Assembly (NCBI GenBank): GCA_036504055.1
Contig: DASXVU010000032.1
Span: 1-37,676 of the forward strand
Reading direction: 5' to 3'
Source of the DNA: Methanomassiliicoccales archaeon
GTDB taxonomy: Archaea; Thermoplasmatota; Thermoplasmata; Methanomassiliicoccales; UBA472
DNA: 37,676 bases
Shown here: positions 1 to 37,676 of the stretch, one piece after another
Layout: each line of letters begins with the position of its first letter
How positions within the stretch are numbered: the stretch's first letter is position 1
Made by a program: the position numbers and the translations under genes
The notes under the pieces: generated by a model
Database searches by the model: none
What the model was told of the DNA's origin: nothing
What the model saw: only the letters and a program-made list of their open reading frames with translations

Positions 1-1188
1 TTAGTAGGTTCGGTCGCTAAAGACACATACCTGGGTGACCCTGATATCGATGTATTCATTCTTTTTCCGGAAGATTCTCCAAGATCGACATTGGAGAGCG
101 TGGGACTAGCAATCGGGCACAAAGTCATTGGTGGCGAGGAAAGATATGCAGAACACCCTTACATCCACGGAAGGTTCCAAGGATTCCAGGTAGATCTGGT
201 TCCCTGTTACAACCTGTCTAACACTTCACGTATAAAATCAGCTGTGGACAGGACTCCGTTCCACACTGATTATGTTCTATCCAACCTCCGACCCGAACAG
301 CACGATCAAGTACGTCTGTTGAAGCAATTCATGAAAGGGGTCGGAGTCTACGGAGCTGACGCCAAGGTGTGCGGATTCTCCGGATATCTAGCCGAGCTCT
401 TGATATTGAGATATGGAAATTTCGCCTCAACAATAGAGGCAGGTGCCAAATGGAACTCTGGAACGTTACTTTCGATGACCGGGGAACCAATGAATGCTTT
501 CAAGTCACCTTTCGTCTTCATCGACCCGGTCGACAGAAACCGAAATGTGGCATCCGCCCTTACAGCGAATTCGTTCGCCACCTTTATCCATGCATGTCAA
601 GAATTCACAGCGGAAAAGGATCGCCGATTCTTCTTCCCCATAACCGCCAGACCGTTCACCGTACTTCAGCTGGCCGATTCATTGGACCGATACGGGACAA
701 AGGTCGTGGGAGTAAGGACCCAGCGCCCTGACCTGACCGATGACAATCTATATCCTCAGACCCAGAAGACCATGGAGGGGCTGGTGGGTCTTTTGGAACA
801 ACATGGATTCAATGTCATCGACCAGACATACCAGGTCGGCCAAAGGATAGTATACACAATGATGCTGGAGTCCGACGAGCTATCGGATTGCACTTTGCAT
901 ATGGGCCCGCCGGTCTGGGTGGAAAATTCCACCAAATTCCTGGAACGATGGCGGAAGGAAGGGGCAAGCCTTCCATTCATCAAAGATGGACGATGGGCGG
1001 TTATGGCCAACAGAGAATACACCAAGGCCGCCGATGTTCTTCGCGACAAGTTCAAGGACGCGGCCCTGGGAAGTGCATTTCGAAAGATGGAGGAGATAGA
1101 GGTCCTCGACCACCGACAACTGCTCTCGTCTGGATTCGAAGAAATCCTCAGCAAGATGCTAGATAAGCGGTTTCCCTGGGAAAAGTGA
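1..1188 (+). CDS. cca: CCA-adding tRNA nucleotidyltransferase, archaeal class I (5' end outside window)
   Basis: This enzyme adds or repairs the 3'-terminal CCA of tRNAs using CTP and ATP. The reading frame is open from base 1. Its first codons encode the nucleotidyltransferase signature GSVAKDTYLGDPDIDVF, where GS plus the D-x-D pair bind metal and nucleotide in class I (archaeal) enzymes. The remainder matches the central and tail domains (DLVPCY, the TPFHTDYV stretch, then a LRPEQHDQVRLLKQFMKG segment). There are 395 codons here against about 440-450 usual, so some 50 N-terminal residues lie outside the window. The gene ends in TGA. The first ATG or TTG inside the frame (base 91) is not the true start, because the catalytic motif lies upstream of it. 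It is tail-to-tail with the next gene, 19 bp away. The encoded CCA on the tRNA-Asp at 28892-28894 shows that not every tRNA here depends on it. Confidence 0.93.
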   Translation, partial: LVGSVAKDTYLGDPDIDVFILFPEDSPRSTLESVGLAIGHKVIGGEERYAEHPYIHGRFQGFQVDLVPCYNLSNTSRIKSAVDRTPFHTDYVLSNLRPEQHDQVRLLKQFMKGVGVYGADAKVCGFSGYLAELLILRYGNFASTIEAGAKWNSGTLLSMTGEPMNAFKSPFVFIDPVDRNRNVASALTANSFATFIHACQEFTAEKDRRFFFPITARPFTVLQLADSLDRYGTKVVGVRTQRPDLTDDNLYPQTQKTMEGLVGLLEQHGFNVIDQTYQVGQRIVYTMMLESDELSDCTLHMGPPVWVENSTKFLERWRKEGASLPFIKDGRWAVMANREYTKAADVLRDKFKDAALGSAFRKMEEIEVLDHRQLLSSGFEEILSKMLDKRFPWEK

Positions 1189-1207
1189 CCCGGGACTGGA
1201 CCTTGGC

Positions 1208-1564
1208 TCACGCGAAAGGTGGGTTCAAGATCAGGATCCAGGTCCCAAGGAACAGGAAGGAGAACATGACGATGTTGCCCAACCATCCCTTCTTGTCGAT
1301 CTCCTTGACATCGATCTTGAACAGCTGGTAAAAGTATTTCAGCAGATAGATGCCGACGAACAGTAGCAATAATCCGACCAGTGGGGAGATCGAATTGGTC
1401 AATCCGGCCGCGACGCCGAATATGATGCCCCATAAAAAGGACAGCAACGTGATCTTGGTTGCCCTGATGTCCTTCTCGAGAAAGTCCTTCTCGTCGAAGT
1501 CGGGAGGAACGAACTCATACTGAGGTTCTTTCTTTTCCTCCACCTTTCTCTTCTTTTGGGCCAT
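1208..1564 (-). CDS. Small conserved membrane protein, function unknown
   Basis: The 118-residue protein has a charged, Lys/Glu-rich N-terminus of about 35 residues (KKRKVEEKKEP, then FDEKDFLEKD). Three hydrophobic helices follow at roughly residues 38-60, 63-80 and 92-113, and the last ends in LNPPFA. It is therefore probably an integral membrane protein with a cytoplasmic N-terminal tail. The ATG at 1564 is supported by a GGGGAT Shine-Dalgarno-like run 6-11 bases upstream and a TATA-like AATATTATTA about 30 bp upstream. It has no recognisable catalytic motif and I cannot assign a family. It is convergent with the CCA enzyme, so it is not part of that operon. Confidence 0.75.
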   Translation of the reverse strand: MAQKKRKVEEKKEPQYEFVPPDFDEKDFLEKDIRATKITLLSFLWGIIFGVAAGLTNSISPLVGLLLLFVGIYLLKYFYQLFKIDVKEIDKKGWLGNIVMFSFLFLGTWILILNPPFA

Positions 1565-1588
1565 AGAAATCCCCTAATCACGAGCCGC

Positions 1589-1600
1589 TAATAATATCTT
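1589..1600 (-). promoter_or_regulatory. TATA-like element of the 118-aa membrane protein gene
   Basis: The minus strand reads GATATTATTAGC. Its centre is about 30 bp upstream of the ATG at 1564, which predicts a very short leader beginning near 1570 that still contains the GGGGAT run. This follows the normal archaeal TATA-to-start-site distance of about 25 bp. Confidence 0.45.
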
Positions 1601-2066
1601 TGCTTTCGAAAGGACTGGCTCTGACGCCTGGGTATATTCTCCAGCTTGAAAAAAATTGCGCATGACAGTTCGATGGTTCCTGATGCAAGCCGTTTATCGG
1701 GTCAATGAATCCCAGGCTCCTAGATGGAGGAGTAGCAATCAAAGAACACCCGCTTCGCCTCGTCTTTGCCTCCGTGTTCGTTTGGATCTCCGAGACGTCG
1801 ATAAGGCTCGTCAAGACATGCAGGGGCGTTCCGTTGGATCATCATATCAAAGATCTCCCTGGATGGAAATGCACATGGTCATGCACGTTCAAAGAGCCCG
1901 ACATGCATGACGGCCGAATCGTTACCCATGAGACAAATGTTACCATCCCAATAAGATCTTGATCTTAGGATCCTACGCATCTTTATCACTTGAGTGGCGC
2001 CCAATCTTGTCGAATCGTCAAACTTGGATCGTTGTTACAGCATCGCAGAAATAGAACCGGGGCATT
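1601..2066. other. Intergenic region with one weak ORF
   Basis: This is the main part of a gap of about 570 bp between the small membrane protein and the flotillin-like gene. The only candidate gene is a plus-strand frame at 1705-1962 (85 codons). It contains a C-T-W-S-C pair and third positions that are not obviously random, but it has no Shine-Dalgarno sequence, no recognisable domain and a competing overlapping frame at 1656-1910. A weak TATA-like GTTTATC lies near 1690. I would not annotate it as a gene without comparative evidence. The rest shows no tRNA, clear hairpin or repeat. Confidence 0.4.
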
Positions 2067-2076
2067 TTTAAAATAT
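2067..2076 (+). promoter_or_regulatory. TATA element of the flotillin-like gene
   Basis: The run TTTTAAAATA lies about 65 bp upstream of the TTG start at 2138. It predicts transcription from near 2098 and a leader of about 40 nt that includes the strong GGGAGGGG ribosome-binding run at 2128-2137. Confidence 0.5.
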
Positions 2077-2137
2077 TCGAAATCAGATGTTTTCGTCGCT
2101 CCTCAACATGAGAGCGCAGACCTAAAAGGGAGGGGGG

Positions 2138-4114
2138 TTGGAATTGGATTTGGTTACGATATTACTGTTAGTCGTGATAGTTGGTCTACTGGTGTTGTTC
2201 CTGATCGCCGGCCTGAAGCTGATCGGCGACTCAGAGGTTGGAATAGTCACCAAGAAGATGTTCGGAAAAATGATGCCTCAGGGCCAAGTGGTGGCCAAGT
2301 CTGGGGAGATCGGTGTCAGGGCTGACATATTGATGCCGGGGCTATATTGGAGGATCCCGATCGTCTGGAGGATAGAGAAACATCCGGTGACAGAGATCCT
2401 GCCGACAGAGGTCGGTATCGTGGAGTCGAAAGACGGTCGTTCCATCCCGAAGGGCAGGCTGCTCGGAGATGAGGTGGAATGCAACCATTTTCAAGATGCT
2501 CGCATGTTCCTCGAGAACGGCGGAATGAAGGGGCCACAGGTCAGCATCCTTAGGCCCGGCACCTATAGGATAAACACCTATGCCTTCAAGGTCGTCAAGT
2601 CCCGGTTGGTGGAAGTGCCCTCGGAGAAGATAGGGGTGGTCGTCGCCAACGACGGACTTCCTCTACCGTCGGGGTTCATAATTGCGCCTAGGCCGCTGGA
2701 CAGCCCCATGCCTGGTTATCCCAATGCGAAGAACAACCAGTATTTCCAGGACGGACAGGCCTTCCTGAACAGCGCCGGATACAGAGGGCCGCAGCTGGAT
2801 ACGCTCCAACCGGGCCGCTATTACATCAATCCCCTTCTCTTCAGGGTTGAGATCTATAACGTATCGGAGGTCCCTCCGGGATATGTCGCCATCCTCAGGT
2901 CCAATGTCGGACTGATCCTAGAAAAGAGCGAAGGGTCGCCGATCCCTAACGTAGGAGCGGTCGGACCGGTGTCGCCGTCCCTGCCGAGCAAGCAGCTGGT
3001 GGAAATAAACCAACCGGTCCATGAGGATGTCGAATCCCTGTTGATCATGGACAAGAACATGAGGGGGATCTGGAAAGAACCCATGGCTCCAGGCAAATAC
3101 AACCTGAACCCGTTGGCCTTCACGCCCTATCTGGTGCCGACGAGCGCGGTCACCATCGACTGGGCCTCGGGAGTGGACCAGAGGGCCCAGCACAATGCCC
3201 CCAACGGTATCAAGAACAGCAACGAGGAGGACGATTCCAAGGCCACGGAGTTCTTCAAGTTCTCTCAGCTGAGGGTAACATCAGTGGATGGGTTCCAGCT
3301 TGAGGTGGACGTAAGGATGATCATACGCATAAGGCCACAGAACGCTGCCTTCATCATAGCCCGTTTTGGGTCAGTGAAGAACCTCATCGAACAGATCGTC
3401 CATCCGCTGATCGACTCCTCGTTCCGTAACAAGGCGGGAGAGGAGAAGGCTATCAGCTTCATCATGAGCAGGACGGAGCTGCAACGGTCGGCACTGGAGA
3501 AGGCCCAGCGGGAGTTCGAGGTCTACCACGTAGAGGCCCAAAACCTGCTTATCGCCTACATCAAGGTGGACCAGGCTCTGCTCGATACTCAGACCAAAAG
3601 GGAGATCGCGTTGCAGCAGCAGGCCCAATATCAACAGGAGGCCCTTGCCCAAGAAAAGCGCATCGAGGTTCAGTCCAAGGCGGCCAACGCGGACAAGCAA
3701 CCAGAGGTGGTGGCGGCGATGCTCTCGATCAAGATCGAGGAGGACAAGGCCGAGGCAAAGAGGAAACTGGCCGGAGGCGACAGGGACTTCAACAAGATCA
3801 CTGCCGATGGTGAGAGTTACAAGCTCAAGACCGTTGCCGATGGTAATGCCTATGCACAGCGTGAGGTAGGCAGAGGCATTGCTGATGCGTACCGGGCGCA
3901 GGCGGAGGTCATAGGAAGGGAAGCCACCGCCGCCATCAAGATCATGGATGAGGTGGGAATCAACAACGTCAAGATCACTCCAGACATATTGATCTCCGGG
4001 TCAAATGGTGACTCGGGAGCGATTCCGCTGTTGTCCACATACCTCGCCCAGACGGTGACCAAGACATTGGAGACTTCCAAGAAGGAACAATCGCCGACCA
4101 CTCCAAAGAACTGA
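2138..4114 (+). CDS. Flotillin-like SPFH-domain membrane protein with four N-terminal tandem repeats
   Basis: The 658-residue protein has an N-terminal transmembrane helix (residues 5-28). It is followed by a region of about 280 residues built from a repeated unit (around 57-95, 118-170, 203-255 and 295-340; each has a PGxYxxNPLxF-like core followed by EVPxxxxGVV). An SPFH/band-7 domain follows (about 373-480; QLRVTSVDGFQLEVDV opens it), then a long Ala/Glu/Gln-rich coiled coil (about 480-600) and a C-terminal tail. Flotillins scaffold membrane microdomains and oligomerise through the coiled coil; the soluble part presumably faces the cytoplasm. The start is probably TTG at 2138, with GGAGG ending 4 bases upstream; TTG at 2144 has a more usual 10-base spacing and is an alternative. 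It appears monocistronic, and no NfeD partner is adjacent. Confidence 0.85.
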   Translation: MELDLVTILLLVVIVGLLVLFLIAGLKLIGDSEVGIVTKKMFGKMMPQGQVVAKSGEIGVRADILMPGLYWRIPIVWRIEKHPVTEILPTEVGIVESKDGRSIPKGRLLGDEVECNHFQDARMFLENGGMKGPQVSILRPGTYRINTYAFKVVKSRLVEVPSEKIGVVVANDGLPLPSGFIIAPRPLDSPMPGYPNAKNNQYFQDGQAFLNSAGYRGPQLDTLQPGRYYINPLLFRVEIYNVSEVPPGYVAILRSNVGLILEKSEGSPIPNVGAVGPVSPSLPSKQLVEINQPVHEDVESLLIMDKNMRGIWKEPMAPGKYNLNPLAFTPYLVPTSAVTIDWASGVDQRAQHNAPNGIKNSNEEDDSKATEFFKFSQLRVTSVDGFQLEVDVRMIIRIRPQNAAFIIARFGSVKNLIEQIVHPLIDSSFRNKAGEEKAISFIMSRTELQRSALEKAQREFEVYHVEAQNLLIAYIKVDQALLDTQTKREIALQQQAQYQQEALAQEKRIEVQSKAANADKQPEVVAAMLSIKIEEDKAEAKRKLAGGDRDFNKITADGESYKLKTVADGNAYAQREVGRGIADAYRAQAEVIGREATAAIKIMDEVGINNVKITPDILISGSNGDSGAIPLLSTYLAQTVTKTLETSKKEQSPTTPKN

Positions 4115-4203
4115 GCCGGACGACCCCGATAAACCATTTCCACTCGAATTATTGATCTTTATATTCTCTGGACACATCTAATCATTGTAATATCCCTGTA
4201 CCT

Positions 4204-4224
4204 AGACTGTATCGGATACAGTCT
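4204..4224. promoter_or_regulatory. 21-bp perfect palindrome upstream of radA
   Basis: Two 10-bp arms, AGACTGTATC and GATACAGTCT, are exact reverse complements around a single G at 4214. The core CTGT-N7-ACAG resembles the bacterial LexA box (CTGT-N8-ACAG), but archaea are not known to encode LexA. It lies about 67 bp upstream of the radA TATA box. Further downstream are a direct repeat AAGTGTCTGG / AAGTGTCAGG (4237-4246, 4256-4265) and an inverted GAAAGT / ACTTTC pair (4254-4259, 4267-4272). It could bind a dimeric regulator or form a hairpin in an unrecognised transcript. Confidence 0.55.
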
Positions 4225-4290
4225 TACCGACCGGCGAAGTGTCTGGAAATCATGAAAGTGTCAGGTACTTTCGGACAACCCGTCATCACC

Positions 4291-4300
4291 CTTTTAAATA
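4291..4300 (+). promoter_or_regulatory. TATA box of radA
   Basis: The sequence CTTTTAAATA lies about 35 bp upstream of the ATG at 4331, predicting initiation near 4322 and a leader of about 10 nt. Such a late start would exclude the longer reading frame opening at 4304. Confidence 0.6.
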
Positions 4301-4330
4301 GGGGTGTCATTAGCAGAGGTAGGTGCATCA

Positions 4331-5272
4331 ATGGCTGAGAAGAAGATAGAAGAGTTGCCTGGAGTAGGACCCGCAACTGCCGAGAAGCTGCGTGATGCCG
4401 GATATCAAGATCTTATGTCGATCGCGGTGGAGAACCCGAAGGTCCTCGCAGAGGTCTGCGAGATCGGAGAGGCGACCGCTGCGAAGATCATCGCTGCCGC
4501 AAAAGAGGCAGCAGAGGTCGGTGGATTCGAGTCCGGGGACGCGATATTGGAGAGAAGGAAGAACCTAAGAAGGCTCACCTCTTCGTCGAAAGCGTTCGAC
4601 GAGCTGTTAGGAGGCGGACTTGAATCGCAGGCCATTCATGAGTTCTTTGGCGAGTTCGGGAGCGGAAAGACCCAGATGATGTTCCAACTGGCCGTCAACG
4701 CCACCATGCCAACGGAAAAGGGCGGACTGGATGGGGACGTCGTGATCATCGATACCGAGAACACCTTCCGTCCGGAGAGGATAGTCCAGATCGCCAACGC
4801 CCAGGGCGTGGATCCGATGGACACGCTACAGAAGATACACGTGGCAAGGGCCTTCAACTCATCGCACCAGATGTTGCTGGTGGAGAAGGCGGCGGAAATG
4901 GCCGTTAAAACTCCGGTCAGATTACTGATCGTCGATTCGCTGACCGCCCACTTCCGTTCCGAATACGTCGGCAGGGGAACGCTGGCAGAACGGCAGGGTC
5001 TGCTGAACAAGCATATGCATGACCTGCTCCGCTTCGGCGATGTCAGCAATGCGGTGATCGCGGTGACAAACCAGGTTGCGGCTAAACCAGATGCGTTCTT
5101 CGGAGACCCGACCAGGCCCGTAGGAGGGCATATCGTCGGTCATGCCTCTACCTTCAGGGTGTATTTGAGGAAGAGCAAGGGCGGAAAGCGTATCGCCAGG
5201 CTCATCGACTCCCCGAACCTGCCCGAAGCCGAGTGCGTCATCACCGTCTCAGAAGAAGGTATAAGGGACTGA
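4331..5272 (+). CDS. radA: DNA repair and recombination protein RadA
   Basis: RadA is the archaeal RecA/Rad51 recombinase. It forms filaments on single-stranded DNA and drives strand exchange in homologous recombination. The 313-residue protein has a helix-hairpin-helix N-terminal domain (about 4-60, [15 protein letters not shown]), Walker [10 protein letters not shown] (107-115), Walker B LLIVD (198-202), the VTNQV segment (245-249) and the conserved C-terminus [19 protein letters not shown]. Length and motifs are normal. I start at the ATG at 4331 (MAEKKIEEL), as in RadA proteins generally. The frame extends to 4304, but that lies upstream of the predicted transcription start. A 19-bp gap separates it from the downstream tRNA methyltransferase, suggesting co-transcription. 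The palindrome and repeats at 4204-4272 are candidate control sites. Confidence 0.97.
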
Positions 5273-5291
5273 TGCTTGACCAAAGCATCCG

Positions 5292-6314
5292 ATGACCGAA
5301 CCAGAAAACTCCAATCACTCCCCCTTCCTTTTTGAGCTATCGGGGGAGCATCCCACCCTTCCATCCGCAGAGGCGCTTGCCTGCGTTGAGGCCGAATCCA
5401 GGACGTCATACAGGCTGGCCTCAGGGAACGGTTACGAGATAATTGATTTCGAAACGAGCAGCGTTTCTGCGGTTGCCGACCGGATCGCGCTCACTCATCG
5501 GATCGGAAGGTACCTAGGGGCATGCGACCTGCCAGAGCTGGAGCGGTTCCTTTCTGACCTGATGCTCCCGGAGGGCAGCATTTCGGTCAGGGCCAAACGG
5601 GTCGAGAAATCCCAATTGGACATCGAGATCCCCTGGCTGACCAGGAAATGCGGAAGCATGCTGACCAAGGGCAGAACGGTGGACCTGGAGAACCCGGACG
5701 TTCTGGTCCGGATCCTGGTCTCCGACAGACTACTTTTCTACATCTGTGATTTCGAGGTCGACCGCAAGCAGTTCGAGATCAGGAAGGTCGGGGAACGTCC
5801 CTTCTTTTCGCCCATTTCGTTACATCCTCGTTATGCCAGGACGCTAGTGAACCTCACCAGGGTAAGGAGGGGGCAGACAATCCTGGACCCATTTTGCGGT
5901 ACTGGCGGAATACTGATAGAAGCATCGATCATTGGAGCGAAGGTACTGGGTTCGGACATCGCAGAGGATATGACCAGAGGATGCGTGGCAAACCTGAACC
6001 ATTTCCATGCCCCTTTCGAACGGATCGACGTGTCAGATATCGGTGACATCGCCAGTGTCTTCGATGAGGTGGATGTGATAGCCACTGACCCCCCTTACGG
6101 CCGCTCCGCCAGCCTTTGGAAGGAAGGAAAATCCTCCCTGTATTCAAGAGCGATGGACGCTTTCGTGTCAACGGTGAGATCGGGAGGGAGGGTGGGGGTG
6201 GTATTTCCGGAACCGCTTGACCACCCGCGAAACGAGCTGCTGGAAACCGAATGCCACGTACAGAGAGTGCATAGGTCACTTTCACGTCACTACTTCATCT
6301 TCACGAGGAAATAG
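5292..6314 (+). CDS. THUMP-domain tRNA (guanine-N2-) methyltransferase, archaeal TrmG10 type
   Basis: This is an S-adenosylmethionine-dependent methyltransferase of the COG1041 family, which makes N2-methyl or N2,N2-dimethylguanosine at position 10 of archaeal tRNAs. The N-terminal 160 residues form the THUMP/ferredoxin-like RNA-binding part. The Rossmann-fold domain has the SAM-binding motif LDPFCGTGG (198-206) and the catalytic DPPYGRS (266-272) expected of amino-methyltransferases. The length of 340 residues is normal for the family. A related m2G6 (Trm14) activity is possible because the two are hard to separate by eye. The gene follows radA by 19 bp and ends in TAG. Its last 14 bp overlap the convergent protease gene. 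Confidence 0.88.
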   Translation: MTEPENSNHSPFLFELSGEHPTLPSAEALACVEAESRTSYRLASGNGYEIIDFETSSVSAVADRIALTHRIGRYLGACDLPELERFLSDLMLPEGSISVRAKRVEKSQLDIEIPWLTRKCGSMLTKGRTVDLENPDVLVRILVSDRLLFYICDFEVDRKQFEIRKVGERPFFSPISLHPRYARTLVNLTRVRRGQTILDPFCGTGGILIEASIIGAKVLGSDIAEDMTRGCVANLNHFHAPFERIDVSDIGDIASVFDEVDVIATDPPYGRSASLWKEGKSSLYSRAMDAFVSTVRSGGRVGVVFPEPLDHPRNELLETECHVQRVHRSLSRHYFIFTRK

Positions 6315-7746
6315 CGACGGTCAGATTGAACTGCCTCTGGAAGGATGTATGGCTCGACGCAAGGATGGGCAAGGTTCTGGAGACCGGTTGCGCAGAGGAT
6401 AAGGCAGTGACCTTGACCATAACTGTGGAGTTTTCTTGGTAAGGGAGTGAATAGACCAGTTGGTTGGTCCCGTTCCCAGAGATGGCATGGTCCGTGTAGA
6501 TATAGGCCGCCAGACCCTCCCAGGTCTGCAGTTCCACCGCGATCGTTTCATTGATGTTGCCAGTATTGTTTATCCAGATGTGGAAATCAGCGGTCTGGCC
6601 CGGAAGTATCGTGGCATTGTCGGCACCGTTGATATGCATCGAAAAACTGTAATCGTTTGGTTCAACATAGAGCGGTATAGGAACGAAGGTCACCATCAAC
6701 ATGGCGATGCCTATCGCTCCCAGGACAGTCCTTTTCCCCCCGAGCTTTGAGAGGTCGTTGAGCGGCGCCGGATGCCTTAGTCCTAGGAAAAAGATAAGGA
6801 CAGCGAACAGCAACCAGCCGGAATAAACAGTGATCCCCAGCAGGAACAGGGCCGCCACGGTGACATAGCTCAAATAGCGGGAGTTGTCGCCAAGGAGCCC
6901 ACGGGCTACATGTCCGCCATCCAGCTGGCCAGCGGGGAGAAGGTTTATGGCGGTCACGAAGAGGCCGACCCATCCGGCAAAAGCCAGCGGGTGCATGATA
7001 ACGTTCCCGGATATGGGGAAGAACAGGGAAAGGGTATAGGAGAGCAGAGAGGCCATGGTTCCAGCAAGACCGCCGGTGCCTCCAGTGATAAAATGAGGAG
7101 ACTGCTGTGTGAGCACCATGCCGACAATGAACACCGGGATGGCGACGAGCAAACCGGCTATTGGGCCGGAGATCCCTATGTCCACCAAGGCCTTGCGGTT
7201 CGGGATCGGATCGCGAATCGATATGAACGCACCAAACGTCCCCAGTGGGGGGATCGAAGGGATAAAGAACGGCAACGAAGCGGCCACTCCGTGTCTTTTT
7301 GCGGTCAGATAGTGGGCCAGTTCATGGATCCCCAATATGGTCATCAGAGGGACCGCAAAATATAACGCCCCCATGGCGAAAATTTCCAGCGTGAGATAAT
7401 TGGACGCGTTTATGTATGCCGCCCATAGGAAGGCACCGGCGAGGACAGTCGTGACAAATGTCACACCGAGAAGGAATACATTGACCCATATCCCCATCTT
7501 GCTACGCTCACCCTTTCTCACCACGGTGATCGTGTATTCGCCTCCCGCTTGGGATATGAACGGAATGAACTTCTGCTCGTTCATCTCCTTCCGCAGCTTG
7601 TCAAAGTTCAATTCCAGCGTGGCCAGGTCCGGACTGATGAAGATCTGTACCGATTGGGCGCCGACCTTGACGTCATAGATCGGAAAGTACTTGCCGACCA
7701 TCGCCCTGAGGAGTTCTATCTCCGCCGCCACGTCAGTGGGGACCAT
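6301..7746 (-). CDS. Site-2-protease family (M50) membrane metalloprotease with C-terminal extracytoplasmic domain
   Basis: This is an intramembrane zinc protease. Residues 1-80 form a soluble N-terminal domain. A multi-helix membrane core (about 85-370) follows, containing the zinc motif HELAH (141-145) and the second conserved element LDGGH (275-279), whose Asp is the third zinc ligand. After the last helix, about 105 residues with several N-x-T/S sequons and an Ig-like pattern (PGQTADFHIWINNTGN) probably face outside the cell, like CARDB/NEW3 domains. S2P enzymes usually release membrane-anchored regulators; no obvious substrate lies nearby, although the flotillin-like and DUF4097-like proteins are single-pass membrane proteins. 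The ATG at 7746 lies directly beside a palindrome (7748-7768) with a TATA-like TTAATATG behind it. Confidence 0.88.
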   Translation of the reverse strand: MVPTDVAAEIELLRAMVGKYFPIYDVKVGAQSVQIFISPDLATLELNFDKLRKEMNEQKFIPFISQAGGEYTITVVRKGERSKMGIWVNVFLLGVTFVTTVLAGAFLWAAYINASNYLTLEIFAMGALYFAVPLMTILGIHELAHYLTAKRHGVAASLPFFIPSIPPLGTFGAFISIRDPIPNRKALVDIGISGPIAGLLVAIPVFIVGMVLTQQSPHFITGGTGGLAGTMASLLSYTLSLFFPISGNVIMHPLAFAGWVGLFVTAINLLPAGQLDGGHVARGLLGDNSRYLSYVTVAALFLLGITVYSGWLLFAVLIFFLGLRHPAPLNDLSKLGGKRTVLGAIGIAMLMVTFVPIPLYVEPNDYSFSMHINGADNATILPGQTADFHIWINNTGNINETIAVELQTWEGLAAYIYTDHAISGNGTNQLVYSLPYQENSTVMVKVTALSSAQPVSRTLPILASSHTSFQRQFNLTVAISS

Positions 7747-7747
7747 C

Positions 7748-7768
7748 AGCGCCCCTATCAGGAGCGCT
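7748..7768 (-). promoter_or_regulatory. Palindrome at the protease gene start
   Basis: The arms AGCGCCCC and GGAGCGCT are separated by TATCA. On the coding (minus) strand they form AGCGCTCC / GGGGCGCT, an 8-bp stem with one G-U pair and a 5-nt loop, ending one base before the ATG. A TATA-like element at about 7771-7778 predicts initiation inside the palindrome, so it may be a repressor operator over the start site. If transcription begins further upstream, the hairpin would hide the AGGGG ribosome-binding run. Confidence 0.45.
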
Positions 7769-7825
7769 CATATTAACATTTTCGTAATAACTACGCATGG
7801 ACGGAAAGCGGTCTGGCTTCCTGTC

Positions 7826-8008
7826 TTATTGATGTAAATGGGCACCGCATTCTTCGCATTCGCCCTTATCCTTCTCGTTGTACATGCCACAGGACGGGCA
7901 GCGAACGGTCTGTGAATCTTTTCTCACGGTATATGTGGCGCTACCACATTTCCGACAGATGCGTTCTCCCGAATCGGTTACCTCACCGCACTTGATGCAC
8001 TCTCTCAT
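7826..8008 (-). CDS. Small double zinc-ribbon protein
   Basis: The 60-residue protein is made almost entirely of four C-x2-C knuckles (CIKC, CRKC, CPSC, CEEC), enough for two treble-clef or zinc-ribbon sites. Such proteins are common in archaea and often bind nucleic acid or act as adaptors; nothing here fixes the role. A TATA-like CCTTTTATGC (8031-8040, minus strand) lies 23-32 bp from the ATG at 8008, so the mRNA is probably leaderless. It stands alone, 79 bp upstream of the protease gene on the same strand and divergent from the lipid operon. Confidence 0.75.
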   Translation of the reverse strand: MRECIKCGEVTDSGERICRKCGSATYTVRKDSQTVRCPSCGMYNEKDKGECEECGAHLHQ

Positions 8009-8130
8009 GAGGTAAGACTCCGACCCGATTGCATAAAAGGATTGTCTTTTTTCAAGATAGCAATAGGATCGTGAACAGACATTTCCTTAATTGGCGATGA
8101 TTCCTCCAGGTCATGCCGATCATTGACAAG

Positions 8131-8140
8131 CCTTAATTAG
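8131..8140 (+). promoter_or_regulatory. TATA box of the ether-lipid operon
   Basis: The sequence CCTTAATTAG is centred 25 bp before the GTG at 8161. This predicts a leaderless mRNA starting at, or within a few bases of, the first codon. Confidence 0.6.
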
Positions 8141-8160
8141 ACCAATCCCAATCCTGCGGC

Positions 8161-8976
8161 GTGAACCGGATAGTCCAGTTGTTCAGATTGGGCAACTGCC
8201 TCATGGGTATTGTCGGCCTCGTAATGAGCATCCTGATAGCCACGGGAACCTCAATAGGGAACTATTGGGCAGACATCGTACCGGCAGCCGTCGTGATCTT
8301 CTTCTTCGTGGCCGCCGGCAATTCCCTGAATGACTACATGGACCGCGAGGTGGACAAGGTGGCCCATCCGGAACGCCCTATACCCTCCGGGAGACTGAAG
8401 CCGAGTACTGCTCGGACCGTGGCGATCTATAGCTTCTCCGCCTCCCTTATAGCATCGTTCTTTCTAAGGATCGAAGCGACCGCCATCGTGGTCGTGGCAA
8501 TGGCCCTGATGCTCGCCTATGAACTCAGCACGAAGAAGAAAGGATTCTCCGGAAATCTTACCATTGGGGTTCTTACTGGAATGCTGTTCGTGTTCGGCGG
8601 TTCGGTCGTTGGGATGATCGATAAGACGATCATCATCGCACTGATGGCGGGCCTGGCCACATTGGGAAGGGAGATCGTTAAGGACATCGAGGACATGGAC
8701 GCGGATTTCGACCGGAACACCCTTCCCAAACGGATCGGAAAAAGAAATGCGGGATTCGCCGGAAGCGTCGCCTTCATCGTGGCGGTGGCCCTGAGCCCAG
8801 TACCCTACCTGACCTCCATGTTCGGATATGGATACCTGTTGGTGGTCCTCGCTGCCGATGCAATATTTATATACTGTTCCATTGTTCATTTCCGAAATCC
8901 GACCAGGGGTCAGCGGTTCGCTAAGTATGGCATGCTTGTCGCCCTAGTGGCCTTCCTAATAGGAGGAATCCAATGA
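8161..8976 (+). CDS. Digeranylgeranylglyceryl phosphate synthase (UbiA prenyltransferase family)
   Basis: DGGGP synthase adds the second geranylgeranyl chain to GGGP, forming the second ether bond of archaeal membrane lipids at the membrane. The 271-residue polytopic protein carries the two Asp-rich motifs of UbiA prenyltransferases, NDYMDREVD (57-65) and DIEDMDADFD (175-184), plus a typical HPERPIPSGRL segment. Other UbiA enzymes, for example those for quinones, share these motifs. The downstream gene overlapping by 4 bp is GGGP synthase, the preceding step in the same pathway, which makes the DGGGP assignment strong. The GTG start sits at the predicted transcription start, so the message is likely leaderless. 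Confidence 0.9.
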   Translation: MNRIVQLFRLGNCLMGIVGLVMSILIATGTSIGNYWADIVPAAVVIFFFVAAGNSLNDYMDREVDKVAHPERPIPSGRLKPSTARTVAIYSFSASLIASFFLRIEATAIVVVAMALMLAYELSTKKKGFSGNLTIGVLTGMLFVFGGSVVGMIDKTIIIALMAGLATLGREIVKDIEDMDADFDRNTLPKRIGKRNAGFAGSVAFIVAVALSPVPYLTSMFGYGYLLVVLAADAIFIYCSIVHFRNPTRGQRFAKYGMLVALVAFLIGGIQ

Positions 8977-9707
8977 AAGTCATAGAATATCTTCGGGAAA
9001 AGGTCAAGAAAGGAACCCTGCACATGACGTTGATCGACCCCGCCAAGCAGGAGCCGGAGCAGGCCGGAGAGATCGCCGCTTCTGCAGACCGGTTCGGTAC
9101 CGACGCCATCATGGTCGGAGGTTCCACCGGCATCACCCAAGAAAACCTGGACGCCACCATACTGACCATCAAGAGCCGTACGAAACTGCCGGTCATCTAT
9201 TTTCCCAGCGGGGCCCACGCGATCTCCGCCCATAGTGATGCCATATACTTTATGAGCATGCTCAACAGCCGTAACGTAAAGATGATAGTCGGAGAACAGG
9301 TGGCCGCTTCTCGGATCGTTAAGAAGCTGGGCATAGAGCCTGTCTCCATGGGCTACATCATCATCGAACCGGGAATGAAGGTCGGCGAGGTGGGAGAAGC
9401 TAACGTCGTTAAGCGGGATGACCCCCGGTCGGCCGTCTCATATGCCCTGGCGGCGGAATTCATGGGCATGCAGCTGGTCTATCTCGAGGCTGGAAGCGGG
9501 GCACCGTCACCAGTTCCCAGCGAGATCATCAGCGAGGTACGGAAGAACATCACCGTACCGTTGATCGTTGGCGGAGGCATAAGGGAACCGGCGCAGGCCG
9601 TCATGGTAAGGGAAGCCGGTGCAAACATCATCGTGACCGGCACGGTGGTCGAGAATGGCGAATACCAGGAAAAGCTGAAGGCCATTATCAAAGCGGTAAA
9701 AGGTTGA
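8973..9707 (+). CDS. Geranylgeranylglyceryl phosphate synthase
   Basis: GGGP synthase makes the first ether bond of archaeal lipids by joining sn-glycerol-1-phosphate and geranylgeranyl diphosphate. The 244-residue TIM-barrel protein shows the expected sequence elements: TLIDPAKQEP near the N-terminus, MVGGSTGIT (47-55), YLEAGSGAPSPVP, the phosphate-binding VGGGIREPAQA, and VTGTVVE near the end. Its ATG overlaps the stop of the DGGGP synthase gene (ATGA), so the two are translationally coupled and encode consecutive steps. Length is normal for archaeal group II enzymes. Confidence 0.93.
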   Translation: MKVIEYLREKVKKGTLHMTLIDPAKQEPEQAGEIAASADRFGTDAIMVGGSTGITQENLDATILTIKSRTKLPVIYFPSGAHAISAHSDAIYFMSMLNSRNVKMIVGEQVAASRIVKKLGIEPVSMGYIIIEPGMKVGEVGEANVVKRDDPRSAVSYALAAEFMGMQLVYLEAGSGAPSPVPSEIISEVRKNITVPLIVGGGIREPAQAVMVREAGANIIVTGTVVENGEYQEKLKAIIKAVKG

Positions 9708-9761
9708 GCTGCCCATCTGGACCTGGGAAGATTTGTCGACCTTGCGTCAAGAGAATCGAAG

Positions 9762-10352
9762 TTAGACGATCTTCAACAGCATTTCGTGTATCCGGGTGTC
9801 ATCTGACAGCTCCGGATGAAATGACAAAGCAATAAGGTTGTTCTGCTTTGCCATAACGATGCTGGAAGCATGGGTGGCCAACACCTCGCACTTGCCCCAG
9901 ACCTTGGTGATCAGCGGCGCGCGTATGAACACCGCCGGGAATGGGGTGTCCATGCCGTTGATCGTCAATGGAACTTCGAAAGACTCCCTCTGCCTGCCGA
10001 AGGCGTTCCGGTCCACCGCCATGTCCATGAGCTTGAGGAGCTCGGTCTCGGTCCTCTCCACCTGTTCGTCCCCTTCCTTTGATAAGAGAACGCATCCGGC
10101 GCAGGTTCCCATGATCGGCAGCCCTTCGTTTGCCAGGTCGATGATGCGATCAAAAAGGTCGAACCGGCGCAGGAGCTTCGAGATGGTCGTGCTCTCGCCC
10201 CCCGGTAGCACAAGGCATGAGACCCCTTCCAGGTCCTTTGCCTTCCTCACTTGGACCACTTCTCCGGCGATGCCGAGGTTCGCCATGGCCGCCCTCATCG
10301 CTGCCACGTGTTCGGGTGCCGCCCCCTGGACCGATACCACTCCTGCCTTCAT
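9762..10352 (-). CDS. pdxT: Pyridoxal 5'-phosphate synthase glutaminase subunit PdxT
   Basis: PdxT hydrolyses glutamine and channels ammonia to PdxS, which makes pyridoxal 5'-phosphate. The 196-residue protein has the class I glutaminase triad: Cys84 in GTCAGCVLLS, and His179 and Glu181 in SFHPEL. It also has the family signature LPGGESTTI (49-57). The length is typical. AGGTGG lies about 10 bases before the ATG. The partner pdxS, often adjacent, is not in this window, so this is an orphan location. TATA-like GATTAATTAG at about 10380-10389 and a 10-bp palindrome just beyond it form the likely promoter. Confidence 0.95.
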   Translation of the reverse strand: MKAGVVSVQGAAPEHVAAMRAAMANLGIAGEVVQVRKAKDLEGVSCLVLPGGESTTISKLLRRFDLFDRIIDLANEGLPIMGTCAGCVLLSKEGDEQVERTETELLKLMDMAVDRNAFGRQRESFEVPLTINGMDTPFPAVFIRAPLITKVWGKCEVLATHASSIVMAKQNNLIALSFHPELSDDTRIHEMLLKIV

Positions 10353-10379
10353 GTCGTCCCACCTGCCAAGAACGACGTC

Positions 10380-10406
10380 CTAATTAATCCTTGCTAAACT
10401 ATAGTT
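10380..10406 (-). promoter_or_regulatory. pdxT promoter: TATA-like element plus 10-bp palindrome
   Basis: A minus-strand GATTAATTA run (about 10381-10389) lies some 33 bp ahead of the pdxT ATG. Immediately upstream is the perfect palindrome AACTATAGTT (10397-10406), next to where TFB would bind. The palindrome is short enough to be chance, but its position fits an activator or repressor site. Confidence 0.35.
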
Positions 10407-10418
10407 AATTACAGCGAT

Positions 10419-11849
10419 TCATCGATCGTACTGCCTCCGATTGTCCACCAGAGTGCGCTTGGTCGGAACGAACTCCGCGCTTACTGGCATGACCTCTATC
10501 ACCAGCGGCTCCATCAGATCGTTCTCGATGCTGGACTGGACCTCCGGGATCGCCATCATCCTTTCTTCCAACTGTTTCCTGGCCCAGCTTGGATCTCCAT
10601 TGAATTCGACCTTCGCCGTGAGGCGGTCGCGGAACGAAGGCCGGTCTATGATCACCTGGTGGGAGATGACCCCGTGCACGGATCCGATCGCCTCGTCAAA
10701 CAGATATGGATAGACCTTTTCCCCAAACCCGAACTTGGTGGTCTGGTCGGCCCTTCCCTTCGGCTTTCCCATCTTCCCGACCGTCCGGAAACCGCAATTG
10801 CAGGGTGGCGAGATGTAGCAGCTCAGGTCATAGGACCGGTACCGAAGCAACGGGCTGCCCCTCATGTTCAGGCTGGTCCATACCAGCTCTCCTTCCTTCC
10901 GGTCCGGCAATTGGCTGCCTGAATCGATGTCGACGCATTCCACCAGATAATCCGCCTCGTCCACGTGGATCCCGTCCTGGACCGTGCATTCGATGGCCGT
11001 GGCCAGCCCCATCTCGGTCATACCGTACTGGGTCAAGGCCTTGCACCCCCAGGCAGATTCCAGCTCTTTGCGCATCGCCTCCGAGAGCGGTTCCGACGAG
11101 CATATGATGGCCTTGATCCCCAGCGACCGGAGATCATGTCTGTCCCTGGCCAACATCGTGATCCGATAGATGAAGGAGGTCAGCCCGATCATGATCCGGG
11201 TCTCGCTCTTCCGCATCGTTTCGATCTGGACGTCTATATCGATAGAGCTGCATACGACGGCGTTCAGACCGGCCACCTTGCAGGCGCTTTCCAGCATCAG
11301 GCTCGGATCCCATGAGGTTACTGCGGGGAACATGATCTGGAGCGTTTCATTCTCCTTCAACCCGGCGGTCTTCAGCGCGGCGGAGATGGCGTCCACTATG
11401 TTGAGGACATCATCCCTGGTGTAGAACAGACGCTTCTTCTGCCCGGATGTCCCTGAGGTCGTAAATGCACGCATCACCTTTGACTGGGAGACGCAGAGAA
11501 AGTGGAACGGCTCCTCGGCCAATGCCGCCGGCTCAGTGATGGGGAACTTGACCAGGTCCTCGAACTCCATGAACGAACTGGGGCTAAGTTTGTTGTCGGC
11601 AATGACCTTGTGGTAGTAGACGCTGTTCTCATCGACATAACGCATCAACTTGCGAAATTTGAACATCTGATAATGACGGAGGTCCTCCCGGCTGACCTCG
11701 TTAAGCGATGAGCGGCCCAACACTCGGCGGAACTCCCTTTCGTCCTTGACCGTCTGGCGGACCTTCATGTGGATCCATTCCTCAAGAGGGTTCTCCGTCT
11801 CGGAGTCCAAATTCCTTGAGGTCAGCCTTCTCCGGGCCATGGCGATCAT
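10419..11849 (-). CDS. Phenylacetate-CoA ligase-like adenylate-forming enzyme (PaaK family)
   Basis: PaaK-type enzymes activate a carboxylic acid with ATP and join it to CoA. The roughly 476-residue protein has the P-loop-like AMP-binding motif TTSGTSGQKKR (about 130-140), the YGMTEMG element where the adenylate is bound, and the C-terminal domain with a hinge region (DQTTKFGFGEKVYPYLFDEAIGS, interrupted by family-variable residues). The acid substrate cannot be read from sequence. Methanogens and other anaerobes carry several paralogues for aryl or short-chain acids. The frame runs to a TTG at 11879, but ATG 11849 (or 11840) is more likely, with AGGTC just upstream. It is divergent from the DUF169 gene, with the two coding regions about 110 bp apart. 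Confidence 0.85.
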   Translation of the reverse strand: MIAMARRRLTSRNLDSETENPLEEWIHMKVRQTVKDEREFRRVLGRSSLNEVSREDLRHYQMFKFRKLMRYVDENSVYYHKVIADNKLSPSSFMEFEDLVKFPITEPAALAEEPFHFLCVSQSKVMRAFTTSGTSGQKKRLFYTRDDVLNIVDAISAALKTAGLKENETLQIMFPAVTSWDPSLMLESACKVAGLNAVVCSSIDIDVQIETMRKSETRIMIGLTSFIYRITMLARDRHDLRSLGIKAIICSSEPLSEAMRKELESAWGCKALTQYGMTEMGLATAIECTVQDGIHVDEADYLVECVDIDSGSQLPDRKEGELVWTSLNMRGSPLLRYRSYDLSCYISPPCNCGFRTVGKMGKPKGRADQTTKFGFGEKVYPYLFDEAIGSVHGVISHQVIIDRPSFRDRLTAKVEFNGDPSWARKQLEERMMAIPEVQSSIENDLMEPLVIEVMPVSAEFVPTKRTLVDNRRQYDR

Positions 11850-11926
11850 TAGGGACCTGACAGGATTCACGCCCCCCAATGGCCCTACGCCCGATAATCC
11901 TTTGCGGGGGATCCATCGAACAGGTC

Positions 11927-11936
11927 AATATTATTA
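11927..11936 (+). promoter_or_regulatory. TATA box of the DUF169 gene
   Basis: The run AATATTATTA is centred about 28 bp before the ATG at 11960, predicting a leaderless or nearly leaderless mRNA. It is the main reason for rejecting the longer frame opening at 11879, whose ATG would be upstream of transcription. The element is nearly symmetrical and might also serve the divergent ligase gene. Confidence 0.5.
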
Positions 11937-11959
11937 GCCCAGACGACGATGATATCTGT

Positions 11960-12733
11960 ATGACCGGGCGGACGTGGAAGAACGTATCGGAGCTTGTGCG
12001 AAGTTCGATCAACATGAGCACCAGCCCGGTCGCAGTGTCATTGCTGAAGGATGCGGGCAGCCTTCTTGACCTGCCGAACGTGACGATGGTGACGAACACC
12101 GCCCTATGCCACATGATCGCCCGGGCAAAATATCATGAGAAGGAAGGAATACTGGGAGCCTCGGCCCAAGGCATAAAGTGCATCTGGGCTGACGCCGCGT
12201 TGGGACTGATCCGGACCCCTCAGAGGCTGGCCGACGGCGAACTGAACCGTGACTTCGTTAGGGACGCCCCGGCAGGCAGGCGATTACAGGAATCCATGTA
12301 CATGCTGGGAGATTCAGAGGCAAGATACGGTTCGGTGGTGGTCTCCCCCCTGGACCTTACACCTGTGGAACCAGGCGCGATCGTCCTTTATGTCAGCCCG
12401 GCGCAGGCGTTGAGGCTGATCATCGCCTTCGCCTATGAAAATGGGGAATCGGTGGTCACCGAGATGACCGGGCAGGCATCCGTATGCTGCGCTATCGCCA
12501 AGGCAGTGGGAAAGGGCCAGGTCACGGTCGATATTCCCTGCATTGGAGACCGGGCATTCGGTCTGGCCGGAGAGAACGACATCATCGTTGCCTTTCCCCC
12601 TACAAAGATCGACCAACTCATCGACGGGCTCAGGGGCACAGAAAGGTCCGCCTCTTACCCGTTCAAGCCCTTCATGCGTTGGCCGGTAATTTTCCCACCG
12701 GAGATGGAACCCCGCCGTCCAGAGTTGGAATGA
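11960..12733 (+). CDS. DUF169 family protein
   Basis: The 257-residue protein resembles the DUF169 family, widespread in methanogens and other anaerobes and of unknown function. Visible family traits are an N-terminal segment with SPVAVSLLKD, a Cys-containing NTALCHMIARAKYH segment, a central SPLDLTPVEPGAIVLYVSPAQALRLI region, and a late ASVCCAIAKAV stretch followed by IPCIGDRAFGLAGENDIIVAFP. Several conserved Cys residues suggest metal or cofactor binding, but no motif proves it. The start at 11960 is chosen over 11879 because of the TATA position. It is divergent from a PaaK-like ligase and followed by a small Cys-rich protein. Confidence 0.8.
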   Translation: MTGRTWKNVSELVRSSINMSTSPVAVSLLKDAGSLLDLPNVTMVTNTALCHMIARAKYHEKEGILGASAQGIKCIWADAALGLIRTPQRLADGELNRDFVRDAPAGRRLQESMYMLGDSEARYGSVVVSPLDLTPVEPGAIVLYVSPAQALRLIIAFAYENGESVVTEMTGQASVCCAIAKAVGKGQVTVDIPCIGDRAFGLAGENDIIVAFPPTKIDQLIDGLRGTERSASYPFKPFMRWPVIFPPEMEPRRPELE

Positions 12734-12785
12734 ACTACGAAATGGATGTTGCCAGACATTAAATACGGGAAATCTGCTTTATCGA

Positions 12786-13109
12786 ATGAGGATTCTAATG
12801 GTTCTGACCCCGGAAATGGCCCGAAGGGGAATTACTCCGCAATTATTGAGGACTACAAAGCAGATCACCTGCCCCAAATGCGGGAAGAACTTTAGCCTGT
12901 TCCAGTCAAGGGCCATAGCCTGCGTCGGTTGCCCTAAGTCCGGCACCAACTGCAATTACGCCCGTTGTATTCACTGCGACACCGAGTTCCCCCTGATCTC
13001 GGAAGCGAACTGGGTTGCCAATAAGACCGGGGAAAGGAACCTCTCCAACTACATGAACGGGATCGTGAACAACTACAATGCCAGCGTCGGGAAGACCAGG
13101 CATCGTTAG
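12786..13109 (+). CDS. Small Cys-rich (zinc-finger-like) protein
   Basis: The 107-residue protein has a Cys-rich core: CPKC at about 35-38, then a CVGCP motif, a C-x5-C pair and CIHC, seven to eight Cys in 45 residues. This suggests two metal sites, zinc or Fe-S. The N-terminus (ARRGITPQLLRTTKQ) and C-terminus (NLSNYMNGIVNNYNASVGK) are helical. A TATA-like ATTAAATA at 12758-12765 lies about 24 bp from the ATG at 12786, suggesting a leaderless message. The ATG at 12798, preceded by GAGG, is an alternative start. I do not recognise a named family. It ends in TAG and lies 52 bp after the DUF169 gene with its own promoter. Confidence 0.7.
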   Translation: MRILMVLTPEMARRGITPQLLRTTKQITCPKCGKNFSLFQSRAIACVGCPKSGTNCNYARCIHCDTEFPLISEANWVANKTGERNLSNYMNGIVNNYNASVGKTRHR

Positions 13110-13264
13110 GCCCATGGGTCCGAGCACAGACAACCCCCGATCGGAGTGATAGACATCACTCAAATCTCAATTCTTCGAAGACCTCGGCCTTTGTCTGATT
13201 CGTCAATGGCCGGGCTTTGAATCTATGGACGATCGATCCATTCCTGAAATCAAATGGATGCCCT

Positions 13265-14638
13265 TCAGGGTTTCTGGGCGAACTTTGACCACATCTCATG
13301 CCGGTACAATGTCCGGCCGTCCCCTCCATTGATGTTGAACAGGCAGAACGGTATCAATTTCCCATCTGGCGTCACTGTGTGGATGCAGCAATTGCACAAC
13401 CGTTCGGTCTCCACGTTCCAGGCGTCCTGGAATGCCATGGTGGAAACCGTCAGGTAGTTGGTCTTGGCCAGGTCCAGGAATGACCCCCAGGAGTTCTCAC
13501 CCTTTTGTTCGTCTGGTTCGACGGTCAGCGACTCCTCGATGAACCGCCACAGGTCGGATATCTCCTTCCGTGTCTTGGTGGCGATGGTCTTGGTCTCTCG
13601 GGGCGGACCGAGCGCCCGGCTGGTAAGCGGAAAGAGCGTTCCATCCTCCATGACCACGGACATCGATTTGGCATCGCAATGGACGTTCGAGCATGACGTG
13701 GGAACGAAACAATCCGCCCGGAGCTCGCCCTTGGTCTGTTTCTCTATGGCCATCAGAAGGTCCGGTATTGTAACCCGGTCTACATCGCCAGGTTTGATCG
13801 GATAGCGGCCGAAATAACTGATCGGCTGGAAATGTATGCCCTTCACGGTCGGAACGTTCTTCTTGGCGAAGTTGACCACGTCGCCGATCTGGTCGATGTT
13901 GATGTTCGGCGAGACAACGCAGACCAGCGTGACCCCCATCCCGACCTTGGCGCAGTTCTCGATGGTCTTCAGTTTCGATTCGAGCAGGTCCTTGCCGCAT
14001 GTTGCCAGGTAAACGTCTGGAGTGAGACCGTCGAAGGAGAAATATAACGAGTCAACGCCGGCTGCCTTTACCTCCTTGAGGAACTCGATGTCCTGGCCGA
14101 ACCGGACACCGTTGGTGTTCACCTCGATGTGATCGATACCCATGCTCTTACCCAGGCGAACGATGTCCGGCAGGTCGTCCCTGATGGTCGGTTCCCCGCC
14201 GCTGATCTGGACGCAAATGGGATGGTCCACATAGTCGAGCATGGTCTGGTACATGCCCCTGATCGTGTCCATCGAGGGATGGAACTTGTACCTTTCGTTC
14301 GCGCTGGCAAAACAGATCGGGCATTTGAGGTTGCATCCGTTGGTGATTTCCATCACGACCAAGCAGGTATGTTGGTGATGGTCGGGACAGAGACCGCACC
14401 CTTCCGGGCACTTGCCAGTCGTCTGGACGGCGAGCCTGGACGGTCTAGACTGCTCGCAGGCGTACCGGGTCAGGTCCTTATAGTCCTGGACGCCCCGCCA
14501 GACGATGGTCCGGAACTTGCCATGCTCCGGACATTCCTTGTCCAGATAGATGACGTCGTTCTCCGCCACCTTCACCGCCGGTATGGTCTTGAGGCACTCC
14601 GGGCACAGGCTCAGGGTCTCCCCGATCTTTTCACTCAT
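13265..14638 (-). CDS. Radical SAM protein, COG1964 family (tetraether lipid synthase / pterin methylase-like)
   Basis: The 457-residue protein belongs to the archaeal radical SAM group that includes tetraether lipid synthase (Tes) and the methanopterin-branch methylase MJ0619. It has an N-terminal Cys cluster (C12, C15, C36), a second cluster KCPEGCGLC plus HHQHTC (77-92), the radical SAM CX3CX2C motif (C102, C106, C109), a GGEPT SAM-binding element, and C-terminal NCC and PFCLFN cysteines that could hold auxiliary clusters. Tes condenses archaeol chains into GDGT tetraethers; MJ0619 methylates a pterin. I cannot choose firmly, but tetraether synthesis suits a Thermoplasmata archaeon. ATG 14638 is preferred over an upstream GTG at 14647. 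Confidence 0.82.
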   Translation of the reverse strand: MSEKIGETLSLCPECLKTIPAVKVAENDVIYLDKECPEHGKFRTIVWRGVQDYKDLTRYACEQSRPSRLAVQTTGKCPEGCGLCPDHHQHTCLVVMEITNGCNLKCPICFASANERYKFHPSMDTIRGMYQTMLDYVDHPICVQISGGEPTIRDDLPDIVRLGKSMGIDHIEVNTNGVRFGQDIEFLKEVKAAGVDSLYFSFDGLTPDVYLATCGKDLLESKLKTIENCAKVGMGVTLVCVVSPNINIDQIGDVVNFAKKNVPTVKGIHFQPISYFGRYPIKPGDVDRVTIPDLLMAIEKQTKGELRADCFVPTSCSNVHCDAKSMSVVMEDGTLFPLTSRALGPPRETKTIATKTRKEISDLWRFIEESLTVEPDEQKGENSWGSFLDLAKTNYLTVSTMAFQDAWNVETERLCNCCIHTVTPDGKLIPFCLFNINGGDGRTLYRHEMWSKFAQKP

Positions 14639-14807
14639 CAGATGCACCAGCTATATATTTCTTCGAAATGCCTTGCCGCCTTTACTAGTTTTCCCAGAAT
14701 GTCCAGGAACGTTGGAAAGGAACTAACTGGACATCGCCGTGGCTCTGCCCGATGATTGGAAAAAAAGAAATTATCTTGGCCGTTCTTCGCGGCCAGTTTG
14801 GGTTTAT

Positions 14808-15263
14808 TCAAGCGCGCTTCTTCTCGAACAGACCTTCCGCCGCGGCCAGGGTCTTTACTGCGAGGTACTCCTCGACCATGGTGGTCTTGCACTTCGGGCA
14901 GACCAGCGCCGGACCCGACCGGTTGACGGTCATGTAGGTGATGTTCACTTGCCCCTGGTGGACAGACTCGTTGCAGTGGGCGCAGATCCATTCAGACTTG
15001 TCGCCGATGCTCTGCACGTCGCCCAGGACCATCCGGTGCGAGTATGCCGTCTTGACCGTCGCGGACTTCTTCAGGATCCCGCTCTCCATGTCATAGAGGG
15101 CATAGATGGTAACGTCCCCGATCATCTTCTTGCCGAGGTTGTCGTCGCCCTTCTTGAACTTCACACCCGAGGATTCAGCGGTCTTTATCACGTCCTCGAC
15201 GTCCGCCTCCTTTATCCCCCGCTTGCCCAGCACTTCCTTGATTGCTTCAGTTTTGACTTCCAT
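14808..15263 (-). CDS. Zinc-ribbon protein paired with the methyltransferase (DUF7479-like C-terminus)
   Basis: The 151-residue protein has an N-terminal alpha/beta part (EVLGKRGIKEADVEDVIKT onward) and a C-terminal single zinc ribbon, CAHC then CPKC about 35 residues later. The end, VEEYLAVKTLAAAEGLFEKKR, resembles small redox or zinc proteins found beside corrinoid methyltransferases. The ATG at 15263 has a good GAGGTGA site; the frame also opens with a GTG at 15272. It begins 10 bp after the UroD-fold methyltransferase stop, so the pair is an operon. A role as adaptor or partner of that methyltransferase is inferred from position only. Confidence 0.75.
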   Translation of the reverse strand: MEVKTEAIKEVLGKRGIKEADVEDVIKTAESSGVKFKKGDDNLGKKMIGDVTIYALYDMESGILKKSATVKTAYSHRMVLGDVQSIGDKSEWICAHCNESVHQGQVNITYMTVNRSGPALVCPKCKTTMVEEYLAVKTLAAAEGLFEKKRA

Positions 15264-15273
15264 TTTAGTCACC

Positions 15274-16392
15274 TCACCATGTTCCGTAGGTACCGAAGTC
15301 CTGGGCGGCCTTCACCAGTGCTCTCATGTTTCCGGGCAGCGTGTACGGGGGCGTCTCGCAAGAGGTACCTAGGATGTATCCCTTCTTGGAGTCGCGACCC
15401 GCGAGTAGCTGGTCCTTCGCCTGGTCATATACGGCCTTCGGGTTCGGGTTGATCATCAGCTTGGTATCGACAGAGCCCATGCAGGTCGAGACGCTCTCGA
15501 ACTCGCTCTTCAGCTTGGCGGATGGGAACGGGTTCCTTCCATCATACCCTATGTGGGTAACGGTGAACGGAGACCAGACAACCGATTCCTTGAAGAGTTT
15601 GTGGTCGGTCGTGTGGTTACCGCATAGGTGATAGAACACCTGCGGGCCGGCTCCCTTTCTGAAGGCCCCGTCCACGAACATCTTCATGTTGTCGAAGGAG
15701 TATTTCTTGACCGCTTCGTCCGAGAAGATATCGTTGTTGCCCAAGACGGACCCAACGATCAGCATGGCCATTCCGTACGTGTCGGCCAGTCCCTCAGCGC
15801 CATTGATGGCTGTCTGGGTATAGTTCTTGACCAACTTCATGGCCGCTTCCTCTTCGGTGAACGTCCACATGATGAAGTTCTCGACACCAACGAGTTCTGC
15901 GGCCGCACCCACCAGGTCGAAACCGTATGAGATAGGGACCAGGGTCTGAGGTAGGTTCTTCTGAACATATCCATAGATCCTCTTGAACATCGGCTGGGTC
16001 CAGCCCTTCTCCAGCTCCTCCTTGTCCGGGATGTGCATCTTGTCGACGTCGCCCGGTTCAGAGTAGATCGGTCCGGTGGAGATTGGCGGCAGCGTGTCCT
16101 TATACTCGAGCTTCAGCCCGAGTTCGGTGACCCACGGAAGAGAGAAGAACCAGTGCGTCACAGGCAAGAGGTCGTACATCTCATTCGCGTACCCGACACA
16201 GTGTATTCCCAATTCCGGCTTCTCATAGAAGTCCCTGATCGTATAACCGCACGTTACTGCAGCGTGCGACAGTATGATCGCGTCTACATCGATCCTGTCG
16301 TGCGGTTTGTCGACGAAGGGACTTGCGAATCTCTTTGTGGCGTTTCCCGCCCAATTCATGTTCCATGGTGGAAATAGCTCTTCATAGCCCAT
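15274..16392 (-). CDS. UroD-fold (MtaA/MtbA/CmuA-like) methyltransferase
   Basis: The 372-residue protein belongs to the uroporphyrinogen decarboxylase-like superfamily that includes zinc-dependent corrinoid:CoM/THF methyltransferases. A likely zinc site is the HLCGNH element about 100 residues from the end together with the Cys of GTSCETPPY near the C-terminus, matching the H-x-C-xn-C pattern of MtaA/MtbA. True UroD enzymes lack this. The methyl donor and acceptor are unknown. ATG 16392 follows a CGGGGAT site; the longer frame to 16500 translates promoter DNA. The TATA element is at 16427-16434, preceded by a long inverted repeat. It is co-transcribed with a zinc-ribbon protein and sits beside a metal transporter operon. 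Confidence 0.85.
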   Translation of the reverse strand: MGYEELFPPWNMNWAGNATKRFASPFVDKPHDRIDVDAIILSHAAVTCGYTIRDFYEKPELGIHCVGYANEMYDLLPVTHWFFSLPWVTELGLKLEYKDTLPPISTGPIYSEPGDVDKMHIPDKEELEKGWTQPMFKRIYGYVQKNLPQTLVPISYGFDLVGAAAELVGVENFIMWTFTEEEAAMKLVKNYTQTAINGAEGLADTYGMAMLIVGSVLGNNDIFSDEAVKKYSFDNMKMFVDGAFRKGAGPQVFYHLCGNHTTDHKLFKESVVWSPFTVTHIGYDGRNPFPSAKLKSEFESVSTCMGSVDTKLMINPNPKAVYDQAKDQLLAGRDSKKGYILGTSCETPPYTLPGNMRALVKAAQDFGTYGTW

Positions 16393-16426
16393 TGAAATCC
16401 CCGTGTGTTGTAACTGGTTTTGAGGA

Positions 16427-16434
16427 TATTTAAT
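16427..16434 (-). promoter_or_regulatory. TATA box of the methyltransferase operon
   Basis: The minus strand reads ATTAAATA, centred about 38 bp before the ATG at 16392. It predicts a transcript starting near 16405 and a short leader carrying the CGGGGAT ribosome-binding site. Confidence 0.6.
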
Positions 16435-16452
16435 GATTATCGTGTTTTTACC

Positions 16453-16506
16453 GCAACAATGTTCCAAAAAATGGCCTTTAGCCCTGTTAATATTGAACAT
16501 TGTTGC
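16453..16506. promoter_or_regulatory. 12-bp perfect inverted repeat upstream of the methyltransferase promoter
   Basis: GCAACAATGTTC at 16453-16464 is the exact reverse complement of GAACATTGTTGC at 16495-16506. The arm centres are 42 bp apart, or four helical turns, so both arms face the same side of the DNA. Each arm is itself an imperfect palindrome (CAACA-A-TGTTC), so each may bind a dimer. They lie 19 to 72 bp upstream of the TATA box, a typical place for an archaeal activator. A smaller TTTCAT / ATGAAA pair lies at 16534-16549. The octamer AACAATGT also occurs at 19261-19268 beside the NikR-like gene. Confidence 0.6.
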
Positions 16507-16637
16507 TCAATTCCTGAAAATAGTGTATATATGTTTCATCTTTATGAAAAATCGTTGCTACCGAATTTGATAACATGATTCCAAATAAACGATTGAAGAA
16601 GGTTTAGACCAGGTCGAAAATAAGAATCCTAATGGAA

Positions 16638-17501
16638 TCAGTCATCGCAGGAATCGACCTCGATCCGAGGGGCTGATTTATAGAAAAAGCGCTTTAGGAG
16701 CACGGTCAACCCGAATATGATCACACTGATCAGGACGATAGCCCCGCCAGCTGCGACATCGTAGAAGAAAGATATCAACAGTCCGTCTATGACCGCAACG
16801 ATGCTGAAGATCACCCCTCCGACCATGGTTCCCTTGAACGATCGGGACAGCTGCATGGATGAGGCCGCCGGGATAATGATAAGGGCGGAAATAAGCAACG
16901 ATCCGACGATCTTGATGGAAATGACCACGGTCAAGGCCACGACGACGTTGAAGATCAGGTCCATCTTGGCGACCGGTACCCCTGCCAGGCGAGCCCCAGG
17001 TTCATCAAAGGTCATGTGGAGGAGCTCTTTGTAGAACAGGAGGGAAAAGCCTAGCACCACCGCCGCCAGGAACAGGACGAAGACCAGGTCGCTCTCGGAC
17101 ACGGTCAATATCGAACCGAACAGGTAGCCGAACAGATCGACGTTGAACCCGCCTGCAAGGCTTGCAAGCACCGCGCCCAATGCCAATCCCAGGGAGAAAA
17201 GAATGCCGATGGCCGTCTCGGAGTACACTATCTTCCTCCTCTGGAGCAGTGATATCGCAACCGTACCGAACAGGGCGAAGACCAGGGCCATGTACAATGG
17301 ATATATGGAAAAGAAGAGACCGGCGGCTATTCCCCCGAACGCCAGATGAGATATCCCTTCGCCGATCAGCGATTGACGCCTGAGGACGATGAACACTCCC
17401 AGAACCGAGCAGAGCACGGCAGCGCATATTCCGCCGATAAGCGCCCGCTGAAAGAATCCTTGGCTGAGCATCCAGGTGAAATCGCTGAAGTCGAGCATCA
17501 T
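16638..17501 (-). CDS. Metal ABC transporter permease (ZnuB/MntB type)
   Basis: This is the membrane subunit of a cluster A-I (zinc/manganese-type) ABC importer. The roughly 287-residue protein has eight or so hydrophobic helices and the ABC-3 family signature (GISHLAFGGIAAG near residues 60-72, and a DEPGARLAGVPV segment before the last helices). The frame can be extended to 17540, but the natural start is one of the tandem ATGs at 17501/17498. The first shares its A with the TGA of the upstream ATPase gene. It is the last gene of the three-gene operon, and the tail ends in SCDD. A T-rich tract downstream (about 16605-16625, minus strand) may end transcription. Confidence 0.92.
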   Translation of the reverse strand: MMLDFSDFTWMLSQGFFQRALIGGICAAVLCSVLGVFIVLRRQSLIGEGISHLAFGGIAAGLFFSIYPLYMALVFALFGTVAISLLQRRKIVYSETAIGILFSLGLALGAVLASLAGGFNVDLFGYLFGSILTVSESDLVFVLFLAAVVLGFSLLFYKELLHMTFDEPGARLAGVPVAKMDLIFNVVVALTVVISIKIVGSLLISALIIIPAASSMQLSRSFKGTMVGGVIFSIVAVIDGLLISFFYDVAAGGAIVLISVIIFGLTVLLKRFFYKSAPRIEVDSCDD

Positions 17502-18310
17502 CAAGCCCCCTTGATCGGGATCGGATGGTCGATATCGCATTCATGGTGGTCATGATGGAACATGAACGTGAAGTGCGGCCCGTACGCCTGGCGGAGCATC
17601 GTGGTCGGGTCCTCTCCCTCCACTATGTCCTCGAAGTACACCTTACGGTTGACGACCGCTAGTTTGTTGGCCTGGCATAGAACGCCGGACAGGTCGTGGG
17701 AAACGGTGAGCAGGGTTATGTCCATCTCTTTCCGCAGGTCCCGGATCATCCGTACGAATTTGTCCTGTATGCAGACATCCAGGCCGGTCGTTGCCTCATC
17801 AAGCACAAGCAGGTCCGGCCTCTTCACCAATGCCTTGGCGATGAAGATCCGCTGCTTCTGACCCCCAGAGAGCTGGGATATCTTCCTCTTCTTGTAGGGT
17901 TCCAGTCCAACCAGATGTATTGCGTTTTCCACCGCCTTCTTATCGTCCTTGGTAAGACGGCGGCCCAGCCGGCTTCTTCTGATGCAGCCCAGGGACACGA
18001 TCTCCTCTACGGTGGCCGGGAATATCGGGTCGAACTGGATCGCGGTCTGTGCCACATACCCGATGCGTTCGAACGAATGGAAGCTGTGAACGTCCTCTCC
18101 GAAAAGCGATATCGTCCCATGCGCGATCGGTGTATTGCCAAGAATGGCATTCAACAGAGTTGTCTTACCGCCTCCGTTGGGGCCGACGATGCCGACTACG
18201 TCGCCCTTCTTGACCTTCATGGAGACGTTCTCCAGTATGACATTGTTCCCGTACTTCACTGACACATCCTCGAGCTCGACCACGCTATCGGTCAAATGTT
18301 CAATTGGCAT
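17501..18310 (-). CDS. Metal ABC transporter ATP-binding protein (ZnuC type)
   Basis: The 269-residue ATPase energises the metal importer. It has Walker A GPNGGGKTT (about 43-51), the Q-loop near YVAQTA, the ABC signature LSGGQKQR, Walker B LLVLDEAT and the switch His in TVSHDLSG. The C-terminus adds a His/Asp/Cys-rich tail, MFHHDHHECDIDHP, absent from the core fold and likely to bind metal. Its ATG shares one base with the stop of the substrate-binding protein gene, and its stop shares one base with the permease start. The three subunits are therefore tightly coupled. Confidence 0.95.
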   Translation of the reverse strand: MPIEHLTDSVVELEDVSVKYGNNVILENVSMKVKKGDVVGIVGPNGGGKTTLLNAILGNTPIAHGTISLFGEDVHSFHSFERIGYVAQTAIQFDPIFPATVEEIVSLGCIRRSRLGRRLTKDDKKAVENAIHLVGLEPYKKRKISQLSGGQKQRIFIAKALVKRPDLLVLDEATTGLDVCIQDKFVRMIRDLRKEMDITLLTVSHDLSGVLCQANKLAVVNRKVYFEDIVEGEDPTTMLRQAYGPHFTFMFHHDHHECDIDHPIPIKGA

Positions 18311-19212
18311 TATCTAACCTCCAAACCGATCTGCAAAGCAGCTAGGTTTGTGTACATTATCTGGAAATAGTCCATGTGGGCATGGGCTCCGCTCCGTCCG
18401 TGCAGCGCATCGAGTATGAGCACCGTGCAATGGGTCTCGGAGGCTATGGTCTGAATGACCGCGTCGTTGTATATCGGTTCAGCGAAAACGTAATGGAGCC
18501 CCATGGTCTGGACGTCCTGCACCAGATTGGCAATGTCCTTGGCACTGGGTTGGGCATCGGCGCTTATGCCGACCGCCCCATGGTCTACGAGCCCGTATCT
18601 CTTTGCCAGATAGTTGAACCCCTCATGCGTGGTGATGAAGTCGTTCTTGGTCCGGTTCTGCAGGCCCAAGACATAATCCTGTTTTAGCTTGTCCAACCTG
18701 TTATTGAGGTCGACGGCGTTGGCCTGGTAGAATGTGGCATTGGCAGGGTCATTGGACTCCAGTGAATGAGCGATTTCTTCGACCTGGATCTTGGCGTCGA
18801 TGGGGTCCATCCAGAAATGGGGGTCTGCTTGCCCGGTCTGATTGACACCCGCGCTGGTATCCACCACGCTGGCCCCTGTCTTCAGATTTGGCAGGAAGGA
18901 GGCCAGCCAAGGCTCGAATCCCCCGCCGTTATAGATGAAAACGTCTGCGTTATGGATTTTGAAGATGTCACTCGCTTTAGGTTCCCAGGAATGCGGCTCC
19001 GCATTGTCAGGGATGAGCATCAGCAGATCGATCCGGTCCTTGCCGACTTGGTCGGCGAAATAATACAGAGGGTAGAAGCTGGCCACGACCTCGAGCTTGC
19101 CCGTGCTTGTGTAACCGGCAGTGGTGGTGAAGACTACGAATGATCCGGCCAGCACCAATAGTGAGGCCATTGTGATCGCGACCACGCCACGATATTCTTC
19201 CGGTATACCCAT
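18310..19212 (-). CDS. Metal ABC transporter substrate-binding protein (ZnuA type)
   Basis: This extracytoplasmic metal-binding protein is anchored by an N-terminal hydrophobic helix (about 10-30 from the ATG at 19212), and no lipobox Cys is seen. Cluster A-I ligands are visible: His in EPHSWEP, His in DPHFWMDP, His in TTHEGFNYL and an acidic residue in VFAEPIYND. There is only a short linker instead of the long His-rich loop of ZnuA. The set suits zinc or manganese; nickel is also conceivable given the regulator next door. The ATG at 19212 (300 aa) has GGTGG five bases upstream and fits the TATA position better than the one at 19230. It heads the transporter operon. Confidence 0.92.
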   Translation of the reverse strand: MGIPEEYRGVVAITMASLLVLAGSFVVFTTTAGYTSTGKLEVVASFYPLYYFADQVGKDRIDLLMLIPDNAEPHSWEPKASDIFKIHNADVFIYNGGGFEPWLASFLPNLKTGASVVDTSAGVNQTGQADPHFWMDPIDAKIQVEEIAHSLESNDPANATFYQANAVDLNNRLDKLKQDYVLGLQNRTKNDFITTHEGFNYLAKRYGLVDHGAVGISADAQPSAKDIANLVQDVQTMGLHYVFAEPIYNDAVIQTIASETHCTVLILDALHGRSGAHAHMDYFQIMYTNLAALQIGLEVR

Positions 19213-19230
19213 GTCCACCAATGAATGCAA

Positions 19231-19316
19231 TAATTATTATTAAATATGAACTTTCCTATTAACAATGTCGTAAACTGTTTAAATAATCTTAACAATAATA
19301 CCGGCAGAGTGAACGA
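19231..19316. promoter_or_regulatory. Divergent promoter region between metal transporter and NikR-like regulator
   Basis: This AT-rich 86-bp spacer holds TATA-like elements for both directions: ATTTAATAATAATTA on the minus strand (about 19231-19246) and GTTTAAATAAT on the plus strand (about 19277-19287). Two direct copies of TTAACAAT lie at 19259-19266 and 19289-19296, 30 bp apart or about three helical turns. The first continues as AACAATGT, the octamer of the methyltransferase repeat. These are the best candidates for the regulator's operator. Confidence 0.5.
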
Positions 19317-19700
19317 ATGGTCGTTATCAGCATTTCCCTCAACGAACAGAACGTGAAGGACCTCGACGCCATCCAGAAGGAGCTTGGCTTCTCCGGGCGA
19401 TCGGAAGCGGTAAGGACAGCGTTGAGAACGCTGGTGGCCGAGCGAAACGAACGGAAGAAAATGGTAGGCCATGTTGACGGTGCCTTGATCATAGTCACAG
19501 AGATGGGCTCTTCGGAATCCATCGATGAGATCTACCATAAGAACCAGGAAATGATCAAGACCCACATCCACAACCATGTCGGAGGGGACCGTTGCATGAA
19601 CCTGCTCATGATCGAGGGAGAGGCTTCGCGGGTCAACAGGATCCTGGACCAGCTGGAACGGCTGGAGGGCGTGAGCTATCTCAAGTTCATTCAATCCTGA
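19317..19700 (+). CDS. NikR-like metal-responsive ribbon-helix-helix repressor
   Basis: The 127-residue protein has an N-terminal ribbon-helix-helix DNA-binding domain (about 1-45, VVISISLNEQNVKDLDAIQ then SRSEAVR-like helix) and a C-terminal ACT-like metal domain. The four nickel ligands of E. coli NikR (His76, His87, His89, Cys95) are all present at the right spacing: the His of EIYHKNQ, then 11 residues on HNH, then GGDRC. NikR proteins bind nickel and repress metal uptake genes. Here the neighbour is a ZnuABC-type importer transcribed divergently, so it probably represses that operon. Whether the physiological metal is nickel or zinc cannot be told. Its 3' end overlaps the convergent rhodanese gene by 10 bp. 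Confidence 0.9.
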   Translation: MVVISISLNEQNVKDLDAIQKELGFSGRSEAVRTALRTLVAERNERKKMVGHVDGALIIVTEMGSSESIDEIYHKNQEMIKTHIHNHVGGDRCMNLLMIEGEASRVNRILDQLERLEGVSYLKFIQS

Positions 19701-21070
19701 GCCGGTTCCACCATCGGATATCCGAGCGCCTTCCAAGCATTTGTGCCGCCCAGCATGTTCCATACGTCGGAGTAACCGTTCTTGAGCAACAACCCGGCCC
19801 CCATGCTTCCGCGATAGCCGGAAGAGCAATAGATGACGACCGGCTTGTCACGAGGTATCGCGTTCAGCTGGGACTCGACCGACCCGATGTGGATGATCTT
19901 GGAGTTCGCGATCACCCCAGACCGCAGCTCATGGATGTTCCTCACGTCCACCAGAACGATATCCTTTCCGGATTCGATCCATCCCTTGACCTGGGTCGGA
20001 GTGGTCATATGGGTCATGGCGACCGGAGCCCCCGCCCGGCACCACATGTCCATCCCCACCCGGAGGTACCCGGGAATGTCATCGTACCCGATCCTGACCA
20101 ATGACTGCACAGCCTCCGTCAGCTGGCTTCTGTTCTCGACCACCAGCAGGATCGGCCTTGTATAATCGAGATAGTAACCGCCGTATTGGGACAGGCCATC
20201 CAGCCATATGTTCAGTGCACCTGCTATATGCGCCCCTCCGAACGAGTGCGGCATCCTGATATCGAGAATGGTCATGTTCCCCTTCATGACCGTACGGAAG
20301 TCCGACACCGGCATGGGTCTAGGCGATGGCAGTCTCCCCAGCAACGGCGGACCATTGAGGTTGATCTCCTCCATCTTCGTGAAATAGGGGGGCTTCTCGA
20401 TCCTTTCCTTCATCTTCGCTGAGACGAACTGCTCCCTGGTCAGCGACAGCATCTGGTTGCTTTCCAGCTCGATCCCGATGGTGGTATCTTCCCGTTCAGA
20501 GATGTTCCCTCCGCAGACCGATCCGGCACCATGAGCGGGATGGACGATCACTCCCATGCCCAGAGGGAGGATCTTTTCGAAAAGGGAATCATAGAGCATT
20601 CCGGACAGTTCCTCCCGATGATCCTCACCGGCAAGGTCGGTGCGCCCCACATCCCCGACGAAGAGCGCGTCACCGGTAAACACCATGACCGGTTCATCTC
20701 CGGTCGTCAGGTCAGTAAGAGAAAAACAGTAGTGCTCATAGGTATGGCCGGGTGTGGCGATCGCCTTGATCCGGACGTCCCCCAGGGTGAATTCCTGACC
20801 GTCGTGCAGGTTTCGACCGTAGTTGAACGGTAGAGCCTCGCCATGGAATATCTCGGCCCCGGTCATGCTGGCCAGTTCGACCGATCCGACCGCATAATCT
20901 TCATTGCGGTGCGTTTCGAGGATAAAGCGGATGCGCACCTCCTTCTCCTTCGCCATTCGCACATAAACTTCGCAATCACGGCGGGGATCGATGACACAGG
21001 CCTCGGTACCTGATCCGACAAAATAGGATATGTGGGCCAAACCTTCGGACTTCACCTTGTCAACGAACAT
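19691..21070 (-). CDS. Metallo-beta-lactamase-fold / double rhodanese protein
   Basis: The 459-residue protein resembles persulfide dioxygenase-rhodanese fusions used in sulfur metabolism. The N-terminal metallo-beta-lactamase domain (1-220) retains His54, Asp58, His109 (TPGHTYEH), Asp134 (FTGDALF) and His180 (HPAHGAG), but the usual H-x-H-x-D-H is THRNEDY. The second His is Asn56 and the fourth is Tyr59. Rhodanese domain 1 (about 250-350) lacks a catalytic Cys (VVENRSQ). Domain 2 (about 355-459) has an active-type loop YCSSGYRGS with Cys415. It may therefore be a sulfur transferase with a structural, regulatory or one-metal lactamase domain. Its tail overlaps the NikR-like gene by 10 bp, convergent. 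Confidence 0.85.
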   Translation of the reverse strand: MFVDKVKSEGLAHISYFVGSGTEACVIDPRRDCEVYVRMAKEKEVRIRFILETHRNEDYAVGSVELASMTGAEIFHGEALPFNYGRNLHDGQEFTLGDVRIKAIATPGHTYEHYCFSLTDLTTGDEPVMVFTGDALFVGDVGRTDLAGEDHREELSGMLYDSLFEKILPLGMGVIVHPAHGAGSVCGGNISEREDTTIGIELESNQMLSLTREQFVSAKMKERIEKPPYFTKMEEINLNGPPLLGRLPSPRPMPVSDFRTVMKGNMTILDIRMPHSFGGAHIAGALNIWLDGLSQYGGYYLDYTRPILLVVENRSQLTEAVQSLVRIGYDDIPGYLRVGMDMWCRAGAPVAMTHMTTPTQVKGWIESGKDIVLVDVRNIHELRSGVIANSKIIHIGSVESQLNAIPRDKPVVIYCSSGYRGSMGAGLLLKNGYSDVWNMLGGTNAWKALGYPMVEPAQD

Positions 21071-21115
21071 GTGATCGGTCCTCAGAGGAGAGCGCTTGCC
21101 TAAAAATGGTTCCGC

Positions 21116-21703
21116 TCATCGCACCAGGACCGGGCCGCCCGTCCTGTCTAGTTCCTTGATCCCCTCTTCGAGCATCTTCAACGCATCCTGGTCCCAGTTA
21201 TCGGGATTGAACAGGACAACGATCCCCTTGAAAGACTGGTAGGAGCCTGAGTTCACGATGGTATCGCTGTTGGTCACCAGAACCGATACGAACCTGACGT
21301 CCGGCTCGGCAAACCTCTGCTCATAGTAATCGCGATAGCCGTTTACCTGGGTGAAGAAGGTGCCCATCTTGGTGCCTTCCGACTTTTCGTTGATCTGCTT
21401 GGTTTCGGTGACAATGACCAGACCATCTCGGAAGATGACCATGTCCGGCGTGTGCATGTCCAGCTCGTCCGGCCCGCCTCCGAGGAAGGGATTGATGTCG
21501 ACATACCATTTGCGGTCCAGCAGGTCAAGTTCGAACTTTTTCCTGACCAGGGCCTCATAGACCCTAGATCTGGGCTGGATCATCTTGGATTCCTTCTCGT
21601 CCTTTGGATCGAGCTGGCTTGGATAGGCCGAGTAACGTGACTTCAGCTCCTCTATGGCCCCTCGCAATAACTTTTCCTCCATCCTGCGGATCGTCAGCGC
21701 CAT
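21116..21703 (-). CDS. Putative PD-(D/E)XK-fold protein
   Basis: The 195-residue protein has a pattern compatible with the restriction-endonuclease-like fold. An early helix contains a conserved-looking Glu (YEALVRKKFE, Glu50), then comes PDMVIFRDG (Asp87), then VIVTETKQ (Glu100 and Lys102). Together these make D-x12-E-x-K in adjacent strands. The N-terminus is a charged helix and the C-terminus an alpha/beta stretch (SFKGIVVLFNPDNW). Such proteins may cleave DNA or be inactive nucleic-acid binders. The ATG at 21703 has GAGGG eight bases upstream and is preferred over the ATG at 21727. No restriction, toxin or repair partner is adjacent. Confidence 0.6.
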   Translation of the reverse strand: MALTIRRMEEKLLRGAIEELKSRYSAYPSQLDPKDEKESKMIQPRSRVYEALVRKKFELDLLDRKWYVDINPFLGGGPDELDMHTPDMVIFRDGLVIVTETKQINEKSEGTKMGTFFTQVNGYRDYYEQRFAEPDVRFVSVLVTNSDTIVNSGSYQSFKGIVVLFNPDNWDQDALKMLEEGIKELDRTGGPVLVR

Positions 21704-21753
21704 TGATTCATCCCTCGGGTCATTCAAAGAAAAATCGCGGAAGCGGTTTGATC

Positions 21754-22713
21754 TTAGGCGTTGGAGGGAACGCTCAATGCGTTCACCTCGACGCCGCCGA
21801 CGTTCGTCCTCAGGCTGACGGCAAAGTTGCCGGCCGATGGATAGTTCGTCGATGTCAACGCGTTGTCAGCACCCACGAAACCGACCTTGCTCCCGACATG
21901 CACCCCGCCCAGTTCCGTCTTTGAGTCAATGGAGGCGCTGACGTTGCCCCTGATGCCGATATTGAGCGCTACCCCACCGGTGGTGGCGGTACCGTTCAGG
22001 GTCACCGTCCTGTTCATCGAAGTGGTCTGATTGAGCTGCAGTTCAACCCTTCCGGTCTTGGTCGAGGCTACGACCTTGATGTCCTGGCTGACCTGAGGGT
22101 TCTGCCAATCGAGGATAGAGGCGCCAACGTTCGTGGAAAGGGTTATGTCCCCGTTGAGCGACACCCCGGGATTGATCTTCAGGGTGACCGCTCCGGTCTT
22201 TGCGCTGAGACTGACCTTGTCGAAGGCGGTGGCGTTTGTGCTGTTAACCAGAACGCTTCCGGCGGAAGTGGAAAGATCCAGTTTGGAGCGCATCGAGTTG
22301 TCTATCTTGACGTCGCAACGGAGGTTGAGGTTGGATGCACCAAGGAGCCGGTCCTTGACGTTCACCGATGCATTGACCAAAGCCGTGTCAGACGATGTGC
22401 TTTGAACGAAATCAAGGGATATCGTGTTAGGATCCATCAAGAAACCGACCGATCCTTTGGCGGTCACATGCAAATTGAGAGCCTGACCGCTTAGGTTAGC
22501 ATAGCTAACCCTTACTTCGCCAACATCGGCATTCAATTTCAGACTGAGTTTGTTCACACCGGCCGATGAGGACACACTCTTGGTCTCATCGAAATTGACC
22601 GCCTTTACCGGAAGGAACAAAACGGCGGCGAACGCCAATACCACCACTAGAACCACTATCAACACGATGACCGCAATTGCGAAACTACCCTTTCTGTCAG
22701 AAATCCTAATCAC
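21754..22713 (-). CDS. Membrane-anchored DUF4097-like beta-repeat protein
   Basis: The 319-residue protein starts with a short positive segment (MIRISDRKG) and one strong transmembrane helix (about 11-36). About 280 residues follow, rich in Ser, Thr, Asn, Val and Gly, in a repeating beta pattern. Motifs of the form TxxGxVxL/I recur (NADVGEVRV, TKTGRVEL, TTGGVALNI, TELGGVHV, RTNVGGVEV), as in DUF4097 or adhesin-like right-handed beta helices. The bulk presumably lies outside the cell; several N-x-S/T sites could be glycosylated. Function is unknown. It lies 50 bp upstream of the PD-(D/E)XK-like gene on the same strand, possibly co-transcribed. Confidence 0.75.
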   Translation of the reverse strand: MIRISDRKGSFAIAVIVLIVVLVVVLAFAAVLFLPVKAVNFDETKSVSSSAGVNKLSLKLNADVGEVRVSYANLSGQALNLHVTAKGSVGFLMDPNTISLDFVQSTSSDTALVNASVNVKDRLLGASNLNLRCDVKIDNSMRSKLDLSTSAGSVLVNSTNATAFDKVSLSAKTGAVTLKINPGVSLNGDITLSTNVGASILDWQNPQVSQDIKVVASTKTGRVELQLNQTTSMNRTVTLNGTATTGGVALNIGIRGNVSASIDSKTELGGVHVGSKVGFVGADNALTSTNYPSAGNFAVSLRTNVGGVEVNALSVPSNA

Positions 22714-22860
22714 TTGCTTACCCCCATGACTTGAACGGCCATCTCAGGGCCTGTCCAGACCACACTGGAAACAAAATGGAATATCTAATATTAAATCAGT
22801 GGCCATCATCATAGACTCGATGCTTACCGATGCACATGGGACGAAGGGGGTTCAACACCC

Positions 22861-23121
22861 CTAATGCCTTGAATTGCAGCATCCGTTCCGGCCACATCCC
22901 AAATCATCCGTACCCCAAAGGTGCTCCTCTGGGGATATGTAAAGTGCCAGGGTAAGGGACGAGATCAGTAAAACGACCGCAATAATATATGGGAGGAATG
23001 TAAAATTGAATATCTTGACTTCATTGATGATCCCGAGCCCTGGAACTTGAGTCGAGAACAGCGATGATATTCCAACGACCGCCAGAACCCCAGCGCCCAC
23101 CAACCGCCCTTTCCTTGACAT
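22861..23121 (-). CDS. Tiny two-helix membrane protein with Cys-rich tail
   Basis: The 86-residue protein has two hydrophobic helices (about 9-27 and 40-62) and a short C-terminal tail ending CGRNGCCNSRH, three Cys and a His within eleven residues. The tail could bind a metal or be a redox or lipidation site. The ATG at 23121 is the natural start; a TATA-like TTTAATAATATC lies about 20 bp upstream on the minus strand. The neighbours give no function, and I recognise no family. Confidence 0.5.
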   Translation of the reverse strand: MSRKGRLVGAGVLAVVGISSLFSTQVPGLGIINEVKIFNFTFLPYIIAVVLLISSLTLALYISPEEHLWGTDDLGCGRNGCCNSRH

Positions 23122-23301
23122 GTACTTAGATATTATTAAAATCCGTATTTGAAATTAACCGACAATGAGGATATATTAGGTACAATGAGGCAATATTGAC
23201 TCCAGAATGCCCGAATGGGGTCCGCTCTAGAACGGGAGTTCATTGCACCTACCCAAGAAAACATATTGATGAATCGCATGGGGAAATCGATCGGTGCTTG
23301 A

Positions 23302-23484
23302 ATGAAATCAATAAAGTGCGAATGCAACTATGAGTTGACCGACAAAGAGATCAATGACACATTCGATGAGCCGGAGAACAACCGTTTCGTCCACATCGTC
23401 GAATGCCCGAAATGCGGCAAGATCAAGGCGTATTTTGAGGAAAAAGTTCCCGAGCCCGAGCCCGCTGAGGAAAAGAAGGAGTGA
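23302..23484 (+). CDS. Small acidic zinc-binding-like protein
   Basis: The 60-residue protein has C-x-C near the start (IKCECN) and CPKC at about residue 36. That gives four Cys arranged as one zinc ribbon, followed by an acidic Pro/Glu tail (PEPEPAEEKKE). The ATG at 23302 is preceded by GGTG eight bases upstream. Codon use and composition look genuine. It stands alone between gaps, and its function is unknown. Confidence 0.6.
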   Translation: MKSIKCECNYELTDKEINDTFDEPENNRFVHIVECPKCGKIKAYFEEKVPEPEPAEEKKE

Positions 23485-23802
23485 CCGAAATCATTCTCAA
23501 GGGGCATGTAATATAGTGTCCCTCTCTTGTCCTTTATTCAAACCAATCTTTGACAGGTAACAAAAGAATCGATTATGGCACCACCCTGCGGTGTCAGGTC
23601 GTGAGAATTCTCGTCAAGATATCTATATCCAGGGAGTGAAATTGATGATGTTCTCCGATTACTGGATGTAATAACCAGCAAGATAAAAATTTTTCACTAT
23701 TATTTAAACTTAAACGATTGATGCAGAGGGGGTCCATTAGGACTCACTGAACTACCCGTCCTGTCGTTTCCTACCTAAAAAATAGGGCTGCCCCGACCAC
23801 AA
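23485..23802. other. Intergenic region ahead of the aquaporin
   Basis: This gap of more than 300 bp has no convincing ORF. It contains a perfect short palindrome GAGAATTCTC (about 23602-23611), an imperfect hairpin CTGG/CCAG near 23665-23680, and an AT-rich tract with ATTATTTAAA near 23700 that could be a promoter. I looked for the conserved elements of the fluoride riboswitch and found none. A small RNA between about 23730 and 23800 is possible but unsupported. Confidence 0.3.
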
Positions 23803-23855
23803 CCTTTAAAATGTTCTTCGAGATTTTTATAACCAATATCTTATTAGGGGGGAAA
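23803..23855 (+). promoter_or_regulatory. Aquaporin promoter and ribosome-binding site
   Basis: Two TATA-like runs, CCTTTAAAAT (23803-23812) and TTTTTATAA (about 23824-23832), are followed by a strong AGGGGGGAA run at 23846-23854. That purine run is correctly placed for a start at 23860 (five or so bases downstream) but is far too distant from the TTG at 23881. Confidence 0.5.
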
Positions 23856-23859
23856 GACA

Positions 23860-24570
23860 ACGAAGAACTACGTAGCAGAATTGATAGGCAGTATGCTGTT
23901 GGTTATGGTTGGTGTAGGATCATTGCTTTTTGGCTTGGTCTTGCCTGGGGGAAACCCGGTCACCACGAACATTAACCTCGTCGTACCGGCGCTTGCTTTC
24001 GGAATAATTGTGATGTCGCTGATCTACACGATCGGACCGATATCCGGTTGCCACATCAACCCGGCAGTGTCCATTGGTGTATGGTCGATCGGAGGAATGA
24101 AGACCAAGGACATGGTCATCTATGTCATCATGCAGATCATCGGTGGCATTATCGGTGCAGCATTCCTGTACATGATGTTCAAAGATGGTGGCGGTTCTAT
24201 GAACACCTCCGCGGCTGGAGACTTCGGAACCACATACTATGACACCAAGTACAGCATGGCCGTCGTATTCGTAATTGAGATAATCAGCGCGTTCATCCTG
24301 CAGATCGTGATCCTCGGATCGCTCGGCAACAAGGGGAACGAAGCGCTTGCTGGAGTCTCAATCGGATTGGTCGTCGGTGCGATCATCCTCTTCACCGGTG
24401 GATTCGACGGAGCTGGCATCAACCCGATCAGGGACCTATCCCCAGCCATATTCGCAGGCGGAAAGTCCCTGGAGCAGGCCTGGCTGTTCGTGGTCGCGCC
24501 GATCATCGGTGCAATCATTGGATCCTGGTTGTTCAAGTGGATGGCCACCCCGGCAAAGAAGGCAGCTTAA
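23860..24570 (+). CDS. Aquaporin / MIP-family channel, apparent ACG start
   Basis: This six-helix channel conducts water or small neutral solutes. The protein (about 236 residues if started at 23860) begins with KNYVAELIGSMLLV, the usual first helix of MIP proteins. The first NPA motif is intact (CHINPAVS, about 60-67). The second is NPI (GAGINPIRDLSPAI), keeping the selectivity-filter Arg. No ATG, GTG or TTG occurs in frame between an upstream TAG and the TTG at 23881. The codon where Met is expected is ACG at 23860, correctly spaced from AGGGGGGAA. Either ACG is used as a start, or a T-to-C change has damaged ATG, or the base is a sequencing error. Starting at TTG 23881 would remove seven residues of helix 1. 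Confidence 0.85.
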   Translation, partial: TKNYVAELIGSMLLVMVGVGSLLFGLVLPGGNPVTTNINLVVPALAFGIIVMSLIYTIGPISGCHINPAVSIGVWSIGGMKTKDMVIYVIMQIIGGIIGAAFLYMMFKDGGGSMNTSAAGDFGTTYYDTKYSMAVVFVIEIISAFILQIVILGSLGNKGNEALAGVSIGLVVGAIILFTGGFDGAGINPIRDLSPAIFAGGKSLEQAWLFVVAPIIGAIIGSWLFKWMATPAKKAA

Positions 24571-24671
24571 ACAACTGGCCAAGGCCCAAACCATTTCCCA
24601 TCAAACATTTTCCCATTTGTTTTTGTTTATCTCTTAGATCGTGTTACTACGTCCATTCCTGAGTAAAGAAA
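24571..24671 (+). terminator. Pyrimidine-rich tail after aquaporin gene
   Basis: T-rich stretches, including TTTGTTTTTGTTTATCTCTT at about 24616-24635, follow the aquaporin stop. Archaeal transcription commonly ends in such oligo-T tracts without a hairpin, and none is visible here. Confidence 0.35.
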
Positions 24672-24673
24672 GT

Positions 24674-24680
24674 GTTAATA
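24674..24680 (+). promoter_or_regulatory. TATA box of hisS
   Basis: GTTAATA is centred 26 bp before the ATG at 24703, predicting a leaderless mRNA; no Shine-Dalgarno sequence precedes that ATG, which agrees. Confidence 0.5.
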
Positions 24681-24702
24681 CCGTTCATAATATTGCTCGG
24701 GC

Positions 24703-25950
24703 ATGATTCAGCGACCGCGCGGGACGAGGGACTTCGGCCCCGACGAGATGGAAACCAGGAGGTTCTTCGAATCGCTCATGAGAGATGTCGCAAGGACCCA
24801 CGGTTTTCGCGAGGTCTCCACCCCGATCTTCGAAACAACGGACCTTTTTGTTGTTAAGTCGGGTCCGGGCATCGTCGAGGAGATGTATGCGTTCAAGGAC
24901 AAAGGCGATCGTGAGATCTGCCTAAGGCCTGAACTCACCGCGCCTGTGATCCGCTTCTTCGTGAGTGATCTGACCACCTACCCACGACCGCTCAAGATGT
25001 TCTATTTCGGTCAGTGCTTCCGATACGAGAGGCCGCAATCTGGCCGCTACCGTGAGTTCTTCCAGTTCGGAGCGGAGCTTATCGGTGCTCCAACTCCCGA
25101 ATCCGATGCAGAGGTCATTGGGTTGGCCGCCTCGATCATCAAGAAAACGGGACTCAAGGACTACCAGATAAGGGTCGGCCATATCGGGATCCTGCGCTCC
25201 TTGCTGACATCGGCCGGAGTAAAGACCGATGATATGCTCAAGATCCTCCAGAAACTGGACAAGAAGCTGTATGATGAGGCCCGACCGCTCATGAAAGAGG
25301 CAGGCATGAACGAAGAGGCCATGGAAGACGTCATCAAGACCACCCAGATCACCGGTCCGATGTCGGTCCTGAACGATTTCTCAGGCGAGGCCAAGGAGCA
25401 TTTGGAACAGGTCTTTGCGGTCTTGAACGCATACGGGCTCGAAAATGTCTCGGTCGACCTGGGTGTGGTTAGGGGCTTGGCGTATTACACTGGCATGGTC
25501 TTTGAGGCCGACGCCCCCGCTCTAGGGGCGGAAAAACAGGTCTGCGGAGGGGGCTCTTATTCATTGTCGGAGCTGTTCGGAGGAGAAAAGGTATTCTCCA
25601 GCGGATTCGGAATCGGTTTCGATAGGATCCTGCTAGCTTTACAGCGCGAAGGGATGACATCACCCAAAACTGGCATCCAGGCCTTCGTTATACCGGTCAA
25701 TGAGAAGATGCGGGGAAGGGCGTTCAAGATCGTCGCCGACCTTAGAGAATCAGGGATCGTTGCCGACATCGACCTCATGAGGCGCAGCCTGGCAAAGAAC
25801 TTCAAGTATGCCGATTCGATCGCTGCCCGATACGCCATAATCGTAGGAGAAAAAGAAGAGGAAGCAGCTTCGGTTACACTTCGGAACATGGGTTCCGGCG
25901 AACAATCACTGGTCAAGACGGAGGACCTGATAGAACGTTTGAGACAATGA
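24703..25950 (+). CDS. hisS: Histidyl-tRNA synthetase
   Basis: This class II synthetase charges tRNA-His. The 415-residue protein starts MIQRPRGTRDFGP, the typical N-terminus. It has motif 2 (FRYERPQSGRYREFFQFGAELIG-type segment, about 106-128), the histidine-binding LAYYTG element (about 263-268), motif 3 (GFGIGFDRIL) and a C-terminal anticodon-binding domain (about 325-415, IPVNEKMRGRAFKIV then ADIDLMRRSLAKNFKYAD). Length and motifs are normal. The ATG at 24703 lies at the predicted transcription start. Confidence 0.97.
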   Translation: MIQRPRGTRDFGPDEMETRRFFESLMRDVARTHGFREVSTPIFETTDLFVVKSGPGIVEEMYAFKDKGDREICLRPELTAPVIRFFVSDLTTYPRPLKMFYFGQCFRYERPQSGRYREFFQFGAELIGAPTPESDAEVIGLAASIIKKTGLKDYQIRVGHIGILRSLLTSAGVKTDDMLKILQKLDKKLYDEARPLMKEAGMNEEAMEDVIKTTQITGPMSVLNDFSGEAKEHLEQVFAVLNAYGLENVSVDLGVVRGLAYYTGMVFEADAPALGAEKQVCGGGSYSLSELFGGEKVFSSGFGIGFDRILLALQREGMTSPKTGIQAFVIPVNEKMRGRAFKIVADLRESGIVADIDLMRRSLAKNFKYADSIAARYAIIVGEKEEEAASVTLRNMGSGEQSLVKTEDLIERLRQ

Positions 25951-25958
25951 GGGTCTTG

Positions 25959-26041
25959 GTGCCGGGGACCGGATTTTTGGGGGGGAGTATTAATGAAGAA
26001 CCGATCTTAGGAGGACGGTTGAGTCACCGGCCCCCGGACAC
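25959..26041. other. Nested inverted repeats downstream of hisS (possible structured RNA)
   Basis: GTGCCGGGGACCGG (25959-25972) pairs imperfectly with CCGGCCCCCGGACAC (26027-26041). Inside, AACCG (25999-26003) pairs with CGGTT (26016-26020), leaving an unpaired loop with GGAGG. The result is an 83-nt candidate fold. It is not followed by a T-run, so it is a poor terminator. It could be a small RNA or a 3' UTR element. Confidence 0.3.
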
Positions 26042-26272
26042 CGAACGCACGAAATGTCACCTTATATAAATAATTTATCACCAATAACAAAAATTTCATG
26101 GATATTTTTGTATTCGTTCATCTTTCGCTAAAAACCCGACGCGAATGGATCCGATATCACCAATGCACGTATCTTGAACATTAGAACAAGGGGCGGTCAT
26201 TGCTCAAAGAAACCGGCGAAATAGGTCAATGACCTGGGCTGGTATTCCACAATTTTGACCATTGACCACACC
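26042..26272. other. Intergenic region with TATA-like element and tiny ORF
   Basis: A strong TATA-like TTATATAAAT (about 26062-26071) sits about 30 bp upstream of an ATG at 26098. That ATG opens a 28-codon plus-strand frame ending in TAG at 26184 (MDIFVFVHLSLK and so on). Leaderless expression is geometrically possible, but there is no homology I can name. The remainder shows nothing else. Confidence 0.25.
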
Positions 26273-26470
26273 CTAATCGACTTCGAAATATATCTTCATC
26301 AGGGCCCTGAAATCAACGATCGCACCCTCGTCGCACTTGCATTCAAATTCTGTTGCACGGGCCCATCGAATGTTCCGGACGGTCTTTGCTGCCGTATCAA
26401 TGGCGTTCTTTGCAGCATCGTCGAACCCTTTCTTCGATATCCCGACTATCTCGATCACTTTTTGAACCAT
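26273..26470 (-). CDS. Dodecin-family flavin-binding protein
   Basis: Dodecins form hollow dodecamers that store or buffer flavins such as riboflavin and FMN. The 65-residue protein matches throughout: VQKVIEIVGISKKGFDDAAKNAI, then TVRNIRWARATEFECK with the central Trp that stacks on the flavin, and a closing VDFRALMKIYFEVD. Length is typical. GGTGAT lies about eight bases before the ATG; the stop is TAG. It lies 59 bp downstream of the RNase HI gene on the same strand. Confidence 0.92.
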   Translation of the reverse strand: MVQKVIEIVGISKKGFDDAAKNAIDTAAKTVRNIRWARATEFECKCDEGAIVDFRALMKIYFEVD

Positions 26471-26529
26471 CTCATCACCGATAGAACTTGGTTTTACCGG
26501 CTAGAAATAATTGTTGCCGAGGCTGATCT

Positions 26530-26946
26530 TCACCTTCTCTTGGTGTACCGGTCGAGCTCCTCGTTCAATAGCGCATCTGCCCTGGAGATGACTGGATGCT
26601 CACGAGGCGAATGAAGGATCAGCGGTCTTCTGAAGCTCGAGAACCTTAGCCTGGCCTCTTTATACAATGGAATGAGGTTCGGAGATTTGACCGAATACAG
26701 CCCCTGCATCTGCTTTACCACCAGTTCGCTGTCCATGGTGACCTCGATCTCGTCCGCCCCCTTCTCCTTCGCCGCCGCCAATCCGGCCAATAGTCCGTGG
26801 TATTCTGCCTCGTTGTTGGTGGCTTTTCCCAGGAAATGAGCTTTCTCCAGAACCGTCTTCCCATCCTCGAATTGCAGGATGAACGCGAAGGCCGAAGGAC
26901 CGGGATTGCCCCTCGATCCCCCGTCCGTGAACAATCTCAACTTCAT
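26530..26946 (-). CDS. rnhA: Ribonuclease HI
   Basis: RNase HI cuts the RNA strand of RNA-DNA hybrids. The 138-residue protein has the four catalytic acids: Asp8 in FTDGGSRGNPG, Glu48 in NNEAEYHGLL, Asp72 in VTMDSELV and Asp124 in SRADALLNEE. It resembles the short type I enzymes of the RnhA/YpdQ kind lacking an N-terminal hybrid-binding domain. Archaea always carry RNase HII, and type I is an occasional addition. It shares strand and spacing with dodecin downstream and panD upstream. Confidence 0.93.
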   Translation of the reverse strand: MKLRLFTDGGSRGNPGPSAFAFILQFEDGKTVLEKAHFLGKATNNEAEYHGLLAGLAAAKEKGADEIEVTMDSELVVKQMQGLYSVKSPNLIPLYKEARLRFSSFRRPLILHSPREHPVISRADALLNEELDRYTKRR

Positions 26947-26982
26947 CGTGTGGGCAAGGAAGAAACGAATAGAAAATGTTGC

Positions 26983-27336
26983 CTAGAGCCGTTTGACGTA
27001 GCGGTTCTTGTCATCGACCAATATGGAGATTGGCTCCACTGGGACATCGGTGTACTCGAACGCCATGATAATGATCTTGTCACCCTTGTTCACCAGCTTG
27101 GCCGCAGCCCCGTTCACCATGATCTGGCCTGATCCTGCCTTGCCTTCTACCGCATATGTCTCGAAACGGGCTGCATTGTCAATGTCCGATATTAGGACCT
27201 TCTCTCCTGGCCATATGTCAGCCGCCCGTAACAGGTCCTGATCGATGACGATACTACCGATGTACTCGATGTTCGTCTCAGTGACCGTGGCGCGGTGGAT
27301 CTTCCCCCGCATTAGGCAACGCATGTAACTAAGCAA
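26983..27336 (-). CDS. panD: Aspartate 1-decarboxylase, pyruvoyl-dependent (bacterial type)
   Basis: PanD converts aspartate to beta-alanine for pantothenate and CoA synthesis. The 117-residue proenzyme has RGKIHRATVTE near the start (Lys12 being the conserved substrate residue) and the self-cleavage site YIGSIVID, giving a Ser28-derived pyruvoyl group. It also has NAARFETYAV and the VNGAAAKLVNKGDKIIIMAF core. Most archaea instead use a PLP-dependent MfnA-type enzyme, so a bacterial-type PanD is unusual and suggests transfer. The start is TTG at 27336, supported by GGAGGT four bases upstream; ATG 27324 is an internal alternative. The gene lies 36 bp upstream of rnhA on the same strand. Confidence 0.93.
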   Translation of the reverse strand: MLSYMRCLMRGKIHRATVTETNIEYIGSIVIDQDLLRAADIWPGEKVLISDIDNAARFETYAVEGKAGSGQIMVNGAAAKLVNKGDKIIIMAFEYTDVPVEPISILVDDKNRYVKRL

Positions 27337-27491
27337 TCAAACCTCCCTCAAGAATCTTTCCCTGGGACATCCCATCTTAGGGACGCATATTTTTTTAATG
27401 CAGTTGGTTGACAACCGATCACCCGATCTCGACTGATATCAGACCGTAATTACGATTTTGACTGAGGTTGCCTTCATAACGTTGTATCGAA

Positions 27492-27503
27492 GCAAAATTT
27501 ATT
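27492..27503 (+). promoter_or_regulatory. TATA-like element of the deacetylase gene
   Basis: CAAAATTTATTG is followed about 40 bp later by the preferred ATG (27538), predicting a leader of 10-15 nt containing TAGGTC. Confidence 0.4.
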
Positions 27504-27537
27504 GATTAAGAAGCGTAGATTCCCCCTAGGTCCGAAT

Positions 27538-28626
27538 ATGCCCAATCCAACTGCCTTTTTCTACAGCGATGGCATGCTCAAGTATCAGTTCGGACCAGAT
27601 CATCCTTCACAGCCGATCAGATATCGTTTGATCAAGGACACGTTGGAAGGAATGGGCGTTTTCGGAGAGAACCTGGTGAAGATAGAGCCGCAGCCAGCTG
27701 ACGTCGGTCAGATCGAACGAGTCCATACTCCGGAGTATATCGAAAGGATCCGGGCAGCATGCAGCCGTGGACAGGCCTATCTTGATGATGGAGACACCCC
27801 AGCCACTCAATCGCTGTACGAAGGGGCGCTGGCCTGCGTGGGTGGGACGCTCGACGCTACCAGAGCGGTAGCGGAAGGACGATACGAGCATGCCATGAAC
27901 CCGTCCGGAGGATTCCACCACGCCCGGCCGGATGGGGCGGCCGGTTTCTCGGTGTTCAACGATGTGGCGATCGCTGTTAGGATGCTGCAGCAGGACTATG
28001 GCTTCAAAAGGATCGCCATCGTGGACACCGATGGTCATCACGGCGATGGAACCCAGTCTATCTTCTATGAGGAGAAGGTCCTTACCATCTCATTCCACCG
28101 TTACGGAAACGGCTTCTTTCCGTCCACCGGCTCAATCAAGGAGATAGGAAAAGGAGAGGGTTGCGGTTATTGCATCAACGTACCATTGCCTTGTGGCACT
28201 CAGGATGAAGTATACGTCCCGGCGTTCCGTAAGATCATCACCGAGGCCATGAAGGAGTACAAGCCGGATTTCATCCTTCATGTGTTCGGCACGGACGCCC
28301 ATCGAGACGACGACATGGTGCGGCTAGGTCTGACCACAAAGGCCTTCGAACGCATGGCAGAAACTACCCATCACCTTGCCCACCATCTGTGCGGTGGACG
28401 TTACGTAGTGGTCGGCGGGGGTGGTTACAACATCAGCGCGACCCGGCGGAGCTGGGCGATAGCGACCTGTGTCGTTTCCGGATCATATCCTGACGATCCT
28501 GAGGGACTGCATCATCTGCAGGACCCGTGCATTTACCACCGTACAGAGATCGGCGTCCGCGAGGCGGACGCGGCGGTCCGCAACGTGATGGATAACGTCC
28601 TCCCGATGATGCGAGGATCTCCTTGA
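27538..28626 (+). CDS. Histone deacetylase / AcuC-family deacetylase
   Basis: This zinc-dependent deacylase of the arginase/deacetylase fold acts on acetyl-lysine, acetylpolyamines or acetyl-CoA synthetase. The protein (about 362 residues from ATG 27538) has the charge-relay histidines GGFHHARP (127-128) and zinc ligands Asp165 and His167 in DTDGHHGDGT. Asp253 in FGTDAHRDDDM and the GGGGYN loop near the end complete the site. The substrate is unknown. In Thermoplasmata, which may have histone-like proteins and acetylated Alba, chromatin and enzyme targets are both possible. The frame opens earlier (27502), but MPNPTAFFYSDGM is the natural N-terminus. Confidence 0.9.
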   Translation: MPNPTAFFYSDGMLKYQFGPDHPSQPIRYRLIKDTLEGMGVFGENLVKIEPQPADVGQIERVHTPEYIERIRAACSRGQAYLDDGDTPATQSLYEGALACVGGTLDATRAVAEGRYEHAMNPSGGFHHARPDGAAGFSVFNDVAIAVRMLQQDYGFKRIAIVDTDGHHGDGTQSIFYEEKVLTISFHRYGNGFFPSTGSIKEIGKGEGCGYCINVPLPCGTQDEVYVPAFRKIITEAMKEYKPDFILHVFGTDAHRDDDMVRLGLTTKAFERMAETTHHLAHHLCGGRYVVVGGGGYNISATRRSWAIATCVVSGSYPDDPEGLHHLQDPCIYHRTEIGVREADAAVRNVMDNVLPMMRGSP

Positions 28627-28888
28627 TCGGCCTCGGCTCAATCATCTAGTGAATGCTGGAGCTCTTCGAATATCGGGAATGCCCCTTTTAACCATCGAGC
28701 TGGTTAACGGTGCATCTTTTCTTGTCATCCCATTTGTAAGGCCACGCAGAAGCGTTTTAGCTCATACGAGCGCAGGTGAATTCAATGACCGTACCAATCG
28801 AACAGGGCGATATCTTCGGCATCTTATTCACTGGCCGATATCTTTAGGGAACGATCTCTGGGGCAGAGATGGATGCAAAATAAATAGA
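28627..28888. other. Intergenic region with possible tiny ORF
   Basis: No convincing gene is present. A 20-codon frame at 28785-28847 (MTVPIEQGDIFG...) is preceded by GCAGGTGA at a proper ribosome-binding distance and a TATA-like GTTTTAG near 28755. It could encode a micropeptide or be the relic of a gene. A longer frame at 28649-28927 overlaps the tRNA gene and is rejected. Confidence 0.3.
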
Positions 28889-28891
28889 GCA

Positions 28892-28967
28892 TGGCGCCCC
28901 GGTCGGGATTTGGACCCGAGTCCCTAGCTCGACAGGCTAGGATGATAGGCCGCTACACTACCGGGGC
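28892..28967 (-). tRNA. tRNA-Asp (anticodon GTC), CCA encoded
   Basis: The minus strand folds as a cloverleaf. The acceptor stem GCCCCGG/CCGGGGC is followed by discriminator G and an encoded CCA (28894-28892). The D arm GTGT...ATCA has a loop containing GG. The anticodon stem CTAGC/GCTAG encloses loop CTGTCGA (anticodon GTC), and the T stem is TCGGG/CCCGA. No intron is present. The T loop reads TCCAAAT, so position 55, normally an invariant U (pseudouridine), is C. A minus-strand AT-rich element CATAAATATGACTTATTTATT lies 15-40 bp upstream as a likely promoter (quoted as two runs, CATAAATATG and ACTTATTTATT). Confidence 0.95.
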
Positions 28968-28980
28968 TTGTGCTGGTCTC

Positions 28981-29008
28981 CACAATAAATAAGTCATATT
29001 TATGGGTT
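28981..29008 (-). promoter_or_regulatory. TATA-like promoter of tRNA-Asp
   Basis: AT-rich minus-strand runs CATAAATATG and CTTATTTATTG lie 14-41 bp ahead of the mature 5' end, the expected location of the TATA box for an archaeal tRNA gene. Confidence 0.45.
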
Positions 29009-29127
29009 GAGGTGCCCCAGTCCCTGAGTTGATCAAAAAGGTACGGATTTGGCGTTATTCTGGAAAAGATTATTATGGTACCCTCCGTTCTTTCCAAGCC
29101 TGCAACGGGCAGGAGGATGGAAACAGC

Positions 29128-29934
29128 ATGGCTGAACGCAAACTCAGGGTGGAGGACTACATGGTCAGGGACGTCATAGAGATTCCCGGGGGTTACACTG
29201 TCGCGCAGACGACCGCCAAGCTCATTTCTACCGAGTTCCACGGACTGCCGGTGACCGAGGGCGGCCGCCTTATCGGGTTCATAACTGCCAAGGAGCTGCT
29301 TCGTAACGCCAACCGCCCAAAAGAGCTGGTCCGCAACATTATCAAGAAGGGTACCGTAAGTGTCAACCCCCAGATGGACCTGGACGACGCCGCACGCGTC
29401 CTCTTCCGGCATGGGCTAAGGAACGTTCCGGTGGTGGATGAAAAGGGCGTTCTCATCGGCATCATCTCCAATCTCGATATCGTGCGCTCGCATATCGAAA
29501 GGGCTACGCCTAACAAGGTCAACATGATCAAGAACTTCCTGGAATCGAAGCACCATATCACGATCGTCGTCAAGCGGCGTCTGATCCCGATCGAGGACCT
29601 AAGGCCGACCCAGCATGAGGTCTACGCCGACGAGCTGTTCGGCCGCATGGAAGAGATCAAGCGCGGCCTGGTCGAGCCGATAATAGTGGTCCAGAAACAT
29701 GACCATTACATCCTCGTCGACGGTCACCACCGGGCGTTAGCATCGAAGAAGATGGGCGTGAAACAGTTCACCGCATTCGTCCTGGAGCCAAGCGTCGACG
29801 TCGAGCTCGGGTTGGAACGTTCCGCAGACGAAAGGGGCCTGCATACCCTGGACGATGTCAAGATCATCGATGGCTCGCACCATCCGCTGATCGAGATCAC
29901 CACCAGGTTCATGAAGGATGAGACCCCGCTCTAG
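29128..29934 (+). CDS. CBS-domain pair fused to a ParB-like domain
   Basis: The 268-residue protein has two CBS motifs (about 5-60 and 68-120; VEDYMVRDVIEIPGG, then ARVLFRHGLRNVPVVDEKG). A ParB/sulfiredoxin-like domain (about 145-235) follows, with a core VDGHHRALASKKMG, resembling the G-x-x-R region that binds CTP or ATP. CBS pairs sense adenosine nucleotides. Similar ParB-fold proteins include CTP-dependent switches and the archaeal SerK-type kinase, so the fusion could be a nucleotide-regulated kinase or DNA-binding switch. Start ATG 29128 has GGAGG 11 bases upstream; the frame itself opens earlier (29029). It ends in TAG. It is not near origin or segregation genes. Confidence 0.85.
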   Translation: MAERKLRVEDYMVRDVIEIPGGYTVAQTTAKLISTEFHGLPVTEGGRLIGFITAKELLRNANRPKELVRNIIKKGTVSVNPQMDLDDAARVLFRHGLRNVPVVDEKGVLIGIISNLDIVRSHIERATPNKVNMIKNFLESKHHITIVVKRRLIPIEDLRPTQHEVYADELFGRMEEIKRGLVEPIIVVQKHDHYILVDGHHRALASKKMGVKQFTAFVLEPSVDVELGLERSADERGLHTLDDVKIIDGSHHPLIEITTRFMKDETPL

Positions 29935-29992
29935 GTCAGAGTCAATTTAATTTTAATAGAACAATGAAAGGGTTTTCTGGAGAAGGAAGGAT

Positions 29993-32314
29993 TCACTCCT
30001 TCTGCCTTCTCGCCGCCTCTAAGAGCAGCCTCTGCTCGGCCGATGCGATGATCGGAATGGTGTCCATCACGGTATCCGGATTCAGGCTGATGCTGTCGAT
30101 GCCCGCCTTCACCAGGAACTCGGTGAACTCCGGATAGACCGAGGGCGCCTGCCCGCAGATCGAAACGGTCCGTCCCTTCTTGTGCGCTTCGGTGATCAGG
30201 ATATTTATGGCCCGCTTGATGGCCTCGTTCCGTTCATCGAAGTATCCCATCTTGCCCAGCACATCGGAGTCCCGGTCCGCGCCCATGGTCAACTGGGTCA
30301 GGTCGTTGCTGCCGATGGAGAACCCGTCACAGTAGTCGGAGAACTCCGCCGCCATGAAGATGTTGGCCGGGATCTCGGCCATCAGGTAGAGCTTGAGGTC
30401 GCGGTTCCTTTCCAGGCCGACCTCGGCCATCATGGCGGAGATCTTCTTCAGTTCGTCGATCGTCCGCACGAACGGCAGCATGATCATGACGTTCTTCAGG
30501 CCCATCTCTTCGCGTACCTTCTTGATGGCCTTCAATTCGAGCTTGAACGCTTCCCGGTATGAATCGGATACGTAACGGGAACAGCCCCTCCATCCGATCA
30601 TTGGGTTGGATTCCTTGGGCTCGTACTTCTCGCCGCCCTTCATCTCGCGGTATTCGTTGGTCTTGAAGTCCGAGGTCCTCAGGATCACCGGCCTGGGGAA
30701 GAACGCCTTGGCCACCACGGAGATGCCGTTCGCCAGCCGGTCCACCAGCTCCTGCGATTTGCCCTTCTCCATCATGGCCAACGGGTGCTCCTGGATGTAG
30801 CTGGTGAAAAGGAACTCGATCCTCATCAGGCCCACGCCAGATACTGGCAGTGCACAGTATTCCTCGGCCTTCTGGGGAACCCCGATGTTCACATAGACCT
30901 TGGTCCCGGTCACTGGAACCATCATGCCGGATCCCTTGGCGGATTTTGATTCGCAGGAGTTCTCTTCCTTCTTCTTGACCGCGATCTCCCCCTCGTAGAC
31001 CACACCGGTCTTGCCTTCGACGGTGACCAGCAGGCCCTCGGTCAGGATGGTGATCGCGTCGGACGCACCGACCACGCAAGGGATACCCAATTCCCTGGCC
31101 ACGATCGCCGCGTGGCAGGTCATGCCCCCTTCCTCGGTGACGATGGCGGCCGCACGTGTCATTGCCGGCACCATGTCCGGTGTGGTCATCTTGGTCACCA
31201 TGATATCTCCTTTCTTGATGACCTCCAGGTTCATCTCGTCCGCGACGTGCCTTACCCTTCCGCTGGCGTTTCCAGGGGAGGCGGCCAATCCCTTGACCAA
31301 TATCTTATCCGATTTCATCTCCTCTGACACGGTATCCTTCCCGGCCTTGTCACCATTGTTACCCAATGTGGTCACGGGCCTGGCCTGGACCACGAAGACC
31401 TGCTCGTCCTCGATGCACCATTCTATGTCCATCGGACGGTCATAGTGGCTCTCGATGTTCTTCCCGATGTCCGCTACCGCGAATATCTGTTCGTCGGTCA
31501 GTTTCTGCGCGCTCACCAGTTCCGGGGCGATGTCCTCCTTGATGGTGTCTCCCACCTTTCCACGAACGAACTTCCAGGTCTGCTTGGCGACGCGCTTGTT
31601 GATGATCTTGTTGTGGAACTTCTCGACCACGTAGGTATCGGGAGTGACCTTCCCGCTGACTATGGCCTCTCCGAGCCCATAGCCGGCCTCGATTATGATG
31701 TGAGGCATTTCGGAGTTGGGGTCCACCGTGAACATGATACCGGATATGTCCGAGTTCACCATCTTCTGGACAACGACCGCCAGCTTGACCGCGGAGTGCT
31801 CGAAGTTCTTGGTGGCACGGTATGCTATGGCCCTTGGCGTGAAAAGGGATGACCAGCATTTCTTGATCTTATCCATCAGGTCATCGGCGTTGGGAACGTT
31901 CAGGTAGGTGTCCTGCTGTCCCGCGAAGGACGCAGTGGGCAGATCCTCGGCGGTGGCGCTGGACCTTACGGCCACCAGGCACGCCTTCTTTCCTTTGAAC
32001 ATTCGCCCATACTCTTTTAGCACTTCCTTTGTAAGGTCGGCCGGGATGAGAGATTCCTCGAACGCCTTCCTGATGGCGACGGATGCACCCTGAAGGGACG
32101 GTTCAGAGTTGACGTCCACCGAAGCCAACACCTCGTTGATCTTGGGGACCAGGTTGTTGGATGCTATGAAATCATCATAGGCGAGGGTAGTAAGCACAAA
32201 ACCGGGAGGTACATTGAACCCCGCGGAGACCAGTTCGCCCAGGTTCGCAGCTTTTCCTCCTGCGATAGGGATGTCGTTCTTGCTCAAGTCTGCGATGCTA
32301 GTGATTCGCTTCAT
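29993..32314 (-). CDS. ppsA: Phosphoenolpyruvate synthase (pyruvate, water dikinase)
   Basis: PpsA converts pyruvate, ATP and water into PEP, AMP and phosphate, the entry to gluconeogenesis. The 773-residue protein has an ATP-grasp-like N-terminal domain (AGGKAANLGELV at the start, then VRSSATAEDLPTASFAGQQDT). The swivelling phosphohistidine domain follows (GGMTCHAAIVARELGIP), then the PEP-binding TIM barrel with a SICGQAPS catalytic Cys region. Length is normal. A GGGGGAC site precedes the ATG at 32314. The divergent neighbour is porCDAB, whose product is the substrate of this enzyme. Confidence 0.97.
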   Translation of the reverse strand: MKRITSIADLSKNDIPIAGGKAANLGELVSAGFNVPPGFVLTTLAYDDFIASNNLVPKINEVLASVDVNSEPSLQGASVAIRKAFEESLIPADLTKEVLKEYGRMFKGKKACLVAVRSSATAEDLPTASFAGQQDTYLNVPNADDLMDKIKKCWSSLFTPRAIAYRATKNFEHSAVKLAVVVQKMVNSDISGIMFTVDPNSEMPHIIIEAGYGLGEAIVSGKVTPDTYVVEKFHNKIINKRVAKQTWKFVRGKVGDTIKEDIAPELVSAQKLTDEQIFAVADIGKNIESHYDRPMDIEWCIEDEQVFVVQARPVTTLGNNGDKAGKDTVSEEMKSDKILVKGLAASPGNASGRVRHVADEMNLEVIKKGDIMVTKMTTPDMVPAMTRAAAIVTEEGGMTCHAAIVARELGIPCVVGASDAITILTEGLLVTVEGKTGVVYEGEIAVKKKEENSCESKSAKGSGMMVPVTGTKVYVNIGVPQKAEEYCALPVSGVGLMRIEFLFTSYIQEHPLAMMEKGKSQELVDRLANGISVVAKAFFPRPVILRTSDFKTNEYREMKGGEKYEPKESNPMIGWRGCSRYVSDSYREAFKLELKAIKKVREEMGLKNVMIMLPFVRTIDELKKISAMMAEVGLERNRDLKLYLMAEIPANIFMAAEFSDYCDGFSIGSNDLTQLTMGADRDSDVLGKMGYFDERNEAIKRAINILITEAHKKGRTVSICGQAPSVYPEFTEFLVKAGIDSISLNPDTVMDTIPIIASAEQRLLLEAARRQKE

Positions 32315-32351
32315 TGTTTCGTCCCCCTTTCAAGAACGGATTTGGACTCAT

Positions 32352-32370
32352 GGGACGGCGTTTCCGTCCC
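32352..32370 (-). promoter_or_regulatory. Hairpin in the ppsA leader
   Basis: GGGACGG and CCGTCCC form a perfect 7-bp inverted repeat with a 5-nt loop, 38-56 nt upstream of the ppsA ATG. The TATA-like AACTTAATA at 32400-32408 (minus strand) predicts a 5' end close to 32378. The hairpin would therefore lie right at the 5' end of the mRNA and might affect stability or translation. Confidence 0.45.
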
Positions 32371-32399
32371 GTTCGCCTGTTCGCAATAAGCGCAATGGC

Positions 32400-32408
32400 T
32401 ATTAAGTT
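32400..32408 (-). promoter_or_regulatory. TATA-like element of ppsA
   Basis: Minus-strand AACTTAATA, about 90 bp upstream of the ATG, predicts a leader of about 65 nt containing the hairpin at 32352-32370. Confidence 0.45.
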
Positions 32409-32766
32409 TTCCGAGAACGCGGGAATTTTGGTAAGAAAAATAATCACGTTTCTACATGAACCCAACCTCCATGCTGGGTCAACGGTTCGCTGTGGCCTTG
32501 ACAACCATCAGCTTCAAAAATATTATGGAAAAGATATTAGTTCTGAGGCAGTATGGGTCGAAGTTGCCCTATGATTCCGCCCGAGATTCAAGAACGCCGA
32601 GCTGTGCCAATGCATGTCAGGAGGCTGTTTTTCGTAATATCATATTCGATAATCGAAGGGTGACTTCGCTATTCAGAGCTTTTTTCGAAATTGTAAGGTC
32701 AACAGTAAGCCGATTTTACATTATTCGCAATCTAATTAATGTCTTTCGTAATTGAATAAATGAAAT
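32409..32766. other. Divergent intergenic region between ppsA and por genes
   Basis: No gene is supported. A plus-strand frame at 32456-32755 has no ribosome-binding site or domain, and its composition does not look coding. Features are an ACCCA/TGGGT inverted pair (32459-32478), a perfect palindrome TTCGAT-A-ATCGAA (32645-32657) and two copies of TTTCGTAAT near 32632 and 32744. These could be operators coordinating the two divergent central-carbon operons, but evidence is only positional. Confidence 0.35.
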
Positions 32767-32773
32767 GATTAAA
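32767..32773 (+). promoter_or_regulatory. TATA box of the porCDAB operon
   Basis: GATTAAATA (about 32767-32775) predicts initiation near 32796, downstream of the ATG at 32778. It therefore supports the GTG at 32811 as the porC start. Confidence 0.5.
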
Positions 32774-32810
32774 TATCATGATAATTTTCAAGGTCTGCGA
32801 GGGCGTTGAA

Positions 32811-33371
32811 GTGAAAACCATTGAGATACGATGGCACGGCAGGGGCGGACAAGGTGTCGTTACAGCAAACGAGATCTTGGCCGGAGCCGCACTGAAGGAA
32901 GGCAAGTACATAAAAGCATTCCCGGAGTTCGGTCCGGAGAGGATGGGGGCGCCGATCAGGGCATTTGCCCGCATATCGGACGAACCGATCAACGTACACA
33001 GCCAGGTTTATTATCCCGACATAGTGGTCGTAATAGACCCCACCCTGATCGGGGTCGTCAACGTGCTTGACGGGCTCAAGCAGAAAGGGTCGGTCATAGC
33101 TAATTATCCAGATGGAAAGGACAAGCTCAAGATGAAGATCGGCAGCGAAGCAGACGTCCATGCGGTCAACGCCACCAAGATAGCGCTGGATGAGCTGGGA
33201 AGGCCGATGACCAACACTGCCATGCTGGGAGCGCTGGTCAAGGTATCTGATATGGTCAGTCTGAAGTCGGTAACGGAAGAACTGAGGGCGAAGTTCACTG
33301 GCAAGTTCAAGAATGATGTCATCGCGAAGAACGTGAAGGCCGTTCAAAGGGCATATGAAGAGGTGGACTGA
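32811..33371 (+). CDS. porC: Pyruvate:ferredoxin oxidoreductase gamma subunit
   Basis: This subunit belongs to the enzyme that interconverts pyruvate + CoA and acetyl-CoA + CO2 with ferredoxin. The protein (187 residues from GTG 32811) opens with the family motif KTIEIRWHGRGGQGVVTA, followed by FPEFGPERMGAPIRAFARIS. GAGGG lies seven bases before the GTG. The longer frame from ATG 32778 would begin upstream of the predicted transcription start. It is the first gene of porCDAB; its TGA is one base before porD. Confidence 0.93.
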   Translation: MKTIEIRWHGRGGQGVVTANEILAGAALKEGKYIKAFPEFGPERMGAPIRAFARISDEPINVHSQVYYPDIVVVIDPTLIGVVNVLDGLKQKGSVIANYPDGKDKLKMKIGSEADVHAVNATKIALDELGRPMTNTAMLGALVKVSDMVSLKSVTEELRAKFTGKFKNDVIAKNVKAVQRAYEEVD

Positions 33372-33372
33372 A

Positions 33373-33654
33373 ATGGCGGACAAGAGCTCGAAGGAACTGG
33401 AACCGGGCGCGATGATCTGTGAAGCAGGAAATGCCAGAGAGTACAAGACCGGGGACTGGCGGTCGAAGAGGCCGGAAGTGGACAAGGAGAAATGCACCAA
33501 CTGCCTCTTCTGCTGGATCTACTGCCCGGACAACAGTATCATCGTAGAGAACGAGAAGATGAAGGGAATCAAGTACTCACACTGCAAAGGCTGCGGCATA
33601 TGTGCGAACCAGTGCCCGGCAAAGGCGATTACGATGATCGAGGAGGGAGCTTAA
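33373..33654 (+). CDS. porD: Pyruvate:ferredoxin oxidoreductase delta subunit (2[4Fe-4S] ferredoxin)
   Basis: This electron-transfer subunit of about 93 residues has two C-x2-C-x2-C-x3-C clusters: CTNCLFCWIYCP, then CKGCGICANQCP. It passes electrons from the catalytic subunits to ferredoxin. The ATG at 33373 directly follows the porC stop. Its TAA shares one base with the porA ATG, so translation is coupled. The frame extends to 33355, but that is internal to porC. Confidence 0.95.
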   Translation: MADKSSKELEPGAMICEAGNAREYKTGDWRSKRPEVDKEKCTNCLFCWIYCPDNSIIVENEKMKGIKYSHCKGCGICANQCPAKAITMIEEGA

Positions 33655-34814
33655 TGGAACCGATTGCGTTGAACGGGGATATGGCCATAGCCCATGCATG
33701 GAGACAGATCGACCCGGACGTTGTCGCGTCCTATCCTATCACTCCGCAGACCATCATAGTGGAGAACTATGCCGAGTTCGTGGCCAACGGTGAGGTCGAA
33801 ACCGAATACGTTTGCGCTGAGTCAGAGCACAGCGCGATGTCCTTATGCATCGGCGCCTCAGCGGCCGGCGGCAGGGTTGCGACCGCGACCGCATCGGCCG
33901 GACTGGCATTCATGTGGGAGGTGCTTTGGATCGCCTCTGCGATGAGGCTTCCGATATGCATGTCGGTCGCCAACCGTGCCTTGAGCGGACCGATCAACAT
34001 CCAGTGCGACCACAGTGACGCCATGGGCGCAAGGGACACCGGATGGATACAGCTCTTCGGGGAGAACGTCCAAGAGGCCTACGACAACACCGTGATGTCG
34101 TTCAAGATCGCAGAGCACTCCGGAGTCCGCCTGCCCATCATGACATGCATCGACGGTTTCATTGTCACCCATGCGCTGGAACGCCTGGAGACGCTGGAGA
34201 CCCAGGTTGTGAAGGATTTCGTCGGACCGTACCAGGCGGTGAGGCCGCTCCTGGACCTTAAGAACCCGACCACCTATGGACCGTTCTCGCAGACGGACTA
34301 CTATTTCGAGCACAAGTATCAGATCATGGAGGCCATGAAGCGCGCCAAACCGGTGGTAAAGCAGGTCCAGAAGGACTATGCCAAGATCTCCGGCCGAGAG
34401 CACAGCATCATCGAGGGATACAAGACCGAGGACGCTGACTATGTCATAATGGCAATGGGTTCCACCGCTGGAACGCTGCGCCATGTGGTCGATGAACTGA
34501 GGCACGAGGGAAAGAAGGTCGGTTCGGTCAAGCTGCGTCTGTTCAGGCCTTTCCCGTTCGATGAGGTCAAGGAAATGTTGGAAGGCAAGAAGGGAGTGGC
34601 CGTTATGGATCGTGCGATCAGCACCGGATCTTCAGGGCCGATGTTCCCAGAGGTCCGTACGGCCCTGTACGATGCCGTGGACCGCCCGGACATCGCGAAC
34701 TATGTCTACGGACTTGGAGGAAGGGACGTCAAGATCGACGAGCTAAAGGGAGTGTACAAGCAGCTGATGACGAAAGATCATGACATGGTCAATTACCTGG
34801 GGGTGCGCCCGTGA
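33654..34814 (+). CDS. porA: Pyruvate:ferredoxin oxidoreductase alpha subunit
   Basis: This subunit of about 386 residues carries the pyrimidine-binding part of the enzyme. Its hallmark near the N-terminus is YPITPQTIIVENYAEF, followed by ESEHSAMSLCIGASAAGG. The C-terminus has the LRLFRPFPFDEV transketolase-C-like domain. The ATG at 33654 overlaps the porD stop by one base. The frame could be read from 33492, but that codes in the wrong frame through porD. Its TGA overlaps the porB GTG (GTGA). Confidence 0.95.
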   Translation: MEPIALNGDMAIAHAWRQIDPDVVASYPITPQTIIVENYAEFVANGEVETEYVCAESEHSAMSLCIGASAAGGRVATATASAGLAFMWEVLWIASAMRLPICMSVANRALSGPINIQCDHSDAMGARDTGWIQLFGENVQEAYDNTVMSFKIAEHSGVRLPIMTCIDGFIVTHALERLETLETQVVKDFVGPYQAVRPLLDLKNPTTYGPFSQTDYYFEHKYQIMEAMKRAKPVVKQVQKDYAKISGREHSIIEGYKTEDADYVIMAMGSTAGTLRHVVDELRHEGKKVGSVKLRLFRPFPFDEVKEMLEGKKGVAVMDRAISTGSSGPMFPEVRTALYDAVDRPDIANYVYGLGGRDVKIDELKGVYKQLMTKDHDMVNYLGVRP

Positions 34815-35755
34815 GCTTCACTCTGAAAGAGCTCTCCCACTCCGAGGACCGCCTGACCGAAGGGCACCGGCTCTGCGCCGGCTGCTCGGAATCTATCGTG
34901 GCCCGCCAGGTCCTGATGGCCAGCAAGAAGCCGGTGGTCGTGGCCAACGCCACTGGTTGCTTCGAGGTCTCCACCACCATCTATCCGTTCACCTCCTGGA
35001 ACGTGCCATGGATCCACAGCGCCTTCGAGAACGCCCCGGCATCGATCGGCGGCGTGGAGGCGACGTATCTGGCATTGAAAAGGAAGGGCAAGATTACCGA
35101 GGACATCAACTTCCTCGCCTTCGGCGGAGACGGCGCAACCTACGATATCGGATTCCAGGCGTTATCTGGAGCGATCGAACGGGGACACCGTTTCCTGTAC
35201 GTTTGCCTGAACAACGAGGCATATATGAACACCGGTATCCAGAGGTCCGGAGCCACCGGAAGGGGCGCCCAGACCACCACCTGCCCGGCAGGAACCTGCG
35301 TTCCCGGAAAGAAGGAATTCCCCAAGGACCTCACCCGGATCATCATCGCCCATGACCTCCCCTACGCGGCCCAGGCATCTCCCCACAACTGGAGGGACCT
35401 GATGGAAAAGGCGGAGAAGGGATTGGAGTGCGGAGGACCGGCGTTCATGAACGTGGTCACACCATGTCCCCGCGGCTGGAGGTTCGACCCGGCCCTCACG
35501 ATCGAGATATCCAGGCTTGCGGTTGAGACCTGCATCTGGCCTCTCTATGAGTTCGAGAAAGGCAAGTGGAGCTTGACCGGAGAGAGCAAGAGGATCGCCG
35601 AGGGCAAGAAGGAGAAACGCCCGGTGATGGACTGGATCAAGTCCCAGGGCCGCTTCGGTCACCTCTTGAAGGACAAATGGTCCCCGGTGATCGAAGAGAT
35701 CCAGGCCAACGTCGATAAGAAGTGGGAAGAGCTGATCAAGCTAAGCCAGATGTGA
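34811..35755 (+). CDS. porB: Pyruvate:ferredoxin oxidoreductase beta subunit
   Basis: This 314-residue subunit binds thiamine diphosphate and a [4Fe-4S] cluster. It has Cys22 and Cys25 (LCAGCSES), Cys50 (ATGCFEVS) and a late Cys (TPCPRGW) as cluster ligands. The thiamine motif is GGDGATYDIGFQALSG then CLNNEAYMNTG. The start GTG at 34811 overlaps the porA stop. The C-terminal RPVMDWIKSQGRF segment is typical of PorB. The gamma-delta-alpha-beta order and the pyruvate-type motifs favour pyruvate over 2-oxoisovalerate or 2-oxoglutarate. Confidence 0.95.
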   Translation: MSFTLKELSHSEDRLTEGHRLCAGCSESIVARQVLMASKKPVVVANATGCFEVSTTIYPFTSWNVPWIHSAFENAPASIGGVEATYLALKRKGKITEDINFLAFGGDGATYDIGFQALSGAIERGHRFLYVCLNNEAYMNTGIQRSGATGRGAQTTTCPAGTCVPGKKEFPKDLTRIIIAHDLPYAAQASPHNWRDLMEKAEKGLECGGPAFMNVVTPCPRGWRFDPALTIEISRLAVETCIWPLYEFEKGKWSLTGESKRIAEGKKEKRPVMDWIKSQGRFGHLLKDKWSPVIEEIQANVDKKWEELIKLSQM

Positions 35756-35831
35756 TCGGGTCCTGACTTCCAAAACCCCTTAATAATAATTTTTCAAAAG
35801 AACCGGATCAAAAATGATCGTCGGACGGCCA

Positions 35832-36542
35832 CTAATGGGTCGATCCCGATTCCTCGAAGACCGCATCCATTCCACGGAAGGCCTTCTCGATGGCCTCCAG
35901 GTCCTTCTTGGTAAGCGGTCTGCCGGTGTTCGGCATGGTCGGCCTGTCGATGTAGACGATCTTGGGATCGAGGCTTCTGATGGTCTCGGCGATCTCATTG
36001 ACCTCGCCGATGTTCTGACCTACCAGGGTGGTCTTGACGCGGAAGTCTCCCTTGAACGTCTCCCTGGCCCTTCTGGCTCCAGATATCACGTCGTCCAAAT
36101 GAATCGCGCTGCATGGCCGGTTGACCTTTTGGAAGGTGGCCTCGGAGGCGGCATCGATCTTCGCGATGATGATATCGAACTTCAAGATCTCCGCAAGCGC
36201 GTCATCCTCGTTCAGAAGGGTGCAGTTGGTGACGACGGACATCTTCTTGTCGGTCAGCTTGCGCAACGCTCCGACGATATCGCCCAAGTTCTCCGCCAGC
36301 AAAGGCTCGCCAGTGCCACGGAATGTTATGTGGTCGACCCCGGAGACGCTGACGTGCTCCATGAAATCATTGGCCAGGTCCTGTTCGGCAACGAACTTGC
36401 TCCGCTGCGAGACCATCATCCCCCCTCTCCCGAGCCTGCAATATGTGCAATTGAAGTTGCAGACCTTTGGTCCCCGACAAATGGGGTCCACGCCCAGACT
36501 GCAACCTGATTCGCTTGATTTCACATCGTATACCGATCTCAT
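35832..36542 (-). CDS. Radical SAM protein, COG0731-like
   Basis: The 236-residue protein is a small radical SAM enzyme with the cluster CNFNCTYC (Cys28, Cys32, Cys35) preceded by DPICRGPKV, and the SAM-binding FRGTGEPL element. It resembles archaeal COG0731 proteins, a group that includes the wyosine enzyme TYW1, but it is shorter than TYW1. The reaction is unknown. The ATG at 36542 has GGAGAC about eight bases upstream, and the stop is TAG. It is convergent with porB, with T-rich tracts on both strands between them (35780-35800). Confidence 0.8.
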   Translation of the reverse strand: MRSVYDVKSSESGCSLGVDPICRGPKVCNFNCTYCRLGRGGMMVSQRSKFVAEQDLANDFMEHVSVSGVDHITFRGTGEPLLAENLGDIVGALRKLTDKKMSVVTNCTLLNEDDALAEILKFDIIIAKIDAASEATFQKVNRPCSAIHLDDVISGARRARETFKGDFRVKTTLVGQNIGEVNEIAETIRSLDPKIVYIDRPTMPNTGRPLTKKDLEAIEKAFRGMDAVFEESGSTH

Positions 36543-36766
36543 TGAATTGTCTCCTTCTGATGGGGCCGTCCCTTATCGGTCGGACAAGGCAACCGCCCCT
36601 ATGATCTGCTGAAATAGGACACCCCATGATACTCTGGGCACATCTTTTTTTTCGACCTTTTGAATTGCTATTACAACCTATCGAACATAAATGTTTCGTG
36701 GCAAATGCTTTAGAAACGGTGGATAAAGTCGCTGTCCGGGCGTACCGGAAGGAAAATAGGTGGAGT

Positions 36767-36985
36767 TTAAGATTGAGCGGCCAACATCTCTTCCCATATC
36801 TTGATGGTCTCCTCGGCCTCTTCCCGGTCCACCACCTGGATCGCAAATCCGGCGTGGATGATGACATATTCGCCCACCCCCGCCTTGACCAGCGAAACGT
36901 TGACCTTTCTGGTCACTCCGCCGAAATCGACGTCCGCATCCTTACCTTCAATGCTAAGAATCTTACCTGGGACAGCTAGGCACAT
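36767..36985 (-). CDS. hypC: Hydrogenase maturation chaperone HypC/HybG
   Basis: HypC escorts the Fe(CN)2CO unit to the large subunit of [NiFe] hydrogenase. The 72-residue protein starts MCLAVPGKIL with the essential N-terminal Cys after Met removal, and continues with the OB-fold pattern (VDFGGVTRKVNVSL, GEYVIIHAGFAIQ). Because Cys must be residue 2, the ATG at 36985 rather than the GTG at 36994 is the start; GGGTGA sits seven bases upstream. It begins five bases after the NAC stop, suggesting coupling. Other hyp genes are not in this window. Confidence 0.94.
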   Translation of the reverse strand: MCLAVPGKILSIEGKDADVDFGGVTRKVNVSLVKAGVGEYVIIHAGFAIQVVDREEAEETIKIWEEMLAAQS

Positions 36986-36990
36986 TTTTT

Positions 36991-37386
36991 TCACCCTGCC
37001 ATGATCTTCAGGATCGCTTCCGCCGGCTGGCCATCGGTGGCCATGAGCGCTTCGATCGCCTTTTCCCTCGAAGCCCCGGTCTGGTCCATCACCAATGTGA
37101 TGTCCTCTTCCGGTAGTCCGGCTTCCGCCGGCAAGGTCTGCACAGACATTCCGGGCTTGGCCGCGGCAGCGGATCGGGGTTTCACTTCAGGCTCCCCTAC
37201 GACCTGGAAGGTCTTCTGGCCCTGAACGGTCATGATGGTGACCTCGGCCTCTTTGAAAACATATTCCTTGGTCTTGGTCAGGATGATTATTTCCTGAACG
37301 TCGGTTAGCTCTTCAGTGCTTATGCCCATCTTTCGCATAGCCTGCTTCATCTGTCGAGGGTTGACCCTGCCCATTCCTGGCATCAT
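36991..37386 (-). CDS. nac: Nascent polypeptide-associated complex protein (archaeal NAC)
   Basis: This ribosome-associated chaperone binds nascent chains. The 131-residue protein has a short N-terminal GMGRVNPRQMKQAMRKMGI motif, the beta-barrel NAC domain (about 25-70, VQEIIILTKTKEYVFKEAEV), a Pro/Ala linker and a C-terminal UBA domain (about 90-131, DITLVMDQTGASREKAIEAL). Length and order are typical for the archaeal homodimeric NAC. The start is one of the tandem ATGs at 37386/37383, after an AGGAC run. hypC follows directly. Confidence 0.96.
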   Translation of the reverse strand: MMPGMGRVNPRQMKQAMRKMGISTEELTDVQEIIILTKTKEYVFKEAEVTIMTVQGQKTFQVVGEPEVKPRSAAAAKPGMSVQTLPAEAGLPEEDITLVMDQTGASREKAIEALMATDGQPAEAILKIMAG

Positions 37387-37475
37387 GGACGTCCTGTGAG
37401 TGATTATGTAGCGTATATAAAATCCTTACAAAGATGCATCGGGACAGCCGCGTGTCGTAATTTGGCGTCCAGATG

Positions 37476-37515
37476 AAAAAAGGAGATCCGAGGGACCGGT
37501 GAGGTCACCCGGATC
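37476..37515 (-). terminator. Hairpin plus T-tract downstream of glnA
   Basis: On the minus strand GATCCG (37515-37510) and CGGATC (37490-37485) flank an inner GGTGA/TCACC pair, giving a hairpin. It is followed by a TTTTTT tract (37481-37476), about 50 nt beyond the glnA stop. This looks like a Rho-independent-style terminator, which archaea also respond to through the T-tract. Confidence 0.55.
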
Positions 37516-37566
37516 GAACGCGCTGTCGATGGTTCATTTCGCTTAATAGACAGCACCTTTGAGACG

Positions 37567-37676
37567 TTACAGGACCTTCAGGTACCGCTCTACCTCCCAA
37601 TCGGTGACCCAGTTGCGATAGTTGTCCCATTCTTCCTCCTTGATGTGGATATAGTGCTCGAATATGTGGTCACCAA
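37567..37676 (-). CDS. glnA: Glutamine synthetase, C-terminal end (rest outside window)
   Basis: The minus strand, read from the right edge, encodes GDHIFEHYIHIKEEEWDNY followed by RNWVTDWEVERYLKVL and TAA. This is the characteristic end of type I glutamine synthetase (E-x-Y-R-x2-V-x2-W-E-x-E-R-Y), which makes glutamine from glutamate and ammonia. Only about 35 codons are present; the body and start lie beyond the window. It is followed by a hairpin/T-tract terminator. Confidence 0.85.
   Translation of the reverse strand, partial: GDHIFEHYIHIKEEEWDNYRNWVTDWEVERYLKVL

Follow-up and report, generated by a model that had tools for sequence, protein, structure and literature searches.

A phased array of palindromic sites upstream of a UroD-fold methyltransferase operon in Methanomassiliicoccales, probable operator of an Lrp/AsnC regulator

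Introduction

Archaeal Lrp operators are typically imperfect palindromes of 13–17 bp, AT-rich in the centre, that occur in clusters with helical phasing (PMC2995911). For Ptr2 of Methanocaldococcus jannaschii, LysM and Ss-LrpB, phased palindromes are found upstream of BRE/TATA, and the gene of the regulator itself has binding sites too (PMC2995911); the centres of the palindromes are two or three helical turns apart, a spacing that is usual, rather than defining, in the reports so far, and the activator sites of the Ptr2 type stand a few bp upstream of the BRE. LrpA of P. furiosus binds downstream of its own TATA box and represses its own synthesis (PMC2995911). For a further member of the family, FL11 (PH1519) of Pyrococcus horikoshii, a global regulatory role has been described, with some 200 targets predicted.

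The Methanomassiliicoccales are an order of mostly uncultured, methylotrophic methanogens that is important in guts and wetlands, and in the open-access text that we searched the transcriptional control of methanogenesis in these organisms appears undescribed. Among methylotrophic methanogens, the operons for methanol methyltransferases of Methanosarcina are governed by the Msr proteins, HTH regulators of a family different from that of the Lrp/AsnC protein considered below.

Here, we describe an array of dyads upstream of a methyltransferase operon of a Methanomassiliicoccales archaeon. The dyads have the form of Lrp operators, with a length of 15 bp, centres that are mostly AAT, ATT, AAC or GTT, and several sites in phase. 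As for Ptr2, LysM and Ss-LrpB, the palindromes precede BRE/TATA and recur at the gene of the presumed regulator, but the centres are spaced by four and seven turns (41 and 72 bp), the targets are genes for methyl transfer and the regulator gene belongs to an mcr cluster; in addition, the proximal site is about 10–12 bp from the BRE, further than in promoters of the Ptr2 type. Lrp regulons are thus a known kind of system, and what is newly proposed is the pair of regulator and target. No description of this pair, of the dyad motif or of TrsS in such a system was found in the open-access literature.

Results

An inverted repeat built from 15-bp dyads

The window, a stretch of 37,676 nucleotides, is contig C32 of a 2.66-Mb genome that is 99.9% complete. 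A preliminary description had drawn attention to a perfect 12-bp inverted repeat upstream of a TATA box, and both arms are indeed present, GCAACAATGTTC at 16453–16464 and its exact complement GAACATTGTTGC at 16495–16506, with arm centres 42 bp apart and the TATA box on the side of the methyltransferase gene. It is the sole perfect inverted repeat of at least 12 bp with a gap of at most 60 bp in the window. Dinucleotide shuffling of the whole window (40 rounds) produced a bare 12-bp repeat in 7.5% of cases, which makes it only mildly unusual; for the 245-bp intergenic region, shuffled 20,000 times, the figure was 0.17%. The open frame returned by the ORF tool begins within the repeat, at 16500; since orthologues of the methyltransferase align from 16392 and not from 16500, the repeat is not coding.

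The orthologous promoters point to a 15-bp dyad, TGnAAC-N3-GTTnCA, as the true unit, each arm of the repeat being one imperfect palindromic copy of it. The arms had been described as nearly palindromic, and this stands, although the functional unit is the longer dyad, with centres at 16459 and 16500 and therefore 41 bp apart. The suggestion of two dimer sites on one face of the DNA was right as to helical phase but not as to number, because a third, weaker copy lies at 16524–16538. The three dyads start at −74, −115 and −146 from the ATG, with spacings of 41 and 72 bp from the proximal copy, on one DNA face; sites II and III are 31 bp, or three turns, apart and the main pair, I and II, four turns. 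The 41-bp pair matches 17 of 20 consensus positions (shuffle maximum 15) and the triple 25 of 30 (maximum 20), in 3000 shuffles, a test that is conditional on the consensus, which came partly from the relatives. The parts of the array and of the operon are as follows, all on the minus strand:

16524..16538, minus strand: site III, distal dyad TGAAACATATATACA; 8 of 10 consensus positions, degenerate; 72 bp upstream of site I
16493..16507, minus strand: site II, middle dyad AGCAACAATGTTCAA; 8 of 10; 41 bp upstream of site I
16452..16466, minus strand: site I, proximal dyad TGGAACATTGTTGCG; 9 of 10; start at −74 from the ATG
16427..16433, minus strand: TATA box TTAAATA, assigned from sequence; 33 bp from the start of site I to the start of the TATA box; BRE just upstream
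15274..16392, minus strand: UroD-fold (MtaA/CmuA-like) methyltransferase, 372 aa; PF01208 (URO-D), E 7e-25; start codon at 16392
14808..15272, minus strand: second operon gene, DUF7479/DVU_1557-like metal- or redox-site protein, 154 aa; PF24292, E 5e-17
13265..14647, minus strand: third gene, TrsS-type radical SAM protein, 460 aa; NF045646, 527 bits (cut-off 490)
10419..11879, minus strand: DVU_1553-like AMP-dependent CoA ligase, a conserved neighbour; NF045666, 253 bits (below the cut-off of 300)

Between site I and the TATA box there is a gap of 18 bp, of which about 10–12 bp remain up to the BRE.

The methyltransferase operon

The match to PF01208 bears out the earlier assignment of the operon to a UroD-fold methyltransferase. 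Against the curated models the protein scored below every cut-off, with 37 bits for MtaA (cut-off 400), 22 for MtbA (600) and 41 for MtaA/CmuA (235), and by these cut-offs it would be classed as neither MtaA nor MtbA. The DUF7479 gene directly follows the methyltransferase gene in nearly all relatives, and the TrsS gene is syntenic likewise. The operon resembles the TrsS/DVU_1553–DVU_1557 set in having a TrsS protein above the cut-off, a domain of the DVU_1557 type and a DVU_1553-like CoA ligase; it differs from that set in being led by a UroD-fold methyltransferase, and the models for the CoA ligase and for DVU_1557 score below their NCBIfam cut-offs. No dyad was found at the promoter of the CoA ligase gene, so it is at most a possible member of the methyltransferase unit.

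Two features of the surroundings may be mentioned. The CoA ligase gene and that of a DUF169 protein (10419–12733) lie close to the TrsS operon in almost every relative, and together with it look like an archaeal form of the Desulfovibrio DVU_1553–1557/TrsS gene set, headed by a UroD methyltransferase. On the other side, a gene for a NikR-like regulator (PF08753 and RHH; 19317–19700, plus strand) diverges from an operon for a metal ABC transporter of the ZnuA/ZnuC/ZnuB type (16638–19230, minus strand), and this pair is kept beside the methyltransferase operon in much of family f1.

Conservation of the array in orthologous promoters

Promoters of orthologues (methyltransferase identity of at least 61%; n = 42) were compared with those of paralogues (45–57%; n = 12). 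A dyad matching at least 8 of 10 positions near −71 was present in 40 of the 42 orthologue promoters and in none of the 12 paralogue promoters, with a shuffled expectation of 3.9%. In a larger set the proximal dyad was kept in 49 of 51 orthologous Methanomassiliicoccales promoters. Upstream partners were found at an offset of 40–41 bp (21/49) or of 70–72 bp (24/49), and no other upstream offset occurred in three or more of the 51 promoters scanned. From the start of the dyad to the TATA box the distance is mostly constant, at 31–33 bp in 39 of these 51 promoters, or else about one helical turn more (42–44 bp in four); it is 25 bp in one. Position, spacing and phase of the dyads are conserved over six families. 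Phylogenetic footprinting had been proposed as the check on the repeat, which was to be given up if orthologous promoters lacked it; they carry it. The bare 12-bp repeat is statistically weak on its own, and it is the footprint that makes the case strong. Conserved spacing of this sort is the trace that would be expected of a protein assembling on one face of the DNA and touching the basal machinery.

In the window's own genome, the promoter of a paralogous UroD methyltransferase (contig C48) is devoid of dyads. This paralogue (L076, G000:C48:220340-221440), 60% identical to the UroD methyltransferase, has neither the dyads nor the TrsS operon neighbours.

The dyads recur at the gene of an Lrp/AsnC regulator

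When 61 relatives were searched for the 41-bp double dyad with up to three mismatches, 31 forward matches were obtained against one in the control, mostly at the methyltransferase promoter or directly 5′ of a gene for an Lrp/AsnC regulator. The latter consists of an AsnC-type winged HTH (PF13404) and a C-terminal RAM/AsnC_trans_reg domain (PF01037), with P0007 and P0008 exceeding the cut-offs of both models, and shares its family with LrpA of P. furiosus (1i1g, E 8e-18) and FL11 (E 5e-11). Its gene is a single-copy orthologue, located in the window's genome at G000:C5:69831-70286 on the minus strand, and heads a cluster with ycaO–tfuA (McrA thioamidation) and mcrBDGA; genes for RamA, an MtaA-like protein, a corrinoid protein and a DUF169 protein often precede it. 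In one genome (G043) the distance from it to the methyltransferase gene downstream is about 1.6 kb. Strong matches to the regulator were limited to Methanomassiliicoccales among 300 genomes of the class.

At the regulator promoter of many relatives, dyads occupy positions near −24 and −65 relative to the ATG, 41 bp apart and, as for LrpA, downstream of the TATA box; the proximal one ranges from −24 to −41, often with a partner 41 bp further up. The regulator promoter of the window's own genome has only a degenerate site, with two mismatches, and those of several relatives show no clear dyad. Site sequences at the regulator and methyltransferase promoters drift together modestly (rho 0.65, p 0.017, n = 13, kinship ignored).

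Co-occurrence and co-loss

In 101 genomes, nearly all of them MAGs and with simple open-frame calls as gene calls beyond the window, methyltransferase and regulator were both present in 48, both absent in 49 and discordant in four (raw counts, kinship ignored). Three of the discordant genomes have the methyltransferase only (G005, G009 and G038) and one, 82% complete, the regulator only (G021). The assembly of G038 also lacks ycaO, the neighbour of the regulator gene, so this exception is probably an assembly gap; its methyltransferase promoter retains the dyad (L131). The other two belong to genus g6, in which the methyltransferase is kept and its promoter is without the dyad; in G005 and in G013, of the same genus, the regulator gene has gone from between DUF169 and ycaO, both otherwise intact. 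In two genomes of genus g14 (G029 and G032) no regulator gene is left between RamA and ycaO, nor is the methyltransferase present, while other species of that genus retain both. Perfect dyads, counted by pattern matching over whole genomes, numbered 48 in the 49 regulator-positive genomes and six in the 52 regulator-negative ones.

Specificity and other targets

In some genomes, dyads are also present 5′ of genes for an MtaA-like methylcobamide:CoM methyltransferase and for corrinoid proteins beside the regulator gene (L217, L219, L256, L257, L269 and L270). The control had been thought dedicated to the methyltransferase operon; the dyads do mark that operon, but in some families they extend to these promoters as well as to that of the regulator. 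In the window's own genome no target of the MtaA/corrinoid type was seen, the MtaA-like gene is without a dyad and the methyltransferase operon has the only good array. Very few targets are thus visible per genome, unlike the roughly 200 predicted for FL11.

A genome-wide search for the arm with one or two mismatches had also been suggested. The exact 12-mer GCAACAATGTTC is rare, with three copies in the whole 2.66 Mb, the two arms of the repeat included, but about 190 matches with up to two mismatches were obtained (control 65), so the single arm is unspecific; as a genome-wide motif the bare 12-mer was set aside, being widespread once mismatches are allowed. The single dyad was likewise rejected as a means of finding the regulon in this genome, since one-mismatch matches (47, against 32 in the control) are near background. 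The flanks of the extra one-mismatch dyads in this genome were mostly coding positions, with no recognisable methyl-transfer genes. One such dyad (L275 2840–2854, G000:C39), possibly there by chance, sits in the gap between a gene for a second AsnC-like HTH protein and one that diverges from it. The only other exact copy of GCAACAATGTTC (L003 1501–1512, G000:C36:51967-51978) is just 5′ of the start of a UspA-like gene and matches only seven of the 10 dyad positions.

Discussion

We propose that an uncharacterised Lrp/AsnC regulator has its operator in this array and that it probably activates the UroD-fold methyltransferase/TrsS operon and represses its own gene, a reading to which we assign a probability of about 0.8. 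Lrp dimers would occupy the TGnAAC-N3-GTTnCA dyads, which lie on the same face of the helix at spacings of 41 and 72 bp, and would probably assemble into a wrapped oligomer of higher order. From its position about 18 bp before the TATA box, site I may then help to recruit or stabilise TBP/TFB, as for Ptr2, and the methyltransferase–DUF7479–TrsS operon would be switched on. At its own gene, the regulator would repress through the dyads downstream of the TATA box. As to the effector, a metabolite linked to methylotrophy or to corrinoids would be our guess.

The same Lrp could instead repress the methyltransferase operon, with the upstream DNA wrapped, access of TBP/TFB cut and release by an effector. 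A three-site array could wrap about 90 bp, but we regard repression as unlikely: the sites lie upstream of TATA/BRE in a fixed helical phase that includes the one-turn jumps, which is the geometry of activation, and it is at the regulator's own promoter that the dyads are found downstream of the TATA box. It is also conceivable, if improbable, that the dyads are bound by a different factor, such as the NikR-like protein (19317–19700) or an HTH protein of the Msr type, the Lrp gene being just one more of its targets. We infer binding by the Lrp protein from sequence, the promoter of one regulator can be the target of another, and in family f1 the gene for the NikR-like protein is a near neighbour. 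Yet around the operon of families f2–f6, where the dyads persist, no NikR-like gene (cluster C15) was seen, and NikR was rejected as the dyad binder on this distribution; moreover, the presence of Lrp tracks that of the dyads, which were lost in a lineage without Lrp, and the shape of the dyad suits an Lrp protein.

Neither of the two readings that dispense with a regulator seems tenable. The arms could pair as a hairpin with a 30-nt loop, and the same strand carries the upstream ABC permease gene, with its end at 16638, so that the repeat might work at the RNA level, as terminator or attenuator of the permease transcript or of a leader. We hold this to be very improbable: the dyads lie upstream of the TATA box and hence outside the operon mRNA, they recur where the upstream gene differs, and what is kept in the relatives is their spacing, not the complementarity from arm to arm as a unit. 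That such a repeat arose by chance in intergenic DNA rich in AT could be argued from the window shuffles and from the frequency of mismatched single arms in the genome, but the chances of this are negligible given that position, spacing and phase are kept over six families and that the paralogues are without dyads, so that the footprint refutes it.

The proposed control by the Lrp/AsnC regulator offers a specific regulator, an operator consensus, spacing rules and a very small list of targets, and the tie between the methyltransferase/TrsS operon and the mcr cluster is a lead to the role of the operon. More tentatively, and with the odds leaning against so broad a scheme, the Lrp of the mcr cluster might be a dedicated switch for methylotrophy in Methanomassiliicoccales. 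It would sense the state of methyl donors or corrinoids and activate the UroD-fold/TrsS operon through a three-site lattice of four plus three turns, and in some families the MtaA/corrinoid genes, coupling a new route of methyl transfer to methyl-CoM reductase and its thioamidation.

Two observations were made in the neighbourhood of the regulator and mcr genes. In genus g11, MtrA-like and MtrH-like genes lie between those for RamA and DUF169 near the regulator gene (L256 5676–7353 and L257 5457–7119; the Pfam matches are those for L256), which is notable, as the Methanomassiliicoccales are not known to have the full Mtr complex. In another genome (L226 around 1501, G023:C13:8093), a perfect dyad is found downstream of mcrA, between other genes.
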